Assembly (NCBI GenBank): GCA_001618605.1
Contig: LKHC01000155.1
Location: 1-48,199, forward strand
Length of the DNA: 48,199 nucleotides
Direction: 5' to 3'
Source of the DNA: Candidatus Fermentibacter danicus
Lineage (GTDB): Bacteria > Fermentibacterota > Fermentibacteria > Fermentibacterales > Fermentibacteraceae
The translations under genes and the position numbers were made by a program. Positions within the stretch are counted from its first letter, which is position 1; the number at the start of each line of letters is the position of its first letter. The notes under the pieces were generated by a model. That model had not been told where the DNA came from, made no database searches, and saw only the letters and a list, made by a program, of their open reading frames with translations. This document shows positions 1 through 48,199 of this stretch, piece by piece.

Positions 1-1587
1 GATCGCCTTCCTGACGTGCCCGGCCTCGACCAGGGACGACGACTCGCATCCGGCCCAGTAGGCCGCCTGCCTCGCGTAATCGGCGATACTGTTGAACTGT
101 GTGGACAGCCTGTCGCGTCTGGAGGCCATGCGCACCGCCTGCTCGGCCAGCGCGGCGACCGCGCCCGCGGACAGAGGGGTCAGCTTCTCGTTCCGCGCAA
201 TAAAGGCCACCACTCCGGCAAAATCCTTGATGCTCGCCGGTTCGAGGTCCATCTCGTCGTCGAAGTCCGCTCTGATCCTGAAGAGGTGTTCGAACTCGGG
301 CTCGCTCATGCCAAGCATCTGGTACAGATGGTCCGAACCGAGCAGGATCACCTTCACGTCGATCTCCACCGGTTCCGGCTGGAGGTCGATGGGGAAGAGA
401 TTGAGCGGATCATGCTGCCTGATTACCAAGGTCTTGTTGCGGAGAGTCTGCATCAGAGCGGGCCAGAGGCCTGGCTGCCTCAGTATATCCATGGCGTCCA
501 TGATTATATAGCCGCCGTTGGCACGGAGCAGGGCGCCGGGGCGGATCATGGTGAAGTCGCTGTATGGCTTGTTGTCGACTGTAAGCCGGTCGATGCTGCC
601 GAAGAGGCTCACCTGATCGGGGAACTGCTCGACGACGACCGGTCTGCCGAGCCTGCGGCTGTTGTCCACGAGCATGTTGGCGGTGAACAGATAGAAGGGA
701 TCCTCGTCCTGCTGTGGATTGAGGAACACTTCGAGGTTGTCGAGTATCGTCGCGCACAGGGAGTCGGCATAGGCTGCGACCTTCGGATCGCCGATCTCCT
801 TGAGCCTCGACAGGATGCCCTCGACCGTGGGCCTGAGGAGTCTCCTGACCAGTTCGCGATCCTCGCCCGCCGCCTTCGCTTCGAGCTTCTGGTTGCGTCG
901 CATCACTTCGATCAACCTGTTGAAGAGGAGGTCGTGATCGGCAAGAAGGCGGTCCCTCTCCTCTGCGGTGATCCTCCCCTCGTTTACGAGTTCCTCGAGC
1001 TTCTCGAATCCGATAGCCTGGTTCTCGACGACCGGCAGCACGTCCGGGCGGAACTGGCCCGGCTCCGTGGGGATGCTCACCAGGCTGAACCCCCTGGCGG
1101 AAGCCTCCTTGCTGAAGGCTTCGATATGGCCCTGCTGGAGAGCGGCTGTATCGGAGTGGATCTTCTTGCGCTCCATGTTTATGCGCTCTCCGGACATCAC
1201 CGCCGGAATGTTGCGCTTCAGGAGTTCGACGCACTGGCCGAGGCTCTCGACGAAGGATTCCCCCTCGTCGGCGGGCAGGGTGATCACCACAGGTCTCTGT
1301 GGATCCTCGAAGTTATGGACGTAGAGGATGTCCTTCAAGCCTTCGGCTGTCAGGTCCAGGGATTCGAGAATCCTCTTCACCGTGGATTCCCGCCCGGTGC
1401 CGGACACGCCGGTCACGAACATGTTGTAGCCGGTCGCCTGTATCTCGAGGCCCAGCCTCACGGCCCTGACGGCACGCTCCTGCCCGACTATCCTGTCGCT
1501 CGTTTCGGCCCGGTCAGTGCGCTCGTATCCGACGGCTTCCTCCGGGCATCTCCACTTCAGCCTCTCGGGCGCCAGTGGCTCCGGCAT
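1..1587 (-). CDS. Lon-family AAA+ protease, N-terminal 529 residues (runs off the window)
   Basis: I translated the minus strand from the ATG at 1587; it stays open to base 1 without a stop. The start has a GAGGGAGGG ribosome site just upstream. The protein resembles the AAA_32 branch of Lon-like proteases (LonB/LonC type): a short N-terminal segment, then GQERAVRAVRLGLE and a P-loop region MFVTGVSGTGRES (about residues 57-69), in which the usual Lys is Arg. Then come a long helical insert (about 110-280), a Walker-B-like stretch RANGGYIIMDAMDIL (about 375-390) and the sensor region IDVKVILLGS. The Ser-Lys proteolytic domain would lie beyond base 1 and cannot be seen. It starts 52 bases after the stop of the polymerase gene and is probably co-transcribed with it. 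The family degrades or unfolds proteins in an ATP-dependent way; whether this member is active depends on the missing C-terminus and the altered P-loop. Confidence 0.85.
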   Translation of the reverse strand, partial: MPEPLAPERLKWRCPEEAVGYERTDRAETSDRIVGQERAVRAVRLGLEIQATGYNMFVTGVSGTGRESTVKRILESLDLTAEGLKDILYVHNFEDPQRPVVITLPADEGESFVESLGQCVELLKRNIPAVMSGERINMERKKIHSDTAALQQGHIEAFSKEASARGFSLVSIPTEPGQFRPDVLPVVENQAIGFEKLEELVNEGRITAEERDRLLADHDLLFNRLIEVMRRNQKLEAKAAGEDRELVRRLLRPTVEGILSRLKEIGDPKVAAYADSLCATILDNLEVFLNPQQDEDPFYLFTANMLVDNSRRLGRPVVVEQFPDQVSLFGSIDRLTVDNKPYSDFTMIRPGALLRANGGYIIMDAMDILRQPGLWPALMQTLRNKTLVIRQHDPLNLFPIDLQPEPVEIDVKVILLGSDHLYQMLGMSEPEFEHLFRIRADFDDEMDLEPASIKDFAGVVAFIARNEKLTPLSAGAVAALAEQAVRMASRRDRLSTQFNSIADYARQAAYWAGCESSSLVEAGHVRKAI

Positions 1588-1639
1588 CGCACAGCCCTCC
1601 CTCTTGTAAGTCCGAGGCGGCCTCGGCCGCGATGCTTTT

Positions 1640-4507
1640 TCATACCATCAGGGAACATGGCGTCAATGGCCCCGCCGAGACCGACGACGCCCTCATCCGC
1701 CCGTCGCGGCCCGCGGTCACGCTCATTATGAGCGTCGATCCTTCCCTGCGGGCGATAAGCCTCGCACGACGGTAGAGCGGAGCCGGGAGGAAGACATCGG
1801 CGTAACCGCGATCATCCTCGAGCATCAGGAATCCGGACCCGGCCGGGAGGCTCCTCCGGCAGGCGACCCGTCCCCAGGCCCTGAATGAGCGTTCCCCGGG
1901 CCTCCCGTCGAGCGGAACGGTCCCGCCCGGTCGATCCACGAGCGACAGAGGGCTGGCCGAAACCGGGACGCCCAGATACCTCTGCTCCAGGGCAAGACGC
2001 TCCTCGGGGCCGTAGTCGGGAATTTCCGGAAGGCCCTCCTCGGCACGGGTGAAGAAGCCCCGGGCGGACAGATTCATGCCCCACAGCGCGGCGGGGCGCG
2101 TCAGCCCCAGCTCGTCGAAGCATCCCGCCATCGCCATGGACTTCACCACCTGCCTTCCGACACCGGCGGCGACGACCTCGGATGGCGACCGGTAGGGCCT
2201 TCCGCGCAAAAGCGTATCGAATTCGGCGCGCCCCATCCCGCGGAGGCTCGAGAACCCGAGCATCACGCCTCCCGGAGCGGGTCGGGCGCCCCAGTCGCCG
2301 GAGTTGACCCCGGGCGGGACGATGGAAAGGCCCAGTCTCCTGGCCTCCTCGACATAGGTGCGCTGATCGTAGAAGCCTCCGCCGCCGGCCAGAACCGACG
2401 CGATGAACTCGGCCGGGGACGCCGCCTTGATCGAGGCCGAGATGCATGCCACGTATGCGTACGAATAGGCGTGCGCGCGGCAGAAGCCGTACCCTGCGAA
2501 CCGTGACAGGAAGGCATGGATGCGCAGGGCCCTCCCGCGTTCCACGCCGTATGCCTCGATGTCCTCCGGGGTCAGCCTGCCCTTCTTAAGCCGCCGTCTG
2601 ACGAGATCGCCCTCGTCGTCGTCCGTGCCGAGCAACCTTGCGGCGCATTCGGACACGTCCTCCTCGTAGAGCATCTCCCCGTGGCTCCCGGCGAGGATGT
2701 CCCGCAGTTCGTCGAACTCCCAGGAGCCTCCGGAACCCCCGTTCCTGGCGGCGAAGAAGCGTTCGCGCGAGCCGTTCCCGGAGGCTCCCGGTCTGACCAG
2801 GGCCAGTGCGCACGCGACGTCGTCGAGGCTCGAGACCTTCATTTCGGACAGGAGCCCCCGCAGGGCCGGGGATTCGACATGTGCGACGCCTATCGTCCTG
2901 CCGCCCGCCATGAGCGCCAGCGCGGCCGAAAAATCCTCTCGACGCCCTGCGGCCGGCGGCCGCAGCGGAAGACCGGCGGAGCGGGCGCTCCCGAGCCAGC
3001 GGCTCGCGAGGGAGATCGCCGACAGGGCGCGCAGCCCCAGCAGGTCCATCTTCAGGAGGCCCGCCTGCTCGACTCCCGTCATGTCGAATTGTGTCAACAC
3101 CCGGCCTGCGGCGCCCGGAGACACGGGCGCCACCTCGCAGAGACGGCACGGCGCCAGCACCATGCCGCACGGGTGCGGGGCGAGGTGCGACGGGAGACCT
3201 TCCAGCAGGGCGGCGTCACGCAGGAGAGTCCTCCCCGGCTCCCGCTTCCAGAGGGGGGCTTCCGGATCTTCGAGCAGCACGCACATGGCGTCCGTGTCGG
3301 ACGGACCCAGTCCGGCGGCCGCAGCGGCGCATCTGAATGCGGAGTTGCGTCTGTGACGGACGATCTCGCCCACGCATGCGGCCCTGTCCCCCCATCTGTC
3401 GAGAACGAACGAGACCACCCTGTCCCTCTCGAGGCTGTCTATGTCCAGGTCTATGTCGGGAGGATCGGGCCTCTTCGTGTTGAAGAAGCGGCTGAACGAC
3501 AGGCCGCAGCGTATCGGACACACGCCGGAGATGCCGAGGAGATAGCTGATCATGCTCCCTGCGGCCGATCCCCTCGCCGTGGCTGCTATCCCCTCGGCAG
3601 CGCAGAACCGGGCTACCTCCCCGAAGGCGAGGAAGTACCCTGCCAGCCCGGCCTCCGCTATGGACGAGAGCTCCATTTCCAGGCGCCGCGCCGCCGCCGC
3701 TCCCCGCCCGTACCTCCGGCGGTACTCCTCTCGGGCGACTGCGCGCAGAGCCTCGGCGCTCTCTCCGTCGCACTCGGACATGAGCAGTCGGCCGGCAGGG
3801 CGGAAGACGTCCAGGCGGGACGCGATTTCCGATGCCCCGGCCAGGGATGGACGGCAGCCGGCGAAGGCTCTGTCGAGTCCGGCCCGATCCGGCATCATCG
3901 CGCGCGGTGACGCGAACGCCCGCCCGGGCAGGGAAGCCTCGACGCCGCCCAGGGAGGAGGCGCGGACGAGGCGATGGACGCGGACGGACTCGATTCCGGT
4001 GAAGACCACGGGCCAGCATGCGGCGGGAGTGATCCCGGCAGCCATGAAGGCTCGCTCGGCTTCCTCGGGCGGCACGCCGAACCCGGGTGGGAGGACGGCG
4101 CCCAGAACGGGTCCGGTGAATCCCGAGCCACGAACGGCCGCCGAGCCCTCCGCCCTGAATACGAGAACGGCCAGCCCGCCTCCGCAGCCATCGGGCGGGT
4201 CGTCCACGGACGCCCCCGTGGCGGCTCCGGACACCGCCTTCGACAGGGAGGACCACCCTCCGGACAGCGACATGAGCACGACATTCGTCGAACCGATGCG
4301 CAGCCTTGCGCCGGCACCCGCTCTGATCCCGGCGGACGCCGCGGCGGCTCCGAACTCGGCCTGGCCGTGAAGACCGTTCGAATCCGCCAGGATGACACCG
4401 GCAGCCCCCGACGGCACCGAGGAAACCAGCCGCGCCGGCGTTTCTACGCCGTATCCGAAAGAGTAGCAGCTTCTTGCCAGGATCAGCGCGCCCATGCCGT
4501 CATACAT
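1640..4507 (-). CDS. DnaE-type (family C) DNA polymerase, short form with degraded PHP domain
   Basis: 955 residues, shorter than replicative DnaE (about 1,150). Polymerase motifs are intact: ARGSAAGSMISYLLGI (311-326), the acidic cluster PPDIDLDID (349-357), LLKMDLLGL with the third aspartate at 488, LYEEDV (613-618), GYGFCRAHAYSYAYVA (672-687), a helix-hairpin-helix region near 780-800 and a C-terminal OB fold (about 872-935) with GFLMLEDDRGYADV. The N-terminal PHP domain has lost its metal ligands: the usual HxHS and TDH signatures read ARSCYS (11-16) and ADSNGL (41-46), so no PHP nuclease is expected. The size and OB fold recall DnaE2/ImuC error-prone polymerases, but the motif around D488 looks DnaE1-like and no imuA/imuB is nearby. 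Most likely a specialised accessory or translesion polymerase. No clear Shine-Dalgarno site precedes the ATG at 4507. Confidence 0.85.
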   Translation of the reverse strand: MYDGMGALILARSCYSFGYGVETPARLVSSVPSGAAGVILADSNGLHGQAEFGAAAASAGIRAGAGARLRIGSTNVVLMSLSGGWSSLSKAVSGAATGASVDDPPDGCGGGLAVLVFRAEGSAAVRGSGFTGPVLGAVLPPGFGVPPEEAERAFMAAGITPAACWPVVFTGIESVRVHRLVRASSLGGVEASLPGRAFASPRAMMPDRAGLDRAFAGCRPSLAGASEIASRLDVFRPAGRLLMSECDGESAEALRAVAREEYRRRYGRGAAAARRLEMELSSIAEAGLAGYFLAFGEVARFCAAEGIAATARGSAAGSMISYLLGISGVCPIRCGLSFSRFFNTKRPDPPDIDLDIDSLERDRVVSFVLDRWGDRAACVGEIVRHRRNSAFRCAAAAAGLGPSDTDAMCVLLEDPEAPLWKREPGRTLLRDAALLEGLPSHLAPHPCGMVLAPCRLCEVAPVSPGAAGRVLTQFDMTGVEQAGLLKMDLLGLRALSAISLASRWLGSARSAGLPLRPPAAGRREDFSAALALMAGGRTIGVAHVESPALRGLLSEMKVSSLDDVACALALVRPGASGNGSRERFFAARNGGSGGSWEFDELRDILAGSHGEMLYEEDVSECAARLLGTDDDEGDLVRRRLKKGRLTPEDIEAYGVERGRALRIHAFLSRFAGYGFCRAHAYSYAYVACISASIKAASPAEFIASVLAGGGGFYDQRTYVEEARRLGLSIVPPGVNSGDWGARPAPGGVMLGFSSLRGMGRAEFDTLLRGRPYRSPSEVVAAGVGRQVVKSMAMAGCFDELGLTRPAALWGMNLSARGFFTRAEEGLPEIPDYGPEERLALEQRYLGVPVSASPLSLVDRPGGTVPLDGRPGERSFRAWGRVACRRSLPAGSGFLMLEDDRGYADVFLPAPLYRRARLIARREGSTLIMSVTAGRDGRMRASSVSAGPLTPCSLMV

Positions 4508-4589
4508 ACAAATGTTTGCATAGCAGGGCCAACCCTGGATCGAGATTGTTGAGTTATGTCTGTTACAGGATGCAGGCCAGTGAATTGCC

Positions 4590-4595
4590 TATAAT
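4590..4595 (+). promoter_or_regulatory. Consensus -10 box TATAAT
   Basis: A perfect TATAAT stands in an intergenic stretch of otherwise high GC. No convincing -35 hexamer lies 16-18 bases upstream; the closest TTGACA-like word (TTACAG, 4563-4568) is 21 bases away. Transcription would start near 4602, about 245 bases before the methyltransferase start, leaving a long structured leader or a separate small RNA. Confidence 0.55.
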
Positions 4596-4601
4596 CGGAT
4601 C

Positions 4602-4780
4602 CCCCCGAAATGGAGGGTCATGCCTTGAACCCGCCGATCGAGGCTCGGTTCTTCAGGACGGGAACCTCGGTGCGGCGCAGGCGGATCATCGTCCCGCAGT
4701 TTCCCCGTGGCGGCCTTCGGCAGCGGATGCTCCCGGCGGACAAGTCTGGAACGGACGGGTGACAGGCGCATGACAGGGCC
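4602..4780 (+). ncRNA. Candidate structured non-coding RNA or long structured leader (6S-like size)
   Basis: Starts where a TATAAT box would initiate and shows no credible ORF. A long-range helix closes the element: GTCATG-CCT (4617-4625) pairs with AGG-cg-CATGAC (4764-4774), and ACCCG (4629-4633) with CGGGT (4756-4760). Inside, ATCGAGG (4637-4643) pairs with CCTCGGT (4665-4671), and GGA-t-CATC (4683-4690) with GATG-c-TCC (4726-4733). The closing stem, side hairpin, long terminal arm and length of about 180 nt are compatible with 6S RNA, but I cannot match it to the family with certainty. It could instead be an unknown riboswitch-type leader of the methyltransferase gene at 4848. A weak GCCTGG/CCGGGC hairpin follows (about 4778-4796), without a T tract. 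Confidence 0.4.
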
Positions 4781-4847
4781 TGGCTCTCACCCGGGCGGAA
4801 ATGTAGCTTAGGGCCGATATTTCAGAAACGCCCGGACTTGGAGGACT

Positions 4848-5672
4848 ATGAGGACTTCCGACAGGGGGCACTGGGACCGGTTCTGGACCCGCGGGAGGAA
4901 GACCCGCGAGATCTACGACAACGCGGGACGCATAACCGGCGAGGTGGCCAGGACCATGGACGTAGGGGGCAGAACCTGCCTCGAAGTGGGCGCAGCGACG
5001 GCCCGCGACACGGCATCGCTCGCCCGGGCGGGGGCTTTTGCCGTAGCGCTCGACTACTCCCCCGCCGCCCTCGCCATAGCCAGGGCCGAATGCTCCGGCA
5101 CCGGGGCCGTTCTAGTCTGCGGCGACGCCTTCCGGCTCCCCTTCCGGGACGGCTGCTTCGATCTCGTCTTCCACCAGGGGGTGCTCGAACACTTCCGGGA
5201 ACCCGGAGGCCTCCTGCGCGAGAACGTCCGTGTCCTCGCGGACGACGGCCTCGTGCTGGTCGACGTTCCCCAGACGGTCCACCCCTACACGATCCTCAAG
5301 AAGCTGCTCATCGTGCTGGGCGCATGGTTCGCGGGATGGGAGACGCAGTACACCCGGAGATCGCTCGAAGCTCTCCTCGCCGCCAACGGTCTCGAGCCGC
5401 GAAGAGCCTACGGCCGGTTCATGAGCCCTTCTCTCGCCTACAGGATACTCCGGGAGGCGCTTTTCAGAGTCGGAGTCAGGCTGCCTCTCCATCCGGTCCT
5501 GATCCCGCCGGTTCACCGGTTGAGGGCGAGGATCCGCGGGGCTGTCGAAGGATCGCCGCTCGGCCCCTCGCTCGGATACGTCGTCGGAGTCTTCGCCGGA
5601 AAGGCGGAAGCTCCGTCCGCAGCCCACGGCGGCGGGGAGGCCGGATTCAAAAACCAAGGAGCGGTGCGGTGA
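4848..5672 (+). CDS. Class I SAM-dependent methyltransferase
   Basis: 274 residues; the start is set by GGAGG six bases before the ATG. Motif I is LEVGAATARDT (about 45-55), followed by the acidic residue in ALDYSPAAL (about 67-75), GDAF (about 91-94) and the post-motif FDLVFHQGVLEHF, the pattern of Methyltransf_11/25 Rossmann enzymes. The region after about residue 150 (LKKLLIVLGAWFAGWETQYTRRSLEALL) resembles methyltransferases acting on small molecules, sugars or quinones rather than on DNA. It overlaps the next gene, a glycosyltransferase, by 4 bp, so the pair is translationally coupled and may modify a glycan or glycolipid. The exact acceptor cannot be told from sequence. Confidence 0.85.
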   Translation: MRTSDRGHWDRFWTRGRKTREIYDNAGRITGEVARTMDVGGRTCLEVGAATARDTASLARAGAFAVALDYSPAALAIARAECSGTGAVLVCGDAFRLPFRDGCFDLVFHQGVLEHFREPGGLLRENVRVLADDGLVLVDVPQTVHPYTILKKLLIVLGAWFAGWETQYTRRSLEALLAANGLEPRRAYGRFMSPSLAYRILREALFRVGVRLPLHPVLIPPVHRLRARIRGAVEGSPLGPSLGYVVGVFAGKAEAPSAAHGGGEAGFKNQGAVR

Positions 5673-6787
5673 AGGTTCTCGTGCTAAACTGGAGGGACCC
5701 GCGGAATCCGGAAGCCGGAGGCGCCGAGGTCCATCTCCACGAGATACTCAGGCGCGCGGCCGCCTGCGGGATCGAGATCGTACAGGTCTCGCAGGCCTGC
5801 AGAGGGCTGCCCCGCGAGGAGATCATCGACGGTGTCAGGATCATTCGGCGCGGAGGCAGGTCCACCTTCAACCTCGGGCTTGCCGCATGGTGCAGAAGGA
5901 ACCTCGACCTCGACGACTTCGACCTGGTCGTCGAGGATCTGTGCAAGCTGCCTTTCTTCTCGCCGGCATGGGCCCCCGCCCCCGTCCTCGTTCTCGTCCC
6001 TCACCTGTTCGGAACGACCGCCTACAGGGAGGTCGCGCTTCCCCTCGCCCTCTACGTCGATTTCCTGGAGAGGTTCATCCCGCGGGTCTACGGCGGCTGC
6101 AGGTTCGTCGCGATATCCGACAGCACCCGGGACGATCTGGTCAGGAGGGGCATCCGCCGTGAGAGCATACTGGTCAGCCCGTGCGGGATCGACCTGGATA
6201 TCTACACCCCCGGCGCAACGCCCTGCGTCGAACCCGGGACGATTCTCTACCTGGGCCGGATCAAGCGCTACAAGGGCGTTCAGACGCTGCTCCAGGCCCT
6301 GGTGCTTCTGCACGGCCGGGGGGTGCCCGCCACCCTGCGGATCGTCGGAGAAGGCGATTACAGGAAGGAGCTGGAGCGCATGACCGATGAACTCGGCTTG
6401 CGGGACGGCGTCGTCTTCACGGGTTTCGTTCCCCTCGACCGCAAGCTCCATGAACTGAGGACGGCCCGGGTGGCCGCCCTCCCCTCCGAGAAGGAGGGCT
6501 GGGGGCTCACGGTCATCGAGGCCAACGCCTGCGGAACTCCCGTCGTGGCGAGCGACAGCGACGGCCTGAGGGACTCGGTCCGTAACGGGGAGACCGGCGT
6601 GCTGGTTCCCCACGGCGATCCGGCAGCACTCGCGGACGCCCTCCAGGCGATACTGCAGGACGATCCGCTACGGGAGAGGCTGTCGAAGGCCGGCCTGGCC
6701 TGGGCGCGCAACTTCACTTGGGACAGGACTGCGGACGAGGTTATCGAGGCGATGAGGGAGACCGCCAGGCCGGGCTCTCAGCGGTAG
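5669..6787 (+). CDS. GT4-family (GT-B fold) glycosyltransferase
   Basis: 372 residues beginning with GTG at 5669 inside the stop of the methyltransferase gene (GTGA overlap), with AGGAG eight bases upstream. The N-terminal half has the LNWRDPRNPEAGGAEVHLHEI glycine-rich acceptor loop. The C-terminal half has the donor-site landmarks ILYLGRIKRYKGVQTLLQAL (about 190-209) and the EX7E motif in EKEGWGLTVIEANACGTPVV (about 271-290), typical of retaining GT4 enzymes (PF00534) using nucleotide-sugar donors. There is no membrane segment, so it is likely cytoplasmic or peripheral. With the methyltransferase it forms a two-gene unit. Donor and acceptor are unknown. Confidence 0.9.
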   Translation: MKVLVLNWRDPRNPEAGGAEVHLHEILRRAAACGIEIVQVSQACRGLPREEIIDGVRIIRRGGRSTFNLGLAAWCRRNLDLDDFDLVVEDLCKLPFFSPAWAPAPVLVLVPHLFGTTAYREVALPLALYVDFLERFIPRVYGGCRFVAISDSTRDDLVRRGIRRESILVSPCGIDLDIYTPGATPCVEPGTILYLGRIKRYKGVQTLLQALVLLHGRGVPATLRIVGEGDYRKELERMTDELGLRDGVVFTGFVPLDRKLHELRTARVAALPSEKEGWGLTVIEANACGTPVVASDSDGLRDSVRNGETGVLVPHGDPAALADALQAILQDDPLRERLSKAGLAWARNFTWDRTADEVIEAMRETARPGSQR

Positions 6788-6815
6788 AGACGCATCCACA
6801 GGAAACCGGGCGGGC

Positions 6816-6974
6816 TTAACGCACAATCCGGATGAAGCCCGACGGATCGCCGCCGCAGCCGGCTGCGCCGCCGAGGCAGACCGTGCAGTCCGCCGACGAA
6901 CCCTCCGGATGGGCGAGAACCTCCTCCAGAGCGGGGAGGCTGGAATGAACTTCCGAAACGACCCTGACGAGCAG
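6816..6974 (-). CDS. Possible small Cys-containing ORF directly behind nusB
   Basis: Immediately after the nusB stop the same frame stays open for 56 codons to a TAA at 6818-6816. The only plausible start is CTG at 6974, eight bases after GAAGG. The product would be about 52 residues, with LVRVVSEVHSSLPALEEVL and a cysteine-rich end, DCTVCLGGAAGCGG. Its codon positions look coding: mostly G at position 1, lower GC at position 2, high GC at position 3. I do not recognise a family. It could be a real small protein, a readthrough extension of NusB, or chance in a GC-rich genome. Confidence 0.3.
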   Translation of the reverse strand: MLVRVVSEVHSSLPALEEVLAHPEGSSADCTVCLGGAAGCGGDPSGFIRIVR

Positions 6975-6986
6975 GGCGTCGCCTTC

Positions 6987-7382
6987 TCAGGTCCTGCAGG
7001 CCTTGTCCAGCACACCGTTCACGAACGAGGCAGCCTCGTCGTCAATGAACTCCCGTGAAAGCTCGATGGCCTCGTCTATTGCGACCGGTGCCGGAATGCC
7101 GGCGTAGAGAACCTCCGCGAGCCCCTGCTCGAGTATCAGGCGCGCCAGGAGGTGGAGCCTCTCCAGGCTCCAGTTCCTGAGGGCTCCCGAGAGCTTCGCG
7201 TCTATCTCCGGCCGGTTCCGTTCTATGGCTTCGGCCAGATCCCTGATCCATAACCTCTCGGGCTCGGCGAAACGAGCGGAGAGGCCAAGCTTGTCGAGGC
7301 TCTCCGACAGAGGGTCGCCGCCGGCGTCAGAGGCGTATCTGGCCTGCAGAAGAAACTTCCTGGCCCTGTTCCTGACTCCCAA
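6987..7382 (-). CDS. nusB: Transcription antitermination / rRNA-processing factor NusB
   Basis: 131 residues, the usual NusB length. It starts with TTG at 7382, two bases after the ribH stop; no ATG or GTG gives a better fit. The N-terminus RNRARKFLLQARYAS and the C-terminal VAIDEAIELSREFIDDEAASFVNGVLDK match the conserved NusB helices (usual form AINEAVELAKxFGxxxSxxFVNGVLD). NusB binds boxA RNA with NusE/S10 to prevent premature termination in rRNA operons. Its place as the last riboflavin-operon gene, right after ribH, is the classical ribH-nusB pairing. Confidence 0.95.
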   Translation of the reverse strand: MGVRNRARKFLLQARYASDAGGDPLSESLDKLGLSARFAEPERLWIRDLAEAIERNRPEIDAKLSGALRNWSLERLHLLARLILEQGLAEVLYAGIPAPVAIDEAIELSREFIDDEAASFVNGVLDKACRT

Positions 7383-7384
7383 GC

Positions 7385-7909
7385 CTAGCTTTCCCGCGTG
7401 GCTGCATCCGCCTCGGAATCCTGGCCGTCGTCCTCTCCGTCCCCGCTCAGGAAGCGGTACAGCCCGGCCATCTCCAGCGCGGACATGGCCGCATCGAATC
7501 CGCGGTTCCCGGACTTAGCCCCGGCCCTGTCGACGGCCTGCTCCACGCTGTCGGCCGTGATGATGCCATAGACGACCGGCACGTCGGCTTCGGCGGCCAG
7601 GGCGGCGATGCCCTTCGCGCTTTCGGCTGCGACGTACTCGAAATGAGGGGTATCGCCCCGGATTACCGCTCCGAGACAGATGACGGCGTCGAATCCCCCC
7701 GCCAGCAGCACGCGCGAGGCCACGGCGGGTATCTCCCACGCGCCCGGAGTCTTGAAGATGTCGATGTCGTCCGTGTTCACGCCATGGCGTTCCAGGCAGT
7801 CGAGAGCCCCCTCGACCAGCCTCTCCGTGATGAAGCCGTTGAAACGGCTGACGACGATGGCGATTCTGAGACCTTCGCCCTCGAGACTGCCTTCATGCAT
7901 CCAGGCCAT
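7385..7909 (-). CDS. ribH: 6,7-dimethyl-8-ribityllumazine synthase
   Basis: 174 residues. Conserved active-site blocks are visible: VVSRFN (about 19-24), GAWEIPAVA (about 56-64), [20 protein letters not shown] (about 77-96, with the catalytic His of the TPHF block) and [20 protein letters not shown] ending in [10 protein letters not shown]. It condenses 5-amino-6-ribitylaminouracil with dihydroxybutanone phosphate to give the direct riboflavin precursor, usually as an icosahedral or pentameric assembly in the cytosol. It overlaps the end of ribBA by 17 bp; the ATG at 7909 has AAGGGG upstream, and a second ATG at 7900 is possible. The last 20 residues ([18 protein letters not shown]) form an acidic tail absent from typical family members. 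Confidence 0.96.
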
Positions 7910-9107
7910 CGCCCACCCCTTCCAGCATGTGTCCGAGCTTCTCCTTCTTCGTCCTCAGGTACTTCTCGTTCTCGGTTACGGGATCGATCTCCAGCCTGAC
8001 CCGCTCGATCACCTCGAGGCCGTATCCGCTCAATCCCACGATCTTCCTCGGATTGTTCGTGAGCAGCCTGATGGTGGACAGGCCGAGATCGGCCAGGATC
8101 TGGGCTCCTATGCCGTAATCCCTCAGGTCCGCGGGGAAGCCGAGACGCTCGTTGGCCTCCACCGTGTCCAGGCCGTGATCCTGCAGGTTGTAGGCGTGTA
8201 TCTTGTTGACGATGCCGATGCCCCTGCCCTCCTGGGACATGTAGAGCAGGACCCCGCGGCCCTCCTCCTCGATGCGCCTCATCGCCAGGTGGAGCTGTGA
8301 GCCGCAGTCGCACCGCCTCGAACCGAACACGTCCCCGGTGAGGCACTGCGAGTGGACCCTGACGAGAACCCCGCCCTGTCCGGCCACGTCCCCCTTCACG
8401 AGCGCCACGTGCAGCTCGTGGTCGACGGCGCTTTCGTAGATGGAGAGACGGAAGCTGCCGAACTCCGTGGGGAGGTCGGATTCCGCGACCTTCCTGACCA
8501 GCTTCTCGGTTCTGCGCCGGTATTTGACCAGATCCTCGACCGTGGTGAGCAGCAGACCGTGCTTCGCGGCGAACTCCCTGAGTTCGGGGAGCCTCGCCAT
8601 CGTGCCGTCGTCGTTCATCACCTCGCAAAGCACGCCGGCGGGCCTGAACCCGGCGAGGCGCGCGAAGTCCACAGCAGCCTCGGTGTGCCCGGTCCTCCTG
8701 AGTACGCCGCCCTCGCGGGCGCATAGCGGGAAGACGTGCCCCGGCCTGGCCAGATCCTCGGGCAGGGATTCATCCGAAATGGCGACCTCGATCGTCCTGG
8801 CCCTGTCCGCGGCCGAGATCCCGGTCGAAACGCCCTTCACCGCGTCTATGCTGACCATGAACGCCGTGTTGTGCAGGGCGGTGTTCCTGGAGACCATGGC
8901 GCCTATCTCCAGCCTGTCCAGGCTCTCCTTCGTCATGGCGAGACAGATGAGACCCCTGGCCTCCCTCGCCATGAAGTTCACTTCCCGGGCGGTGCATCTC
9001 TCGGCTGCCACCACGATGTCGCCCTCGTTCTCGCGGTTCTCGTCGTCGACGACGATTATCATCTCGCCTCGGCCGATCGCCGCCAGCGCTTCTTCAACAT
9101 CAGCCAT
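7893..9107 (-). CDS. ribBA: Bifunctional 3,4-dihydroxy-2-butanone-4-phosphate synthase / GTP cyclohydrolase II
   Basis: 404 residues from the ATG at 9107, which overlaps the ribE stop by 8 bp (ATGGCTGA); the frame stays open further upstream, but that extension has no conserved residues. The N-terminal domain carries [12 protein letters not shown] (metal and substrate loop of RibB) and the [20 protein letters not shown] block. The C-terminal domain has [20 protein letters not shown], with the three zinc cysteines of GTP cyclohydrolase II, and [20 protein letters not shown] with the catalytic Arg. It supplies both committed substrates of riboflavin synthesis, from ribulose-5-phosphate and GTP. 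Both active sites look intact. Confidence 0.96.
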
Positions 9108-9753
9108 GCCGTTCAAGGTACTCCCTGAGGAGCGCATCGCGCTCAGCCGTTCCTGTGGCACCGGGCCGACCCGCATGTCCCGGCCGGAGCCCGGCGAGGC
9201 CGGCCAGAACGTACTTCCCGACGATGTCGAACTCCAGATTCACCCGTCTACCCGGCCGCCAGGACGAAGCTCCGGTCGATTCGAGCGTGAGCGGTATCAG
9301 CGCAGTCACGAACTTCCGGCCCTTCACGGAGGCCGCCGTGAGGCTGATGCCGTCGACGGCTATCGAGCCCTTGCCGACCACGAGCCCCTCGAAGCCGTCC
9401 GGGAACGAGACCGTCGCCTCCGCTCCGGCCCCCCGGCGCTCGAAGGCCTCCACCAGGCCGGTGCAGTCGACGTGTCCCGTGACGAAGTGGCCGTGGAGCA
9501 TGTCCGAGGCCCGCAGGGGCAGTTCGATGTTCACGATGCCGCCGGGGCGGTAGAACCCTGCGGTGGTGCGCGACAGAGTTTCGGGCGAGAGGTCGAACAG
9601 GAGGTCTTCTCCCGCGGATTCCTTCACGCTGAGGCAGGAGCCGTCCACGCAAACGCTCCAGCCGCGCTCGACCGTCATGCCGGGCGCTCTAAGGCGCAGC
9701 ACGACACCGGTCGAGACCACGACCGCAGTCCTTTCAACCAGGCCGGTGAACAA
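9100..9753 (-). CDS. ribE: Riboflavin synthase, alpha chain
   Basis: 217 residues from a TTG at 9753, chosen because the protein then begins with the family signature (M)FTGLVE and because GGAGGGCGGGA lies directly upstream. The frame is open further 5', but that stretch is the antisense-like shadow of ribD. Two lumazine-binding barrels are seen: residues 1 to about 95 (with [10 protein letters not shown] at the junction) and about 96-200 ([16 protein letters not shown]). It dismutates two 6,7-dimethyl-8-ribityllumazine molecules into riboflavin and the pyrimidine precursor. The start lies 20 bp inside ribD, implying translational coupling. The C-terminal 15-20 residues ([14 protein letters not shown]) are a short extra helix. 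Confidence 0.94.
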
Positions 9754-10858
9754 TCCCGCCCTCCACGAGAACGTCGCAGCCGAGAATCTCGATGCGGGCA
9801 TCCTCGATCTCCAGCGCTTCGGAGATGCTCCCGATCCCCAGGGGCCCGAAGACCGGCAACCCCTCCCCACCGAGGAGCGCCGGGGCCGTGAAGAAGCTGA
9901 GCCGGTCCACCAGACCCTCGGAAACCAGCGACGTGGCCAGCGCAGCCCCGCCTTCGCACAATACCTCCCCGACGCCCAGAGAGGCACATCCTTCCAGAAG
10001 CGCGTGCAAGTCCAGACCCGGGGGACCTTCGGGCAGGGGGAGCGTATCCACACCCTCCGGCACCCAGTATGGCCTCGATTCTCCGGGATGGGCCACCACG
10101 GTTCTCGCTCTGCGGTCGAAAACCTTCGCTCCGGCGGGCAGCGGCCTCCGGCCGGCCGCGACGAGCCGGCAGTATGCAGGGCTCTGCGGTTCGGGCGGGA
10201 GGAGCGAGGGGTCGTCCGTCAGCACGGTTCCAGCCCCCACCAGCACGGCCCCGGCCTCGGCCCTCATAGATCCCGCCCTGGCTCGCGCGGGACCCGACGT
10301 GATCCAGCGCGACGAACCGTCGCGGGCGGCGATCCTTCCGTCGAGCGTGGCGGCCAGCTTCAGATGGAGGAAACTCCTGCCGGTCCTCTTGTAGTGGAGA
10401 TAGACCCTGTTGAGGCGAGCCGCCTCCTCCGCCATGAGGCCGACCTCGACCTCGACGCCGCCGGCCCTCAGAGCCTCGAACCCGCGCCCGTCCATCCTGG
10501 GGTCGGGATCGGCCATGGCGGCGACCACCCTCGATATCCCCGACGAGATGATCCTTTCGACGCAGGGATCGGTTCTGCCGGTATGACCGCAGGGCTCCAG
10601 GGTCACGACCAGGGTCGCCCCGCGGGCCAGTTCCCCGGCTTCGTCGAGCGCCACCGCTTCGGCGTGAGGGCCTCCGCAGCACCCGTGCCAGCCGCGGCCC
10701 ACGACGAGCGATCCACCGTCCCCATTCCCGAGAACCACCGCGCCCACCATCGGATTGGGGAAGGCGCCGCCACGCCCGTTCAGGGACAGGGCAAGCGCCT
10801 CCCGCATGGCCGAATCGACGGCCGGTTCGGAGGAGACGGGAGGCGTGTATCCCTTCAA
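9734..10858 (-). CDS. ribD: Bifunctional diaminohydroxyphosphoribosylaminopyrimidine deaminase / reductase
   Basis: 374 residues. The N-terminal deaminase domain shows PNPMVGAVV (about 35-43), the zinc motif PHAEAVAL (about 64-71, HAE) and TLEPCGHTGRTDPC (about 86-99) with the two zinc cysteines. The C-terminal reductase domain starts near LHLKLAATLDGRIA (about 163-176) and carries SRWITSGPARARAGSMRAEA and VLCEGGAALATSL. It carries out the second and third steps of riboflavin synthesis. The called start is TTG at 10858, one base after the stop of the upstream lipoprotein gene; an internal ATG at 10807 is an alternative but lacks a ribosome site. Confidence 0.95.
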   Translation of the reverse strand: MKGYTPPVSSEPAVDSAMREALALSLNGRGGAFPNPMVGAVVLGNGDGGSLVVGRGWHGCCGGPHAEAVALDEAGELARGATLVVTLEPCGHTGRTDPCVERIISSGISRVVAAMADPDPRMDGRGFEALRAGGVEVEVGLMAEEAARLNRVYLHYKRTGRSFLHLKLAATLDGRIAARDGSSRWITSGPARARAGSMRAEAGAVLVGAGTVLTDDPSLLPPEPQSPAYCRLVAAGRRPLPAGAKVFDRRARTVVAHPGESRPYWVPEGVDTLPLPEGPPGLDLHALLEGCASLGVGEVLCEGGAALATSLVSEGLVDRLSFFTAPALLGGEGLPVFGPLGIGSISEALEIEDARIEILGCDVLVEGGIVHRPG

Positions 10859-10859
10859 A

Positions 10860-12272
10860 TCAGATTTCCGGGACGGCGGCTTCGGATACGCTGAGCCTGC
10901 CCATTACGGCCGTGATCACGTACTGCGATTCGAGGCTGCCCTCGGCCAGGATGATGTGGGTCGCATCGGCGACCGGCTGACCGAACGTGGGATCCATGGG
11001 CACCCAGGAGCCGACCCAGACAAGCGGCCAGGCGTGGTAGCCGAACGATCCGTCGAGGTACACGATGCCGGCGCAGGTCCTGGCGGGAAGCCCGGCCGCC
11101 CTGGCCAGCGCGACGAAGAGCACCGTGTGCTCGTTGCAGTCCCCCCTGCCGCTCTCGAGTACTTCTACGGAGGAAGGGAGCGAGACGGTAGGCGAGTTGT
11201 ACACGTACGCATCCACGAATCCGCAGATGGCCCGGGCGGCCTGCCAGGAGTCCGTGCAGCCGGCCGTGAGGCTGTCCGCCACCCTGGCTATGGAGGAATC
11301 GTTCACCTGTATCATAGGTTCCGCCGCGAGCCACTGTTCGTACTCCGCCGGAACGACGGCTGGGAAGGGAAGGATCGTGTCCGGCACGGCGGTGTGGACG
11401 GTTACGGTGCATCCCTCCGCATCCTGCACCGGCGGGTAGGCGAGCGTGAACTGCGACCAGTCGATGTCCCCCTCGAGATTGTAGCTGCGCGTGCCGGTCG
11501 TCCGGGGGGCGGCTATCGAGGTGGAGGATACGGCGAAGATGTCGTAGAGGTCGCGGGAACTGGAGACATCGCCTCCCTGTCCGGGCGGCACCCTCGAGAG
11601 CTCCATGCCGAGACCCTCGTCCAGTTCTCGGATGATCTGCCCGTCGTGGACCCAGACGCGGGTCACGGTGCCCATGTAGCTGATATCCAAGACGGTTGCG
11701 GACACGGTGTCGCCGAGGAGGACGGCATCCTCGATCGCGACGCACTCGATCCCGGCGGGGCTGACGGTGCCCGAAGCGGGATCGAACGACGGGAAGCTGA
11801 CGGTGTCGCCTTCGCTCCAGACCATTCTGGCTACGGCCAGGTCGGTTACCGCGGGAAGGTAGTCCCCCTCGAACTCGGCGGTCATCTCCGTCTCGCGGCC
11901 GGCCGAGCTCATCGTCGTCACGAGAGTGTTCCCGTTCCTGACCGTCCGGGCGCTAAGCACCGCGGAACCGTCGTTCAGGCTGAAGTCGAGGCTCGAGAGG
12001 TTGAGAGTGGTGTCCGTTCTCGCTTCGAGCGTCATCACAACGTGACGGGTCGTACCCATGAGGCAGAGGTCCCACACGGTCTCCTCGCGGAGGATGAGTG
12101 AATCGACGCCGTTCTCGGTCAGATCGATCTGGAAGTAGCCTATGCTCTCCCCCTGCAGCGTGACTGCGAACCTCTGGACCCCGGCGGCGCCTCCCCCGAT
12201 CACGGGCGGAGAACCGCAGGAGCAGAGGAGGAGAACGGCTGCGGAGAACAGCCTGAGGACCTTGCGGGTCAT
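10860..12272 (-). CDS. Secreted lipoprotein with transglutaminase-like domain
   Basis: 470 residues from the ATG at 12272, which overlaps the wecB stop (ATGA) and follows a strong AGGAGG. A lipoprotein signal is visible: basic MTRK, hydrophobic LFSAAVLLLC, lipobox LCSC with Cys19 as the likely lipidated residue. Residues about 30-300 form an all-beta region of unknown fold. The C-terminal transglutaminase-core domain has a complete Cys-His-Asp triad: Cys379 in GRGDCNEHTVLF, His413 in FGYHAWPLVWV and Asp427 in WVPMDPTFGQ. Such domains in secreted bacterial proteins are usually peptidases or cross-linking enzymes; the substrate is unknown. It lies between wecB and ribD in a continuous operon with no obvious functional link to riboflavin. 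Confidence 0.85.
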   Translation of the reverse strand: MTRKVLRLFSAAVLLLCSCGSPPVIGGGAAGVQRFAVTLQGESIGYFQIDLTENGVDSLILREETVWDLCLMGTTRHVVMTLEARTDTTLNLSSLDFSLNDGSAVLSARTVRNGNTLVTTMSSAGRETEMTAEFEGDYLPAVTDLAVARMVWSEGDTVSFPSFDPASGTVSPAGIECVAIEDAVLLGDTVSATVLDISYMGTVTRVWVHDGQIIRELDEGLGMELSRVPPGQGGDVSSSRDLYDIFAVSSTSIAAPRTTGTRSYNLEGDIDWSQFTLAYPPVQDAEGCTVTVHTAVPDTILPFPAVVPAEYEQWLAAEPMIQVNDSSIARVADSLTAGCTDSWQAARAICGFVDAYVYNSPTVSLPSSVEVLESGRGDCNEHTVLFVALARAAGLPARTCAGIVYLDGSFGYHAWPLVWVGSWVPMDPTFGQPVADATHIILAEGSLESQYVITAVMGRLSVSEAAVPEI

Positions 12273-13336
12273 CGGGAACCTCCTGTCATGAACGATTCGA
12301 GCGCGGAGGCGATCCTTCCTCCCGCGCGGCCGTCCCAGAACGGGATGTCGGGAGGTGATCCGGGGCGCCTGCCGATCTGCCGGGCGACCGCATCCGGGAT
12401 GCCGGCCGGGTCGGGACAGAGCACGTTGGTACCCAGCTCGACCGTGATGGGCCTCTCGGTGTTCGGCCGCACCGTAACGCACGGCACTCCGAGCACGGTA
12501 GTCTCCTCCTGGACTCCGCCCGAATCGGTGATCACGACCTCCGCGAAACTTTCGAGGGAAGTGAACGCAAGGTAGCTCATCGGCGGACCCAGGAGCACGT
12601 TCGCGGGCACTTCCAGACCCCATTGCTCCAGGTTTCCGCCGGTGCGGGGATGCACCGGGAAGAAGAAACGGAGATGGGAGAGTCCGGCGAGCGACGAGAG
12701 TATGGACGCAAGCCTTCCAGGCTCGTCGACGTTCGAGGGCCTGTGCAGGGTGACGAGGCCGAACGGTCCGCCCGGAGGTGCGGGATGTTTCTCCCGCGCG
12801 ACGGGCAGAAGCCTCATGAGAGTGTCTATCATGGGATTGCCTGTCATCACGATCCCCTGTGCGGGGCGGCCCTCGGTCATCAGGTTTTCCCTCGCCTCGG
12901 GGCTGGTTATCAGCATCAGATCTGAGATCTGGTCCGTGAGGATCCGGTTTATCTCCTCCGGCATCGTCCTGTCGCCGCTTCGGAGGCCGGACTCCACGTG
13001 GCAGACCGGAATCCCGTGCCGTACCGCGACGAGAGCGCAGGCGAGGGTCGAATTGACGTCCCCCACGACCACGGTCATCTCGGGAAGCGGTTCCGGGAGA
13101 GACTCCTCGTACCTCTGCATCACCGTCGCGGTCTGGACCGTGATGGAGGCCGAACCCACGCCCAGGTTCACGTCCGGCCTCGGCAGGCCCAGCTCGTCGA
13201 AGAAGGACTGGGACATGGCGTGGTCGTAGTGCTGCCCGGTGTGGACAAGCCTGATCCGGGAGGGGTCCCGCACGGCCCTCACGACGGGATCGATCTTCAT
13301 GAAATTCGGTCTGGCGCCGCAGATGAGGTCGATCAT
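12269..13336 (-). CDS. wecB: UDP-N-acetylglucosamine 2-epimerase (non-hydrolysing)
   Basis: 355 residues, typical length. The start ATG at 13336 lies four bases after the rpiB stop and has GGAG seven bases upstream; it gives the family N-terminus MIDLICGARPNFMKIDPVV. Conserved residues: HTGQHYD (about 32-38), the GDVNSTLA loop, HVESGLRSGDRTMPEEINR (about 130-148, catalytic acidic and substrate residues), TGNPMIDTL, LVTLHRPSNVD (catalytic His), and DSGGVQEETTVLGVPCVTVR with the Glu that contacts UDP. It makes UDP-ManNAc for surface polysaccharide. It overlaps the next gene by 4 bp. Confidence 0.93.
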   Translation of the reverse strand: MIDLICGARPNFMKIDPVVRAVRDPSRIRLVHTGQHYDHAMSQSFFDELGLPRPDVNLGVGSASITVQTATVMQRYEESLPEPLPEMTVVVGDVNSTLACALVAVRHGIPVCHVESGLRSGDRTMPEEINRILTDQISDLMLITSPEARENLMTEGRPAQGIVMTGNPMIDTLMRLLPVAREKHPAPPGGPFGLVTLHRPSNVDEPGRLASILSSLAGLSHLRFFFPVHPRTGGNLEQWGLEVPANVLLGPPMSYLAFTSLESFAEVVITDSGGVQEETTVLGVPCVTVRPNTERPITVELGTNVLCPDPAGIPDAVARQIGRRPGSPPDIPFWDGRAGGRIASALESFMTGGSR

Positions 13337-13340
13337 CCCG

Positions 13341-13793
13341 CTACTCCGAACCGGCGCGGCCCGGATCGTCCAGCTTGCCGATCCTCCGCGCATGCCGCCC
13401 GCCCTCGAAACCACCCGAGAGAAAGGCCTGGAGGATTTCCCGCGCGAGGAACCCGCCGGTCAGGCCGGCTCCCAGCACCAGCACGTTGGCGTCGTTGTGC
13501 CTCCTGGCGTAGTCGGCCATGAGCGGGAAGAGGCAGAGGGCCGCCCTTATGCCGCGCCTCCGGTTGGCCGCCATGCTCATCCCGAGCCCCGTGTTGCAGA
13601 TGAGGAGGCCGAAGTCGGCCCTTCCTCCGAGCACCGCGTCGGCCACCGGGCCGGCATAGTCGGGATAGTCCACGGAGCCCGAACCCGGTTCGGGCCCGAA
13701 GTCCAGCACGTCGTGCCCGGCCTCGCGAAGTCCGGCGACGAGACCGGCCCTCAGAACGGCGCCCGCGTGGTCCGACGCAGCAGCTATCCTCAT
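13341..13793 (-). CDS. rpiB: Ribose-5-phosphate isomerase B
   Basis: 150 residues. ASDHAG at the N-terminus, the catalytic Cys66 in FGLLICNTGLGMSMAANRRR and the anion-binding GIRAALC are all present, as are YARRHNDANVLVLGAG and the C-terminal FEGGRHARRIGKL typical of RpiB. It interconverts ribose-5-phosphate and ribulose-5-phosphate; the latter is the substrate of the RibB half of RibBA encoded in the same operon, so the neighbourhood makes metabolic sense. The start ATG (13793) overlaps the ptb stop as ATGA. Confidence 0.94.
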   Translation of the reverse strand: MRIAAASDHAGAVLRAGLVAGLREAGHDVLDFGPEPGSGSVDYPDYAGPVADAVLGGRADFGLLICNTGLGMSMAANRRRGIRAALCLFPLMADYARRHNDANVLVLGAGLTGGFLAREILQAFLSGGFEGGRHARRIGKLDDPGRAGSE

Positions 13794-14716
13794 GCCCCCG
13801 TCTTCCCGGCGTACGACGCGACGACTCCCGAGAGAACTATGGAGCAAAGCTTCGACTCGGCCGAATCCGCTCTGGAGGTGAGGACGACCGGGCACTTCGC
13901 ACCCATCACCACGGCGCCGAGTTCGGCGTTGGCGAGGAAGATGAGGGACTTGTAGAGGATGTTCCCCGACTCGATGTCGGGCATCAGCAGGATGTCGGCG
14001 TCTCCGGCCACCGGGCTCCGGGACTTCTTGATCCTTACCGACTCCATAGAGATGGAGAGATCGAGGGAGAGCGGGGCGTCGAAGACGATGTCGCCGAGAA
14101 GCCCCTGTCCGGCCATCTCCTTGAGGCTGGCCGCCTCGAGCGTGCGGGGCATTCTGTCGTACGGCTCCTCCTTGGCGCAGACCATCGTGCACTTGGGCTT
14201 CGCTATGCCCAGGGCGTTCGCTACGGTGACGGCGTTGCGGAGAAGGACGACCTTGTCGTCGACGCTCGGAGCTATCACCATGGCGGCGTCCGTTACTGTG
14301 AGGAGCTTGTGATAGGTGGGAACCTCGAAAACGCCTACGTGACTGAGGAGGCCTTCGCCCCTGATCCCGTGCTCCCTGTCCACTATGGCGTGGAGAAACT
14401 TGCTGGTGGCCACGAGCCCCTTCATGAGCACGTCCGCCCGGCCCTCCCGGATGATCTCGACACCCTTGAGGGCGGAGGACGGGTCGTCCGGGCACTCGAT
14501 GATCTCGATCCCGTTCAGATCGAAACCGGCCTGCTCGGCGCAGGCCCGGATCTCGCGGGAGGGTCCGATGAGCACGGCCTCGACCATGTCGGATCTGACG
14601 GCCTCACCCAGTGCGGTGAGCGTCTCCACCTCGTCGGCGCGCACTACGGCGACACGCCTGGACGGGAGTTTCCTTGCGAGACTCTTGAGTTCGGCAAGCG
14701 ACTTGACCATGTCCAT
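13790..14716 (-). CDS. ptb: Phosphate butyryltransferase / phosphate acyltransferase
   Basis: 308 residues from the ATG at 14716 (AGGGGGACGAA upstream; family length about 300); the frame remains open upstream but without conservation. It belongs to the PTA/PTB family: VLMKGLVATSKFLHAIV (about 100-116), HVGVFEVPTYHKLLTVTDAAM, IVLDAP-like IVFDAPLSLDLSIS and the C-terminal GAVVMGAKCPVVLTSRADSAESK (phosphate and CoA site). It converts an acyl-CoA (usually butyryl-CoA) and phosphate to acyl-phosphate and CoA. A butyrate kinase is encoded 4 kb away on the other strand (18761), so the two steps form an ATP-yielding pair although they are not in one operon. It is the first gene of the rpiB-wecB-rib-nusB operon. 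Confidence 0.88.
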   Translation of the reverse strand: MDMVKSLAELKSLARKLPSRRVAVVRADEVETLTALGEAVRSDMVEAVLIGPSREIRACAEQAGFDLNGIEIIECPDDPSSALKGVEIIREGRADVLMKGLVATSKFLHAIVDREHGIRGEGLLSHVGVFEVPTYHKLLTVTDAAMVIAPSVDDKVVLLRNAVTVANALGIAKPKCTMVCAKEEPYDRMPRTLEAASLKEMAGQGLLGDIVFDAPLSLDLSISMESVRIKKSRSPVAGDADILLMPDIESGNILYKSLIFLANAELGAVVMGAKCPVVLTSRADSAESKLCSIVLSGVVASYAGKTGA

Positions 14717-14784
14717 TTCGTCCCCCTGGTGGGTGTGGATGATGCTTCCGCGAAAGCGACCTCGATGCGCCCGATAGGACGTAA

Positions 14785-14814
14785 AATATAGAAATGCATA
14801 CGTTCGTGACGCAA
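14785..14814 (-). promoter_or_regulatory. Candidate promoter of the ptb-rib-nusB operon
   Basis: Reading the minus strand, TTGCGT (14814-14809), an 18-base spacer and TATATT (14790-14785) form a sigma-70-like promoter in the only AT-rich patch of the region. Transcription would start near 14778, about 60 bases before the ptb ATG. The 60-base leader shows no FMN (RFN) riboswitch. Confidence 0.42.
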
Positions 14815-14951
14815 TCCGGAGTTGACAAGGGTCGGGGCCTCCGAGAGATTCATGCTGGTCAATCGCCCGATCTTGTCTCAGGCACATCCCCGGTTGATGG
14901 AAACGGGTCTCGGTCCTGGGGCTGTGCGAATATCCCTAAGGAAGGTGCACC

Positions 14952-16256
14952 ATGAGGCGCATCCCGCCCCAGATGGTCAGGCCGACCATCGCGAAACACA
15001 TGCTGGCCGACGGCTTCGAACTCGTCCTCGACCTGAGAAAGAGCCACGGGAGCTGGGTCCACGACTCCCAGAGCAACCGCGATTTCCTCGATCTCTTCAG
15101 CTTCTTCGGGTCACTCCCCCTCGGGATGAACCACCCCAGGCTCATGGAGCCGGAATTCATGAAGTTCCTGGCCGAAGTGGCGGTGAACAAGCCGTCCAAC
15201 TCCGACTTCTACACCGAGGAAATGGCCGTGTTCGTCGACACCTTCGCCGAAACGGTCATCCCCAGGAGCCATCCCTATCTGTTCTTCGTAGACGGCGGAG
15301 CGCTCGGCGTCGAGAACGCGCTGAAGGCCGCCTTCGACTGGAAGGTCCGCAAGAACCTGGCCGCCGGCAGAGGCGAGATCGGGAGCAGGGTCATCCATTT
15401 CAAGCACGCCTTCCACGGACGCACGGGATACACGCTTTCGCTCACCAACACCGCCGATCCGCGCAAGTACAAGTATTTCCCGAGATTCGACTGGCCCAGG
15501 ATCGACAGCCCCGCCGTCACGTTCCCCCTCGAGAAGCACCTGGAGCAGACCGTGGCTTCCGAGAAGGCCGCCCTTGCCCAGATCGACGCGGCCATCTCCT
15601 CGTACGGCCACGACATCGCCTGCCTGCTCGTCGAGCCTATCCAGGCCGAGGGCGGAGACAGGCACTTCAGGCCCGAGTTCCTCGCCGAGCTCCGCAAGCG
15701 TGCGAATGAGCACGAATTCATGCTGATCTTCGACGAGGTCCAGTCGGGCATGGGCCTCACCGGCGAATGGTGGGCCTGGCAGAGCATCGGGATCGAGCCC
15801 GACATTTTCGCGTTCGGAAAGAAGAGCCAGACCTGCGGGATAGCGTGCAGCCGCAGGATCGACGAAGTAGAGAACAACGTCTTCCACGAGTCCAGCCGTC
15901 TCAACTCGACATGGGGCGGTAATCTCACCGACATGGTCAGGTGCACGCGCTACCTCGAGATAATGAAGGAGGAGAACACCCTCCAGAACGTGCGCGACCG
16001 CGGTGAACAGCTCATGAAGGGCCTTTTGGATCTGGGCTCCAGGTTCCCCCAGATCACGAACATCCGGGGCAGGGGCCTGATGTGCGCCATCGACCTCCCC
16101 GACGGCGACACGAGGGACAAGGTGATCTCCACCATCTACGACAACGGCGCGATAATCCTTCCCTGCGGCTCCAACAGCATCAGGTTCAGGCCGCCGTTGA
16201 ACATCAGCGCCTCCGAGCTGGAGAAGGCGCTGGACATCATCGGCAGATCCCTCTAG
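14952..16256 (+). CDS. lat: L-lysine 6-transaminase (lysine epsilon-aminotransferase)
   Basis: 434 residues, with GGAAGG before the ATG. It is a class III PLP-dependent aminotransferase: FFVDGGALGVENALKAAFDW (112-131), the FKHAFHGRTGYTLSLTNT block (150-167), LLVEPIQAEGGDRHF (225-239), the PLP aspartate in FDEVQSGMG (260-268) and the Schiff-base lysine in AFGKKSQTCG (287-296). The combination of GDRHFR and KKSQTCG is characteristic of the Lat group, which transfers the epsilon amino group of lysine to 2-oxoglutarate, giving 2-aminoadipate semialdehyde (piperideine carboxylate). It stands head to head with ptb across 235 bases. It may serve lysine catabolism or nitrogen supply; a different omega-amino substrate is possible. 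Confidence 0.85.
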   Translation: MRRIPPQMVRPTIAKHMLADGFELVLDLRKSHGSWVHDSQSNRDFLDLFSFFGSLPLGMNHPRLMEPEFMKFLAEVAVNKPSNSDFYTEEMAVFVDTFAETVIPRSHPYLFFVDGGALGVENALKAAFDWKVRKNLAAGRGEIGSRVIHFKHAFHGRTGYTLSLTNTADPRKYKYFPRFDWPRIDSPAVTFPLEKHLEQTVASEKAALAQIDAAISSYGHDIACLLVEPIQAEGGDRHFRPEFLAELRKRANEHEFMLIFDEVQSGMGLTGEWWAWQSIGIEPDIFAFGKKSQTCGIACSRRIDEVENNVFHESSRLNSTWGGNLTDMVRCTRYLEIMKEENTLQNVRDRGEQLMKGLLDLGSRFPQITNIRGRGLMCAIDLPDGDTRDKVISTIYDNGAIILPCGSNSIRFRPPLNISASELEKALDIIGRSL

Positions 16257-16325
16257 CCGGCCGCGACCGGATCCGGGGTCGGACCGTCCTCGAAGAACGC
16301 GGCATCGCCGCGGGGGAGACTCGGC

Positions 16326-17672
16326 ATGGAGAGACTCGGTTCACAGGATCTACCGACCCCGGCCGGGGCTGCGGAGCTGTCCGCAGCCCCCGAAGGATCG
16401 AGGGTGACCGTCCACGGGGCGGTCCAGAGGATCAGGAGGCTGTCCTGGGGGGCGTTCGTCGTCCTCAGAAGACACGACGGCCTCGTCCAGTGCGTTCTGC
16501 AGGCGGATACGGATGGCGGCGCGATGCAGCGTCTCCAGGAGGAGAGCTGCGTCGAGATGGCGGGAACGATCCACCGCGCCTCGATGAAGGATCCCTCCAT
16601 CATGCCGAGGGACACGGAGATTCACGTCGAATCGGTCAGAATCCTCTCCGAGCCGGCCTCCCCGCCGCCGGTGGACCTGACGAAGAAGATACTCGACCTG
16701 CACATCGACACGAACCTGGATCTCCGGCCGGTCAGCCTCCGGCACCCAGTCGAGAGGGCCCGCCTCCGGATCGCCTCGGCGCTGGAGGCGGACTTCAGGC
16801 GGTACCTCTCCTCCAGGGGCTTCACCTCCATCCGCTCCCCGAAGATCTGCTTCGCGGGAGCGGAGGGGGGTGCAAACATCTTCCGCGTCCAGTACTTCGA
16901 CAGAACCGCCTTCCTCGCGCAGTCTCCGCAGTTCTACAAGCAGATGGCCGTCGCCTTCTACGAGAGGGTCTTCGAGACGGGGCCGGTATTCCGGGCCGAA
17001 CCCCACCAGACCTCCCGGCACGTCAACGAATACACCTCGCTCGACTTCGAGATGGGCTACATCTCGAGCTTCCGGGACGTCATGCTCATGGAGGCCGGCC
17101 TGTTGAGAAGCATGATCGAGACGGCCGGCAGGGAGTGCGCCTACGAGCTCGAACTCCTCGGCGCGACGCTGCCTTCCGTCCCCGACTCCTTCCCCTGCGT
17201 GACGCTCGCCGAAGCTCACGAGATAGCCGGCGCCGCCTCGGGCAGGGACTACTCCGGAGAACCCGACCTGGGGCCCGAGGAGGAGAAGCTGGTCTGCGAG
17301 CACTCCAGCAGGGAGTGGGGCAGCGAATTCGTCTTCGTGACCCACTACCCCACATCGAAACGCCCCTTCTACACGATGGACGATCCGCTCACCCCGGGGT
17401 TCACGCTCAGCTTCGACCTGCTGTTCCGCGGCCTCGAAATCACGACCGGCGGACAGAGAATCCACGACTACGACATGCAGGTCGCCAAGATGCAATCCTT
17501 CGGCCTCGATCCGGCAGCCTTCGAAAGCTACCTCGCAGCCCACAGGACCGGGCTGCCGCCGCACGGAGGCCTTGCGATAGGCCTCGAACGGCTGACCGCC
17601 AGACTGCTGGACGTCGACAACATCCGACTCACCACGATGTTCCCGAGGGACGCCAAGCGGCTCACGCCATAG
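16326..17672 (+). CDS. aspS: Aspartyl-tRNA synthetase, archaeal/short type (AspRS2)
   Basis: 448 residues, shorter than the bacterial AspRS (about 590) because the GAD insertion is absent. An OB-fold anticodon-binding domain (about 25-115) is followed by a class II catalytic core: motif 1 region near RGFTSIRSPKICFAGAEGG (about 165-183), motif 2 FRAEPHQTSRHVNEYTSLDFE (about 222-242, with SRHxxEYxxLD) and motif 3 GLAIGLERL (about 418-426). The SPQFYKQM loop is typical of archaeal-type AspRS. Bacterial members are often non-discriminating, charging both tRNA-Asp and tRNA-Asn with later amidation by GatCAB. The start ATG follows GGGGGAG. Confidence 0.9.
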   Translation: MERLGSQDLPTPAGAAELSAAPEGSRVTVHGAVQRIRRLSWGAFVVLRRHDGLVQCVLQADTDGGAMQRLQEESCVEMAGTIHRASMKDPSIMPRDTEIHVESVRILSEPASPPPVDLTKKILDLHIDTNLDLRPVSLRHPVERARLRIASALEADFRRYLSSRGFTSIRSPKICFAGAEGGANIFRVQYFDRTAFLAQSPQFYKQMAVAFYERVFETGPVFRAEPHQTSRHVNEYTSLDFEMGYISSFRDVMLMEAGLLRSMIETAGRECAYELELLGATLPSVPDSFPCVTLAEAHEIAGAASGRDYSGEPDLGPEEEKLVCEHSSREWGSEFVFVTHYPTSKRPFYTMDDPLTPGFTLSFDLLFRGLEITTGGQRIHDYDMQVAKMQSFGLDPAAFESYLAAHRTGLPPHGGLAIGLERLTARLLDVDNIRLTTMFPRDAKRLTP

Positions 17673-17682
17673 GCCTCCGCAC

Positions 17683-18084
17683 ATGGTCACGCTCCAGTCG
17701 ATGAGCGCCGGGGAGAAGATCGAGGAGAACCGGAGCCGGTTCCTCGCCTGCGGCGGCCCCTGCGGATCGGCCGACTGCGTGGATGCCACGCTGGACGGGC
17801 TTGTCAGGGCCTACCGGCTCGGGAAGGCCTCCCAGTTGAGCTGGGCCGCCCGCTTCCGCGCCCCGGACGGAAGGTTGATCGAACTCAGGGAGGACGGGGG
17901 CGAGAGCGGAGCCGCCGCCTGCATCCTCGCAGCGATGCAGGCCGTGGAGGCGGAGGGCTGCCTGGTCCTGGTCGCGAGATGGTACGGGGGCAGGCATCTC
18001 GGCGGAATGCGGTTCAGAATCTACAGAAAACTGGCGTCGGAGCTTCTCACAAACGGCGCTTCCACACCCCCGGCGTCGCGTTAG
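17683..18084 (+). CDS. IMPACT/YigZ (UPF0029) family protein, short form
   Basis: 133 residues, ten bases after aspS. The family signature DDGEPSGTAG appears here as EDGGESGAAACIL (about 69-81), and the second block, normally V.RYFGGxxLG, as LVARWYGGRHLGGMRFRIY (about 95-113). The C-terminal DUF1949 domain of YigZ is absent. The family is linked to translation regulation (the IMPACT/Gcn2 pathway in eukaryotes); the bacterial role is unclear. The start could be the ATG at 17683 or 17701; neither has a good ribosome site. It converges with the next gene across only 13 bases. Confidence 0.65.
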   Translation: MVTLQSMSAGEKIEENRSRFLACGGPCGSADCVDATLDGLVRAYRLGKASQLSWAARFRAPDGRLIELREDGGESGAAACILAAMQAVEAEGCLVLVARWYGGRHLGGMRFRIYRKLASELLTNGASTPPASR

Positions 18085-18097
18085 GCGGAGGTTCCCC

Positions 18098-18709
18098 TCA
18101 GCGGTCCTCCGGGCCCGTGTCTTCGCCGGAAGCGTTTTCCGGGAGATCGGGTTCCAGCGATTCGCCGATCCCGCAGGACGGGCAGAAGAGCAGCGTGAAC
18201 TCCTTGTCCGTCATGAGAGTGGAACCGCAGACAGGGCAGGGTATCGGCGGATCGGTCTCCCTCAGATCGGGATCGGTTCGTTCGGGCTCTACGGCAGGGA
18301 GGCGCAGCCCGGGATGCGGGGCTGAATCCCTCCGCTGCGGAGCTATGCGGCTTATCAGCTCGGCATTCCTCATCAGCCGGTTCGGCGTCCCGATAAATCT
18401 CGCGAGGCTCTCCCCCAGCTTCTTCCGGAGGTTCCTCACGGCGGCACGGGCTTCCTCGTGCCATTCCTCGCCGGGGATCAGACAGGAATCGATCTTGTCG
18501 AGTTCGGTCCGCACAGTCCGGCATTCCGGCTGGAATCTCGTCCTGCTCAGCTCCCTGAAACGCTCGAGGCACACTCTCGAACCGTCGGAGAGGGCATCCT
18601 CCCTGGCGATTGAGAATCCGTCGTCCAGCCTGGCCAGCCGCCTGCGGAGCTGCTCTATTTCGGCCAGGAACGCGAGATTGCTCTTCTTCACGATCTCCCG
18701 TTCTTGCAT
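18098..18709 (-). CDS. Coiled-coil protein with C-terminal zinc ribbon, function unknown
   Basis: 203 residues from the ATG at 18709; the frame is open far upstream, but that part is the antisense shadow of buk and the mutase. The N-terminus MQEREIVKKSNLAFLAEIEQ and about 100 further residues are rich in charged heptad-like helices. Residues about 115-155 are Pro/Asp/Glu-rich and probably disordered. A zinc ribbon closes the protein: CPVCG (158-162) and CPSCG (176-180). The acidic tail DLPENASGEDTGPEDR follows. I do not recognise a named family. It is divergent from buk with a 51-base shared spacer, so buk's promoter overlaps its 5' end. Confidence 0.7.
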   Translation of the reverse strand: MQEREIVKKSNLAFLAEIEQLRRRLARLDDGFSIAREDALSDGSRVCLERFRELSRTRFQPECRTVRTELDKIDSCLIPGEEWHEEARAAVRNLRKKLGESLARFIGTPNRLMRNAELISRIAPQRRDSAPHPGLRLPAVEPERTDPDLRETDPPIPCPVCGSTLMTDKEFTLLFCPSCGIGESLEPDLPENASGEDTGPEDR

Positions 18710-18732
18710 TATGGCCGGACTGATCGTAGAAT
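18704..18732 (+). promoter_or_regulatory. Candidate promoter of buk-mutase operon
   Basis: TTGCAT (18704-18709), exactly 17 bases, then TAGAAT (18727-18732, five of six consensus bases). The predicted start near 18739 gives a leader of about 22 bases ending in the AAGGGGG ribosome site of buk. The -35 half overlaps the first codons of the divergent zinc-ribbon gene. Confidence 0.45.
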
Positions 18733-18760
18733 CCTCAGGTCTTGTGCTCAAGGGGGAAAC

Positions 18761-19849
18761 ATGAAGGACACCTTCAGGATTCTCGCCATCAACCCTGGTT
18801 CCACATCGACGAAGATATCTGTTTTCGAGAACGAGCGAGAGATATGTGCGATCAAGCTGTCGCACTCCGTCGAGGAGCTCGATCCATTCGAGAAGATAGT
18901 GGACCAGTACGAGTTCCGGCGTGACGTGATCGTCTCGGAGCTGCGGAAGGCCGGATACGACGTTTCGTCGTTCGACGCGGTGGTCGGGCGCGGAGGGGTG
19001 CTCTACCCGGTCGAGGGGGGCACCTACGAGGTAAACGACCTCATGCTCGAACACGTGCGGAAGGGAGTGCAGGGCGAGCACCAGTCCAATCTCGGAGCCC
19101 TGATCGCCGAATCCTTCTCCCGGGAGGCGGGCTGCCCCGCATACATCGTCGACCCGGTGGTCGTCGACGAGATGCAGCCGATCGCCAGGTTCAGCGGTCT
19201 CCCGCAACTTCCCCGCCGCTCCATCCTCCACGCGCTCAACCAGAAGGCGGTGGCCCGAAAGGCCTGCCTCGACTCCGGGATCGATTACGAGAAAGCCAGG
19301 CTCATAGTCAGCCACCTCGGCGGCGGCATTTCTGCAGGCGCCCATGTCGACGGCAGGATCATCGACGTCAACAACGCCCTCAACGGCGATGGTCCATTCT
19401 CCCCCGAGCGCTCCGGCGGTCTGCCGGCCGGCGACCTCATCAACCTGTGCTTCAGCGGGCGCTACACCCACGACCAGATCAAAAAGCTGAACAAGGGCGC
19501 CGGAGGAATGGTGGCCTACCTCGGCACCAACGACGTCCGCGAAGTCCGTGCCAGGATGAGGTCGGGAGACGCCGAGGCCGGGATCGTGTTCGAGGCCATG
19601 GCCTACCAGGTCTCGAAGGAGATCGCCTCTCTCTCGGCCGTCCTGGAGGGCAGGATCGATCTGATCGTGCTCACCGGCGGGATCGCGTTCGATGAGGAGT
19701 TCACCGCTCTGGTGCGGAAGAGGGTGGGATTCCTGGCCCCGGTCCGGGTCTACCCCGGCGAGATGGAGATGGAAGCCCTCGCACTCGGGGGCCTGCGCGT
19801 CCTTCGGGGACAGGAGCAGCCGAAGGTCTACAATCCGAAGATGAGTTGA
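18761..19849 (+). CDS. buk: Butyrate kinase
   Basis: 362 residues from the ATG at 18761 (AAGGGGG upstream). Acetokinase-family (ASKHA fold) motifs: ILAINPGSTSTKISVF at the N-terminus (phosphate-1), AVVGRGGVLYPVEGG (about 68-82), the GVQGEHQSNLGALIA segment typical of butyrate rather than acetate kinase, IVSHLGGGISAGAHVDGRII (adenosine and phosphate-2 loops) and the C-terminal LIVLTGGIAFDEEF. It transfers phosphate from butyryl- or another short-chain acyl-phosphate to ADP, giving ATP. It pairs functionally with Ptb. It is followed after 18 bases by methylmalonyl-CoA mutase, suggesting that branched or C3/C4 acyl-CoAs feed it. Confidence 0.92.
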   Translation: MKDTFRILAINPGSTSTKISVFENEREICAIKLSHSVEELDPFEKIVDQYEFRRDVIVSELRKAGYDVSSFDAVVGRGGVLYPVEGGTYEVNDLMLEHVRKGVQGEHQSNLGALIAESFSREAGCPAYIVDPVVVDEMQPIARFSGLPQLPRRSILHALNQKAVARKACLDSGIDYEKARLIVSHLGGGISAGAHVDGRIIDVNNALNGDGPFSPERSGGLPAGDLINLCFSGRYTHDQIKKLNKGAGGMVAYLGTNDVREVRARMRSGDAEAGIVFEAMAYQVSKEIASLSAVLEGRIDLIVLTGGIAFDEEFTALVRKRVGFLAPVRVYPGEMEMEALALGGLRVLRGQEQPKVYNPKMS

Positions 19850-19867
19850 CGATGGAGGCAGTCCAGC

Positions 19868-21529
19868 ATGTCGTGCCGGTTTGAAGAAGAGAAGAAGCGC
19901 TGGGAGGAGCAGACCGTCGCTCCGGTCATCGCGAAGTACCCCGAGCAGAGGAAGGCGTTCGAGACGGGATCGGGCATTCCGGTCGAGAGAGTCTACGGCC
20001 CCGGAGGCGACTGCCCCGGTTTCGACGAGAAAACCGGCTTCCCCGGAGAGTACCCGTTCACGCGGGGCGTCCAGCCCACGATGTATCGCGGCCGGTTCTG
20101 GACGATGCGCCAGTACGCCGGGTTCGGGACCGCCGAGGAATCCAACAAGCGCTACCGGTTCCTTCTGTCCCAGGGGCAGACGGGTCTCTCGGTCGCATTC
20201 GACCTCCCCACCCAGATAGGCCTCGACTCCGACGACCCTCTGAGCGCGGGCGAGGTGGGCAAGGTCGGCGTCGCGATCGACAGCCTGGCCGACATGGAGG
20301 TGCTCTTCGACGAAATCCCCCTCGACAGGGTCTCCACCTCGATGACCATCAACGCCCCCGCCGCAGTGCTCCTCGCCATGTACATCTGCGTTGGCAGGAA
20401 GCAGGGCGTGTCCGCGGACAGGCTCAGGGGAACGATCCAGAACGACATATTGAAGGAGTACATGGCCAGGGGCACCTACATCTTCCCCCCCGCCCAGTCC
20501 ATGAGGCTGATCACCGACATCTTCGCCTACTGCGGCGAGGCCGTGCCCAGGTGGAACACCATCAGCATCTCGGGCTACCACATCAGGGAGGCCGGCAGCA
20601 CGGCTCCGCAGGAGGTCGGATTCACACTGGCCGACGGCATCGCCTACGTCGAAGCCGCGATCAGGGCCGGACTAGACGTGGATGACTTCGCTCCGAGGCT
20701 CAGCTTCTTCTTCAACGCCCACAACGATCTGCTCGAGGAGGTCGCAAAGTTCAGGGCCGCACGGCGGCTCTGGGCAAGGATCATGAAGGAGCGCTTCTCG
20801 GCCCGGAAGCCCGAGAGCATGATGCTCCGATTCCACACGCAGACGGGCGGGTCGACGCTCACCGCACAGCAGCCCGACAACAACATCATCAGAGTCACGA
20901 TACAGACTCTCGCCGCCGTGCTGGGCGGAACGCAGAGCCTCCACACCAACAGCCGCGACGAGGCCCTCGCGCTGCCGTCCGAGCAGTCCGTCCGCATCGC
21001 CCTGCGGACCCAGCAGGTAGTCGCATCCGAGAGCGGCGTCACCAACACGGTCGATCCCCTCGCCGGGAGCTGGTATGTCGAGAACCTCACCGATACGATC
21101 GAACGGACCGCGGCGGAGTACATTGAACGCATCGACGCCATGGGCGGCATGGTCCGCGCCATAGAGGACGGGTATCCGCAGCGCCAGATCCAGGATGCGG
21201 CCTATGCCTACCAGAAGCAGGTCGAATCCGGCGATAGGGTCGTGGTCGGAGTGAACAGCTACAAGGTGGAGGAGCCGCCTCCATCGGGGCTTCTCCGGGT
21301 GGACCCCGCCATCGAGGCCGCCCAGAAGTCCAGGCTGGCCGGCATGCGGCGGCAGAGGGACGAGGCGGCCGTGCAGGCCTCCCTGGGAGCGCTCGCGGAA
21401 GCCGCGGCGACGGATGCGAACCTGATGCCGTCGATTATCGACTGCGTCGGCCTCTACGCCACACTCGGCGAGGTCTGCGGGGTTCTCCGGAAGGTATTCG
21501 GAGAGTACCGGCCCTCGGTGATCCTGTAG
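19868..21529 (+). CDS. Methylmalonyl-CoA mutase, large (catalytic) subunit without B12 domain
   Basis: 553 residues, the size of separate-subunit mutases; the C-terminal cobalamin-binding domain (DxHxxG) is absent, so a partner protein encoded elsewhere must supply it. The TIM-barrel catalytic domain is complete: [77 protein letters not shown] and [20 protein letters not shown]. By spacing to the catalytic His238 (known His244), Tyr83 and Arg201 correspond to Tyr89 and Arg207 of the Propionibacterium enzyme; isobutyryl-CoA mutases carry Phe and Gln there. This favours methylmalonyl-CoA/succinyl-CoA as substrates. GGAGG precedes the ATG. It is in one operon with buk. Confidence 0.92.
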
Positions 21530-21537
21530 GAGGCCGC

Positions 21538-22926
21538 ATGAAACCCGCTGGAAAAGCATCGGTTCCGTTCCTTGCGGCGGCCGTGGCACTGGCGGCGGCA
21601 TCCGGCTGCGACAGGACTCCGGCGGGCTCGAGCTGGCTTTTCGTCGTAGGCTCCGACACGGTTACGGTGGAGGAGGCCGCGGCGCACTGGGACTCGTTCT
21701 CCCCGCAGGAACTCAGGATGTTCGAGGGCAGTCAGGATCTCAAGAGGGACTTCGTAGAGTCATACTCGGGAATGTTCCTGGTGAGGCACGAGCTGCTCCG
21801 GCGAGGATTCCTCGACACGCCCGGGTTCGCCATGCGGAGAGACGGTACGGCCAGGATCAGGATGATGAACGCCCTCCAGGATTCGGTGCTCGCCTCTTGC
21901 ACCAGATCGGTCGGCGATCATGAGATAGCTTCCTTCCTGGCCGACTCCGGCGACTTCTTCGGTCTGACGGATTCCTCTCAGCGCTGGGTCCAGGTCAGGA
22001 TAGGGCAGTCGTACGCCTTCGCCGAACTGGACAGCCTCCTCAAGACCATCCGGGAATCGTCTCGAACCGAGTTCCACCAGCCGGCCATCGCCCGCTTCTC
22101 CGCCCACTTCCGGGGCGAGGCCGGGCTCGAACCCGGCGACACTCTGATAACCAGCTCCGTCGGCATCTGGACGGCCGAGAGGATGCTCGGGGAACTCGAA
22201 TTCGAAGCATCCATGCACCAGGTGATTCCGGCGGACAGCAACTGGATGGCGTACTACTCCGGGGTGATACTCAACAGATCCATCATGGCGGCCGAATTCG
22301 TACGGAGATACCCATCGGAGGCCGACTACCTGATGGGACTCGCAACCGCATGGGCTGTCGAAGCCGCCGCAGAAAGCCTCTATCGGGAATGCGTGCTCGA
22401 TCGGCTGGTCGTGACCGATGCGATGATAGACTCGGCCTATCAGACCTCGCCGACTCCTGTCGACGAGAAGAGGTCGATGGCGGCCTTCGTGGTCCCTCGC
22501 AGCCGGCTCGAGGAGTTCGAGGCGGCTCGAGCCGCAGGGACGATCGAGTCGATCACCCCTTCGTTCCAGAACTACTACCCCGGGGCGACTGGCGTATCCT
22601 ACCCGATGAGGAGGGACCAGGTGCCCTTCGGCCTGGGCGACAGCCTGTTCGCCCTCTCCGACACGGTGCGCTGGATAGGTCCTGTCTCCGCAGGCATGAG
22701 CGGAGACTCGATCTTCATCGCAGCGAGGCTGGCAGAGGTGTTCCCCGCCCGGACGGCCTCCAGGGAGGAGGTGGCCCCGGTGATAGCCGCCGAGATCCGC
22801 GGCAGGCAGGCCGAGGCGAGAGTCGGGGAATGGCTCGGGGAGCTCGCCGACTCGACAGGATTCGCCATTAACGAGCCCCTGCTCCTAAGCCTCCCCGACG
22901 ATCCTGGAGCCTGGAGCGATCTCTGA
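21538..22926 (+). CDS. Secreted lipoprotein, paralogue A (SurA/PrsA-like architecture)
   Basis: 462 residues; the ATG directly follows TAGGAGG, which contains the mutase stop. Signal and lipobox: MKPAGKASVPFLAAAVALAA then ASGC with Cys24. The mature part opens with VGSDTVTVEEAAAHWDSFSP, the pattern seen at the start of SurA/PrsA-type periplasmic chaperones, followed by helical segments and a region FVVPRSRLEEFEAARAAGTI to PFGLGDSLFALSDTV that resembles a degenerate parvulin domain. The C-terminal PVIAAEIRGRQAEARVGEWL is helical. It is paralogous to the next gene: both end with Pro-Asp-Asp/Pro-Pro, then Trp-Ser and an acidic residue, then Leu. Probably a periplasmic chaperone for envelope proteins; the assignment rests on architecture only. 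Confidence 0.7.
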   Translation: MKPAGKASVPFLAAAVALAAASGCDRTPAGSSWLFVVGSDTVTVEEAAAHWDSFSPQELRMFEGSQDLKRDFVESYSGMFLVRHELLRRGFLDTPGFAMRRDGTARIRMMNALQDSVLASCTRSVGDHEIASFLADSGDFFGLTDSSQRWVQVRIGQSYAFAELDSLLKTIRESSRTEFHQPAIARFSAHFRGEAGLEPGDTLITSSVGIWTAERMLGELEFEASMHQVIPADSNWMAYYSGVILNRSIMAAEFVRRYPSEADYLMGLATAWAVEAAAESLYRECVLDRLVVTDAMIDSAYQTSPTPVDEKRSMAAFVVPRSRLEEFEAARAAGTIESITPSFQNYYPGATGVSYPMRRDQVPFGLGDSLFALSDTVRWIGPVSAGMSGDSIFIAARLAEVFPARTASREEVAPVIAAEIRGRQAEARVGEWLGELADSTGFAINEPLLLSLPDDPGAWSDL

Positions 22927-22939
22927 AGAATCCTCCGGT

Positions 22940-23054
22940 TTCCGGAAGGCAGACCCGCTCCTTCGTCCGGGTCATATGGCAGTACTTGCACTGCCATGGT
23001 GTCCTCATGCCGGCGGCGCCTGCGGCTCCGGCATGCGTTCCGGGTCTTCCGGAA
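22940..23054 (+). promoter_or_regulatory. Intergenic three-helix RNA structure that can cover the next ribosome site
   Basis: Outer arms TTCCGGA (22940-22946) with TCCGGAA (23048-23054), and AGACCCG (22951-22957) with CGGGTCT (23041-23047), enclose two perfect hairpins: ATGGCAGT (22976-22983)/ACTGCCAT (22990-22997), and CATGCCGG (23006-23013)/CCGGCATG (23028-23035). The outer 3' arm contains GGAA of the ribosome site of the gene at 23066. An alternative pairing GACCCG (22952-22957)/CGGGTC (22968-22973) competes with the outer helix. No T tract follows, so it is not an intrinsic terminator. Confidence 0.5.
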
Positions 23055-23065
23055 GGAATGAAGAA

Positions 23066-24643
23066 ATGAATCGGAAACTGTTTCTGTATGCCCTGCCGGC
23101 CGTGCTGATCACGGCGGGTTGCGGGAGGACCGTCTCGGGAGACGACTGGCTGTTTCGTCTCGATGGCGTTACGGTGACCGTCTCCGATGCAGGAGCCTAC
23201 TGGGACAGTCTCTCTCCCTCGGTCCAGGCCGGATTCATCTCGGGGGGCAATCCCCTGGGCGACTTCATCCTCGCCTATTCACGCAAGGTGCTTGTCGAGC
23301 GCGAGCTGGAAAGGCTCGGAATCCCCGGTAACCCCGGGATAGAGTACCGTGTCGACGCCTGGACCAGGCTTCACGCCTTCCGGTCGGCGCGGAACTCCCT
23401 CAGGCTTCTGGCGGAGTCTTCCCTGACGGCATCCGACGACGCCTACTACCTCGACCATCTCGGAACGACCGTCTGGTACACCATCCGGGATGCGGGATCC
23501 ACGCCCGGGCGTCGCGGTCCGTCGGTCCTCTCCGAGATCGACCCGTCACTCGGGCTCGTCCTGGCCGGTCTTTCCCCCGGAGAATCCGCAGTCCTCGATG
23601 ACGGGTCGACAGTCACACTGGACTCGCTTCTCACCACCGAACCCGGACTCGTGGCCGCCATGATCCCGGACAGCTCGAACACCCTCCGGTACGGACGGAA
23701 CATGATGGCCGACCAGCGGGCGCTGGCTGCGGCCGACCGCATCAGGGACGACTACTTCGCGACCACCGACGTCGAATTCCGGACCGACGCCTTCGCAGAC
23801 TTCGCAAGAATCGTCTCGGATGGACTCGACCCCTCTTCGAGCGACACTCTCGTCGTCGCCGGAACCGAAGTCTGGACCGCCGGACGGATGGTGGAGGAGA
23901 TTCGCTGCGAGGCGGAAATCCGTCCGGTCATGCCTTCGGACGCCGCATGGCTGGCATCGTTCGCCGAAGTGATCCTGTACAGGGAATCCCTCGCCAGGGA
24001 GATCGAACGGATCGATCCGGCGGCGGCCGACTCGATCATCCACAGCGCCGGGAGTTACAGGATGAGGCTGGCCGCCGACACGCTATACAGGATGTTCGTC
24101 ACAGACAGCATCCGGATCACCGATGCCATGCTCGATTCCGCCTATGCGGCCGCCCCGCCCGTCATCCCCGAGATGAGAACCTTTCTCTGCGTCTCTCTCA
24201 GGGATTCGTCCGAGCTGCACACTTTCAAGAATCTACTCGACCAGGGGCGCACGACGGCGATCGTGAGCGGTTTCGACGGCATACCGTTTCTGGCGGGATC
24301 GTCGGGCGACTCTCATCTGACTCGAGCCCTTCTCGTCGGAGAAGTTCCCGGAGGTCTCGGCGATGCCCTGTTCGCGACGTCCGACACCTCGACGTGGTTC
24401 GGGCCGGCGCCCTATCCCCGGTTCGGAATCTGGGTCGCCTTCAAGCTCGACTCCGTGATGCCCGCCAGGCCGGCTACGCTGGAAGAGGCGAACGATGAGC
24501 TGCGCTCCGTCATCACCTCGGCGAGGGAGCAGATCCGCTTCGAGTCGTGGATGCGCGGTCTCGAGCAGACCTACGGCCTGGAGATCGATGAAAAGCTCAT
24601 GACCCTTCTCCCGCCGGACCCCTCGGACTGGTCGGAGCTCTAG
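23066..24643 (+). CDS. Secreted lipoprotein, paralogue B (SurA/PrsA-like architecture)
   Basis: 525 residues. The ATG at 23066 is chosen because it opens a clean signal (MNRKLFLYALPAVLI) with lipobox TAGC (Cys19) and has GGAAGGA upstream; the frame is open further 5' through the intergenic hairpins but without protein-like content. The mature start LDGVTVTVSDAGAYWDSLSP aligns with paralogue A, and further blocks match in order: VWTAGRMVEEIRCEAEIRPV, ADTLYRMFVTDSIRITDAML and VPGGLGDALFATSDTSTWFG. It ends in PPDPSDWSEL, close to the end of A. A tandem duplication followed by divergence is the simplest explanation. Its stop codon is shared in a CTAG palindrome with the opposing gene. Confidence 0.7.
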   Translation: MNRKLFLYALPAVLITAGCGRTVSGDDWLFRLDGVTVTVSDAGAYWDSLSPSVQAGFISGGNPLGDFILAYSRKVLVERELERLGIPGNPGIEYRVDAWTRLHAFRSARNSLRLLAESSLTASDDAYYLDHLGTTVWYTIRDAGSTPGRRGPSVLSEIDPSLGLVLAGLSPGESAVLDDGSTVTLDSLLTTEPGLVAAMIPDSSNTLRYGRNMMADQRALAAADRIRDDYFATTDVEFRTDAFADFARIVSDGLDPSSSDTLVVAGTEVWTAGRMVEEIRCEAEIRPVMPSDAAWLASFAEVILYRESLAREIERIDPAAADSIIHSAGSYRMRLAADTLYRMFVTDSIRITDAMLDSAYAAAPPVIPEMRTFLCVSLRDSSELHTFKNLLDQGRTTAIVSGFDGIPFLAGSSGDSHLTRALLVGEVPGGLGDALFATSDTSTWFGPAPYPRFGIWVAFKLDSVMPARPATLEEANDELRSVITSAREQIRFESWMRGLEQTYGLEIDEKLMTLLPPDPSDWSEL

Positions 24644-26124
24644 AGCCGGGCGAACCGGACTGCGGCCACACCGGCGGGCGACTCCGTCACGGCCGTGTAT
24701 ATGCCGGACGGCAGGCCGCGCATGTCGAACTCAACCGTGTCACCGCCCCTTGCCGCGGGATTCGAGGCCACCACCCTCCCGGATGCGTCGAGGATTCTGA
24801 CACCGGACGCCCCGTCGGCCAGGCCTACCCGTACGGACGAGACGCAGGGGTTCTCGAGGATCGTCATGACCGCCGGCTCCGGCGATGCGATCCAGTCGTC
24901 GGGAAGACCCAGCATCGGAGCCGCCGGGACCAGGGTCGGATCGCCGATCATCACCATGCCCAGATGCCATGACATCTCATACGAGGAGAATCCTCCGGCC
25001 GTTATAGCGGTCCACCAGTCGAAGTAAGCCTCCCCGAGGCATCCTCCTTCTCCCAGAGTCTGGTAGAAGGGTTCGAATCTGAGCATGGACCCGGTCTTCG
25101 TGCTGCCCACGGCTGCGAGCCCGTACGAAGTCCCCAGGACATAAATGGATCCCATGTTGTTGGATGTCGTAAACCTGCAGTTCGAGCACGCGAAGAGGTT
25201 GTAGAACCTGGCCTGCGGATCGATGGCCTTGACTTCCTTCCAGTATGTATCGGGGCCGGGGCTCCACTGGTGCAGGAGCGGGCTCGAATGCACGAAGGGG
25301 CTGATCCACTGGTAGACCGCGGTCAGCCTGTTTTCCTTGTAGTCGGTGCCGCAGGTCTGCTGGGGGTCGCTCACGAGTTCCACCAGGGGATAGAGGCGCC
25401 TCATGGCGTCGCGGAACTCCGCACTGAACGGTACCCAGTCGTCGTCGACGTAGCAGAGGGTCTGGAACGGGAGAGGATCGCCCTCGGTGCGCCAGAGGTG
25501 GTTCCGGTCGAGATAGGCCTGCAGCAGGGAAACCTCCGCCCCTATCTTCGAGGGCATGATCCGGGCGCAGTAGATCTCGGGGGCCAAGCCCGAAGTGCCC
25601 CATGTATCGTACTTCCCGTCCTGGCCGGACCTGCCCGCCGACGGATACCCTATCCACCTGTCCTCCCAAAGTCCGTCCAGATCCATCAGGAAGTAGTCGC
25701 ACGGGAAGGTTTCGCTGCTCCTCGTGAAGGCGTTGTCCATCATCACCCACGCGACAGGCAGGTCGCCCACCAGCACCACGCCGTCCAGGCCCTGTCCATG
25801 CATTTCTGAGAGCCAGGCGCGGATTTCCTCCGGGGTGGAGTAGGAAGCCTCCGCCACAAGGACGCCCCCGACCCACGGAGCCATGTCCAGAGCCCAGCGC
25901 TCGATGGTTCCGGGAGTGAGGCTGTCGGCGAGACCCTCCTCCATCAGCACGGCGAAATCGATTCCATCATCGCACGAGCAGGAGAACAGGGGTTTTACGG
26001 AAAACGGAACAGGCTCGGGTTCTCCGGCGACCCAGTCCTCCCAGGAGCCCGGATCTGCACCCGTCAGGTCTCGAGTGATGGGCGGCAGCCCGGTAATTAC
26101 GGCGAGGATGATGGTCAGGAACAT
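24640..26124 (-). CDS. C25 (gingipain-like) peptidase-family protein with C-terminal sorting-type domain
   Basis: 494 residues, with a good GGGAGG site. A hydrophobic N-terminus (MFLTIILAVITGLPP) suggests secretion. Residues about 85-400 follow the gingipain C25 layout: GLDGVVLVGDLPVAW (112-126), a candidate catalytic His (279 or 285, in FVHSSPLLHQW), Cys313 in YNLFACSNCRF and the hallmark MVMIGDPTLVP (390-400). The usual GHG around the His is not conserved, so activity is uncertain. The C-terminal about 75 residues (NPCVSSVRVGLADG, VRILDASGRVV, FDMRGLPSGIYTA) look like the T9SS/FlgD-type beta domain used by FCB bacteria for outer-surface sorting. It is the last gene of the metK operon, 38 bases after the M50 gene. 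Confidence 0.75.
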   Translation of the reverse strand: MFLTIILAVITGLPPITRDLTGADPGSWEDWVAGEPEPVPFSVKPLFSCSCDDGIDFAVLMEEGLADSLTPGTIERWALDMAPWVGGVLVAEASYSTPEEIRAWLSEMHGQGLDGVVLVGDLPVAWVMMDNAFTRSSETFPCDYFLMDLDGLWEDRWIGYPSAGRSGQDGKYDTWGTSGLAPEIYCARIMPSKIGAEVSLLQAYLDRNHLWRTEGDPLPFQTLCYVDDDWVPFSAEFRDAMRRLYPLVELVSDPQQTCGTDYKENRLTAVYQWISPFVHSSPLLHQWSPGPDTYWKEVKAIDPQARFYNLFACSNCRFTTSNNMGSIYVLGTSYGLAAVGSTKTGSMLRFEPFYQTLGEGGCLGEAYFDWWTAITAGGFSSYEMSWHLGMVMIGDPTLVPAAPMLGLPDDWIASPEPAVMTILENPCVSSVRVGLADGASGVRILDASGRVVASNPAARGGDTVEFDMRGLPSGIYTAVTESPAGVAAVRFARL

Positions 26125-26162
26125 CGTCTGCGCCTCCCTTCAGCGGAGAACAGGCCGCCGCG

Positions 26163-26795
26163 TTAAACGGCGGAGAGGAGTCTGCCGAGGTCGAGAACCC
26201 TTATGGCGAGGTTCAGGGCGGGGTCCGCTACCTTCGAGAAGATACCGAGGTAGAGAAGCCCGAACACTATGAACATGCCGTAGGGCTCCAAGCTCAGATA
26301 CCGCATGAGCACGGGTCCGCGGAGGAACCTGGCCACGATCCTGGAACCATCCAGAGGTGGCACGGGAAAGAGGTTGAAGACTGCGAGCACTACGTTTATG
26401 AGAGCCGTCCAGGCGAGAGCCCTCGGGACGAAGACGGGGGCGAATCCCGACAGGAGGTGGGCCACGACGGCGAAGACCGCCGCCAGCGCCAGGTTGGCTC
26501 CCGGACCGGCGATGGAGACCCACATCATGCCCGTCCTGGGGCGGCGGAAATACCTCGGATCGACCGGCACCGGCCTGGCCCACGCCAGCAGCACCGAGCT
26601 GCCCATGATCTTAAGAAGGACGGGGAGTATGATCGTCCCGAAGATGTCTATGTGGGGCAGCGGGTTGAACGTGAGCCTCCCCATCCTGTAGGCGGTCGGG
26701 TCGCCAAGCCTGTACGCCGTGTAGCCGTGCGCGATCTCGTGGCATATCACGCTGAAGAACACGAGTACGATCGTAAGCGGGGCCGAGAGATCCAT
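26163..26795 (-). CDS. Site-2-type membrane zinc peptidase (M50 family, rhomboid-free)
   Basis: 210 residues from the ATG at 26795, which shares its A with the upstream stop (TGATG) and has GGGAG eight bases before; a GTG at 26798 is the alternative. Integral membrane protein with at least four hydrophobic segments. Zinc motif HEIAHG (His19, Glu20, His23) lies in the first segment, the third ligand in NLFPVPPLDGSRI (about 141-153), and NPLPHIDIFGTIILP (about 44-58) is typical of the short M50B group. These proteases cut substrates within the membrane; the substrate is unknown. Its partner upstream is another membrane metallopeptidase. Confidence 0.9.
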   Translation of the reverse strand: MDLSAPLTIVLVFFSVICHEIAHGYTAYRLGDPTAYRMGRLTFNPLPHIDIFGTIILPVLLKIMGSSVLLAWARPVPVDPRYFRRPRTGMMWVSIAGPGANLALAAVFAVVAHLLSGFAPVFVPRALAWTALINVVLAVFNLFPVPPLDGSRIVARFLRGPVLMRYLSLEPYGMFIVFGLLYLGIFSKVADPALNLAIRVLDLGRLLSAV

Positions 26796-27490
26796 CACCT
26801 TCTTCTCCCGAGCATGATCAGACGGATCATGTTCGCGAGCGAAGCCAGTGCGGCGGCGACGTAGGTCATGCCGGCCGCCCGGAGAACCTTCTTCACGCCA
26901 CCCAGTTCCTCAGTGGTCAGTCCGCCCGTCGCCTGCAGGAACGAGACGGCCCTGTTGCTGGCGTCGAACTCCACGGGCAGCGTCACCAGGTGGAAGGCTA
27001 CTGAAGCGCCGTAGAGAACGGCTCCGATCAGCATGATGGTCCCGCCGAGCTCTCCGAACATGATGCCCGCGAACATCGCCGGGATGAGAAGCTGAGAGCC
27101 CAGGTTGGCCATGGGGACAAGCGCGTTGCGAACCGTCACCGGCCTGTACTTGAAGGCATGCTGGACCGCATGGCCGGACTCGTGGGCGGCCACGCCGAGG
27201 GCGGCTACCGACGTGCTTCCGTAGACGCTTTCGGAGAGCCTCAGGGTCTGGCTCCTCGGGTCGTAGTGATCGGTCAGTCTGCCCGCCACCCGTTCAACGC
27301 GGACATTGGTGAGTCCGTAGTTGTCCAGGATCCTGCGGGCCATCTGCTCGCCGGTCAGCCCCAGCCGGGTTCCGACCCTGCTGTAGCGGGTGAATGTCCT
27401 CTGGACCGCTCCACTGGCGATGAGACCGAGGATCATCGCTCCTATGACGAGCAGGAAACCCGGGTCGATCTGGCCATAGCTCAGATACAT
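26795..27490 (-). CDS. Neutral zinc metallopeptidase, YugP family (PF04298)
   Basis: 231 residues with a GGAGGAGACAGTC leader. A membrane anchor (about 10-30), the zinc motif AAHESGHAVQ (His103, Glu104, His107) and two further hydrophobic segments (about 120-175) match YugP. The third ligand is probably the Glu of LVTLPVEFDASNRAVSFL, a stretch that is a family hallmark. Membrane-associated metallopeptidase of unknown substrate. It starts 18 bases after metG and overlaps the M50 gene. Confidence 0.9.
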   Translation of the reverse strand: MYLSYGQIDPGFLLVIGAMILGLIASGAVQRTFTRYSRVGTRLGLTGEQMARRILDNYGLTNVRVERVAGRLTDHYDPRSQTLRLSESVYGSTSVAALGVAAHESGHAVQHAFKYRPVTVRNALVPMANLGSQLLIPAMFAGIMFGELGGTIMLIGAVLYGASVAFHLVTLPVEFDASNRAVSFLQATGGLTTEELGGVKKVLRAAGMTYVAAALASLANMIRLIMLGRRR

Positions 27491-27508
27491 GACTGTCTCC
27501 TCCGCTTC

Positions 27509-29530
27509 CTATCGGACCTTGTCTCCGGGGCGGGCGGAAGGGTCGGGTCCGATGACGAAGACCCCCGATTCCCCGTCGGATGCCAGAACCATTCCGTCGC
27601 TCTCCACCCCGCGTATCCTGGCAGGCTCCAGGTTGGTCACGACGACGACGAGCCGGCCGGCCATCTCCTCCGGCTTGTACCACTGTCTGAGACCCGCGAC
27701 TATCGTGCGGGGCGAGGGTTCGCCGACATCCACGCTCATCGCGAGCAGCTTGTCGGCCTTGGGCACGGGTTCGGCAGAGAGTATCCTCCCTACCCGGAGA
27801 TCCAGTCTCTTGAAATCATCGAAGGGAATCCTCGCGGCGGCAAGGATCTCGGAAGCCGCAGGAGCGGATTCGACCGGCCCGTTCGCGTGGCCGTCCTCCT
27901 CGAAGCCCTCCGGTAGTTTCTCGAAAAGGATCTCGGGGGCGCCGAGGCGCGATCCCGTCACGAGAGACACCTTCCCGATCCCGTCCCACGAACCGCCGCT
28001 CACTCCGAGCATCCGCCCCATCTTCTCGCATGAGAATGGCAGGAATGGAGAGAAGACCAGTCTGAGCCACCCGATGAACTCCAGCGAAAAGCGGATGGTC
28101 CGGGCGCAGTCATCCCGCGACGTCCGCGCCGTGCGCCAGGGCTCTGAAGAGTCGAAATACCTGTTGCCCTCCCTCGCCAGGGCCATGGCTTCGGCGCAGG
28201 CCGCCTTGAACCTGAACGATCCGAGGAGATCTCCGATGCTCCGTCCCGCGGCCAGGGCGGCCTCGGTCAGGGCAGTCTCCCTCTCGCCGGGAGCGCCTGA
28301 TTCGGGCACAGTCCCGCCGAACTCGCGGAAGGCGAAGCTCATGGTCCTGTTGACGAAATTGCCCAGAACGTCGGCCAGTTCGTTGTTCCTCACACGGAAC
28401 TCCGCCCAGGTGAAATCGCTGTCCCTGCCCTCGGGCGCGTTGATCGACAGGGTGTACCTCATCGGATCGGGCGGAAACCTCTTCAGGTACTCGCCCATCC
28501 ACACGGCCGTCCCTCTGCTCGTGGACTGCTTCTGCCCCGAAATGTTGAGGAACTCGTTGGCGGGTATGTTCCAGGGCAGTGCGAAGCCGCCGAGGCCGCG
28601 CAGTATGGCCGGCTCGATGATCGCATGGAAGACTATGTTGTCCTTGCCGATGAAGTGGATCAGCCGCGTGTCCGGGCTCTTCCACCAGTTCAGCCATTCA
28701 TCCGGATTCCCGCGCTTCTCGAAGAGCTCCCTCGTGCTGCTCACGTACCCCAGGAGGGCTTCGAACCAGACGTAGAGAACCTTTCCGGCCGCCTCGGGCA
28801 GCGGAACGGGAACGCCCCAGTCGATGTCGCGCGTTATGGCCCGCTCCTGGAGCCCTTCGTCCAGCCAGCCCCGGCAGTAGTTCAGAACGTTGTCCCGCCA
28901 GCCTTCGCGTGCGGGCAGCCATTCCCGCAGCCAGTCACTGAAGGCGTCCAGCCTGAGGAACCAGTGCGTGGTGTCCCGTGGCGACGGAGTCTCACCGCAG
29001 ATGCTGCAGGTCGGCTCGGCGAGCTCGAGAGCCTCGAGCCAGCTTCCGCAGGACTCGCAGAGGTCGCCTCGCGCGCCGGGAGCGCCGCATTTCGGGCACG
29101 TGCCGTTCACGTAGCGATCCGGGAGGAACCTGGAGCATCTCGGACAGAAGAGCTGACTCATGGTCCGTTCGACGATCAGATCCTTGCCGAGGAGGTCCAG
29201 GAACACTTTCTGCGCAAACTCGTGATGAGTCGGAAGCGACGTCCTGGAGAAGTTGTCGAAGGAGATGCCGAACGCCTCGAACTCCCTGTGTATCGTTTCG
29301 TGGTACTCGTCCACCACTTCGCGGGGAGTCCGGCCCTGCTTCTCGGCGGTAATGGTTATGGGAACGCCGTGCTCGTCCGTTCCGCACACATAGATGACAT
29401 CCTCGCCGCGCATCCGGAGGAAGCGGACATATGTGTCCGCCGGGAGGTAGGCCCCGGCCAGATGGCCCAGGTGAAGCGGCCCGTTGGCATAGGGAAGAGC
29501 GCTGGTCACGAGATATCTGACAGCCATCAT
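27509..29530 (-). CDS. metG: Methionyl-tRNA synthetase with C-terminal tRNA-binding domain
   Basis: 673 residues. Class I signature YANGPLHLGHLAG (14-26), a double zinc-knuckle insertion with eight cysteines (129, 132, 145, 148, 158, 161, 175, 178) and KQSTS (334-338) in place of KMSKS. A helical anticodon-binding domain follows (about 370-540). The C-terminal about 100 residues (FKRLDLRVGRILSAEPVPKA to DPSARPGDKVR) form an EMAP/Trbp111 OB fold that dimerises and grips tRNA. It charges initiator and elongator tRNA-Met. It overlaps the ricT stop as ATGA; a second ATG at 29527 is equally well placed. It shares the operon with metK, the other large consumer of methionine. Confidence 0.96.
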   Translation of the reverse strand: MMAVRYLVTSALPYANGPLHLGHLAGAYLPADTYVRFLRMRGEDVIYVCGTDEHGVPITITAEKQGRTPREVVDEYHETIHREFEAFGISFDNFSRTSLPTHHEFAQKVFLDLLGKDLIVERTMSQLFCPRCSRFLPDRYVNGTCPKCGAPGARGDLCESCGSWLEALELAEPTCSICGETPSPRDTTHWFLRLDAFSDWLREWLPAREGWRDNVLNYCRGWLDEGLQERAITRDIDWGVPVPLPEAAGKVLYVWFEALLGYVSSTRELFEKRGNPDEWLNWWKSPDTRLIHFIGKDNIVFHAIIEPAILRGLGGFALPWNIPANEFLNISGQKQSTSRGTAVWMGEYLKRFPPDPMRYTLSINAPEGRDSDFTWAEFRVRNNELADVLGNFVNRTMSFAFREFGGTVPESGAPGERETALTEAALAAGRSIGDLLGSFRFKAACAEAMALAREGNRYFDSSEPWRTARTSRDDCARTIRFSLEFIGWLRLVFSPFLPFSCEKMGRMLGVSGGSWDGIGKVSLVTGSRLGAPEILFEKLPEGFEEDGHANGPVESAPAASEILAAARIPFDDFKRLDLRVGRILSAEPVPKADKLLAMSVDVGEPSPRTIVAGLRQWYKPEEMAGRLVVVVTNLEPARIRGVESDGMVLASDGESGVFVIGPDPSARPGDKVR

Positions 29531-30507
29531 TGTCTCCTGCGGTGGTCTGATCTCTTTTCGTCAGACGGGGCCTGCTCCGCGGCATCCTCGTCCGAATCGG
29601 GTTCTCCGGGCTTCCTGAGCCTGCTCCTGCTCCTCATCCTGAGAAACTCGGCGATGTCCAGGGTCTCCGTGCCGCCCTGCTCCCATGCGATCGTCACCCG
29701 GTCGTGGAATATGTCACAGGCCAGGACCGAGGCGTTCCTGCCGTCGATGCGATGCCTGGAGCCGACTTCGGGGAAGACCTTGCCGGCCTTCCTGTAGAAA
29801 TCGGCTTCATAGGCCAGGCAGCACATCAGCCTGCTGCAGGCCCCCGACACCTTGCTGGGATTCGGCGCCAGATTCTGCTCCCTCACCGATTTGAGCGTCA
29901 CGGAGGTGAACTCCCGGAGGAAGGCGGCGCAGCACAGACGAAGCCCGCAGATGCCGACTCCGTCACGATGCCGGGCCTCGTCCCTCACGCCGATCTGTCT
30001 CATCTCGATCCTCGCCCTGAACTCGGCGGCGAGATCCCGGACGAGAGCGCGGAAGTCGGTTCTCTGCTCCGCGGTGAAATAGACCCTGATCTTCCTTCGG
30101 TCGAGCTGGGATTCGCAGCCCGTGAGCTTCATGTCCAGCCTGCGCGTCTTCACGCGCTCGCGGCAGTACGCCAGCACCTTGCTCTCGAACTCCTGATTGG
30201 AGCGGAACCTCTCCAGATCGGAGGCATCCGCCGCTCTTGCGAATGCGCCCACGGGCTCGCCCGGAAGGGTTTCCCCCGTGGTGTACTTGCCGACCACCCT
30301 TCCGAGGTCCTCTCCCCGTTCGACGGTCACGACCGCCATGGTGCCGACGTCGACAGGGGGGCCGGGGTTCGAGAAGAGCCCGAGAGCCCTCGCCCTGAAG
30401 GCGACCTCGAGATACTCCCCCTGTGTCACGATGCCCGGCTGGGCGGGGTTCTCCGTCTGTTTCTCCTGGACCCGTCCGTCTTCAGCGTTCTGCATTCTAT
30501 CGACCAT
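29527..30507 (-). CDS. ricT: PSP1-domain iron-sulfur protein (RicT/YaaT family)
   Basis: 326 residues from the ATG at 30507, which overlaps holB by 11 bp; ATG 30495 is an alternative. The PSP1 domain is clear: YFTAEQRTDFRALVRDLAAE (about 143-162), RIEMRQIGVRDEAR, the cysteine block GICGLRLCC (Cys187, 192, 193) and CSRLMCCLAYE (Cys224, 229, 230). In Bacillus subtilis these cysteines of RicT bind [4Fe-4S] clusters in the RicAFT complex, which promotes RNase Y mRNA maturation and phosphorelay. The gene order holB-ricT-metG is widely conserved in bacteria, as here. The N-terminal about 30 and C-terminal about 35 residues are charged and variable. Confidence 0.88.
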   Translation of the reverse strand: MVDRMQNAEDGRVQEKQTENPAQPGIVTQGEYLEVAFRARALGLFSNPGPPVDVGTMAVVTVERGEDLGRVVGKYTTGETLPGEPVGAFARAADASDLERFRSNQEFESKVLAYCRERVKTRRLDMKLTGCESQLDRRKIRVYFTAEQRTDFRALVRDLAAEFRARIEMRQIGVRDEARHRDGVGICGLRLCCAAFLREFTSVTLKSVREQNLAPNPSKVSGACSRLMCCLAYEADFYRKAGKVFPEVGSRHRIDGRNASVLACDIFHDRVTIAWEQGGTETLDIAEFLRMRSRSRLRKPGEPDSDEDAAEQAPSDEKRSDHRRRQ

Positions 30508-31585
30508 CCCGCCCCAGCTCGAACCAGGCTCCGGTGAACGCCGCGGCAAGGGCGGCGGCCGGGGATACGTTCGCGCGAATCCTCTTTTCGCCCTCGAGAA
30601 AGATGCGCACGGCCCTCCCGATGGAATCCGCCCCCCAGGCGGCGGCCCCCGGCAGCGGGTCTCCCGCCGAGAACACCGGCCGGAGGCCGAGCGAAGCCCT
30701 CCTCAAGTCGTGCAGCATCGCCGCCATACCGGAACACAGGCCTGCGCTCCCGGAGGGGCCGAGCGTCTTCGCCATGGCCCGGGCGGCGGGAAGGGCCGCA
30801 CGGGGGTCGCGGACGGTCAGCAGATCGAATCCCTTTTCAAGCATTTCGTGCAGGGCGCCGCCTTCCCTTGCGGCTTCGAGCGCTGCTCCAGCGCTCCCGT
30901 CGGAGGATGCGGCGGCTCGAAGGGCCTCCTGCCTCGAAACTCCCGTCCGCTCCTGGACTATTTCTGCGATCGTCTCCACGGGCAACCTTCCGAAACGCAC
31001 GAGATGAGCCCTCGAACGGACAGTAGGGATGACTCCGGAGGCCCTTTCTGCGGTGAGGATCATCAGCGTGCCGGGAGGGGGCTCCTCGAGTGTCTTGAGC
31101 AGGGCATTGGCCGCCTCCTGCTTCATGGTGTCGACGTCCAGGAGTATCTCGACCTTTCCGGAACCTTCGTAGGATCTGAGAGCCATCCGGGCCTGTATCT
31201 CCCGGACCGAATCGATCGTGATCGAGGAGTTCCCGGGAACGGCCAGCCTCGTGAAGCCGTCCCTGCCGCGCTTCTCGATCAGGTCGGCCACTTCGTCGGG
31301 CCTGGTGGAGCCCAGCACGGGGAACGTCACCCTCACGTCGGGATGCTGCAGCTTCATGATCCTGAGGCAGTCCCTGCATCCGCCGCACCATCCGTCCGGG
31401 CTCTCCCTGCAGATGAACGCCGCGGAGAGGGCGAGCGCGGAGGAGAAGCGGCCCGTCCCTCTCGGGCCGGCGAACAGGTAGGCGTGCGACAGCCTGCCGG
31501 AGGAGAGGGCGGACTGGAGGAGCGCCTCGGCAGCATCCTGGCCCAGTATGGGATCGGGATTCTTCCCCGCGAGGAGGCCCGTCAA
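30497..31585 (-). CDS. holB: DNA polymerase III clamp-loader delta-prime subunit
   Basis: 362 residues from a TTG at 31585 that overlaps the preceding stop as TTGA, with GAGGGG upstream; it yields the expected N-terminus LLAGKNPDPILGQDAAEALL. AAA+ core: LSHAYLFAGPRGTGRFSSAL (33-52), where the P-loop Lys is Arg, as expected for a stator-like subunit that does not hydrolyse ATP. It also has a four-Cys zinc module (59, 67, 70, 73), VEILLDVDTMKQEAANALLK with the usual LLK(T)LEEPP, and VIPTVRSRAHLVRF in place of the SRC motif. The C-terminal helical collar follows. It works with delta and tau/gamma to load the sliding clamp. Confidence 0.9.
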   Translation of the reverse strand: MTGLLAGKNPDPILGQDAAEALLQSALSSGRLSHAYLFAGPRGTGRFSSALALSAAFICRESPDGWCGGCRDCLRIMKLQHPDVRVTFPVLGSTRPDEVADLIEKRGRDGFTRLAVPGNSSITIDSVREIQARMALRSYEGSGKVEILLDVDTMKQEAANALLKTLEEPPPGTLMILTAERASGVIPTVRSRAHLVRFGRLPVETIAEIVQERTGVSRQEALRAAASSDGSAGAALEAAREGGALHEMLEKGFDLLTVRDPRAALPAARAMAKTLGPSGSAGLCSGMAAMLHDLRRASLGLRPVFSAGDPLPGAAAWGADSIGRAVRIFLEGEKRIRANVSPAAALAAAFTGAWFELGRDGR

Positions 31586-32700
31586 CGGAGGAACCCCTCG
31601 GGATCGACAGGCTGGCCTCCGGCCCGGATCTCGAAGTAGTAGCCGGAAACGCCGCCGGCAAGGGAGCCCGTCACTCCTATCTCGTCTCCTGCGGTCAGCA
31701 TGTCCCCGGGATTCACCTCGACGGAGCCGAGGTTGCCGTAGACCGTGAAGTAACCGTCCAGGTGATCGACCACGACGAGCCTGCCCATGCTGAGGAACTC
31801 CCTGGCGTAGAGCACCCTGCCGTCCGAGACGGCGTGGACGGCAGTGGCGGGTGGAGTGGAAACGCTGATGCCGTCGCAGGTCGTCTCGGTGCCGTAGACG
31901 GGGTGGACCTCGAGACCGAAGCGCCGCACCACCGTACCGTCGGCAGGCCATTCAAGGGAGCCGGCCGAGTTGCCTATCACGCTCTCCGCGGTGGGCCTTT
32001 CGATGTGGAGGCTGGCCGCCACCGTCGTGCTTGCCGCCTGAAGGTCGCTGACGAGGGACGACACCCGCTGCCTCTCCCGCTCGAGGATGGCGGACGAATC
32101 CCTCGCACGCGCCAGCTCTCCTCCGAGCTGGAGCCTGAGCAGAGCCTGTCTGCCCTCCTCGAAGATAATCCTGTTCTGGATGTCCTCCATCTGCCTCTGT
32201 AGCGCGGCGACCTCCGTCCGGGCGTTGCGGAGGGAATCTCTGAAATGCGAAAGGGAATCCGTCTCCCGGCGGATCTCCCTCTGCTCGGAAGCGGCCCTCC
32301 TGGCCAGAAACTCGAGATAGGCCTCGCGCCGGAGCATCCTCGACAGGCCTCCTCTGCAGAACAGCGCCTCCGGGCCGAGGAGGTTCCGGTGGGAGTAGAC
32401 GTAGACGAGGTATTCCGAGAGGCTTGCGGAGAGAGCGCTCTGGAGCGACTCGCCCGCGGCGCACCGTATGTCCATCGTCTCGATGTCACCCAGAAGACGG
32501 GCCTCCTCGTCCTGGAGCCCGGCATAGAAGGCCCTGGCCGCCAGGAGGTTGTCGTGGATCGCGACAAGGATGTCGGAAACGGCTGCGTGCCGGCTCTCGA
32601 GGACGGACACCCTCAGTCTGGTCTCCTCCAGCCGGTTTCCGAGGCTGTCCAGCCTTGCGTCGCCGGTGACGGTGAGTATAGCCAGAACCAAGTGGAGCAC
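31582..32700 (-). CDS. EnvC-like murein hydrolase activator (coiled coil plus degenerate LytM)
   Basis: 372 residues starting at GTG 32700 after GGGGGGACA. A short signal (MLHLVLAILTVTGDA) is followed by a long coiled coil (about 16-235) and a C-terminal M23/LytM domain (about 250-372: WPADGTVVRRFGLEVHP, VHAVSDGRVLYAREF, GDEIGVTGSLAGG). The zinc ligands are lost: HxxxD reads TTCDGIS and the final HLHFE reads GYYFEIR. This is the pattern of EnvC/NlpD-type regulators, which activate amidases at the division septum instead of cutting peptidoglycan. The neighbours metK and holB give no direct clue; the ribosomal coupling to holB (4-bp overlap) shows co-expression. Confidence 0.88.
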   Translation of the reverse strand: MLHLVLAILTVTGDARLDSLGNRLEETRLRVSVLESRHAAVSDILVAIHDNLLAARAFYAGLQDEEARLLGDIETMDIRCAAGESLQSALSASLSEYLVYVYSHRNLLGPEALFCRGGLSRMLRREAYLEFLARRAASEQREIRRETDSLSHFRDSLRNARTEVAALQRQMEDIQNRIIFEEGRQALLRLQLGGELARARDSSAILERERQRVSSLVSDLQAASTTVAASLHIERPTAESVIGNSAGSLEWPADGTVVRRFGLEVHPVYGTETTCDGISVSTPPATAVHAVSDGRVLYAREFLSMGRLVVVDHLDGYFTVYGNLGSVEVNPGDMLTAGDEIGVTGSLAGGVSGYYFEIRAGGQPVDPEGFLR

Positions 32701-32744
32701 TGTCCCCCCGAATCCCCGGAGCGGGAGGCGGACCAGCCCCGGGA

Positions 32745-33914
32745 TTACAGCTTCAGTTCCCTCCTGATGTCGGGAACCCTGTCGATCTTCTCCCAGGAGA
32801 AGGAGCCGTCGTCGCCCGGAATCCTGCCGAAGTGTCCGAAGGAGGCAGTCTTCCTGAAGATCGGCCGCCGGAGGCCCAGACAGTCGATGATGTCGTAAGG
32901 CCTCAGGGGGAATATACCCTTGACGAGCTCCTCGACTCGCCCGAGGTCGGAAACCTTCTCGGTTCCGAAGGTATCGAGCCTGACGGAAACCGGGTCCGCC
33001 TTTCCGATCGCATAGGCGAGCTGTATCTCGCAGCGTTCGGCCACGCCAGCCGCGACCAGATTCTTGGCGATGTACCTGGCCATGTATGCCGCCGACCTGT
33101 CGACCTTCGTGGAGTCCTTACCGGAGAAGCAGCCGCCTCCGTGTCTGCCTGCTCCGCCGTAGGAGTCCACGATGATCTTGCGACCCGTGAGACCGGTATC
33201 CCCGTTGGGCCCGCCGATGGCGAAGCGTCCCGAAGGGTTGTAGAGGAAGCTGTTCCTGTTCCACGGAAGGGAGGGCTTCATGCAGTCCAGCGCCGGCCCG
33301 ACGACGTGCTCCAGGATGTCCCTGCGCATCGACGCATTGTCGGCATTCTCGTCGTGGTGCACCGACATCAGAATCTCGGATATCTCGACGGGATGGTTCC
33401 CCTCGTAGACCACGGTCACCTGGCTCTTCGCGTCCGGCCTGGCCCAGGGGAGAGTCCCGTCCCTGCGGACGGCGGACAGCTTCTCGAGCAGGCGGTGTGC
33501 GAACTGCAGGGGGAAGGGCATCAGAGCCTCGGTCTCGTTGCAGGCGAAGCCGAACATCAGGCCCTGGTCGCCGGCGCCCTTGTTGGACACGACGCCGTGG
33601 GTGATGTCGGAGGACTGGGAATGGATCCTGATCTGATAATCGTTCCTGTCGTACTTGAAGCCGATGTCGGGGATGTCGTAGCCGATCTCCCTGATCACGT
33701 TCCGTGCGACCGCCTCGTAATCGACCTCGCCGGCGCTCCTTACCTCCCCGGCCAGCAGGCAGAAGTCCGTCGTGACAAGGGTCTCGCAGGCCACGTGGGC
33801 GTTCGGATCCTTTGCGAGATGGGCGTCCAGGACGGCATCGGAGATCTGATCGCAGATTTTGTCGGGATGACCCTCGGAAACGGACTCGCTCGTGAACAGC
33901 TTTCTCATCATCAT
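32745..33914 (-). CDS. metK: S-adenosylmethionine synthetase
   Basis: 389 residues. Three consecutive ATGs (33914, 33911, 33908) follow GAGGTCC. Conserved motifs: FTSESVSEGHPDKICDQISD (7-26), GAGDQGLMFGFACNET (about 113-128), GGPNGDTGLTGRKIIVDSYG (about 228-247) and GGGCFSGKDSTKVDRSAAY (about 253-271) with the Mg/K and phosphate ligands. It makes SAM from methionine and ATP. The leader carries a SAM-II-type aptamer and an intrinsic terminator, so its own product should repress it. It heads an eight-gene operon that runs to 24640. Confidence 0.97.
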   Translation of the reverse strand: MMMRKLFTSESVSEGHPDKICDQISDAVLDAHLAKDPNAHVACETLVTTDFCLLAGEVRSAGEVDYEAVARNVIREIGYDIPDIGFKYDRNDYQIRIHSQSSDITHGVVSNKGAGDQGLMFGFACNETEALMPFPLQFAHRLLEKLSAVRRDGTLPWARPDAKSQVTVVYEGNHPVEISEILMSVHHDENADNASMRRDILEHVVGPALDCMKPSLPWNRNSFLYNPSGRFAIGGPNGDTGLTGRKIIVDSYGGAGRHGGGCFSGKDSTKVDRSAAYMARYIAKNLVAAGVAERCEIQLAYAIGKADPVSVRLDTFGTEKVSDLGRVEELVKGIFPLRPYDIIDCLGLRRPIFRKTASFGHFGRIPGDDGSFSWEKIDRVPDIRRELKL

Positions 33915-33933
33915 GGACCTCGTCTTTCCATAA

Positions 33934-33959
33934 CGAAAAACCGCCCGTGAGGGGCGGTC
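33934..33959 (-). terminator. Intrinsic terminator in the metK leader (attenuator)
   Basis: On the minus strand ACCGCCC (33958-33952) and GGGCGGT (33946-33940) form a 7-bp GC stem with a five-base loop, followed by five T residues ending in TTTTTCG. It lies 20 bases upstream of the metK start and 15 bases after the SAM-II aptamer. Because it sits between promoter and gene, it must be conditional. Confidence 0.88.
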
Positions 33960-33974
33960 ACAGGCTGATGAAAC

Positions 33975-34031
33975 GGCCTTTTAGCACTTTTTTTAACGTG
34001 GTTGCAATACGCCCCAAATCACTCCACGATC
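33975..34031 (-). promoter_or_regulatory. SAM-II riboswitch aptamer controlling metK
   Basis: Read on the minus strand, P1 is CGTGG (34028-34024) with CCACG (34001-33997). The loop contains GATTT, then GGGGC, then GTATTGCA; the 3' strand is GTTAAAAAAAGTGCTAAAA followed by GGCC. Order and spacing match the H-type pseudoknot of the known SAM-II aptamer: GATTT and GTATTGCA in loop 1, GCTAAAA in the 3' segment. Loop-1 GGC can pair with the terminal GCC to close the pseudoknot. It starts about five bases after the predicted transcription start. SAM-II is known mainly from Proteobacteria and Bacteroidetes, usually upstream of metA, metX or metK. Confidence 0.85.
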
Positions 34032-34041
34032 TCGCACGGAT

Positions 34042-34047
34042 ACTATA
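34042..34047 (-). promoter_or_regulatory. -10 box TATAGT of the metK operon
   Basis: TATAGT (five of six consensus bases) lies 10-12 bases before the SAM-II aptamer, placing the transcript start near 34035. The -35 position (about 34065-34070, TGGCCC) is poor. Between this promoter and the carboxyltransferase stop at 34142 there is a GGACCG/CGGTCC stem-loop (34135-34113) without a T tract. Confidence 0.5.
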
Positions 34048-34141
34048 AGAAACCGCTGCGCCCAGGGCCAGTTCCCCGCCGGGCGGCCAGGTCGTCTTCA
34101 ATCACCGGCCCGGGACCGGCAGTCCAATGCGGTCCGGGGGG

Positions 34142-35926
34142 TCAGATGTCGGTGTATTCGGCGGCTTCCAGTATGAGCGCGTTCATGGACGGATCCTCAT
34201 CGGTGCTGGGCTGGGTCATCGCCTCGGAGAGATGCTCCGACAGGTCGAACATGGATTCCGCGAACCTGTTCAGGATCGACTCGTCGTGCAGCTTCTTGAG
34301 CCGGGCCTCCTCCTCCCTCTCCTTCCTCTCCGTCTCCGCCTTCACCACCTCGGCATAGGCGGCGCCCTTCAGCTTCTCGAGGTAGGCCTTTCCGGAGCTG
34401 TCCGGGAAGAGGTAGTACAGGAGCTTCTCCTGCTCGGTCTCCGCGATGGGGATCTCCGTTCCGGGGAGGGTGGGGATGTCGCGCCTGAACTGCGAGGAGT
34501 CGTAGCTACGCTCGTCGCGGAATCCGCAGACCTCCTCGCGGTAGGAGGCATCGATCGGGAAGGGCGTCTTGCCGTAGTACCCGGCGATGAGGTTCACATA
34601 CTGTACAGGGTTCGTATCCTTGCCCAGGGCGGTGAAATAGGACTTTACCCCGACTATCTGGGATGTGGGCGTCACAAGGGGCACCCATCCGGCCTTCGAG
34701 CGGACCTCCTGGACTGCGTCCAGGGCCTTGTCCATGTACTCGCTCTTCCCATCCCTTGCGAGCTGGTTCACGAAGTTGCTGTACATGCCCCCGGGTATCT
34801 GGGACTTGCGCACAGCCTCGCTCGGAGGAGGGAATCCGCAGGCGGCCTCGATCCTGTGTACCGTTTCGAGAGCCTGGGCGATCCTGCCCTCCGAGAGATG
34901 ATCCAGTGTCTTCTCCGCGAGCGGGGCCAGGGCGTCGCGTCCGGGCCAGACCGACCTGTGGACCTTGAGCCCGAACTTCTTCTCGCACTCCTCTATGGAG
35001 TTCGACAAAGAGGCATGCACCCTGCCCAGCATCTTCGGATCGAGGTCGAGTCCGGTATCTACGCCGAGGATTTCGGCGAACAGGGCAACGACCTCCAGCG
35101 AGGGATGCGACGAGCCTCCGGCGAAGGGGAGGAAGCACACGTCGATCGAATCCACTCCGGCCAGAAGGGCGATCACCGCGCTGATATGGCCGTAGCCCGG
35201 CGTGCAGTGCGTGTGGCTGACCACCGGAACCTTCAGGCGATCCTTCAGCGTAGTGTAGTACTCCCAGGCGCTGACCGGATCCTTGAGCCCCGCCATGTCC
35301 TTGTCGGAGATCATGTCGGCGCCGGCGGCCTCGAGCTCCAGGGCCTTGTTGACGAAATACGAAGTCTTGTAGAGTGGGCCGGTGGTGTAGCAGACGGCTC
35401 CGTCGAAGACGCCGCCCGCCTCCCTGACGCCCTCGAGGGCCGCCTTGTAGTTGGGTATGTAGTTGAGCGCGTCGAAGATACGCATGATGGTAGTGCCGGA
35501 GCGAACGGACTCGCGGTTGAAGTCACTCACTATGTCGTCCGGATAAGGGTCGTAACCGAACAGGTTCTGGCCTCTCGAAAGCGTTCGCAGGCCGCAGGAA
35601 TAGGGCCTTGCGAGATCCGACATCCGCCTCAGGCGATCGAACGGGTTCTCGTCCAGGAAGCGCATCGCACTGTCGAGCGTGGCGCCGCCCCAGACCTCCA
35701 TGGTCTTTATGCCGCAGTCGAGTATGAGAGGCATGGCATCGAGGACCTGGTCGGTGGACATGCGGGTGGCAAGCAGCGACTGCTGTCCGTCGCGGAGGGA
35801 GAGGTCCACCAGTCCGACCGGGCCGCGAGGCCTCGCTGTCATCCTGGGTCCCTGTCCACCGTGCGAGAATAGCTTCTTGAACATCAGGGGAGACTCCATC
35901 CGGGAAAGGTTATCCGAACCGGTCAT
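34142..35926 (-). CDS. Biotin-dependent carboxyltransferase subunit (PycB/OadA type), no biotin domain
   Basis: 594 residues. The TIM-barrel carboxyltransferase domain is clear: VDLSLRDGQQSLLATRM (40-56, metal Asp and Arg), MEVWGGATLDSAMRFLDENP (76-95), the carbamylated Lys in MISDKDMAGL (about 208-217) and the metal histidines in SHTHCTPGYG (about 240-249). The conserved PYC_OADA domain follows (about 300-470, with QIPGGMYSNFVNQL). It then ends in a charged helix (KAETERKEREEEARLKKLHD) instead of the AMKM biotinyl domain, so a separate biotin carrier is needed. Substrate could be oxaloacetate, pyruvate or methylmalonyl-CoA (transcarboxylase 5S type). The mutase at 19868 makes a propionate-type role attractive. 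GAGGG precedes the ATG. Confidence 0.88.
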   Translation of the reverse strand: MTGSDNLSRMESPLMFKKLFSHGGQGPRMTARPRGPVGLVDLSLRDGQQSLLATRMSTDQVLDAMPLILDCGIKTMEVWGGATLDSAMRFLDENPFDRLRRMSDLARPYSCGLRTLSRGQNLFGYDPYPDDIVSDFNRESVRSGTTIMRIFDALNYIPNYKAALEGVREAGGVFDGAVCYTTGPLYKTSYFVNKALELEAAGADMISDKDMAGLKDPVSAWEYYTTLKDRLKVPVVSHTHCTPGYGHISAVIALLAGVDSIDVCFLPFAGGSSHPSLEVVALFAEILGVDTGLDLDPKMLGRVHASLSNSIEECEKKFGLKVHRSVWPGRDALAPLAEKTLDHLSEGRIAQALETVHRIEAACGFPPPSEAVRKSQIPGGMYSNFVNQLARDGKSEYMDKALDAVQEVRSKAGWVPLVTPTSQIVGVKSYFTALGKDTNPVQYVNLIAGYYGKTPFPIDASYREEVCGFRDERSYDSSQFRRDIPTLPGTEIPIAETEQEKLLYYLFPDSSGKAYLEKLKGAAYAEVVKAETERKEREEEARLKKLHDESILNRFAESMFDLSEHLSEAMTQPSTDEDPSMNALILEAAEYTDI

Positions 35927-36063
35927 CCAACATCCCTCAGGGGATGTGTAACATGCAATCCCGCCGGATTCTTTGCCAGTGGATCCCCGGCGCGGCCGCT
36001 CGTTGCGCGTGATCCGACCCGTGGCGATATTCGCGACGGCGTGTTCTTCCCGTTCTCCCGAGA

Positions 36064-36080
36064 TGGAGACTCCGTCTCCA
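36064..36080 (+). other. Small stem-loop before the radical SAM gene
   Basis: TGGAGAC, loop TCC, GTCTCCA form a perfect 7-bp stem 20 bases before the GTG at 36100 and nine bases before its GAGGAG ribosome site. No promoter of good quality was seen in the remaining part of the 173-base divergent spacer (35927-36099). Confidence 0.35.
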
Positions 36081-36099
36081 CCTCCACCGAGGAGTATCT

Positions 36100-37524
36100 G
36101 TGAGAGTCACTCTCGTCTACCCCCCCTACGGTTCGGGTCGCAGAGCCCGCTACTTCCCCTTCGGCCTGGCCTACGTGGCGTCCTCTCTGGTAAAGGGCGG
36201 CCACGAGGTTTCCGTGGTGGACATGGAAGGCTCGAACCTCTCGATGGACAGCGCAGTCGCAGCGGTGGCCGCCGGCAGGCCCGACGTGATAGGGCTCGGC
36301 GGCATGGTCACCCGTTTCCGTTTTGCGAAGGAACTCGGCCGGAGGCTGAGGGAGGCTGTACCGGACGCATTCCTCATGGCCGGCAACAGCGGTGCGACGA
36401 CGCTGCCCGAGACCTATCTGAGATCCTGCTCGCTCGATGCGGTTGTCCTGGGCGAAGGAGAGAGGACGGCGCTCGAACTGGTCGACGCCGTCGAATCGGG
36501 CGCCGAATGGCGGGGAATCCCCGGCGTCGCGTTCCTCTCGGACGCAGGCAGCCTGGCATTCTCACCCCAGAGGGAGCCGGTGGAGAACCTGGACCTGCTG
36601 CCGCGTCCCGCATGGGACCTGTTCCCGATCGAGAGCTACATCCACAGCTACGATCACAGGGGCAGGCTCACCAGGCACATGGAGGTGGTGGCCAGCAGGG
36701 GATGCCCGTACGAGTGCGTGTACTGCTACAGGATCTACGGCCGCAGGGTCCGCAGGAGGAGCCCGGAATCGATCGTTTCCGAGATCGAGGAACTCGTGGC
36801 GAGGTACAGGATCCGATACACCGGGTTCCCGGACGATCTCTTCACCAGCGACCGGAGCTTCGTCCTCGAGGTCTGCAGGCTGATCAGGGAGAGGCTGCCG
36901 GGCCTGAAGTGGTCGTGCCTTGGAAGGGTCAACACGGTTGACGCGGCGATGCTCTCGGAGATGAAACGGTCCGGCTGCTACTGGATAAGCTACGGGATAG
37001 AGTCGGGCAGTCCCGCCATGCTCGAGGCGATGAACAGGAAGGTCACGCCCGAGCAGTGTCTCGAGGCTCTGAAACTGACACGGAAGGCTGGCATCCACGC
37101 CGAGGGAAGCTTCATGATCGGGATGTACGGCGAGACGAGGGAGACGATCGAAGAGACGATCGCCTTCTGCGCCAGGGCCGACATCACGGCTCCCATGCTC
37201 TTCGTCACCCCCTACCCCGGCACGCGGATCTTCGAGCGTGCCAGGGCCGAGGGAAGGATTCCCGACCTGGAATCCTTCCTCTCGGAGATGAACTCGGCCG
37301 GGGCCTTGCTCGTCAACCTGACGGACATGACAGACGAAGAGCTGAAAGCCCTGAGGAGGCACGCCCAGGCCAGAATCGGACTCAACTACCTGATGCGCAG
37401 GCCTTTGACGAGAATCCCCGTCCTGATATTGAAGCACCTTCTCCTGGAGGGGCCGGTGGGACTGCTCCGCGATCTCGCGGCGGTGCTGAAATCGGGCGGC
37501 GGAAGGAGCACGAGCGGGACTTGA
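36100..37524 (+). CDS. Radical SAM protein with N-terminal B12-binding-type domain
   Basis: 474 residues from GTG 36100 with GAGGAG six bases upstream. The N-terminal Rossmann-like domain (1 to about 140: RVTLVYPPYG, FGLAYVASSLVKGGHEVSVVD, GLGGMVTRF, DAVVLGEGERTALELVDAVE) matches the B12-binding domain of class B radical SAM enzymes such as BchE, although the cobalt-ligand DxHxxG is not present. The cluster motif CPYECVYC gives Cys202, Cys206 and Cys209. A SAM-barrel follows (GFPDDLFTSD, YWISYGIESGSPAMLEAMNR). About 100 C-terminal residues are helical. Likely a methyltransferase or cyclase acting on a lipid, pigment or peptide; substrate unknown. It is monocistronic or weakly linked to the next gene. 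Confidence 0.85.
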   Translation: MRVTLVYPPYGSGRRARYFPFGLAYVASSLVKGGHEVSVVDMEGSNLSMDSAVAAVAAGRPDVIGLGGMVTRFRFAKELGRRLREAVPDAFLMAGNSGATTLPETYLRSCSLDAVVLGEGERTALELVDAVESGAEWRGIPGVAFLSDAGSLAFSPQREPVENLDLLPRPAWDLFPIESYIHSYDHRGRLTRHMEVVASRGCPYECVYCYRIYGRRVRRRSPESIVSEIEELVARYRIRYTGFPDDLFTSDRSFVLEVCRLIRERLPGLKWSCLGRVNTVDAAMLSEMKRSGCYWISYGIESGSPAMLEAMNRKVTPEQCLEALKLTRKAGIHAEGSFMIGMYGETRETIEETIAFCARADITAPMLFVTPYPGTRIFERARAEGRIPDLESFLSEMNSAGALLVNLTDMTDEELKALRRHAQARIGLNYLMRRPLTRIPVLILKHLLLEGPVGLLRDLAAVLKSGGGRSTSGT

Positions 37525-37548
37525 CCGTAAGTCCCTCCTTCGTATAGA
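37516..37548 (+). promoter_or_regulatory. Promoter with an inverted repeat over its -35 box
   Basis: TTGACC (37521-37526), a 16-base spacer and TATAGA (37543-37548) form a promoter for the TPR gene. The perfect inverted repeat GGGACTT (37516-37522)/AAGTCCC (37529-37535) is centred on the -35 element and also spans the TGA stop of the radical SAM gene. It could act as an operator, or as a weak terminator (TCCTT follows). Confidence 0.42.
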
Positions 37549-37586
37549 AAGAGCTGTCGAATTGCACGCCTGGGGGTAGATGGAAG

Positions 37587-39137
37587 GTGGCGACGGAGAA
37601 CAAGGCGAAAGTCGCGTCTCTGGTCAGGGAGGCCAAGGCGGAGCTCCAGAAGGGCAACCGCGACGAGGCCTTCACGATCCTTCGCAAGGCCCTCTCCATG
37701 GATTCCGGCAGAAGCGCCGTCACCGATGCGATCCTCGCCATCGAGAAGGAGCTGATGTCCGAGAAGGAGAAGGTCGTGGAGAAGGAGCCCGAAGCCGCCG
37801 GGGCGGAAGCGCCGGCCCGGGCCGCTGCGAGAACGCGGGCCCCGGCCGAGTCTTCTCCGAGCCGACCGCAGACTGCAGCACCGAGAGAACCCGCTGCATC
37901 CCCCCAGACGCGCGTCACGCGGGAAACGCCGTCGGCGCCGCCGGCGCAACCCCGCGTGACCAGGGAGGCTCCGCCCTACGAATCCGGGCGGACGCGCATC
38001 GACGGAGAAGCTCCAACCGTGGAGCGATCCCGCCCGGAAAAGGCGGCTCAGCCTTCGAGGCCCGCCCGCACCGAAACCGCGCGGGAGGCCCAGCCCGTGG
38101 AACAGCCGAGGCCGCGGGCCCATGCGGAATCCTCCGAGGCGACGCGCTCCAGGCCCGAACCCTCCCCCCGCAGAATCTCCGCCGAGGCGGGCGAACCGGT
38201 CGTACGCCGGACCTTCGACCCCAGCACGCCCCTGGTGACGCCCGTGCTCGAACACGCGGAACCAATCGAAATCGGTCCCGTCGAGGAGACAGTCAGGGCG
38301 AAGCCCCGCCCGCAGCCTTCCTCCACGGCGAAAACCCCTGCTGCGGGTTCCAGAACGGCCACCCGCCGTACCTCCAGATCCATCGCGAGGCAGGCCGTCC
38401 CCGGAGAGTTGCCGGACCCCGCCCCCAGGGGGAGAGCCAGAGCATCGGACGCGGCATCCGCGTCCGCCCGTGAATCGGAAACGATCGGACATATGCCAGC
38501 CGCCGGGAGGGTGCGTCGCCCCTCTCCGACCGGAGAAAGGAACAGCGTGCCCCTTCCTCCCAGCATCAAAGACTATTTCGACTCCGCCGAGAGAGCGCTT
38601 GCCGAGGGAGACGAGGCTGGAGCCGTCGGCTTTCTCAGGAAGGCCAGGGCGGAGGCTCCGGAAGATCCCGAAGTAAGAGGGCGTGTCGCGCTTATGCAGA
38701 GGCGGATCAAAGCCGCGAATCTCATAAGGATGGGAGAGAGGAGACTGGCCTCGGGCTCGGCCTCCGAAGCGCTGGCGGCGGCGAAGGAAGCCTTCGCCCT
38801 GCTGCCGCAGGCCCCGGGTCTTGACGAACTCGTGGCCGCCCTCGAGAAGGCGCCGGCCTCGGGAACGGGACGGGGGAAGGCGGATGTTCGGCCTTCCGTC
38901 GTTCAATCATCGGCCAGGTCTTCCGCCGGAGAGCAGCAGTCCGGCGATGCTCCGACGAAAGCCCCGGGCGGAGACGGAGCGGAGGAATACATCCGGAAGA
39001 TCCGCGAACAGATCGCCCTCAATGCCCTCCCGAACGCTGCTGCCATTGCGGCGGAGGGTCTGGCCAGATTCCCGGACAACGAACTGCTGTTCACATTCAC
39101 GGACAAGTTCAGGAGAATGCGCCTGCTTCCGAAGTAG
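37587..39137 (+). CDS. TPR-containing protein with long low-complexity linker
   Basis: 516 residues from GTG 37587. The N-terminal about 50 residues (AKVASLVREAKAELQKGNRD, FTILRKALSMDS) form one TPR-like hairpin. Residues about 60-320 are Pro/Ala/Arg/Glu-rich with many short variants of APSRPE and TRET and are surely disordered. From about 325 the protein is helical again: YFDSAERALAEGDEAGAVGF, LIRMGERRLASGSASEALAA and IREQIALNALPNAAAIAAEG are three further TPR-like hairpins. There is no signal peptide or membrane segment. The TPR parts suggest a scaffold; no partner is evident. Synonymous-site GC and low complexity make database hits to the linker meaningless. Confidence 0.75.
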   Translation: MATENKAKVASLVREAKAELQKGNRDEAFTILRKALSMDSGRSAVTDAILAIEKELMSEKEKVVEKEPEAAGAEAPARAAARTRAPAESSPSRPQTAAPREPAASPQTRVTRETPSAPPAQPRVTREAPPYESGRTRIDGEAPTVERSRPEKAAQPSRPARTETAREAQPVEQPRPRAHAESSEATRSRPEPSPRRISAEAGEPVVRRTFDPSTPLVTPVLEHAEPIEIGPVEETVRAKPRPQPSSTAKTPAAGSRTATRRTSRSIARQAVPGELPDPAPRGRARASDAASASARESETIGHMPAAGRVRRPSPTGERNSVPLPPSIKDYFDSAERALAEGDEAGAVGFLRKARAEAPEDPEVRGRVALMQRRIKAANLIRMGERRLASGSASEALAAAKEAFALLPQAPGLDELVAALEKAPASGTGRGKADVRPSVVQSSARSSAGEQQSGDAPTKAPGGDGAEEYIRKIREQIALNALPNAAAIAAEGLARFPDNELLFTFTDKFRRMRLLPK

Positions 39138-39234
39138 CGGGGCGCCGGAGCGGCGGGGGTGGATTCCCGCAGGCTTCCGGAGTCCGCAGCCTCATTCGAT
39201 CCTGTCCGTGATCATCGGACGCGGCGACCGGTCT

Positions 39235-39414
39235 TCAGCCCGAGAAGAACCCCGGGACGCAGGTCAGCAGTATCCCCAGGACGAGCGACACTATGCCTGC
39301 GAGGAAGACGAGCCCTGCGGGGAGGGGACGGCTCCTCCGCCCGCCGAGCATCACGAAGCCCAGCACGGACAGAGCGAATCCCACAACGACAAGCACAAGA
39401 TATCTGAGATCCAA
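39235..39414 (-). CDS. Small membrane protein (59 residues, two TM segments)
   Basis: Starts at TTG 39414 with GGAG six bases before it, 25 bases after the htrA stop. The product begins MDLRYLVLVVVGFALSVLGF (first membrane helix), has a basic loop GGRRSRPLPAG and a second helix LVFLAGIVSLVLGILLTCVP. It is probably co-translated with htrA as the last gene of the chaperone operon. No family recognised. The frame is open further upstream, but only inside htrA in an unlikely frame. Confidence 0.6.
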   Translation of the reverse strand: MDLRYLVLVVVGFALSVLGFVMLGGRRSRPLPAGLVFLAGIVSLVLGILLTCVPGFFSG

Positions 39415-39439
39415 GACCGCTCCAGCAGCCGAGAGGGCG

Positions 39440-40897
39440 TCAGCCCAGCTCGAGCAGGATGAACATCGTGTGCCCCTCGCGGAATACGAGGAGCAGCGCA
39501 CTGTCGCCCGAAGCTGATATGAGGGCGTAGGTCTCGTCAACGGACGACACCGGAGTCCTGTCCACCTCGAGCACGATGTCGCCCTGCGCCAGACCTGACC
39601 TGGCCGCGGTTCCTCCCTGCTCGATCTCCGACACAAGCACGCCGCCGGACCCATCGTAACCCAGAGCCCTGGCGGCCCTGTCGTCCAGTTCGCGCAGGGT
39701 CCATCCCACACCGGGGGCGACCGGCGCCCTGCTCGTCACCCGGGCGGTGGTTCCGTCACCCGGGAGTTCCCCCATCTCGACCCTTATGTTCCTGCGCCTG
39801 CCGGACCTGCTCACGAGCAGGTCCGCGCTCCCGCCCGGATTTATCCCGGCAACCGTATTGCGGAACGACGCCACGGACTGGACCGGTATCCCGTCGATCT
39901 CGACTATGACGTCGCCCGTGAGGATTCCGGCCCGTTCGGCCGGCCCCCCGGGGGTGACCTCGGACACGATGACTCCGTACTCCTCGCCGAATTCGGCGCG
40001 GAAGGCGCCCGTGTTGTCCTGGATTATCACACCGAGCCATCCCCTGGAGACGAAGCCCCGCGCGACGAGTTCGGAGGTCACCGAGGCGACGATGTCGATC
40101 GGTATGGCGAAGCCGATTCCGTCGTACCCGCCGGTCCTGCTCGCGATGGCGGTGTTGATGCCCACGAGTTCGCCAGCGAGGTTCACCAGGGCGCCCCCGC
40201 TGTTCCCGGGGTTGATCGCGGCATCGGTCTGGATGAAATCCTCGTAGTCCGCCAGACCGACACCGGTCCTGCCGATGAAGCTGATAATCCCCTGAGTGAC
40301 GGAGGAACTCAGGGCGAACGGGGAGCCCACGGCCAGCACTATCTGGCCCACCCGCAGGCTCGATGCGTCGCCCTGCCTGATCGCCTGTAGTGGAGTGTCC
40401 CCCGCTTCTATCCTGATGACGGCCAGGTCAGTCCGCGGATCGGTACCCACGAGGGAAGCCGGAAATCTGGCCCCGTCGGCCAGGATGACCTCGAGTTCGT
40501 CGGCTCCCGCTACAACGTGATTGTTGGTTACAATGTATCCCTTGGAGTCGATTATTACGCCGCTGCCAAGACCCTCCCGGACGTATTCCCTCTCCTCGAA
40601 GCCCGGAAATCTGAAACCCCCGCCCCAGGGATCGAAGCCGAACGGCGACGGGATAGTCTGGAATCCAGGCACGACTGCCTTGACCACGCTGCGCGAGGTG
40701 ATCGTCACCACCGAGGGACCCGCGGAGGACGCGATCTCGCAGAACGCGGCGCTGAGCGCTTCGGGATCGGCGACGGAAACTTCGACACGCACGGTATCGA
40801 CGTAAACGGGGGCGACTTGTTCCAGCCCCGGCTGACCGCGGCAGGCCGCTGCGGCCAGCAGCATTATCGCTGAAGTAATTCCACTGAATCTGGACAT
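39440..40897 (-). CDS. HtrA/DegQ-type serine protease, lipoprotein, two PDZ domains
   Basis: 485 residues from the ATG at 40897, chosen because GGAGG sits eight bases upstream (the frame is open to 40921). Lipobox AAAAC with Cys19. Catalytic triad: His127 in TNNHVV, Asp157 in RTDLAVIRI and Ser233 in NPGNSGGALVN. The activation loop contains FGFDPWGGGFRFPGFEERE. Two PDZ domains follow (about 275-375, SRGWLGVIIQDNTG; and about 395-485, VLVSEIEQGGTAARSGLAQG). It degrades or refolds damaged envelope proteins. It lies 20 bases after dnaJ, linking cytoplasmic and envelope protein quality control in one operon. Confidence 0.94.
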   Translation of the reverse strand: MSRFSGITSAIMLLAAAACRGQPGLEQVAPVYVDTVRVEVSVADPEALSAAFCEIASSAGPSVVTITSRSVVKAVVPGFQTIPSPFGFDPWGGGFRFPGFEEREYVREGLGSGVIIDSKGYIVTNNHVVAGADELEVILADGARFPASLVGTDPRTDLAVIRIEAGDTPLQAIRQGDASSLRVGQIVLAVGSPFALSSSVTQGIISFIGRTGVGLADYEDFIQTDAAINPGNSGGALVNLAGELVGINTAIASRTGGYDGIGFAIPIDIVASVTSELVARGFVSRGWLGVIIQDNTGAFRAEFGEEYGVIVSEVTPGGPAERAGILTGDVIVEIDGIPVQSVASFRNTVAGINPGGSADLLVSRSGRRRNIRVEMGELPGDGTTARVTSRAPVAPGVGWTLRELDDRAARALGYDGSGGVLVSEIEQGGTAARSGLAQGDIVLEVDRTPVSSVDETYALISASGDSALLLVFREGHTMFILLELG

Positions 40898-40917
40898 CTG
40901 CATTCCTCCGGAGCTTC

Positions 40918-41952
40918 TCAATCGGCTTCGCGTCGTCTTCTCACTCTACCCTCGTGGTCGAGCAGCTGTTCCCAGAGCCTCCTCTCCGAGTCGCCGGAAG
41001 GGGGGCGGATGGAAACCTCGACATGCACGAACTGGTCGCCGCGGGATCCGCCGGAGGGCACACCGCGCGACGGGACGCGCAGAACGGTCCCGGGCTGGGT
41101 GCCTGCCGGAATACGGAGTTTGATCCTGCCTTCCAGGGTTCGGATCATCATCGTTGTCCCGAGGGCGGCCCGCGGGGCGGATATCGTGATCGTACAGTGG
41201 ATGTCCAGACCCTCCCTGCGGAAGAACCGGTCGGGAGGAACGCGGAGCCTGAGAATCGCCGAGGAGCCGTCGGGCTGCCGGAGCCGGAGCAGATCTCCGT
41301 CGGAGGAGCCGGGGGGTATGTCCACGATCATCCGGTCGTTCGACGTGGTCCTGCCCGTTCCTCCACAGGAGCTGCACGCGCTGGTGAGGACCTTGCCTCT
41401 GCCCCCGCAGACCGGACAAGGGTGCATCGTGCTGAAGGCGCCGCGCTTCTCTGTTCTCCTGCCCGAGCCCTTGCAGGCCTGGCAGGTCTTCTCTCCGGTA
41501 CCACCCGCTCCGCCGCAGACGGCGCAGGATCTGGAGAGGCGTATGGTCGCCTCCACCCTGCCGCCGAGGGCGGCCGTCGCGAACGGAACCTCGACCTCCC
41601 CGGAGGGGGTCTGCCGCCGCGAGGACCTGCCGATGCCCCCGCCGAAGAGCGAGCTTAGAAGATCCTCGAAACCCTCGAAACCGCCCCCGGGGGTTTCGAA
41701 TCCTCCGCCCGGCATCCCTCCCCCGCCGAAGTAGGCGCGCCCGCTGCGAACGTCGTCGTACCGGGCGCGCTTCTCGGGATCCCGAAGGATGTCATAGGCG
41801 TCGGAGATCTCCTTGAATTTCTCCTCCGCGCGCTTGTCGCCCTGGTTCGCGTCGGGGTGGTACTTCCGGGCGAGCTTGCGATAGGCCTTCTTGATCTCGT
41901 CCTCGGTGGCCTTTTCGCCTACACCGAGAACAGAGTAGAGATCCTTGTCCAC
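40918..41952 (-). CDS. dnaJ: Chaperone DnaJ (type I Hsp40)
   Basis: 344 residues from GTG 41952. J domain with HPD ([10 protein letters not shown], about 30-39), Gly/Phe-rich region ([20 protein letters not shown]), four zinc repeats [24 protein letters not shown] and CSSCGGTG, then two beta-rich substrate domains ([20 protein letters not shown]). The C-terminal dimerisation end is somewhat shorter than in E. coli (376 residues). It delivers unfolded proteins to DnaK and stimulates its ATPase. It starts eight bases after grpE. Confidence 0.95.
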
Positions 41953-41960
41953 CAGACACC

Positions 41961-42595
41961 CTACTCCCCGTCGCCGGTGGAGGGCTTTCCGGCCCTCCCG
42001 ACCCTCACGAGCGCGGCGCGGAGCAGATCCTGGTCGAGGAAGTAGCCCTTCCTGATAACCTCCAGCACAACGTCATGAGTAACGCCCTCGGCGTCCTCCG
42101 CGAAGACGGCCTCCTGCTCCGTCGGATCGAAGGGATCCATGGCGTCGAGGGGTATCGCCTCGAGACCCTGCCGGGTGAGCAGCGCCTCGAACTTGGCAGC
42201 GATCTGGAGCAGTCCGGCGAGGGTCTCGTCGGCCGGCGCCCCGTCCGCGGCATGTCTGCGTGCGAGATCTATGTCGTCGAGGATGGCCAGCAGTTCGAAA
42301 ATGAGATCACGCTTTCCCTGGGAGCACAGCTTGTGGAACTCCCTCGCCTGCCTTTTCCTGTAGTTGTCGAACTCCGCCTGCAGCCTGAGGTTCTGCTCCT
42401 TCAGAATCTCCAGCTCCTTTTCCATGCCGGGTTCCACGACTACTGATTCCAGCTCGGGAGGCGTTCCGGGATCATCCGCAGGCGGAGCGGCGCCGATCCC
42501 GGGCTCGGACGGAGGAGGCGGCGCGGGCCTTCTCCTTGGAGAAGTCCTGCCCCGGCGCGGTTTCCTCGAAGCCCTCCTCGGGTCGCCCTGGGCTG

Positions 42596-42599
<4 letters not shown>
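41961..42599 (-). CDS. grpE: Nucleotide exchange factor GrpE
   Basis: 212 residues; the ATG overlaps the dnaK stop (ATGA). The N-terminal about 55 residues are basic, then Pro-rich ([11 protein letters not shown]) and disordered. The long helix ([30 protein letters not shown]) and the beta-rich head ([40 protein letters not shown]) match GrpE. It releases ADP from DnaK. Confidence 0.95.
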
Positions 42600-44494
<1,895 letters not shown>

Positions 44495-44555
44495 AGTAAC
44501 CTTCCTTTCGGGAACCATCGGGTTCAAGCCGCGGCACAGCAACGCCGCCGCCCTA

Positions 44556-44993
44556 TCAAGAATCCTGTTCGTCCAGCCTTATCTTCACCGGCCCGCCGCC
44601 GGCAGCCAGCGGCAGGACGATTTCCAGAAGCCCGTTCGAGAGTACGGCGGTAGCCGAGGCGGGATCGACGTCCTCGGGGAGGACGACGCACCTGGAGAAA
44701 TCCCCGCGGAGACACTCCATGACCAGCCCCGGTTCCGTGGAGACCGTGCAGGGCTTCCTGCTCCCGCTTATGCGAAGAACTTCCGCGGAAGCGTCGAGTT
44801 CGATCTCACCGATGGAGAAGCCCGGCACCTCGGCAATCACGCGCAGAGCCCCGTCGGCACGGTAGATGTCCACCGCCGGGCAGGGCAGGACGGCATTCAT
44901 GAATGCGCCGCGGGAGCCGATGCGGTGGTTCGGCGCATGGCGCGCCTTCTCACGGCATGTTCCTCCAGGTGTTGCGCAGGTTCTGAAAGTCAT
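44556..44993 (-). CDS. Small heat-shock protein, Hsp20 / alpha-crystallin family
   Basis: 145 residues from the ATG at 44993, which has AGGAG six bases upstream; an internal ATG at 44900 is possible but lacks a ribosome site. The alpha-crystallin domain runs from [20 protein letters not shown] (about 38-57) through [15 protein letters not shown], the arginine-containing strand [20 protein letters not shown], to [14 protein letters not shown], the A-x-x-x-N-G-L-L-E-I-x-L-P hallmark. It is an ATP-independent holdase. It is the first gene of the operon with dnaK (61-base gap), so dnaK-grpE-dnaJ-htrA probably follow its regulation. No CIRCE element found. Confidence 0.92.
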
Positions 44994-45011
44994 CGGTTCT
45001 CCTGTCCATTC

Positions 45012-45034
45012 CGGCGGCATACATCAGGCCGCCG
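45012..45034 (-). promoter_or_regulatory. Hairpin in the hsp20 leader
   Basis: CGGCGGC (45034-45028 on the minus strand) and GCCGCCG (45018-45012), with a nine-base loop, form a stable 7-bp hairpin about 10 bases before the AGGAG site of hsp20. It does not itself pair with the ribosome site. The 274-base spacer 44994-45267 otherwise holds the leaders of hsp20 and uvrA. Confidence 0.35.
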
Positions 45035-45199
45035 TATACATTTCAGCAACAGGCTTGCCAGAACGAGCGCAACCCATATCTGTTTGCACGGCATCGTATT
45101 GTCTGTCGCATGTCCGTCCCGGCAAGGGCTGCTCAGCCTTTCAGTGGCAATTGTGGCGCACAGGGCCGCCGGGGGCACGCAGTCGAGACGGCTGCAGCT

Positions 45200-45205
45200 T
45201 ATATT
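45200..45205 (+). promoter_or_regulatory. Possible -10 box (TATATT) of uvrA
   Basis: TATATT in a GC-rich context 63 bases before the uvrA ATG. The -35 position has no TTGACA-like hexamer, and no LexA-type palindrome (CTGT-N8-ACAG or GAAC-N4-GTTC) was seen near it. Confidence 0.3.
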
Positions 45206-45267
45206 CGTCTGTTTGTGCGGCCGGTCCCGGCCGGATTTCATTCAGGAGACGGAAAAGAGCGGGACGG

Positions 45268-48081
45268 ATGGATTCGATCGTAGTCAGGGGCGCGAGGGAG
45301 CACAATCTCCGCAACATCGATGTCTCGATACCCAGGAACAGGCTTGTGGTGGTCACGGGGGTGTCCGGCTCGGGCAAGAGTTCGTTCGCCTTCGACACGC
45401 TCTATGCCGAAGGCCAGAGGAGGTACATAGAATCCCTCTCGGCCTACGCGAGGCAGTTTCTGGGTCAGATGGAGAAGCCTCTCTATGAGTGCATCGAAGG
45501 GCTCTCGCCGGCCATCTCCATCGAGCAGAAGACGGTCAGCCACAATCCGCGCTCCACGGTGGGCACCGTAACGGAGATCGCCGATTACCTGCGAGTCCTC
45601 TTCGCCCGGATCGGAGAACCCCACTGCCCGACCTGCGGGAGGCGCGTCGGCCGGCAGTCCGCTCAGCAGATCGTGGACCGGATATCAGAGATGCCCGAGG
45701 GACGCAGGCTCCTGATTGCGGCGCCGATCGTCCGGGGGCGGAAGGGCGCATACGCGGAACTCCTCTCGGACCTCAGGAAGAGGGGTTTCGTACGCGTGAG
45801 GATCGACGGGGAGGTCCGCTCCCTCGATGAGAACATAAGACTGCAGGAGAAACGCAAGCACGACATCATGGTCGTGGTGGACCGGATAACGGTGAAGCCG
45901 GGCATGGATACCCGGCTCACCAGTTCCGTCGAGACGGCCCTCCGCGAGGGAGCGGGCGCCATCGCCGTCGTGGACGCCGACAGCGGCGAGGAAACCTTCT
46001 TCAGCGAGCAGAACGCCTGTCTGTACTGCGGCCTGTCCTTCCCGGAGCCCACGGTTCAGCTTTTCAGCTTCAACAATCCGGCAGGCATGTGCGAGACCTG
46101 CTCGGGTCTCGGGTTCGAGATGAAGGTCGATCCGGACCTGGTCGTCCCCCGCCCCGCTCTATCGATCAAGGACGGGGCCGTGGCCCCCTGGGGGGAGCCA
46201 AGGGGCTGGTCGGCCACGCTTGCAAAGGCTCTGGCCGAGACCTACGGATTCGCCCTCGGGACCCCCTGGATCAGCCTGGACGAGGAGCAGCGGAACGCCG
46301 TCCTCTACGGCACCGGCGAGAGAAGGATCCTCAAGTTCCAGTGGGAGGGCGGGAACAGCCGTGGAAGCATGGAGGGCCCCTGGGAGGGGGTGATACCCAG
46401 GCTCGAGCGGCTCTACGTCTCGACATCGAGCGAGGGGTCGCGGATCAACTACGAGCGGTTCTTCAGGAAGACCCCGTGCTCCTCCTGCGGCGGTTCGCGG
46501 CTGCGTGCGGAGGCGAGGTCGGTTCTCGTCTCGGGGCGGGGCATACACGAGCTGAACTCGATGACGGTCCAGGGCGTGTGGGATTTCTTCGAGAAGCTCG
46601 AACTCGGACGAACCGACTCCCTGATAGCCGGCGAGCTGCTCAAGGAGATCAAGGGGAGGCTGGGCTTCCTGATGGACGTCGGCCTGCACTACCTCACACT
46701 GGACAGATCGGCGCCCTCGCTCTCGGGAGGCGAGGCCCAGCGGATAAGGCTGGCGAGCCAGATCGGCAGCAGCCTCACGGGCGTGCTGTACGTGCTGGAC
46801 GAACCCACCGTCGGGCTGCATCAGCGGGACAACGACAAGCTCATCAACACCCTCGAGAAGCTGCGCGACCTGGGCAACACCGTTCTGGTCGTGGAGCACG
46901 ACAGGGACACGATCCTGAGAGCCGACCACGTCGTGGACTTCGGGCCGGGAGCCGGAACCGACGGCGGCCTCGTGGTTGCGGAGGGCTCTCCGGCAGCCGT
47001 AAAGGAGAACCCCGAATCCCTCACGGGCAGATACCTGACCGGAAAGGAGCAGATCACGAGGATCCGCACCCCCAGGAGCAGGTCCAGGGGTACGCTCACC
47101 CTGGACGGGGCGACACTGAACAACCTCAGGAACGTCACGGTGTCCTTCCCGCTCGGCCGGTTCATCTGCGTCACGGGGGTTTCGGGCTCAGGAAAGAGTT
47201 CTCTCATTACCCAGACGCTTTACCCCGCCCTCTCGAACCTCTGCGGCACGGGATCGAACACGCCGGGGCCGCACAGGGGAATCCGGGGCTACGAGAACGT
47301 GGACAAGGTCATCAACATCTCGCAGGATCCGATCGGGAGGACTCCCAGGTCGAACCCGGCCACCTACACGAAGGTCTTCGACCAGATAAGGACGATTTTC
47401 GCCGGGCTGCCGGCAGCGAAGATGCGGGGATACTCCCCTGCAAGATTCAGCTTCAACGTGCACGGCGGCAGATGCGAGGACTGCCAGGGCGCAGGCGTGA
47501 AGCGGATCGAGATGCACTTCCTCCCGGACGTGTTCGTCGTATGCGACACATGCGGAGGCATGCGCTTCAACAAGGAGACACTCCGGGTGACATTCCGCGA
47601 GCACAGCATCGCCCAGGTGCTGGACCTCACAGTAAGGCAGGCGATGGACCTCTTCGAGAGAATCCCCGCGGTGGCCCGCACACTGAAGGTCATGGACGAT
47701 GTCGGGCTAGGCTACATCAAACTCGGCCAGCCGGCGACGACCCTCTCCGGAGGCGAGGCGCAGCGGGTCAAGCTGGCCAGGGAACTCGCCCGGCCGGGGG
47801 CGACTCACACGATGTACATTCTGGACGAGCCGACCACCGGGCTCCATTTCCACGACGTGCGCAAGCTCCTCCAGGTCCTCGACAGGCTGGTGAGCCAGGG
47901 CAATACCGTGGTCGTCATCGAGCACAACCTGGACTTGGTGAAGAACGCCGACTGGATAATCGACCTTGGGCCGGAGGGCGGAGACGGCGGAGGCATGGTC
48001 ATAGCCGAGGGAACGCCCGACCAGGTGGCCGGCATCGAGGGCTCGTACACCGGGAGATTCCTGGCGGAGATGCTCAGCTAG
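45268..48081 (+). CDS. uvrA: Excinuclease ABC subunit A
   Basis: 937 residues from the ATG at 45268, giving the family start [19 protein letters not shown]; the longer open frame upstream overlaps hsp20 and lacks conservation. Two ABC ATPase modules: Walker [10 protein letters not shown] (31-39) and the same motif near residue 640; signatures [19 protein letters not shown] and [16 protein letters not shown]; Walker [16 protein letters not shown] and [14 protein letters not shown]. Zinc modules: CLYCG ... CETCSGLG and [13 protein letters not shown] ... CDTCGG. It recognises bulky DNA lesions and loads UvrB. Complete. The stop lies 8 bp inside the opposing gene's end. Confidence 0.97.
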
Positions 48082-48199
48082 GTTTCTTGTATTCCATGTC
48101 GAAGGCCTGGAACGGATCGGGCGGCTCGCCGAACAGCCGGGCGAAGCGGCCGGTGTCGAGCGACAGATCGGCCGGGACTCCCGGCGGCCTGTATCCGGC
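48074..48199 (-). CDS. C-terminal end of an unidentified gene (partial)
   Basis: The minus strand is open from the window edge to a TGA at 48076-48074 (41 residues): PPGVPADLSLDTGRFARLFG, then [17 protein letters not shown]. Overlap with the uvrA stop region is 8 bp. The LSLDTGRFARLFG stretch is similar to the C-terminal LDTSRFxxLxG of RmlD-type sugar-nucleotide reductases, but 41 residues are too few to decide. Confidence 0.5.
   Translation of the reverse strand, partial: AGYRPPGVPADLSLDTGRFARLFGEPPDPFQAFDMEYKKPS

Follow-up and report, generated by a model that had tools for sequence, protein, structure and literature searches.

The window, a 48,199-nucleotide stretch of DNA from Candidatus Fermentibacter danicus, carries on its minus strand a string of eight genes led by metK, which encodes methionine adenosyltransferase (positions 32745 to 33914; TIGR01034, 514.9 bits). 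The likely start codon of metK is the ATG at 33908 (MRKLF), which matches the start in many relatives, and the closest metK with an organism name attached is that of Candidatus Sabulitectum (71% identical), a member of the Fermentibacterota, the phylum in which we therefore place the window. It is followed by genes for an EnvC/NlpD-like protein with an M23 peptidase domain (31582 to 32700; PF01551, 69.2 bits), the delta-prime subunit of DNA polymerase III (holB; 30497 to 31585; PF13177, 151.7 bits), a member of the PSP1/YaaT family (ricT; 29527 to 30507; NF041131, 233.6 bits), methionyl-tRNA synthetase (metG; 27509 to 29530; NF001100, 763.4 bits), a YugP-like zinc metallopeptidase (26795 to 27490; PF04298, 286.4 bits), an M50 family peptidase (26163 to 26798; PF02163, 56 bits), and a C25-like protein with a T9SS-type C-terminal domain (24640 to 26124). 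The genes are tightly packed: metK and the M23 gene are separated by 44 bases, the TTG start codon of holB overlaps the stop codon of the M23 gene in the sequence TTGA, holB and ricT overlap by 11 bases and ricT and metG by 4, yugP begins 18 bases after metG and overlaps the M50 gene, and 38 bases precede the last gene. The original prediction of metK and seven co-oriented genes, joined by overlaps or by gaps of at most 44 bases, was therefore borne out. Upstream of metK and in the same orientation lies a further gene (34142 to 35926, minus strand), whose product has PYC_OADA and HMGL-like domains; a similar gene is found 5' of metK in several relatives, too.

The proposed gene names were upheld by Pfam for seven genes, with the families for metK, M23, holB, RicT/PSP1, MetRS, Zn_peptidase_2 (YugP), and M50 all above cut-off, but not for the last gene, which had been called a C25 peptidase. 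Among the NCBIfam models, those for metK, RicT, and MetRS scored above cut-off; holB reached 165.3 bits with TIGR00678, under the cut-off of 180.6, and the M23 protein stayed under every NCBIfam cut-off. The last gene gave no match to a C25 profile in Pfam or NCBIfam, and its Pfam result consisted of a weak sorting domain alone. A profile of 16 homologues of this gene matched T9SS-type C-terminal domains in the PDB, sorting-domain structures among them, with hits limited to the C-terminal part. Two motifs, FVHS and FACSN, are invariant among the homologues and would presumably suit a clan CD peptidase; the structure model of the protein was poor (pLDDT 49). The C25 assignment was thus not sustained, and "envelope proteolysis" as a description of the distal genes is a loose label, since the last of them is not a confirmed C25 peptidase.

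A SAM-II riboswitch had been predicted ahead of metK, and the Infernal search proposed along with it supported this assignment. In the window, cmscan matched RF00521 to positions 33961 to 34037 of the minus strand with 40.2 bits (gathering score, 36; E = 1e-5 for the window), and RF01726 reached 43.0 bits, 1 bit under its gathering score of 44, over positions 33971 to 34033. Covariance models of the other SAM families yielded no match in the window up to E = 10. SAM-I was rejected as the sensor here, RF00162 being missing from 41 of the 42 genomes of the phylum. The 5' strand of P1, CGUGG (34024 to 34028, minus strand, as are all elements below), pairs with CCACG (33997 to 34001). The L1 segment GGGGCG (34010 to 34015) includes the 5' strand of P2a, GGC (34013 to 34011), and has an alternative partner in CGCCCC (33956 to 33951). 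The 3' strand of P2, GCUAAAAGGCC (33975 to 33985), has its alternative partner in the 3' arm and U-run of the terminator described below. The segments AUUU, UAUUGCA, and CUAAAA, which align to the Rfam consensus, showed no variation across 31 distinct aptamers. Judged by these sequence features, the RNA is a genuine member of the SAM-II class, with RF00521 and RF01726 as its nearest Rfam models, and we infer that it binds SAM.

The aptamer is flanked by signals that suit a regulated leader. A putative -10 box, TATAGT (34042 to 34047), was read from the sequence; the window genome has no clear -35 element before it, and a sigma-70 scan did not list TATAGT. In the leaders of 18 of 35 relatives, TTGAC occurs approximately 30 to 35 bases 5' of P1 and is followed by a -10-like box, so the transcript probably starts at or just before P1. 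Between the aptamer and metK lies the intrinsic terminator that had been predicted (33936 to 33959), with a stem of 33959 to 33952 and 33946 to 33939 and a U-run at 33940 to 33936; from 33959 to 33936 it reads GACCGCCC-CUCAC-GGGCGGUU with the U-run. As a bare motif, such a terminator does not exceed chance (6 found versus 6.4 expected in the region); the stem is kept in relatives, and all six counted pairs have changed on both sides. Some leaders differ in this part. The metK leader of genome G041 (locus L127) has a hairpin in the place of the terminator with the U-run missing, and that of genome G005 (L134) lacks a U-run terminator of the usual form. In the latter, AGUCGGAU within the P2 strand is an 8-base complement of AUCCGACU, which lies nearer to the start codon, and the potential pairing of the two may represent another expression platform. 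In leaders of genus g5 (e.g., L087, L090, and L129), a UCGGCU sequence 3' of the U-run complements AGCCGA in the P2 strand.

The riboswitch was found throughout the phylum wherever its presence could be checked. With RF01726, a single copy was detected in each of 35 Fermentibacterota genomes out of 42 (above cut-off in 19), and a model built from the 31 aptamers (R1) likewise gave one copy each in 35. When the coordinates were set against those of a metK search, all 35 matches lay directly 5' of metK. In the seven genomes without a match, the metK match was absent, 5' truncated, or fragmentary. The aptamer was therefore found in every examined genome with an intact metK 5' end, a statement that rests on 35 leaders and not on every member of the phylum. 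RF00521 matched in 22 of the 42 genomes and scored above cut-off in 3; the patchy presence that this hinted at was rejected as an effect of sensitivity on the basis of the metK 5' regions, RF01726, and R1. Most of these riboswitches would be overlooked at the RF00521 cut-off, while RF01726 reaches all 35 once weaker matches are counted. Outside the phylum, RF00521 matched in 9 of 28 genomes reached through loci, including, by locus title, Acidobacteriota, Neomarinimicrobiota, and Mesorhizobium, so Fermentibacterota are not the sole phylum with such RNAs beyond Proteobacteria and Bacteroidetes. A strict regular expression for the aptamer found nothing in 79 metK loci of other phyla, and R1 gave one weak match in them (L023; E = 0.028). 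The only SAM-I (RF00162) matches in the 42 genomes were three on contig C72 of genome G035 (L170; 4794 to 4869, 10768 to 10857, and 14221 to 14310, all on the minus strand), two of them above cut-off. They precede repeated genes that appear FGE-sulfatase-like by eye. This contig has a GC content of 0.37 (0.40 for the metK contig) and may be foreign DNA or contamination.

To follow the structure across the phylum, P1, P2, and the terminator were scored in an alignment of 33 hand-framed leaders. In these helices, 98.5% of cells were paired, and 8 of 19 pairs showed two-sided changes; shuffled alignments gave 3.4 such pairs and slid controls no more than 4. Of the eight, six belong to the terminator, one to P1, and one to P2a, and most other P1 and P2 pairs are invariant; in G005, one P2a pair has changed from G-C to A-U. 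The helix between L1 and CRCCUC beside the terminator was paired in 79.7% of cells and showed 18 two-sided changes, whereas shuffled alignments gave 6.9 and slid controls no more than 6. Its register was chosen manually for five rows and as the best fit for the others, which favors the helix. A swap test of this helix, uncorrected for relatedness, gave 1 of 20000. In 25 of the 35 leaders, the P2 3' strand fitted the 3' arm and U-run of the terminator better than 95% of shuffled sequences did. Taken alone, the window supported the pairing of the P2 3' strand with the terminator 3' arm (p = 0.012), and its L1:CGCCCC pairing, in C-rich sequence, was no better than shuffles (p = 0.41). With the P2 strands blocked, the best non-terminator fold lost between 2 and 17 kcal/mol in all leaders (5.3 kcal/mol in the window). 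The stability of the whole-leader fold was ordinary and uninformative (z = -0.19).

We consider it likely that a SAM-II-class riboswitch turns off the metK-led operon by transcription attenuation, a scheme in which we infer SAM binding, the direction of control, the antiterminator or antiterminators, and a single transcript. When SAM is scarce, P1 would form but the P2 pseudoknot would not hold. The P2 3' strand (AAAAGGCCG) would then be free to pair with the 3' arm and U-run of the terminator, and/or L1 (GGGGCG here, GAGGYG in many relatives) would pair with CRCCUC, which adjoins the 5' arm of the terminator and in the genus of the window lies inside that arm. RNA polymerase would read through into metK-M23-holB-ricT-metG and beyond. 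With SAM bound, P2 would lock both strands, the terminator hairpin would be left without a competitor, and transcription would stop before metK. The two alternative pairings cross and would thus operate one after the other or together as a pseudoknot. Furthermore, the terminator fold in the window surpasses the best nested competitor by 9.5 kcal/mol, and any switching would need to be under kinetic control. Shut-off by high SAM, as the original prediction assumed, is the most likely logic, and the competing partners of the P2 strands around the terminator fit attenuation. The leaders that depart from the scheme are that of G041, in which the hairpin has no U-run, and that of G005.

The same leaders lend some weight to a different use of the aptamer, in which it would act mainly on translation: both keep the aptamer without a normal U-run terminator. 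SAM would then free a CCUC sequence to pair with the metK Shine-Dalgarno sequence GAGG, and the downstream genes would follow only by coupling or not at all. In the window leader, a CCUC near the terminator indeed complements the GAGG 5' of metK, and direct blockage of the ribosome site is described for some members of SAM-II (PMC10907184). CCUC is, however, generally anti-Shine-Dalgarno-like, so complementarity to a Shine-Dalgarno sequence is to be expected, and the terminator, with its two-sided changes in all six counted stem pairs, is kept in nearly all leaders. We therefore regard control mainly at translation as improbable. It is still far harder to sustain that the RNA is a decayed or nonbinding relative of SAM-II retained for some other reason. 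Most relatives score between 25 and 35 bits with RF00521, below the gathering cut-off, which would be in line with decay; RF01726, however, gives 38 to 49 bits and exceeds its cut-off in 19 of the 42 genomes, the three segments named above are invariant in the 31 distinct aptamers, and P2 covaries.

Attenuation by a SAM-II riboswitch has precedents, and the notion that a SAM-II aptamer acting through a terminator is unusual proved wrong (PMC1273637, PMC2258182, PMC9373788, and PMC9481103). Putative terminators accompany many of the SAM-II examples described by Corbino (2005; PMC1273637). In alpha- and betaproteobacteria, terminators go with SAM-II more often than with any other class, and they are the most common platform reported for SAM-II there (Barrick and Breaker 2007; PMC2258182). 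The metZ SAM-II riboswitch of Sinorhizobium meliloti was assigned a terminator mechanism, and the terminated small RNA was detected (PMC9373788); in tandem arrangements, terminators precede SAM-V (PMC9481103). The leader shares with the metZ system the combination of SAM-II and terminator and the OFF response at high SAM, but the metZ switch controls a methionine synthesis gene and not a metK-holB-metG string. Compared to the alphaproteobacterial family RF00521, in which the window scores above gathering, it has the same promoter just 5' of P1 and intrinsic terminator after P2 (Corbino 2005; PMC1273637); it differs in lying before metK and not metA, and just 3 of the 42 Fermentibacterota genomes score above cut-off. 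The family SAM-II long loops (RF01726), recorded from Bacteroidetes and from marine sequences (PMC2864571), has the same architecture of P1, L1, and GCUAAA/P2, and its model matches each of the 35 genomes whose metK leader is intact. The phylum is a different one, however, the window falls 1 bit below gathering, and the expression platform was seen in Fermentibacterota leaders alone. In locus L023 (5310 to 5360; Neomarinimicrobiota), a SAM-II-like RNA also heads a string with metK, but there the genes as far as ahcY (metH-metF-metK-ahcY, named by eye) belong to the SAM cycle, and the R1 match is weak (E = 0.028). The riboswitch class is known; a search of an open-access subset of the literature, which is weak evidence of novelty, found no report of a SAM-II riboswitch in Fermentibacterota.

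The breadth of the operon, with delta-prime, RicT, and MetRS behind metK, had been called unusual, a fair assessment that the relatives strengthen. Downstream DNA was examined in 20 relatives (a set that leaves out family f2 [G005] and genus g6 [G025]), and metK-M23-holB-ricT-metG have one order and strand in all of them, so this breadth is no local accident. Usually, yugP, the M50 gene, and the C25-like gene come next after metG in these relatives. Most members of family f3 have an insert between metG and yugP, which consists of one or two additional co-oriented reading frames in the two f3 genomes that were read. The gaps from metK to metG in relatives are mostly below 60 bases; exceptions are G026, where metK is in pieces in the assembly, and a 474-base value in G004, which may stem from the hit-extension procedure.

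Whether SAM reaches beyond metK is a matter apart from the RNA mechanism. There is a nearly even chance that in practice metK alone is regulated, with internal promoters or processing decoupling holB, ricT, and metG, so that SAM would barely affect the levels of the clamp loader or MetRS; this would be compatible with attenuation at the leader. A shut-off of the housekeeping genes holB, ricT, and metG by SAM would seem costly, and promoters within coding sequence are possible. Against such decoupling stand the overlaps and gaps of at most 44 bases in the window, the mostly short metK-to-metG gaps of relatives, and the identical gene order in 20 of 20 of them. A scan of the minus strand from 22000 to 36200 also listed no sigma-70-like site, by a procedure that misses TATAGT, too. 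The farthest-reaching proposal is that SAM jointly sets MetK, MetRS, delta-prime, and RicT across the phylum through a double-lock antiterminator, in which both P2 strands would be taken, SAM-free, by crossing partners around the terminator. We put it forward tentatively and think it rather unlikely. A link between a methyl-donor sensor, MetRS, and a replication subunit was not found in the literature searched. If the operon is one SAM-controlled transcript, a sensor of the methyl donor would tune the supply of methionyl-tRNA synthetase and of a replication subunit across the phylum.

Follow-up and report, generated by a model that had tools for sequence, protein, structure and literature searches.

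The SAM-II aptamer (RF00521), described as the metA motif (Corbino et al. 2005, PMC1273637), consists of a stem P1, a loop 1 with the conserved segments GAUUU...UUGCA, a GCUAAA element and a pseudoknot P2; a terminator lies between P2 and a downstream gene of methionine or SAM metabolism. A 2007 survey placed SAM-II aptamers mostly in front of terminators, the mechanism then being without experimental proof (PMC2258182). In Sinorhizobium meliloti, the terminator of the metA leader has been validated, and no SAM-II-driven antiterminator could be predicted there; for metZ, a terminated small RNA is seen in vivo with higher SAM (PMC9373788). In SAM-I and other transcriptional OFF riboswitches (PMC2258182), an antiterminator keeps hold of the 5' arm of the terminator until ligand binding disrupts it; such antiterminators are typically provided by the closing stem or the 3' strand of the aptamer. 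The switch proposed here would follow the same logic, with the hairpin loop of the aptamer as the antiterminator strand.

The window, a stretch of 48,199 nucleotides from Candidatus Fermentibacter danicus (contig LKHC01000155.1), carries a leader on its minus strand, to which all coordinates below refer. Judged by its sequence, it is a real SAM-II transcription-attenuation riboswitch of metK, and SAM binding is predicted. The aptamer (34037-33961) matches the Rfam model RF00521 (SAM_alpha) with 40.2 bits (E 1e-05; gathering score 36 bits) and a phylum-specific model, R1, with 84.7 bits; the P1 stem and the conserved GAUUU, UUGCA and GCUAAA are all present. In the Rfam alignment, CGUGG (34028-34024) and CCACG (34001-33997) form the two strands of P1, and loop 1 corresponds to GAUUUGGGGCGUAUUGCA (34020-34003), as also in alignment A2. 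The 3' strand of P2 is the conserved GCUAAAAGGCC (33985-33975), whose GCC (33977-33975) pairs with loop 1; compensatory P2 pairs are found in relatives (GGU/ACC in L031 and L099, GAC/GUC in L029). Within about 20 nt of the aptamer, as in S. meliloti metZ (PMC9373788), an intrinsic terminator follows, GACCGCCC-CUCAC-GGGCGGUU plus U tract (33959-33936; 33959-33939 in the terminator search). It sits between the aptamer and the start codon of the controlled gene, metK (methionine adenosyltransferase, 33914-32745; TIGR01034, 514.9 bits), which begins about 20 nt past the U tract. Just 5' of P1, the sequence offers a candidate -10 element, TATAGT (34047-34042), and relatives have TTGAC...TATNAT at the matching position; a sigma-70 consensus scan of the window found no site. 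5' of the leader lies a gene (34142-35926) for a divergent protein resembling pyruvate carboxylase subunit B/oxaloacetate decarboxylase alpha, which scores below every curated cut-off.

A model made from the aptamers of the phylum itself finds the riboswitch in 35 of 42 Fermentibacterota genomes, in exactly one copy each, and all inspected leaders of relatives lie upstream of metK; a search of phage records yielded no SAM-II. Unlike in the original description of RF00521 (PMC1273637), the aptamer occurs here outside Proteobacteria and controls metK. It is a typical representative of a known riboswitch class, in a phylum that has been little studied and for which the open-licence papers searched report no riboswitch.

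A first-pass annotation of the window had noted that GGGGCG of loop 1 (34015-34010) is the perfect complement of CGCCCC (33956-33951); both bases and coordinates were verified. CGCCCC spans the 5' arm and the loop of the terminator, with five nucleotides in the arm and the final C in the loop. The GGC (34013-34011) within the loop-1 segment is at the same time a strand of the P2 pseudoknot, and at the sequence level P2 and the alternative helix exclude each other, as both use loop 1. The UUU of loop 1, which is likewise part of the alternative helix, presumably lines the SAM site, as we read the SAM-II crystal structure; using both this UUU and a P2 strand, the helix would exclude the SAM-bound fold. 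The unconstrained fold of the leader includes GGGGCG:CGCCCC, lengthened by GUGA (34022-34019) paired with UCAC (33950-33947). By itself, the 6-bp match in the window is weakly above chance: Watson-Crick runs of at least six with loop 1 arise in 8-10% of dinucleotide shuffles of the downstream stretch, and the duplex energy is no better than that of shuffles (P 0.11 when the loop is counted, P 0.54 for the 5' arm alone). Its significance therefore has to come from a phylum-wide comparison.

For this purpose, 33 leaders from nine genera were compared after removal of duplicates; one of these leaders (L029) is without a recognised terminator. In genera other than the window's, loop 1 reads UUUGAGG(Y) or UUUGGGG and pairs with a conserved segment, (R)CCUC(A/G..). 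The CCUC of this segment ends at the start of the terminator stem or within 2-3 nt of it; in the other terminator-bearing genera, the partner of loop 1 is located beside the stem, overlapping at most its basal 2-3 pairs. Among 30 distinct leaders from seven genera, the window's genus excluded, 87.8% of the cells are standard pairs, and sliding the partner by 1-4 nt leaves 27-56% (maximum 55.6%). When partners were permuted between leaders, the observed value was reached in 13 of 5000 trials, and swapping partners while comparing duplex energies gave P ~0.006 for 18 leaders with the window's genus left out, P=0.0004 for 20 leaders including it and with arm and loop counted in the partner, and, with one leader per genus, P ~0.016 with and 0.09 without the window's genus, values from permutation and swap tests in which shared ancestry is not fully corrected for. 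Co-variation of the terminator arms across genera served as a strong positive control of the swap test. One pair between loop 1 and CCUC alternates between C-G, U-A and U-G. Across the phylum, the complementarity of loop 1 and the expression platform is conserved and shows covariation. Here, unlike in RF00521 as described (PMC1273637), it is loop 1, and not the P2 3' strand alone, that has a conserved platform partner. The open-licence papers searched contain no loop-1 antiterminator for SAM-II, and the contact between loop 1 and the platform is unreported as far as this literature shows. In genus g9, the metK leader L031 keeps the aptamer, the loop-1 partner and the hairpin and has lost the U tract, which suggests a non-terminator platform.

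The form of the pairing seen in the window is not shared. Relatives keep aptamer and terminator, but the match of loop 1 inside the terminator arm and loop amounts to 2-4 nt in all other genera; the 6-nt match and the position of CGCCCC are specific to the window's genus. Its two leaders read GCCUGUGACCGCC at the pre-terminator site, where aligned family members read GCCUCAGACCGCC, so that the ancestral-type partner has decayed; the duplex of this site with loop 1 is worth -6.4 kcal/mol, versus -15 in the remaining two genera of the family. By this alignment, GCCU (33965-33962) is a remnant of the relatives' pre-terminator partner GCCUC. In the fold, it can pair with AGGC (33979-33976) in a small hairpin, a rival of P2; AGGC and GCCU are kept in both members of the genus, and the hairpin loops differ. 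Alongside the decay, the aligned leaders indicate, loop 1 became GGGGCG, and arm and loop became CGCCCC. The first-pass annotation suggested a check for covariation between loop 1 and the terminator 5' arm. Covariation is seen for loop 1 and the platform across the phylum; for the arm, the genus offers none: the two leaders are identical in loop 1 and terminator, and the third genome, G001, gives no leader, as its assembly, 77% complete, yielded no aptamer and has metK only from residue 136 on.

These observations could be accommodated in the following manner: In the presence of SAM, loop 1 and the 3' strand would form the P2 pseudoknot, the terminator would fold, and transcription of metK would stop. 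In the absence of SAM, loop 1 would stay free until a C-rich stretch of the platform captures it. We put this reading, SAM-II attenuation of metK with loop-1 capture in the absence of SAM, at somewhat below even probability; SAM binding, the co-transcriptional formation of the helix and the lowering of termination by it are all inferred. In most Fermentibacterota, the capturing element would be (R)CCUC(A), which adjoins the terminator stem on its 5' side and reaches into the basal 2-3 pairs; any effect there would have to come via hindered basal pairs, hindered completion of the stem or steric crowding. In the window's genus, CGCCCC would capture loop 1 instead of the old site, now decayed to GCCU; as CGCCCC covers the loop-closing half of the 5' arm, capture there would block nucleation of the terminator. 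The more specific proposition, that Fermentibacterota have an expression platform of their own, in which loop 1 and not the 3' strand is captured ahead of the terminator in the absence of SAM, and that its partner moved into the arm in a single genus, is possible but distinctly tentative.

Folding models agree with this scheme in part. They are nested equilibrium models, in which the pseudoknot is omitted, P1 is broken and differences of 2-3 kcal/mol are not to be trusted; in the Sargasso metX SAM-II, probing showed P1 protected with and without SAM (PMC10907184). Within these limits, the predicted probability of the terminator in the window is 0.09 for the free leader; masking loop 1 brings it to 0.993, masking the P2 3' strand to 0.30 and masking both to 0.93. 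L003, a congener whose loop 1 and terminator are the same as in the window, already reaches 0.996 as a free leader; sub-transcripts that end in the terminator loop favour capture of loop 1 in both congeners. In the relatives, masking loop 1 alone usually fails to raise, and often lowers, predicted termination, and the loop-1 helix and the terminator core can coexist. Loop 1 thus excludes both the terminator and the ligand-bound aptamer in the model of the window, but not in L003 or most relatives. An extension of the loop-1 helix into the arm by the P1 5' strand (GUGG/CCGC), an idea formed by eye, is absent from the folds. A role of loop 1 as antiterminator is plausible for the window on the strength of its model (0.09 free, 0.93 masked), whereas the term "simple OFF switch" used by the first-pass annotation overstates the evidence, given L003 and the location of the relatives' partner outside the arm.

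The best-surviving alternative assigns the switching to the 3' strand of P2 (GCUAAAA-GGCC), whose partner without SAM would be the 3' arm and U tract of the terminator or a local segment, the loop-1 match of the window being incidental. Such pairs with the 3' arm and U tract exist in most genera. In L023, L024, L039, L096 and L098 (g7/g8), they form the predicted antiterminator: with the P2 3' strand masked, predicted termination goes up by 4-10 kcal/mol. The same strand also has platform partners elsewhere. The 5' arm of the terminator (CCGGUC/CCGGCC) in S. meliloti metZ and in Shinella leaders repeats the P2 strand of loop 1; the P2 3' strand GGCCGG can therefore pair with it and is the natural antiterminator strand. 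The alphaproteobacterial sample is small: few leaders came from the plasmid search and one new locus from the class of L035. In leaders from the class of L050, which includes contigs titled Latescibacterota and Gemmatimonadota (L104-L107, L109, L115-L122, L126 and L128), the aptamer's GCUAAAAAGY pairs over 8-11 nt with the U-rich terminator loop RCUUUUUAGY/GGC and co-varies at the ends (AAGUC/GACUU in L121, AAGC/GCUU in L105), and several have two such terminators in tandem. For alphaproteobacterial metZ and this Latescibacterota-class set, sequence comparison makes the P2 3' strand the likelier switching strand. The Fermentibacterota 5' arm, unlike that of S. meliloti metZ, does not copy the P2 strand of loop 1; the P2 3' strand shows no cognate preference for the 3' arm and U tract in the phylum (swap test P 0.26-0.58), and masking it in the window shifts termination by 0.9 kcal/mol versus 4.5 for loop 1. 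For the window, we regard this alternative as rather unlikely.

Two further sets of contacts were noticed. The P2 3' strand has a third partner, AGCCGA:UCGGCU, just past the U tract in 11 of 11 g5 leaders (5-6 nt) and in g6 (5 nt), e.g. L006, L012, L014 and L019; together with its loop-1 GAC, AGUCGGAU:AUCCGACU in L029 represents a three-way change. This partner may lock the read-through mRNA out of the SAM-binding fold. Outside the phylum, L137, from a class reached via L035, has a loop 1, UUGUGGCG, with a perfect 8-nt downstream complement, CGCCACAA, and L108 of the same class has GCGUAU:AUACGC at a similar place; by sequence, both are possible independent loop-1 contacts.

A less probable explanation is that the 6-bp match arose by chance, loop 1 being rich in G and the terminator arm rich in C, with the terminator being a mostly constitutive attenuator or SAM acting by another route. 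The shuffles (P 0.08-0.10), the short matches to arm and loop in all other genera and the terminator predicted for the free state of L003 are in line with it; the conserved and co-varying pairing of loop 1 with the platform across the phylum, and the weakness of the homologous site exactly where the arm match is strong, argue against it, and we consider it unlikely. That CCUC is instead an anti-Shine-Dalgarno element, the switch being translational with loop 1 as the anti-anti-SD, is very improbable and was rejected: CCUC does complement GAGG-type ribosome sites in many leaders, and L031 keeps it although the U tract is lost, but it shows no cognate preference for its own SD region (P 0.33 and 0.72), and L006, L010 and L025 keep the loop-1 pairing despite weak SD pairing.

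Capture of loop 1 appears to be a feature of the Fermentibacterota platform, where it may work together with the P2 3' strand. For three groups of SAM-II platforms, the comparison points to strands that can be put to the test: loop 1 in Fermentibacterota, the P2 3' strand in metZ of alphaproteobacteria and again the P2 3' strand in the Latescibacterota-class set.
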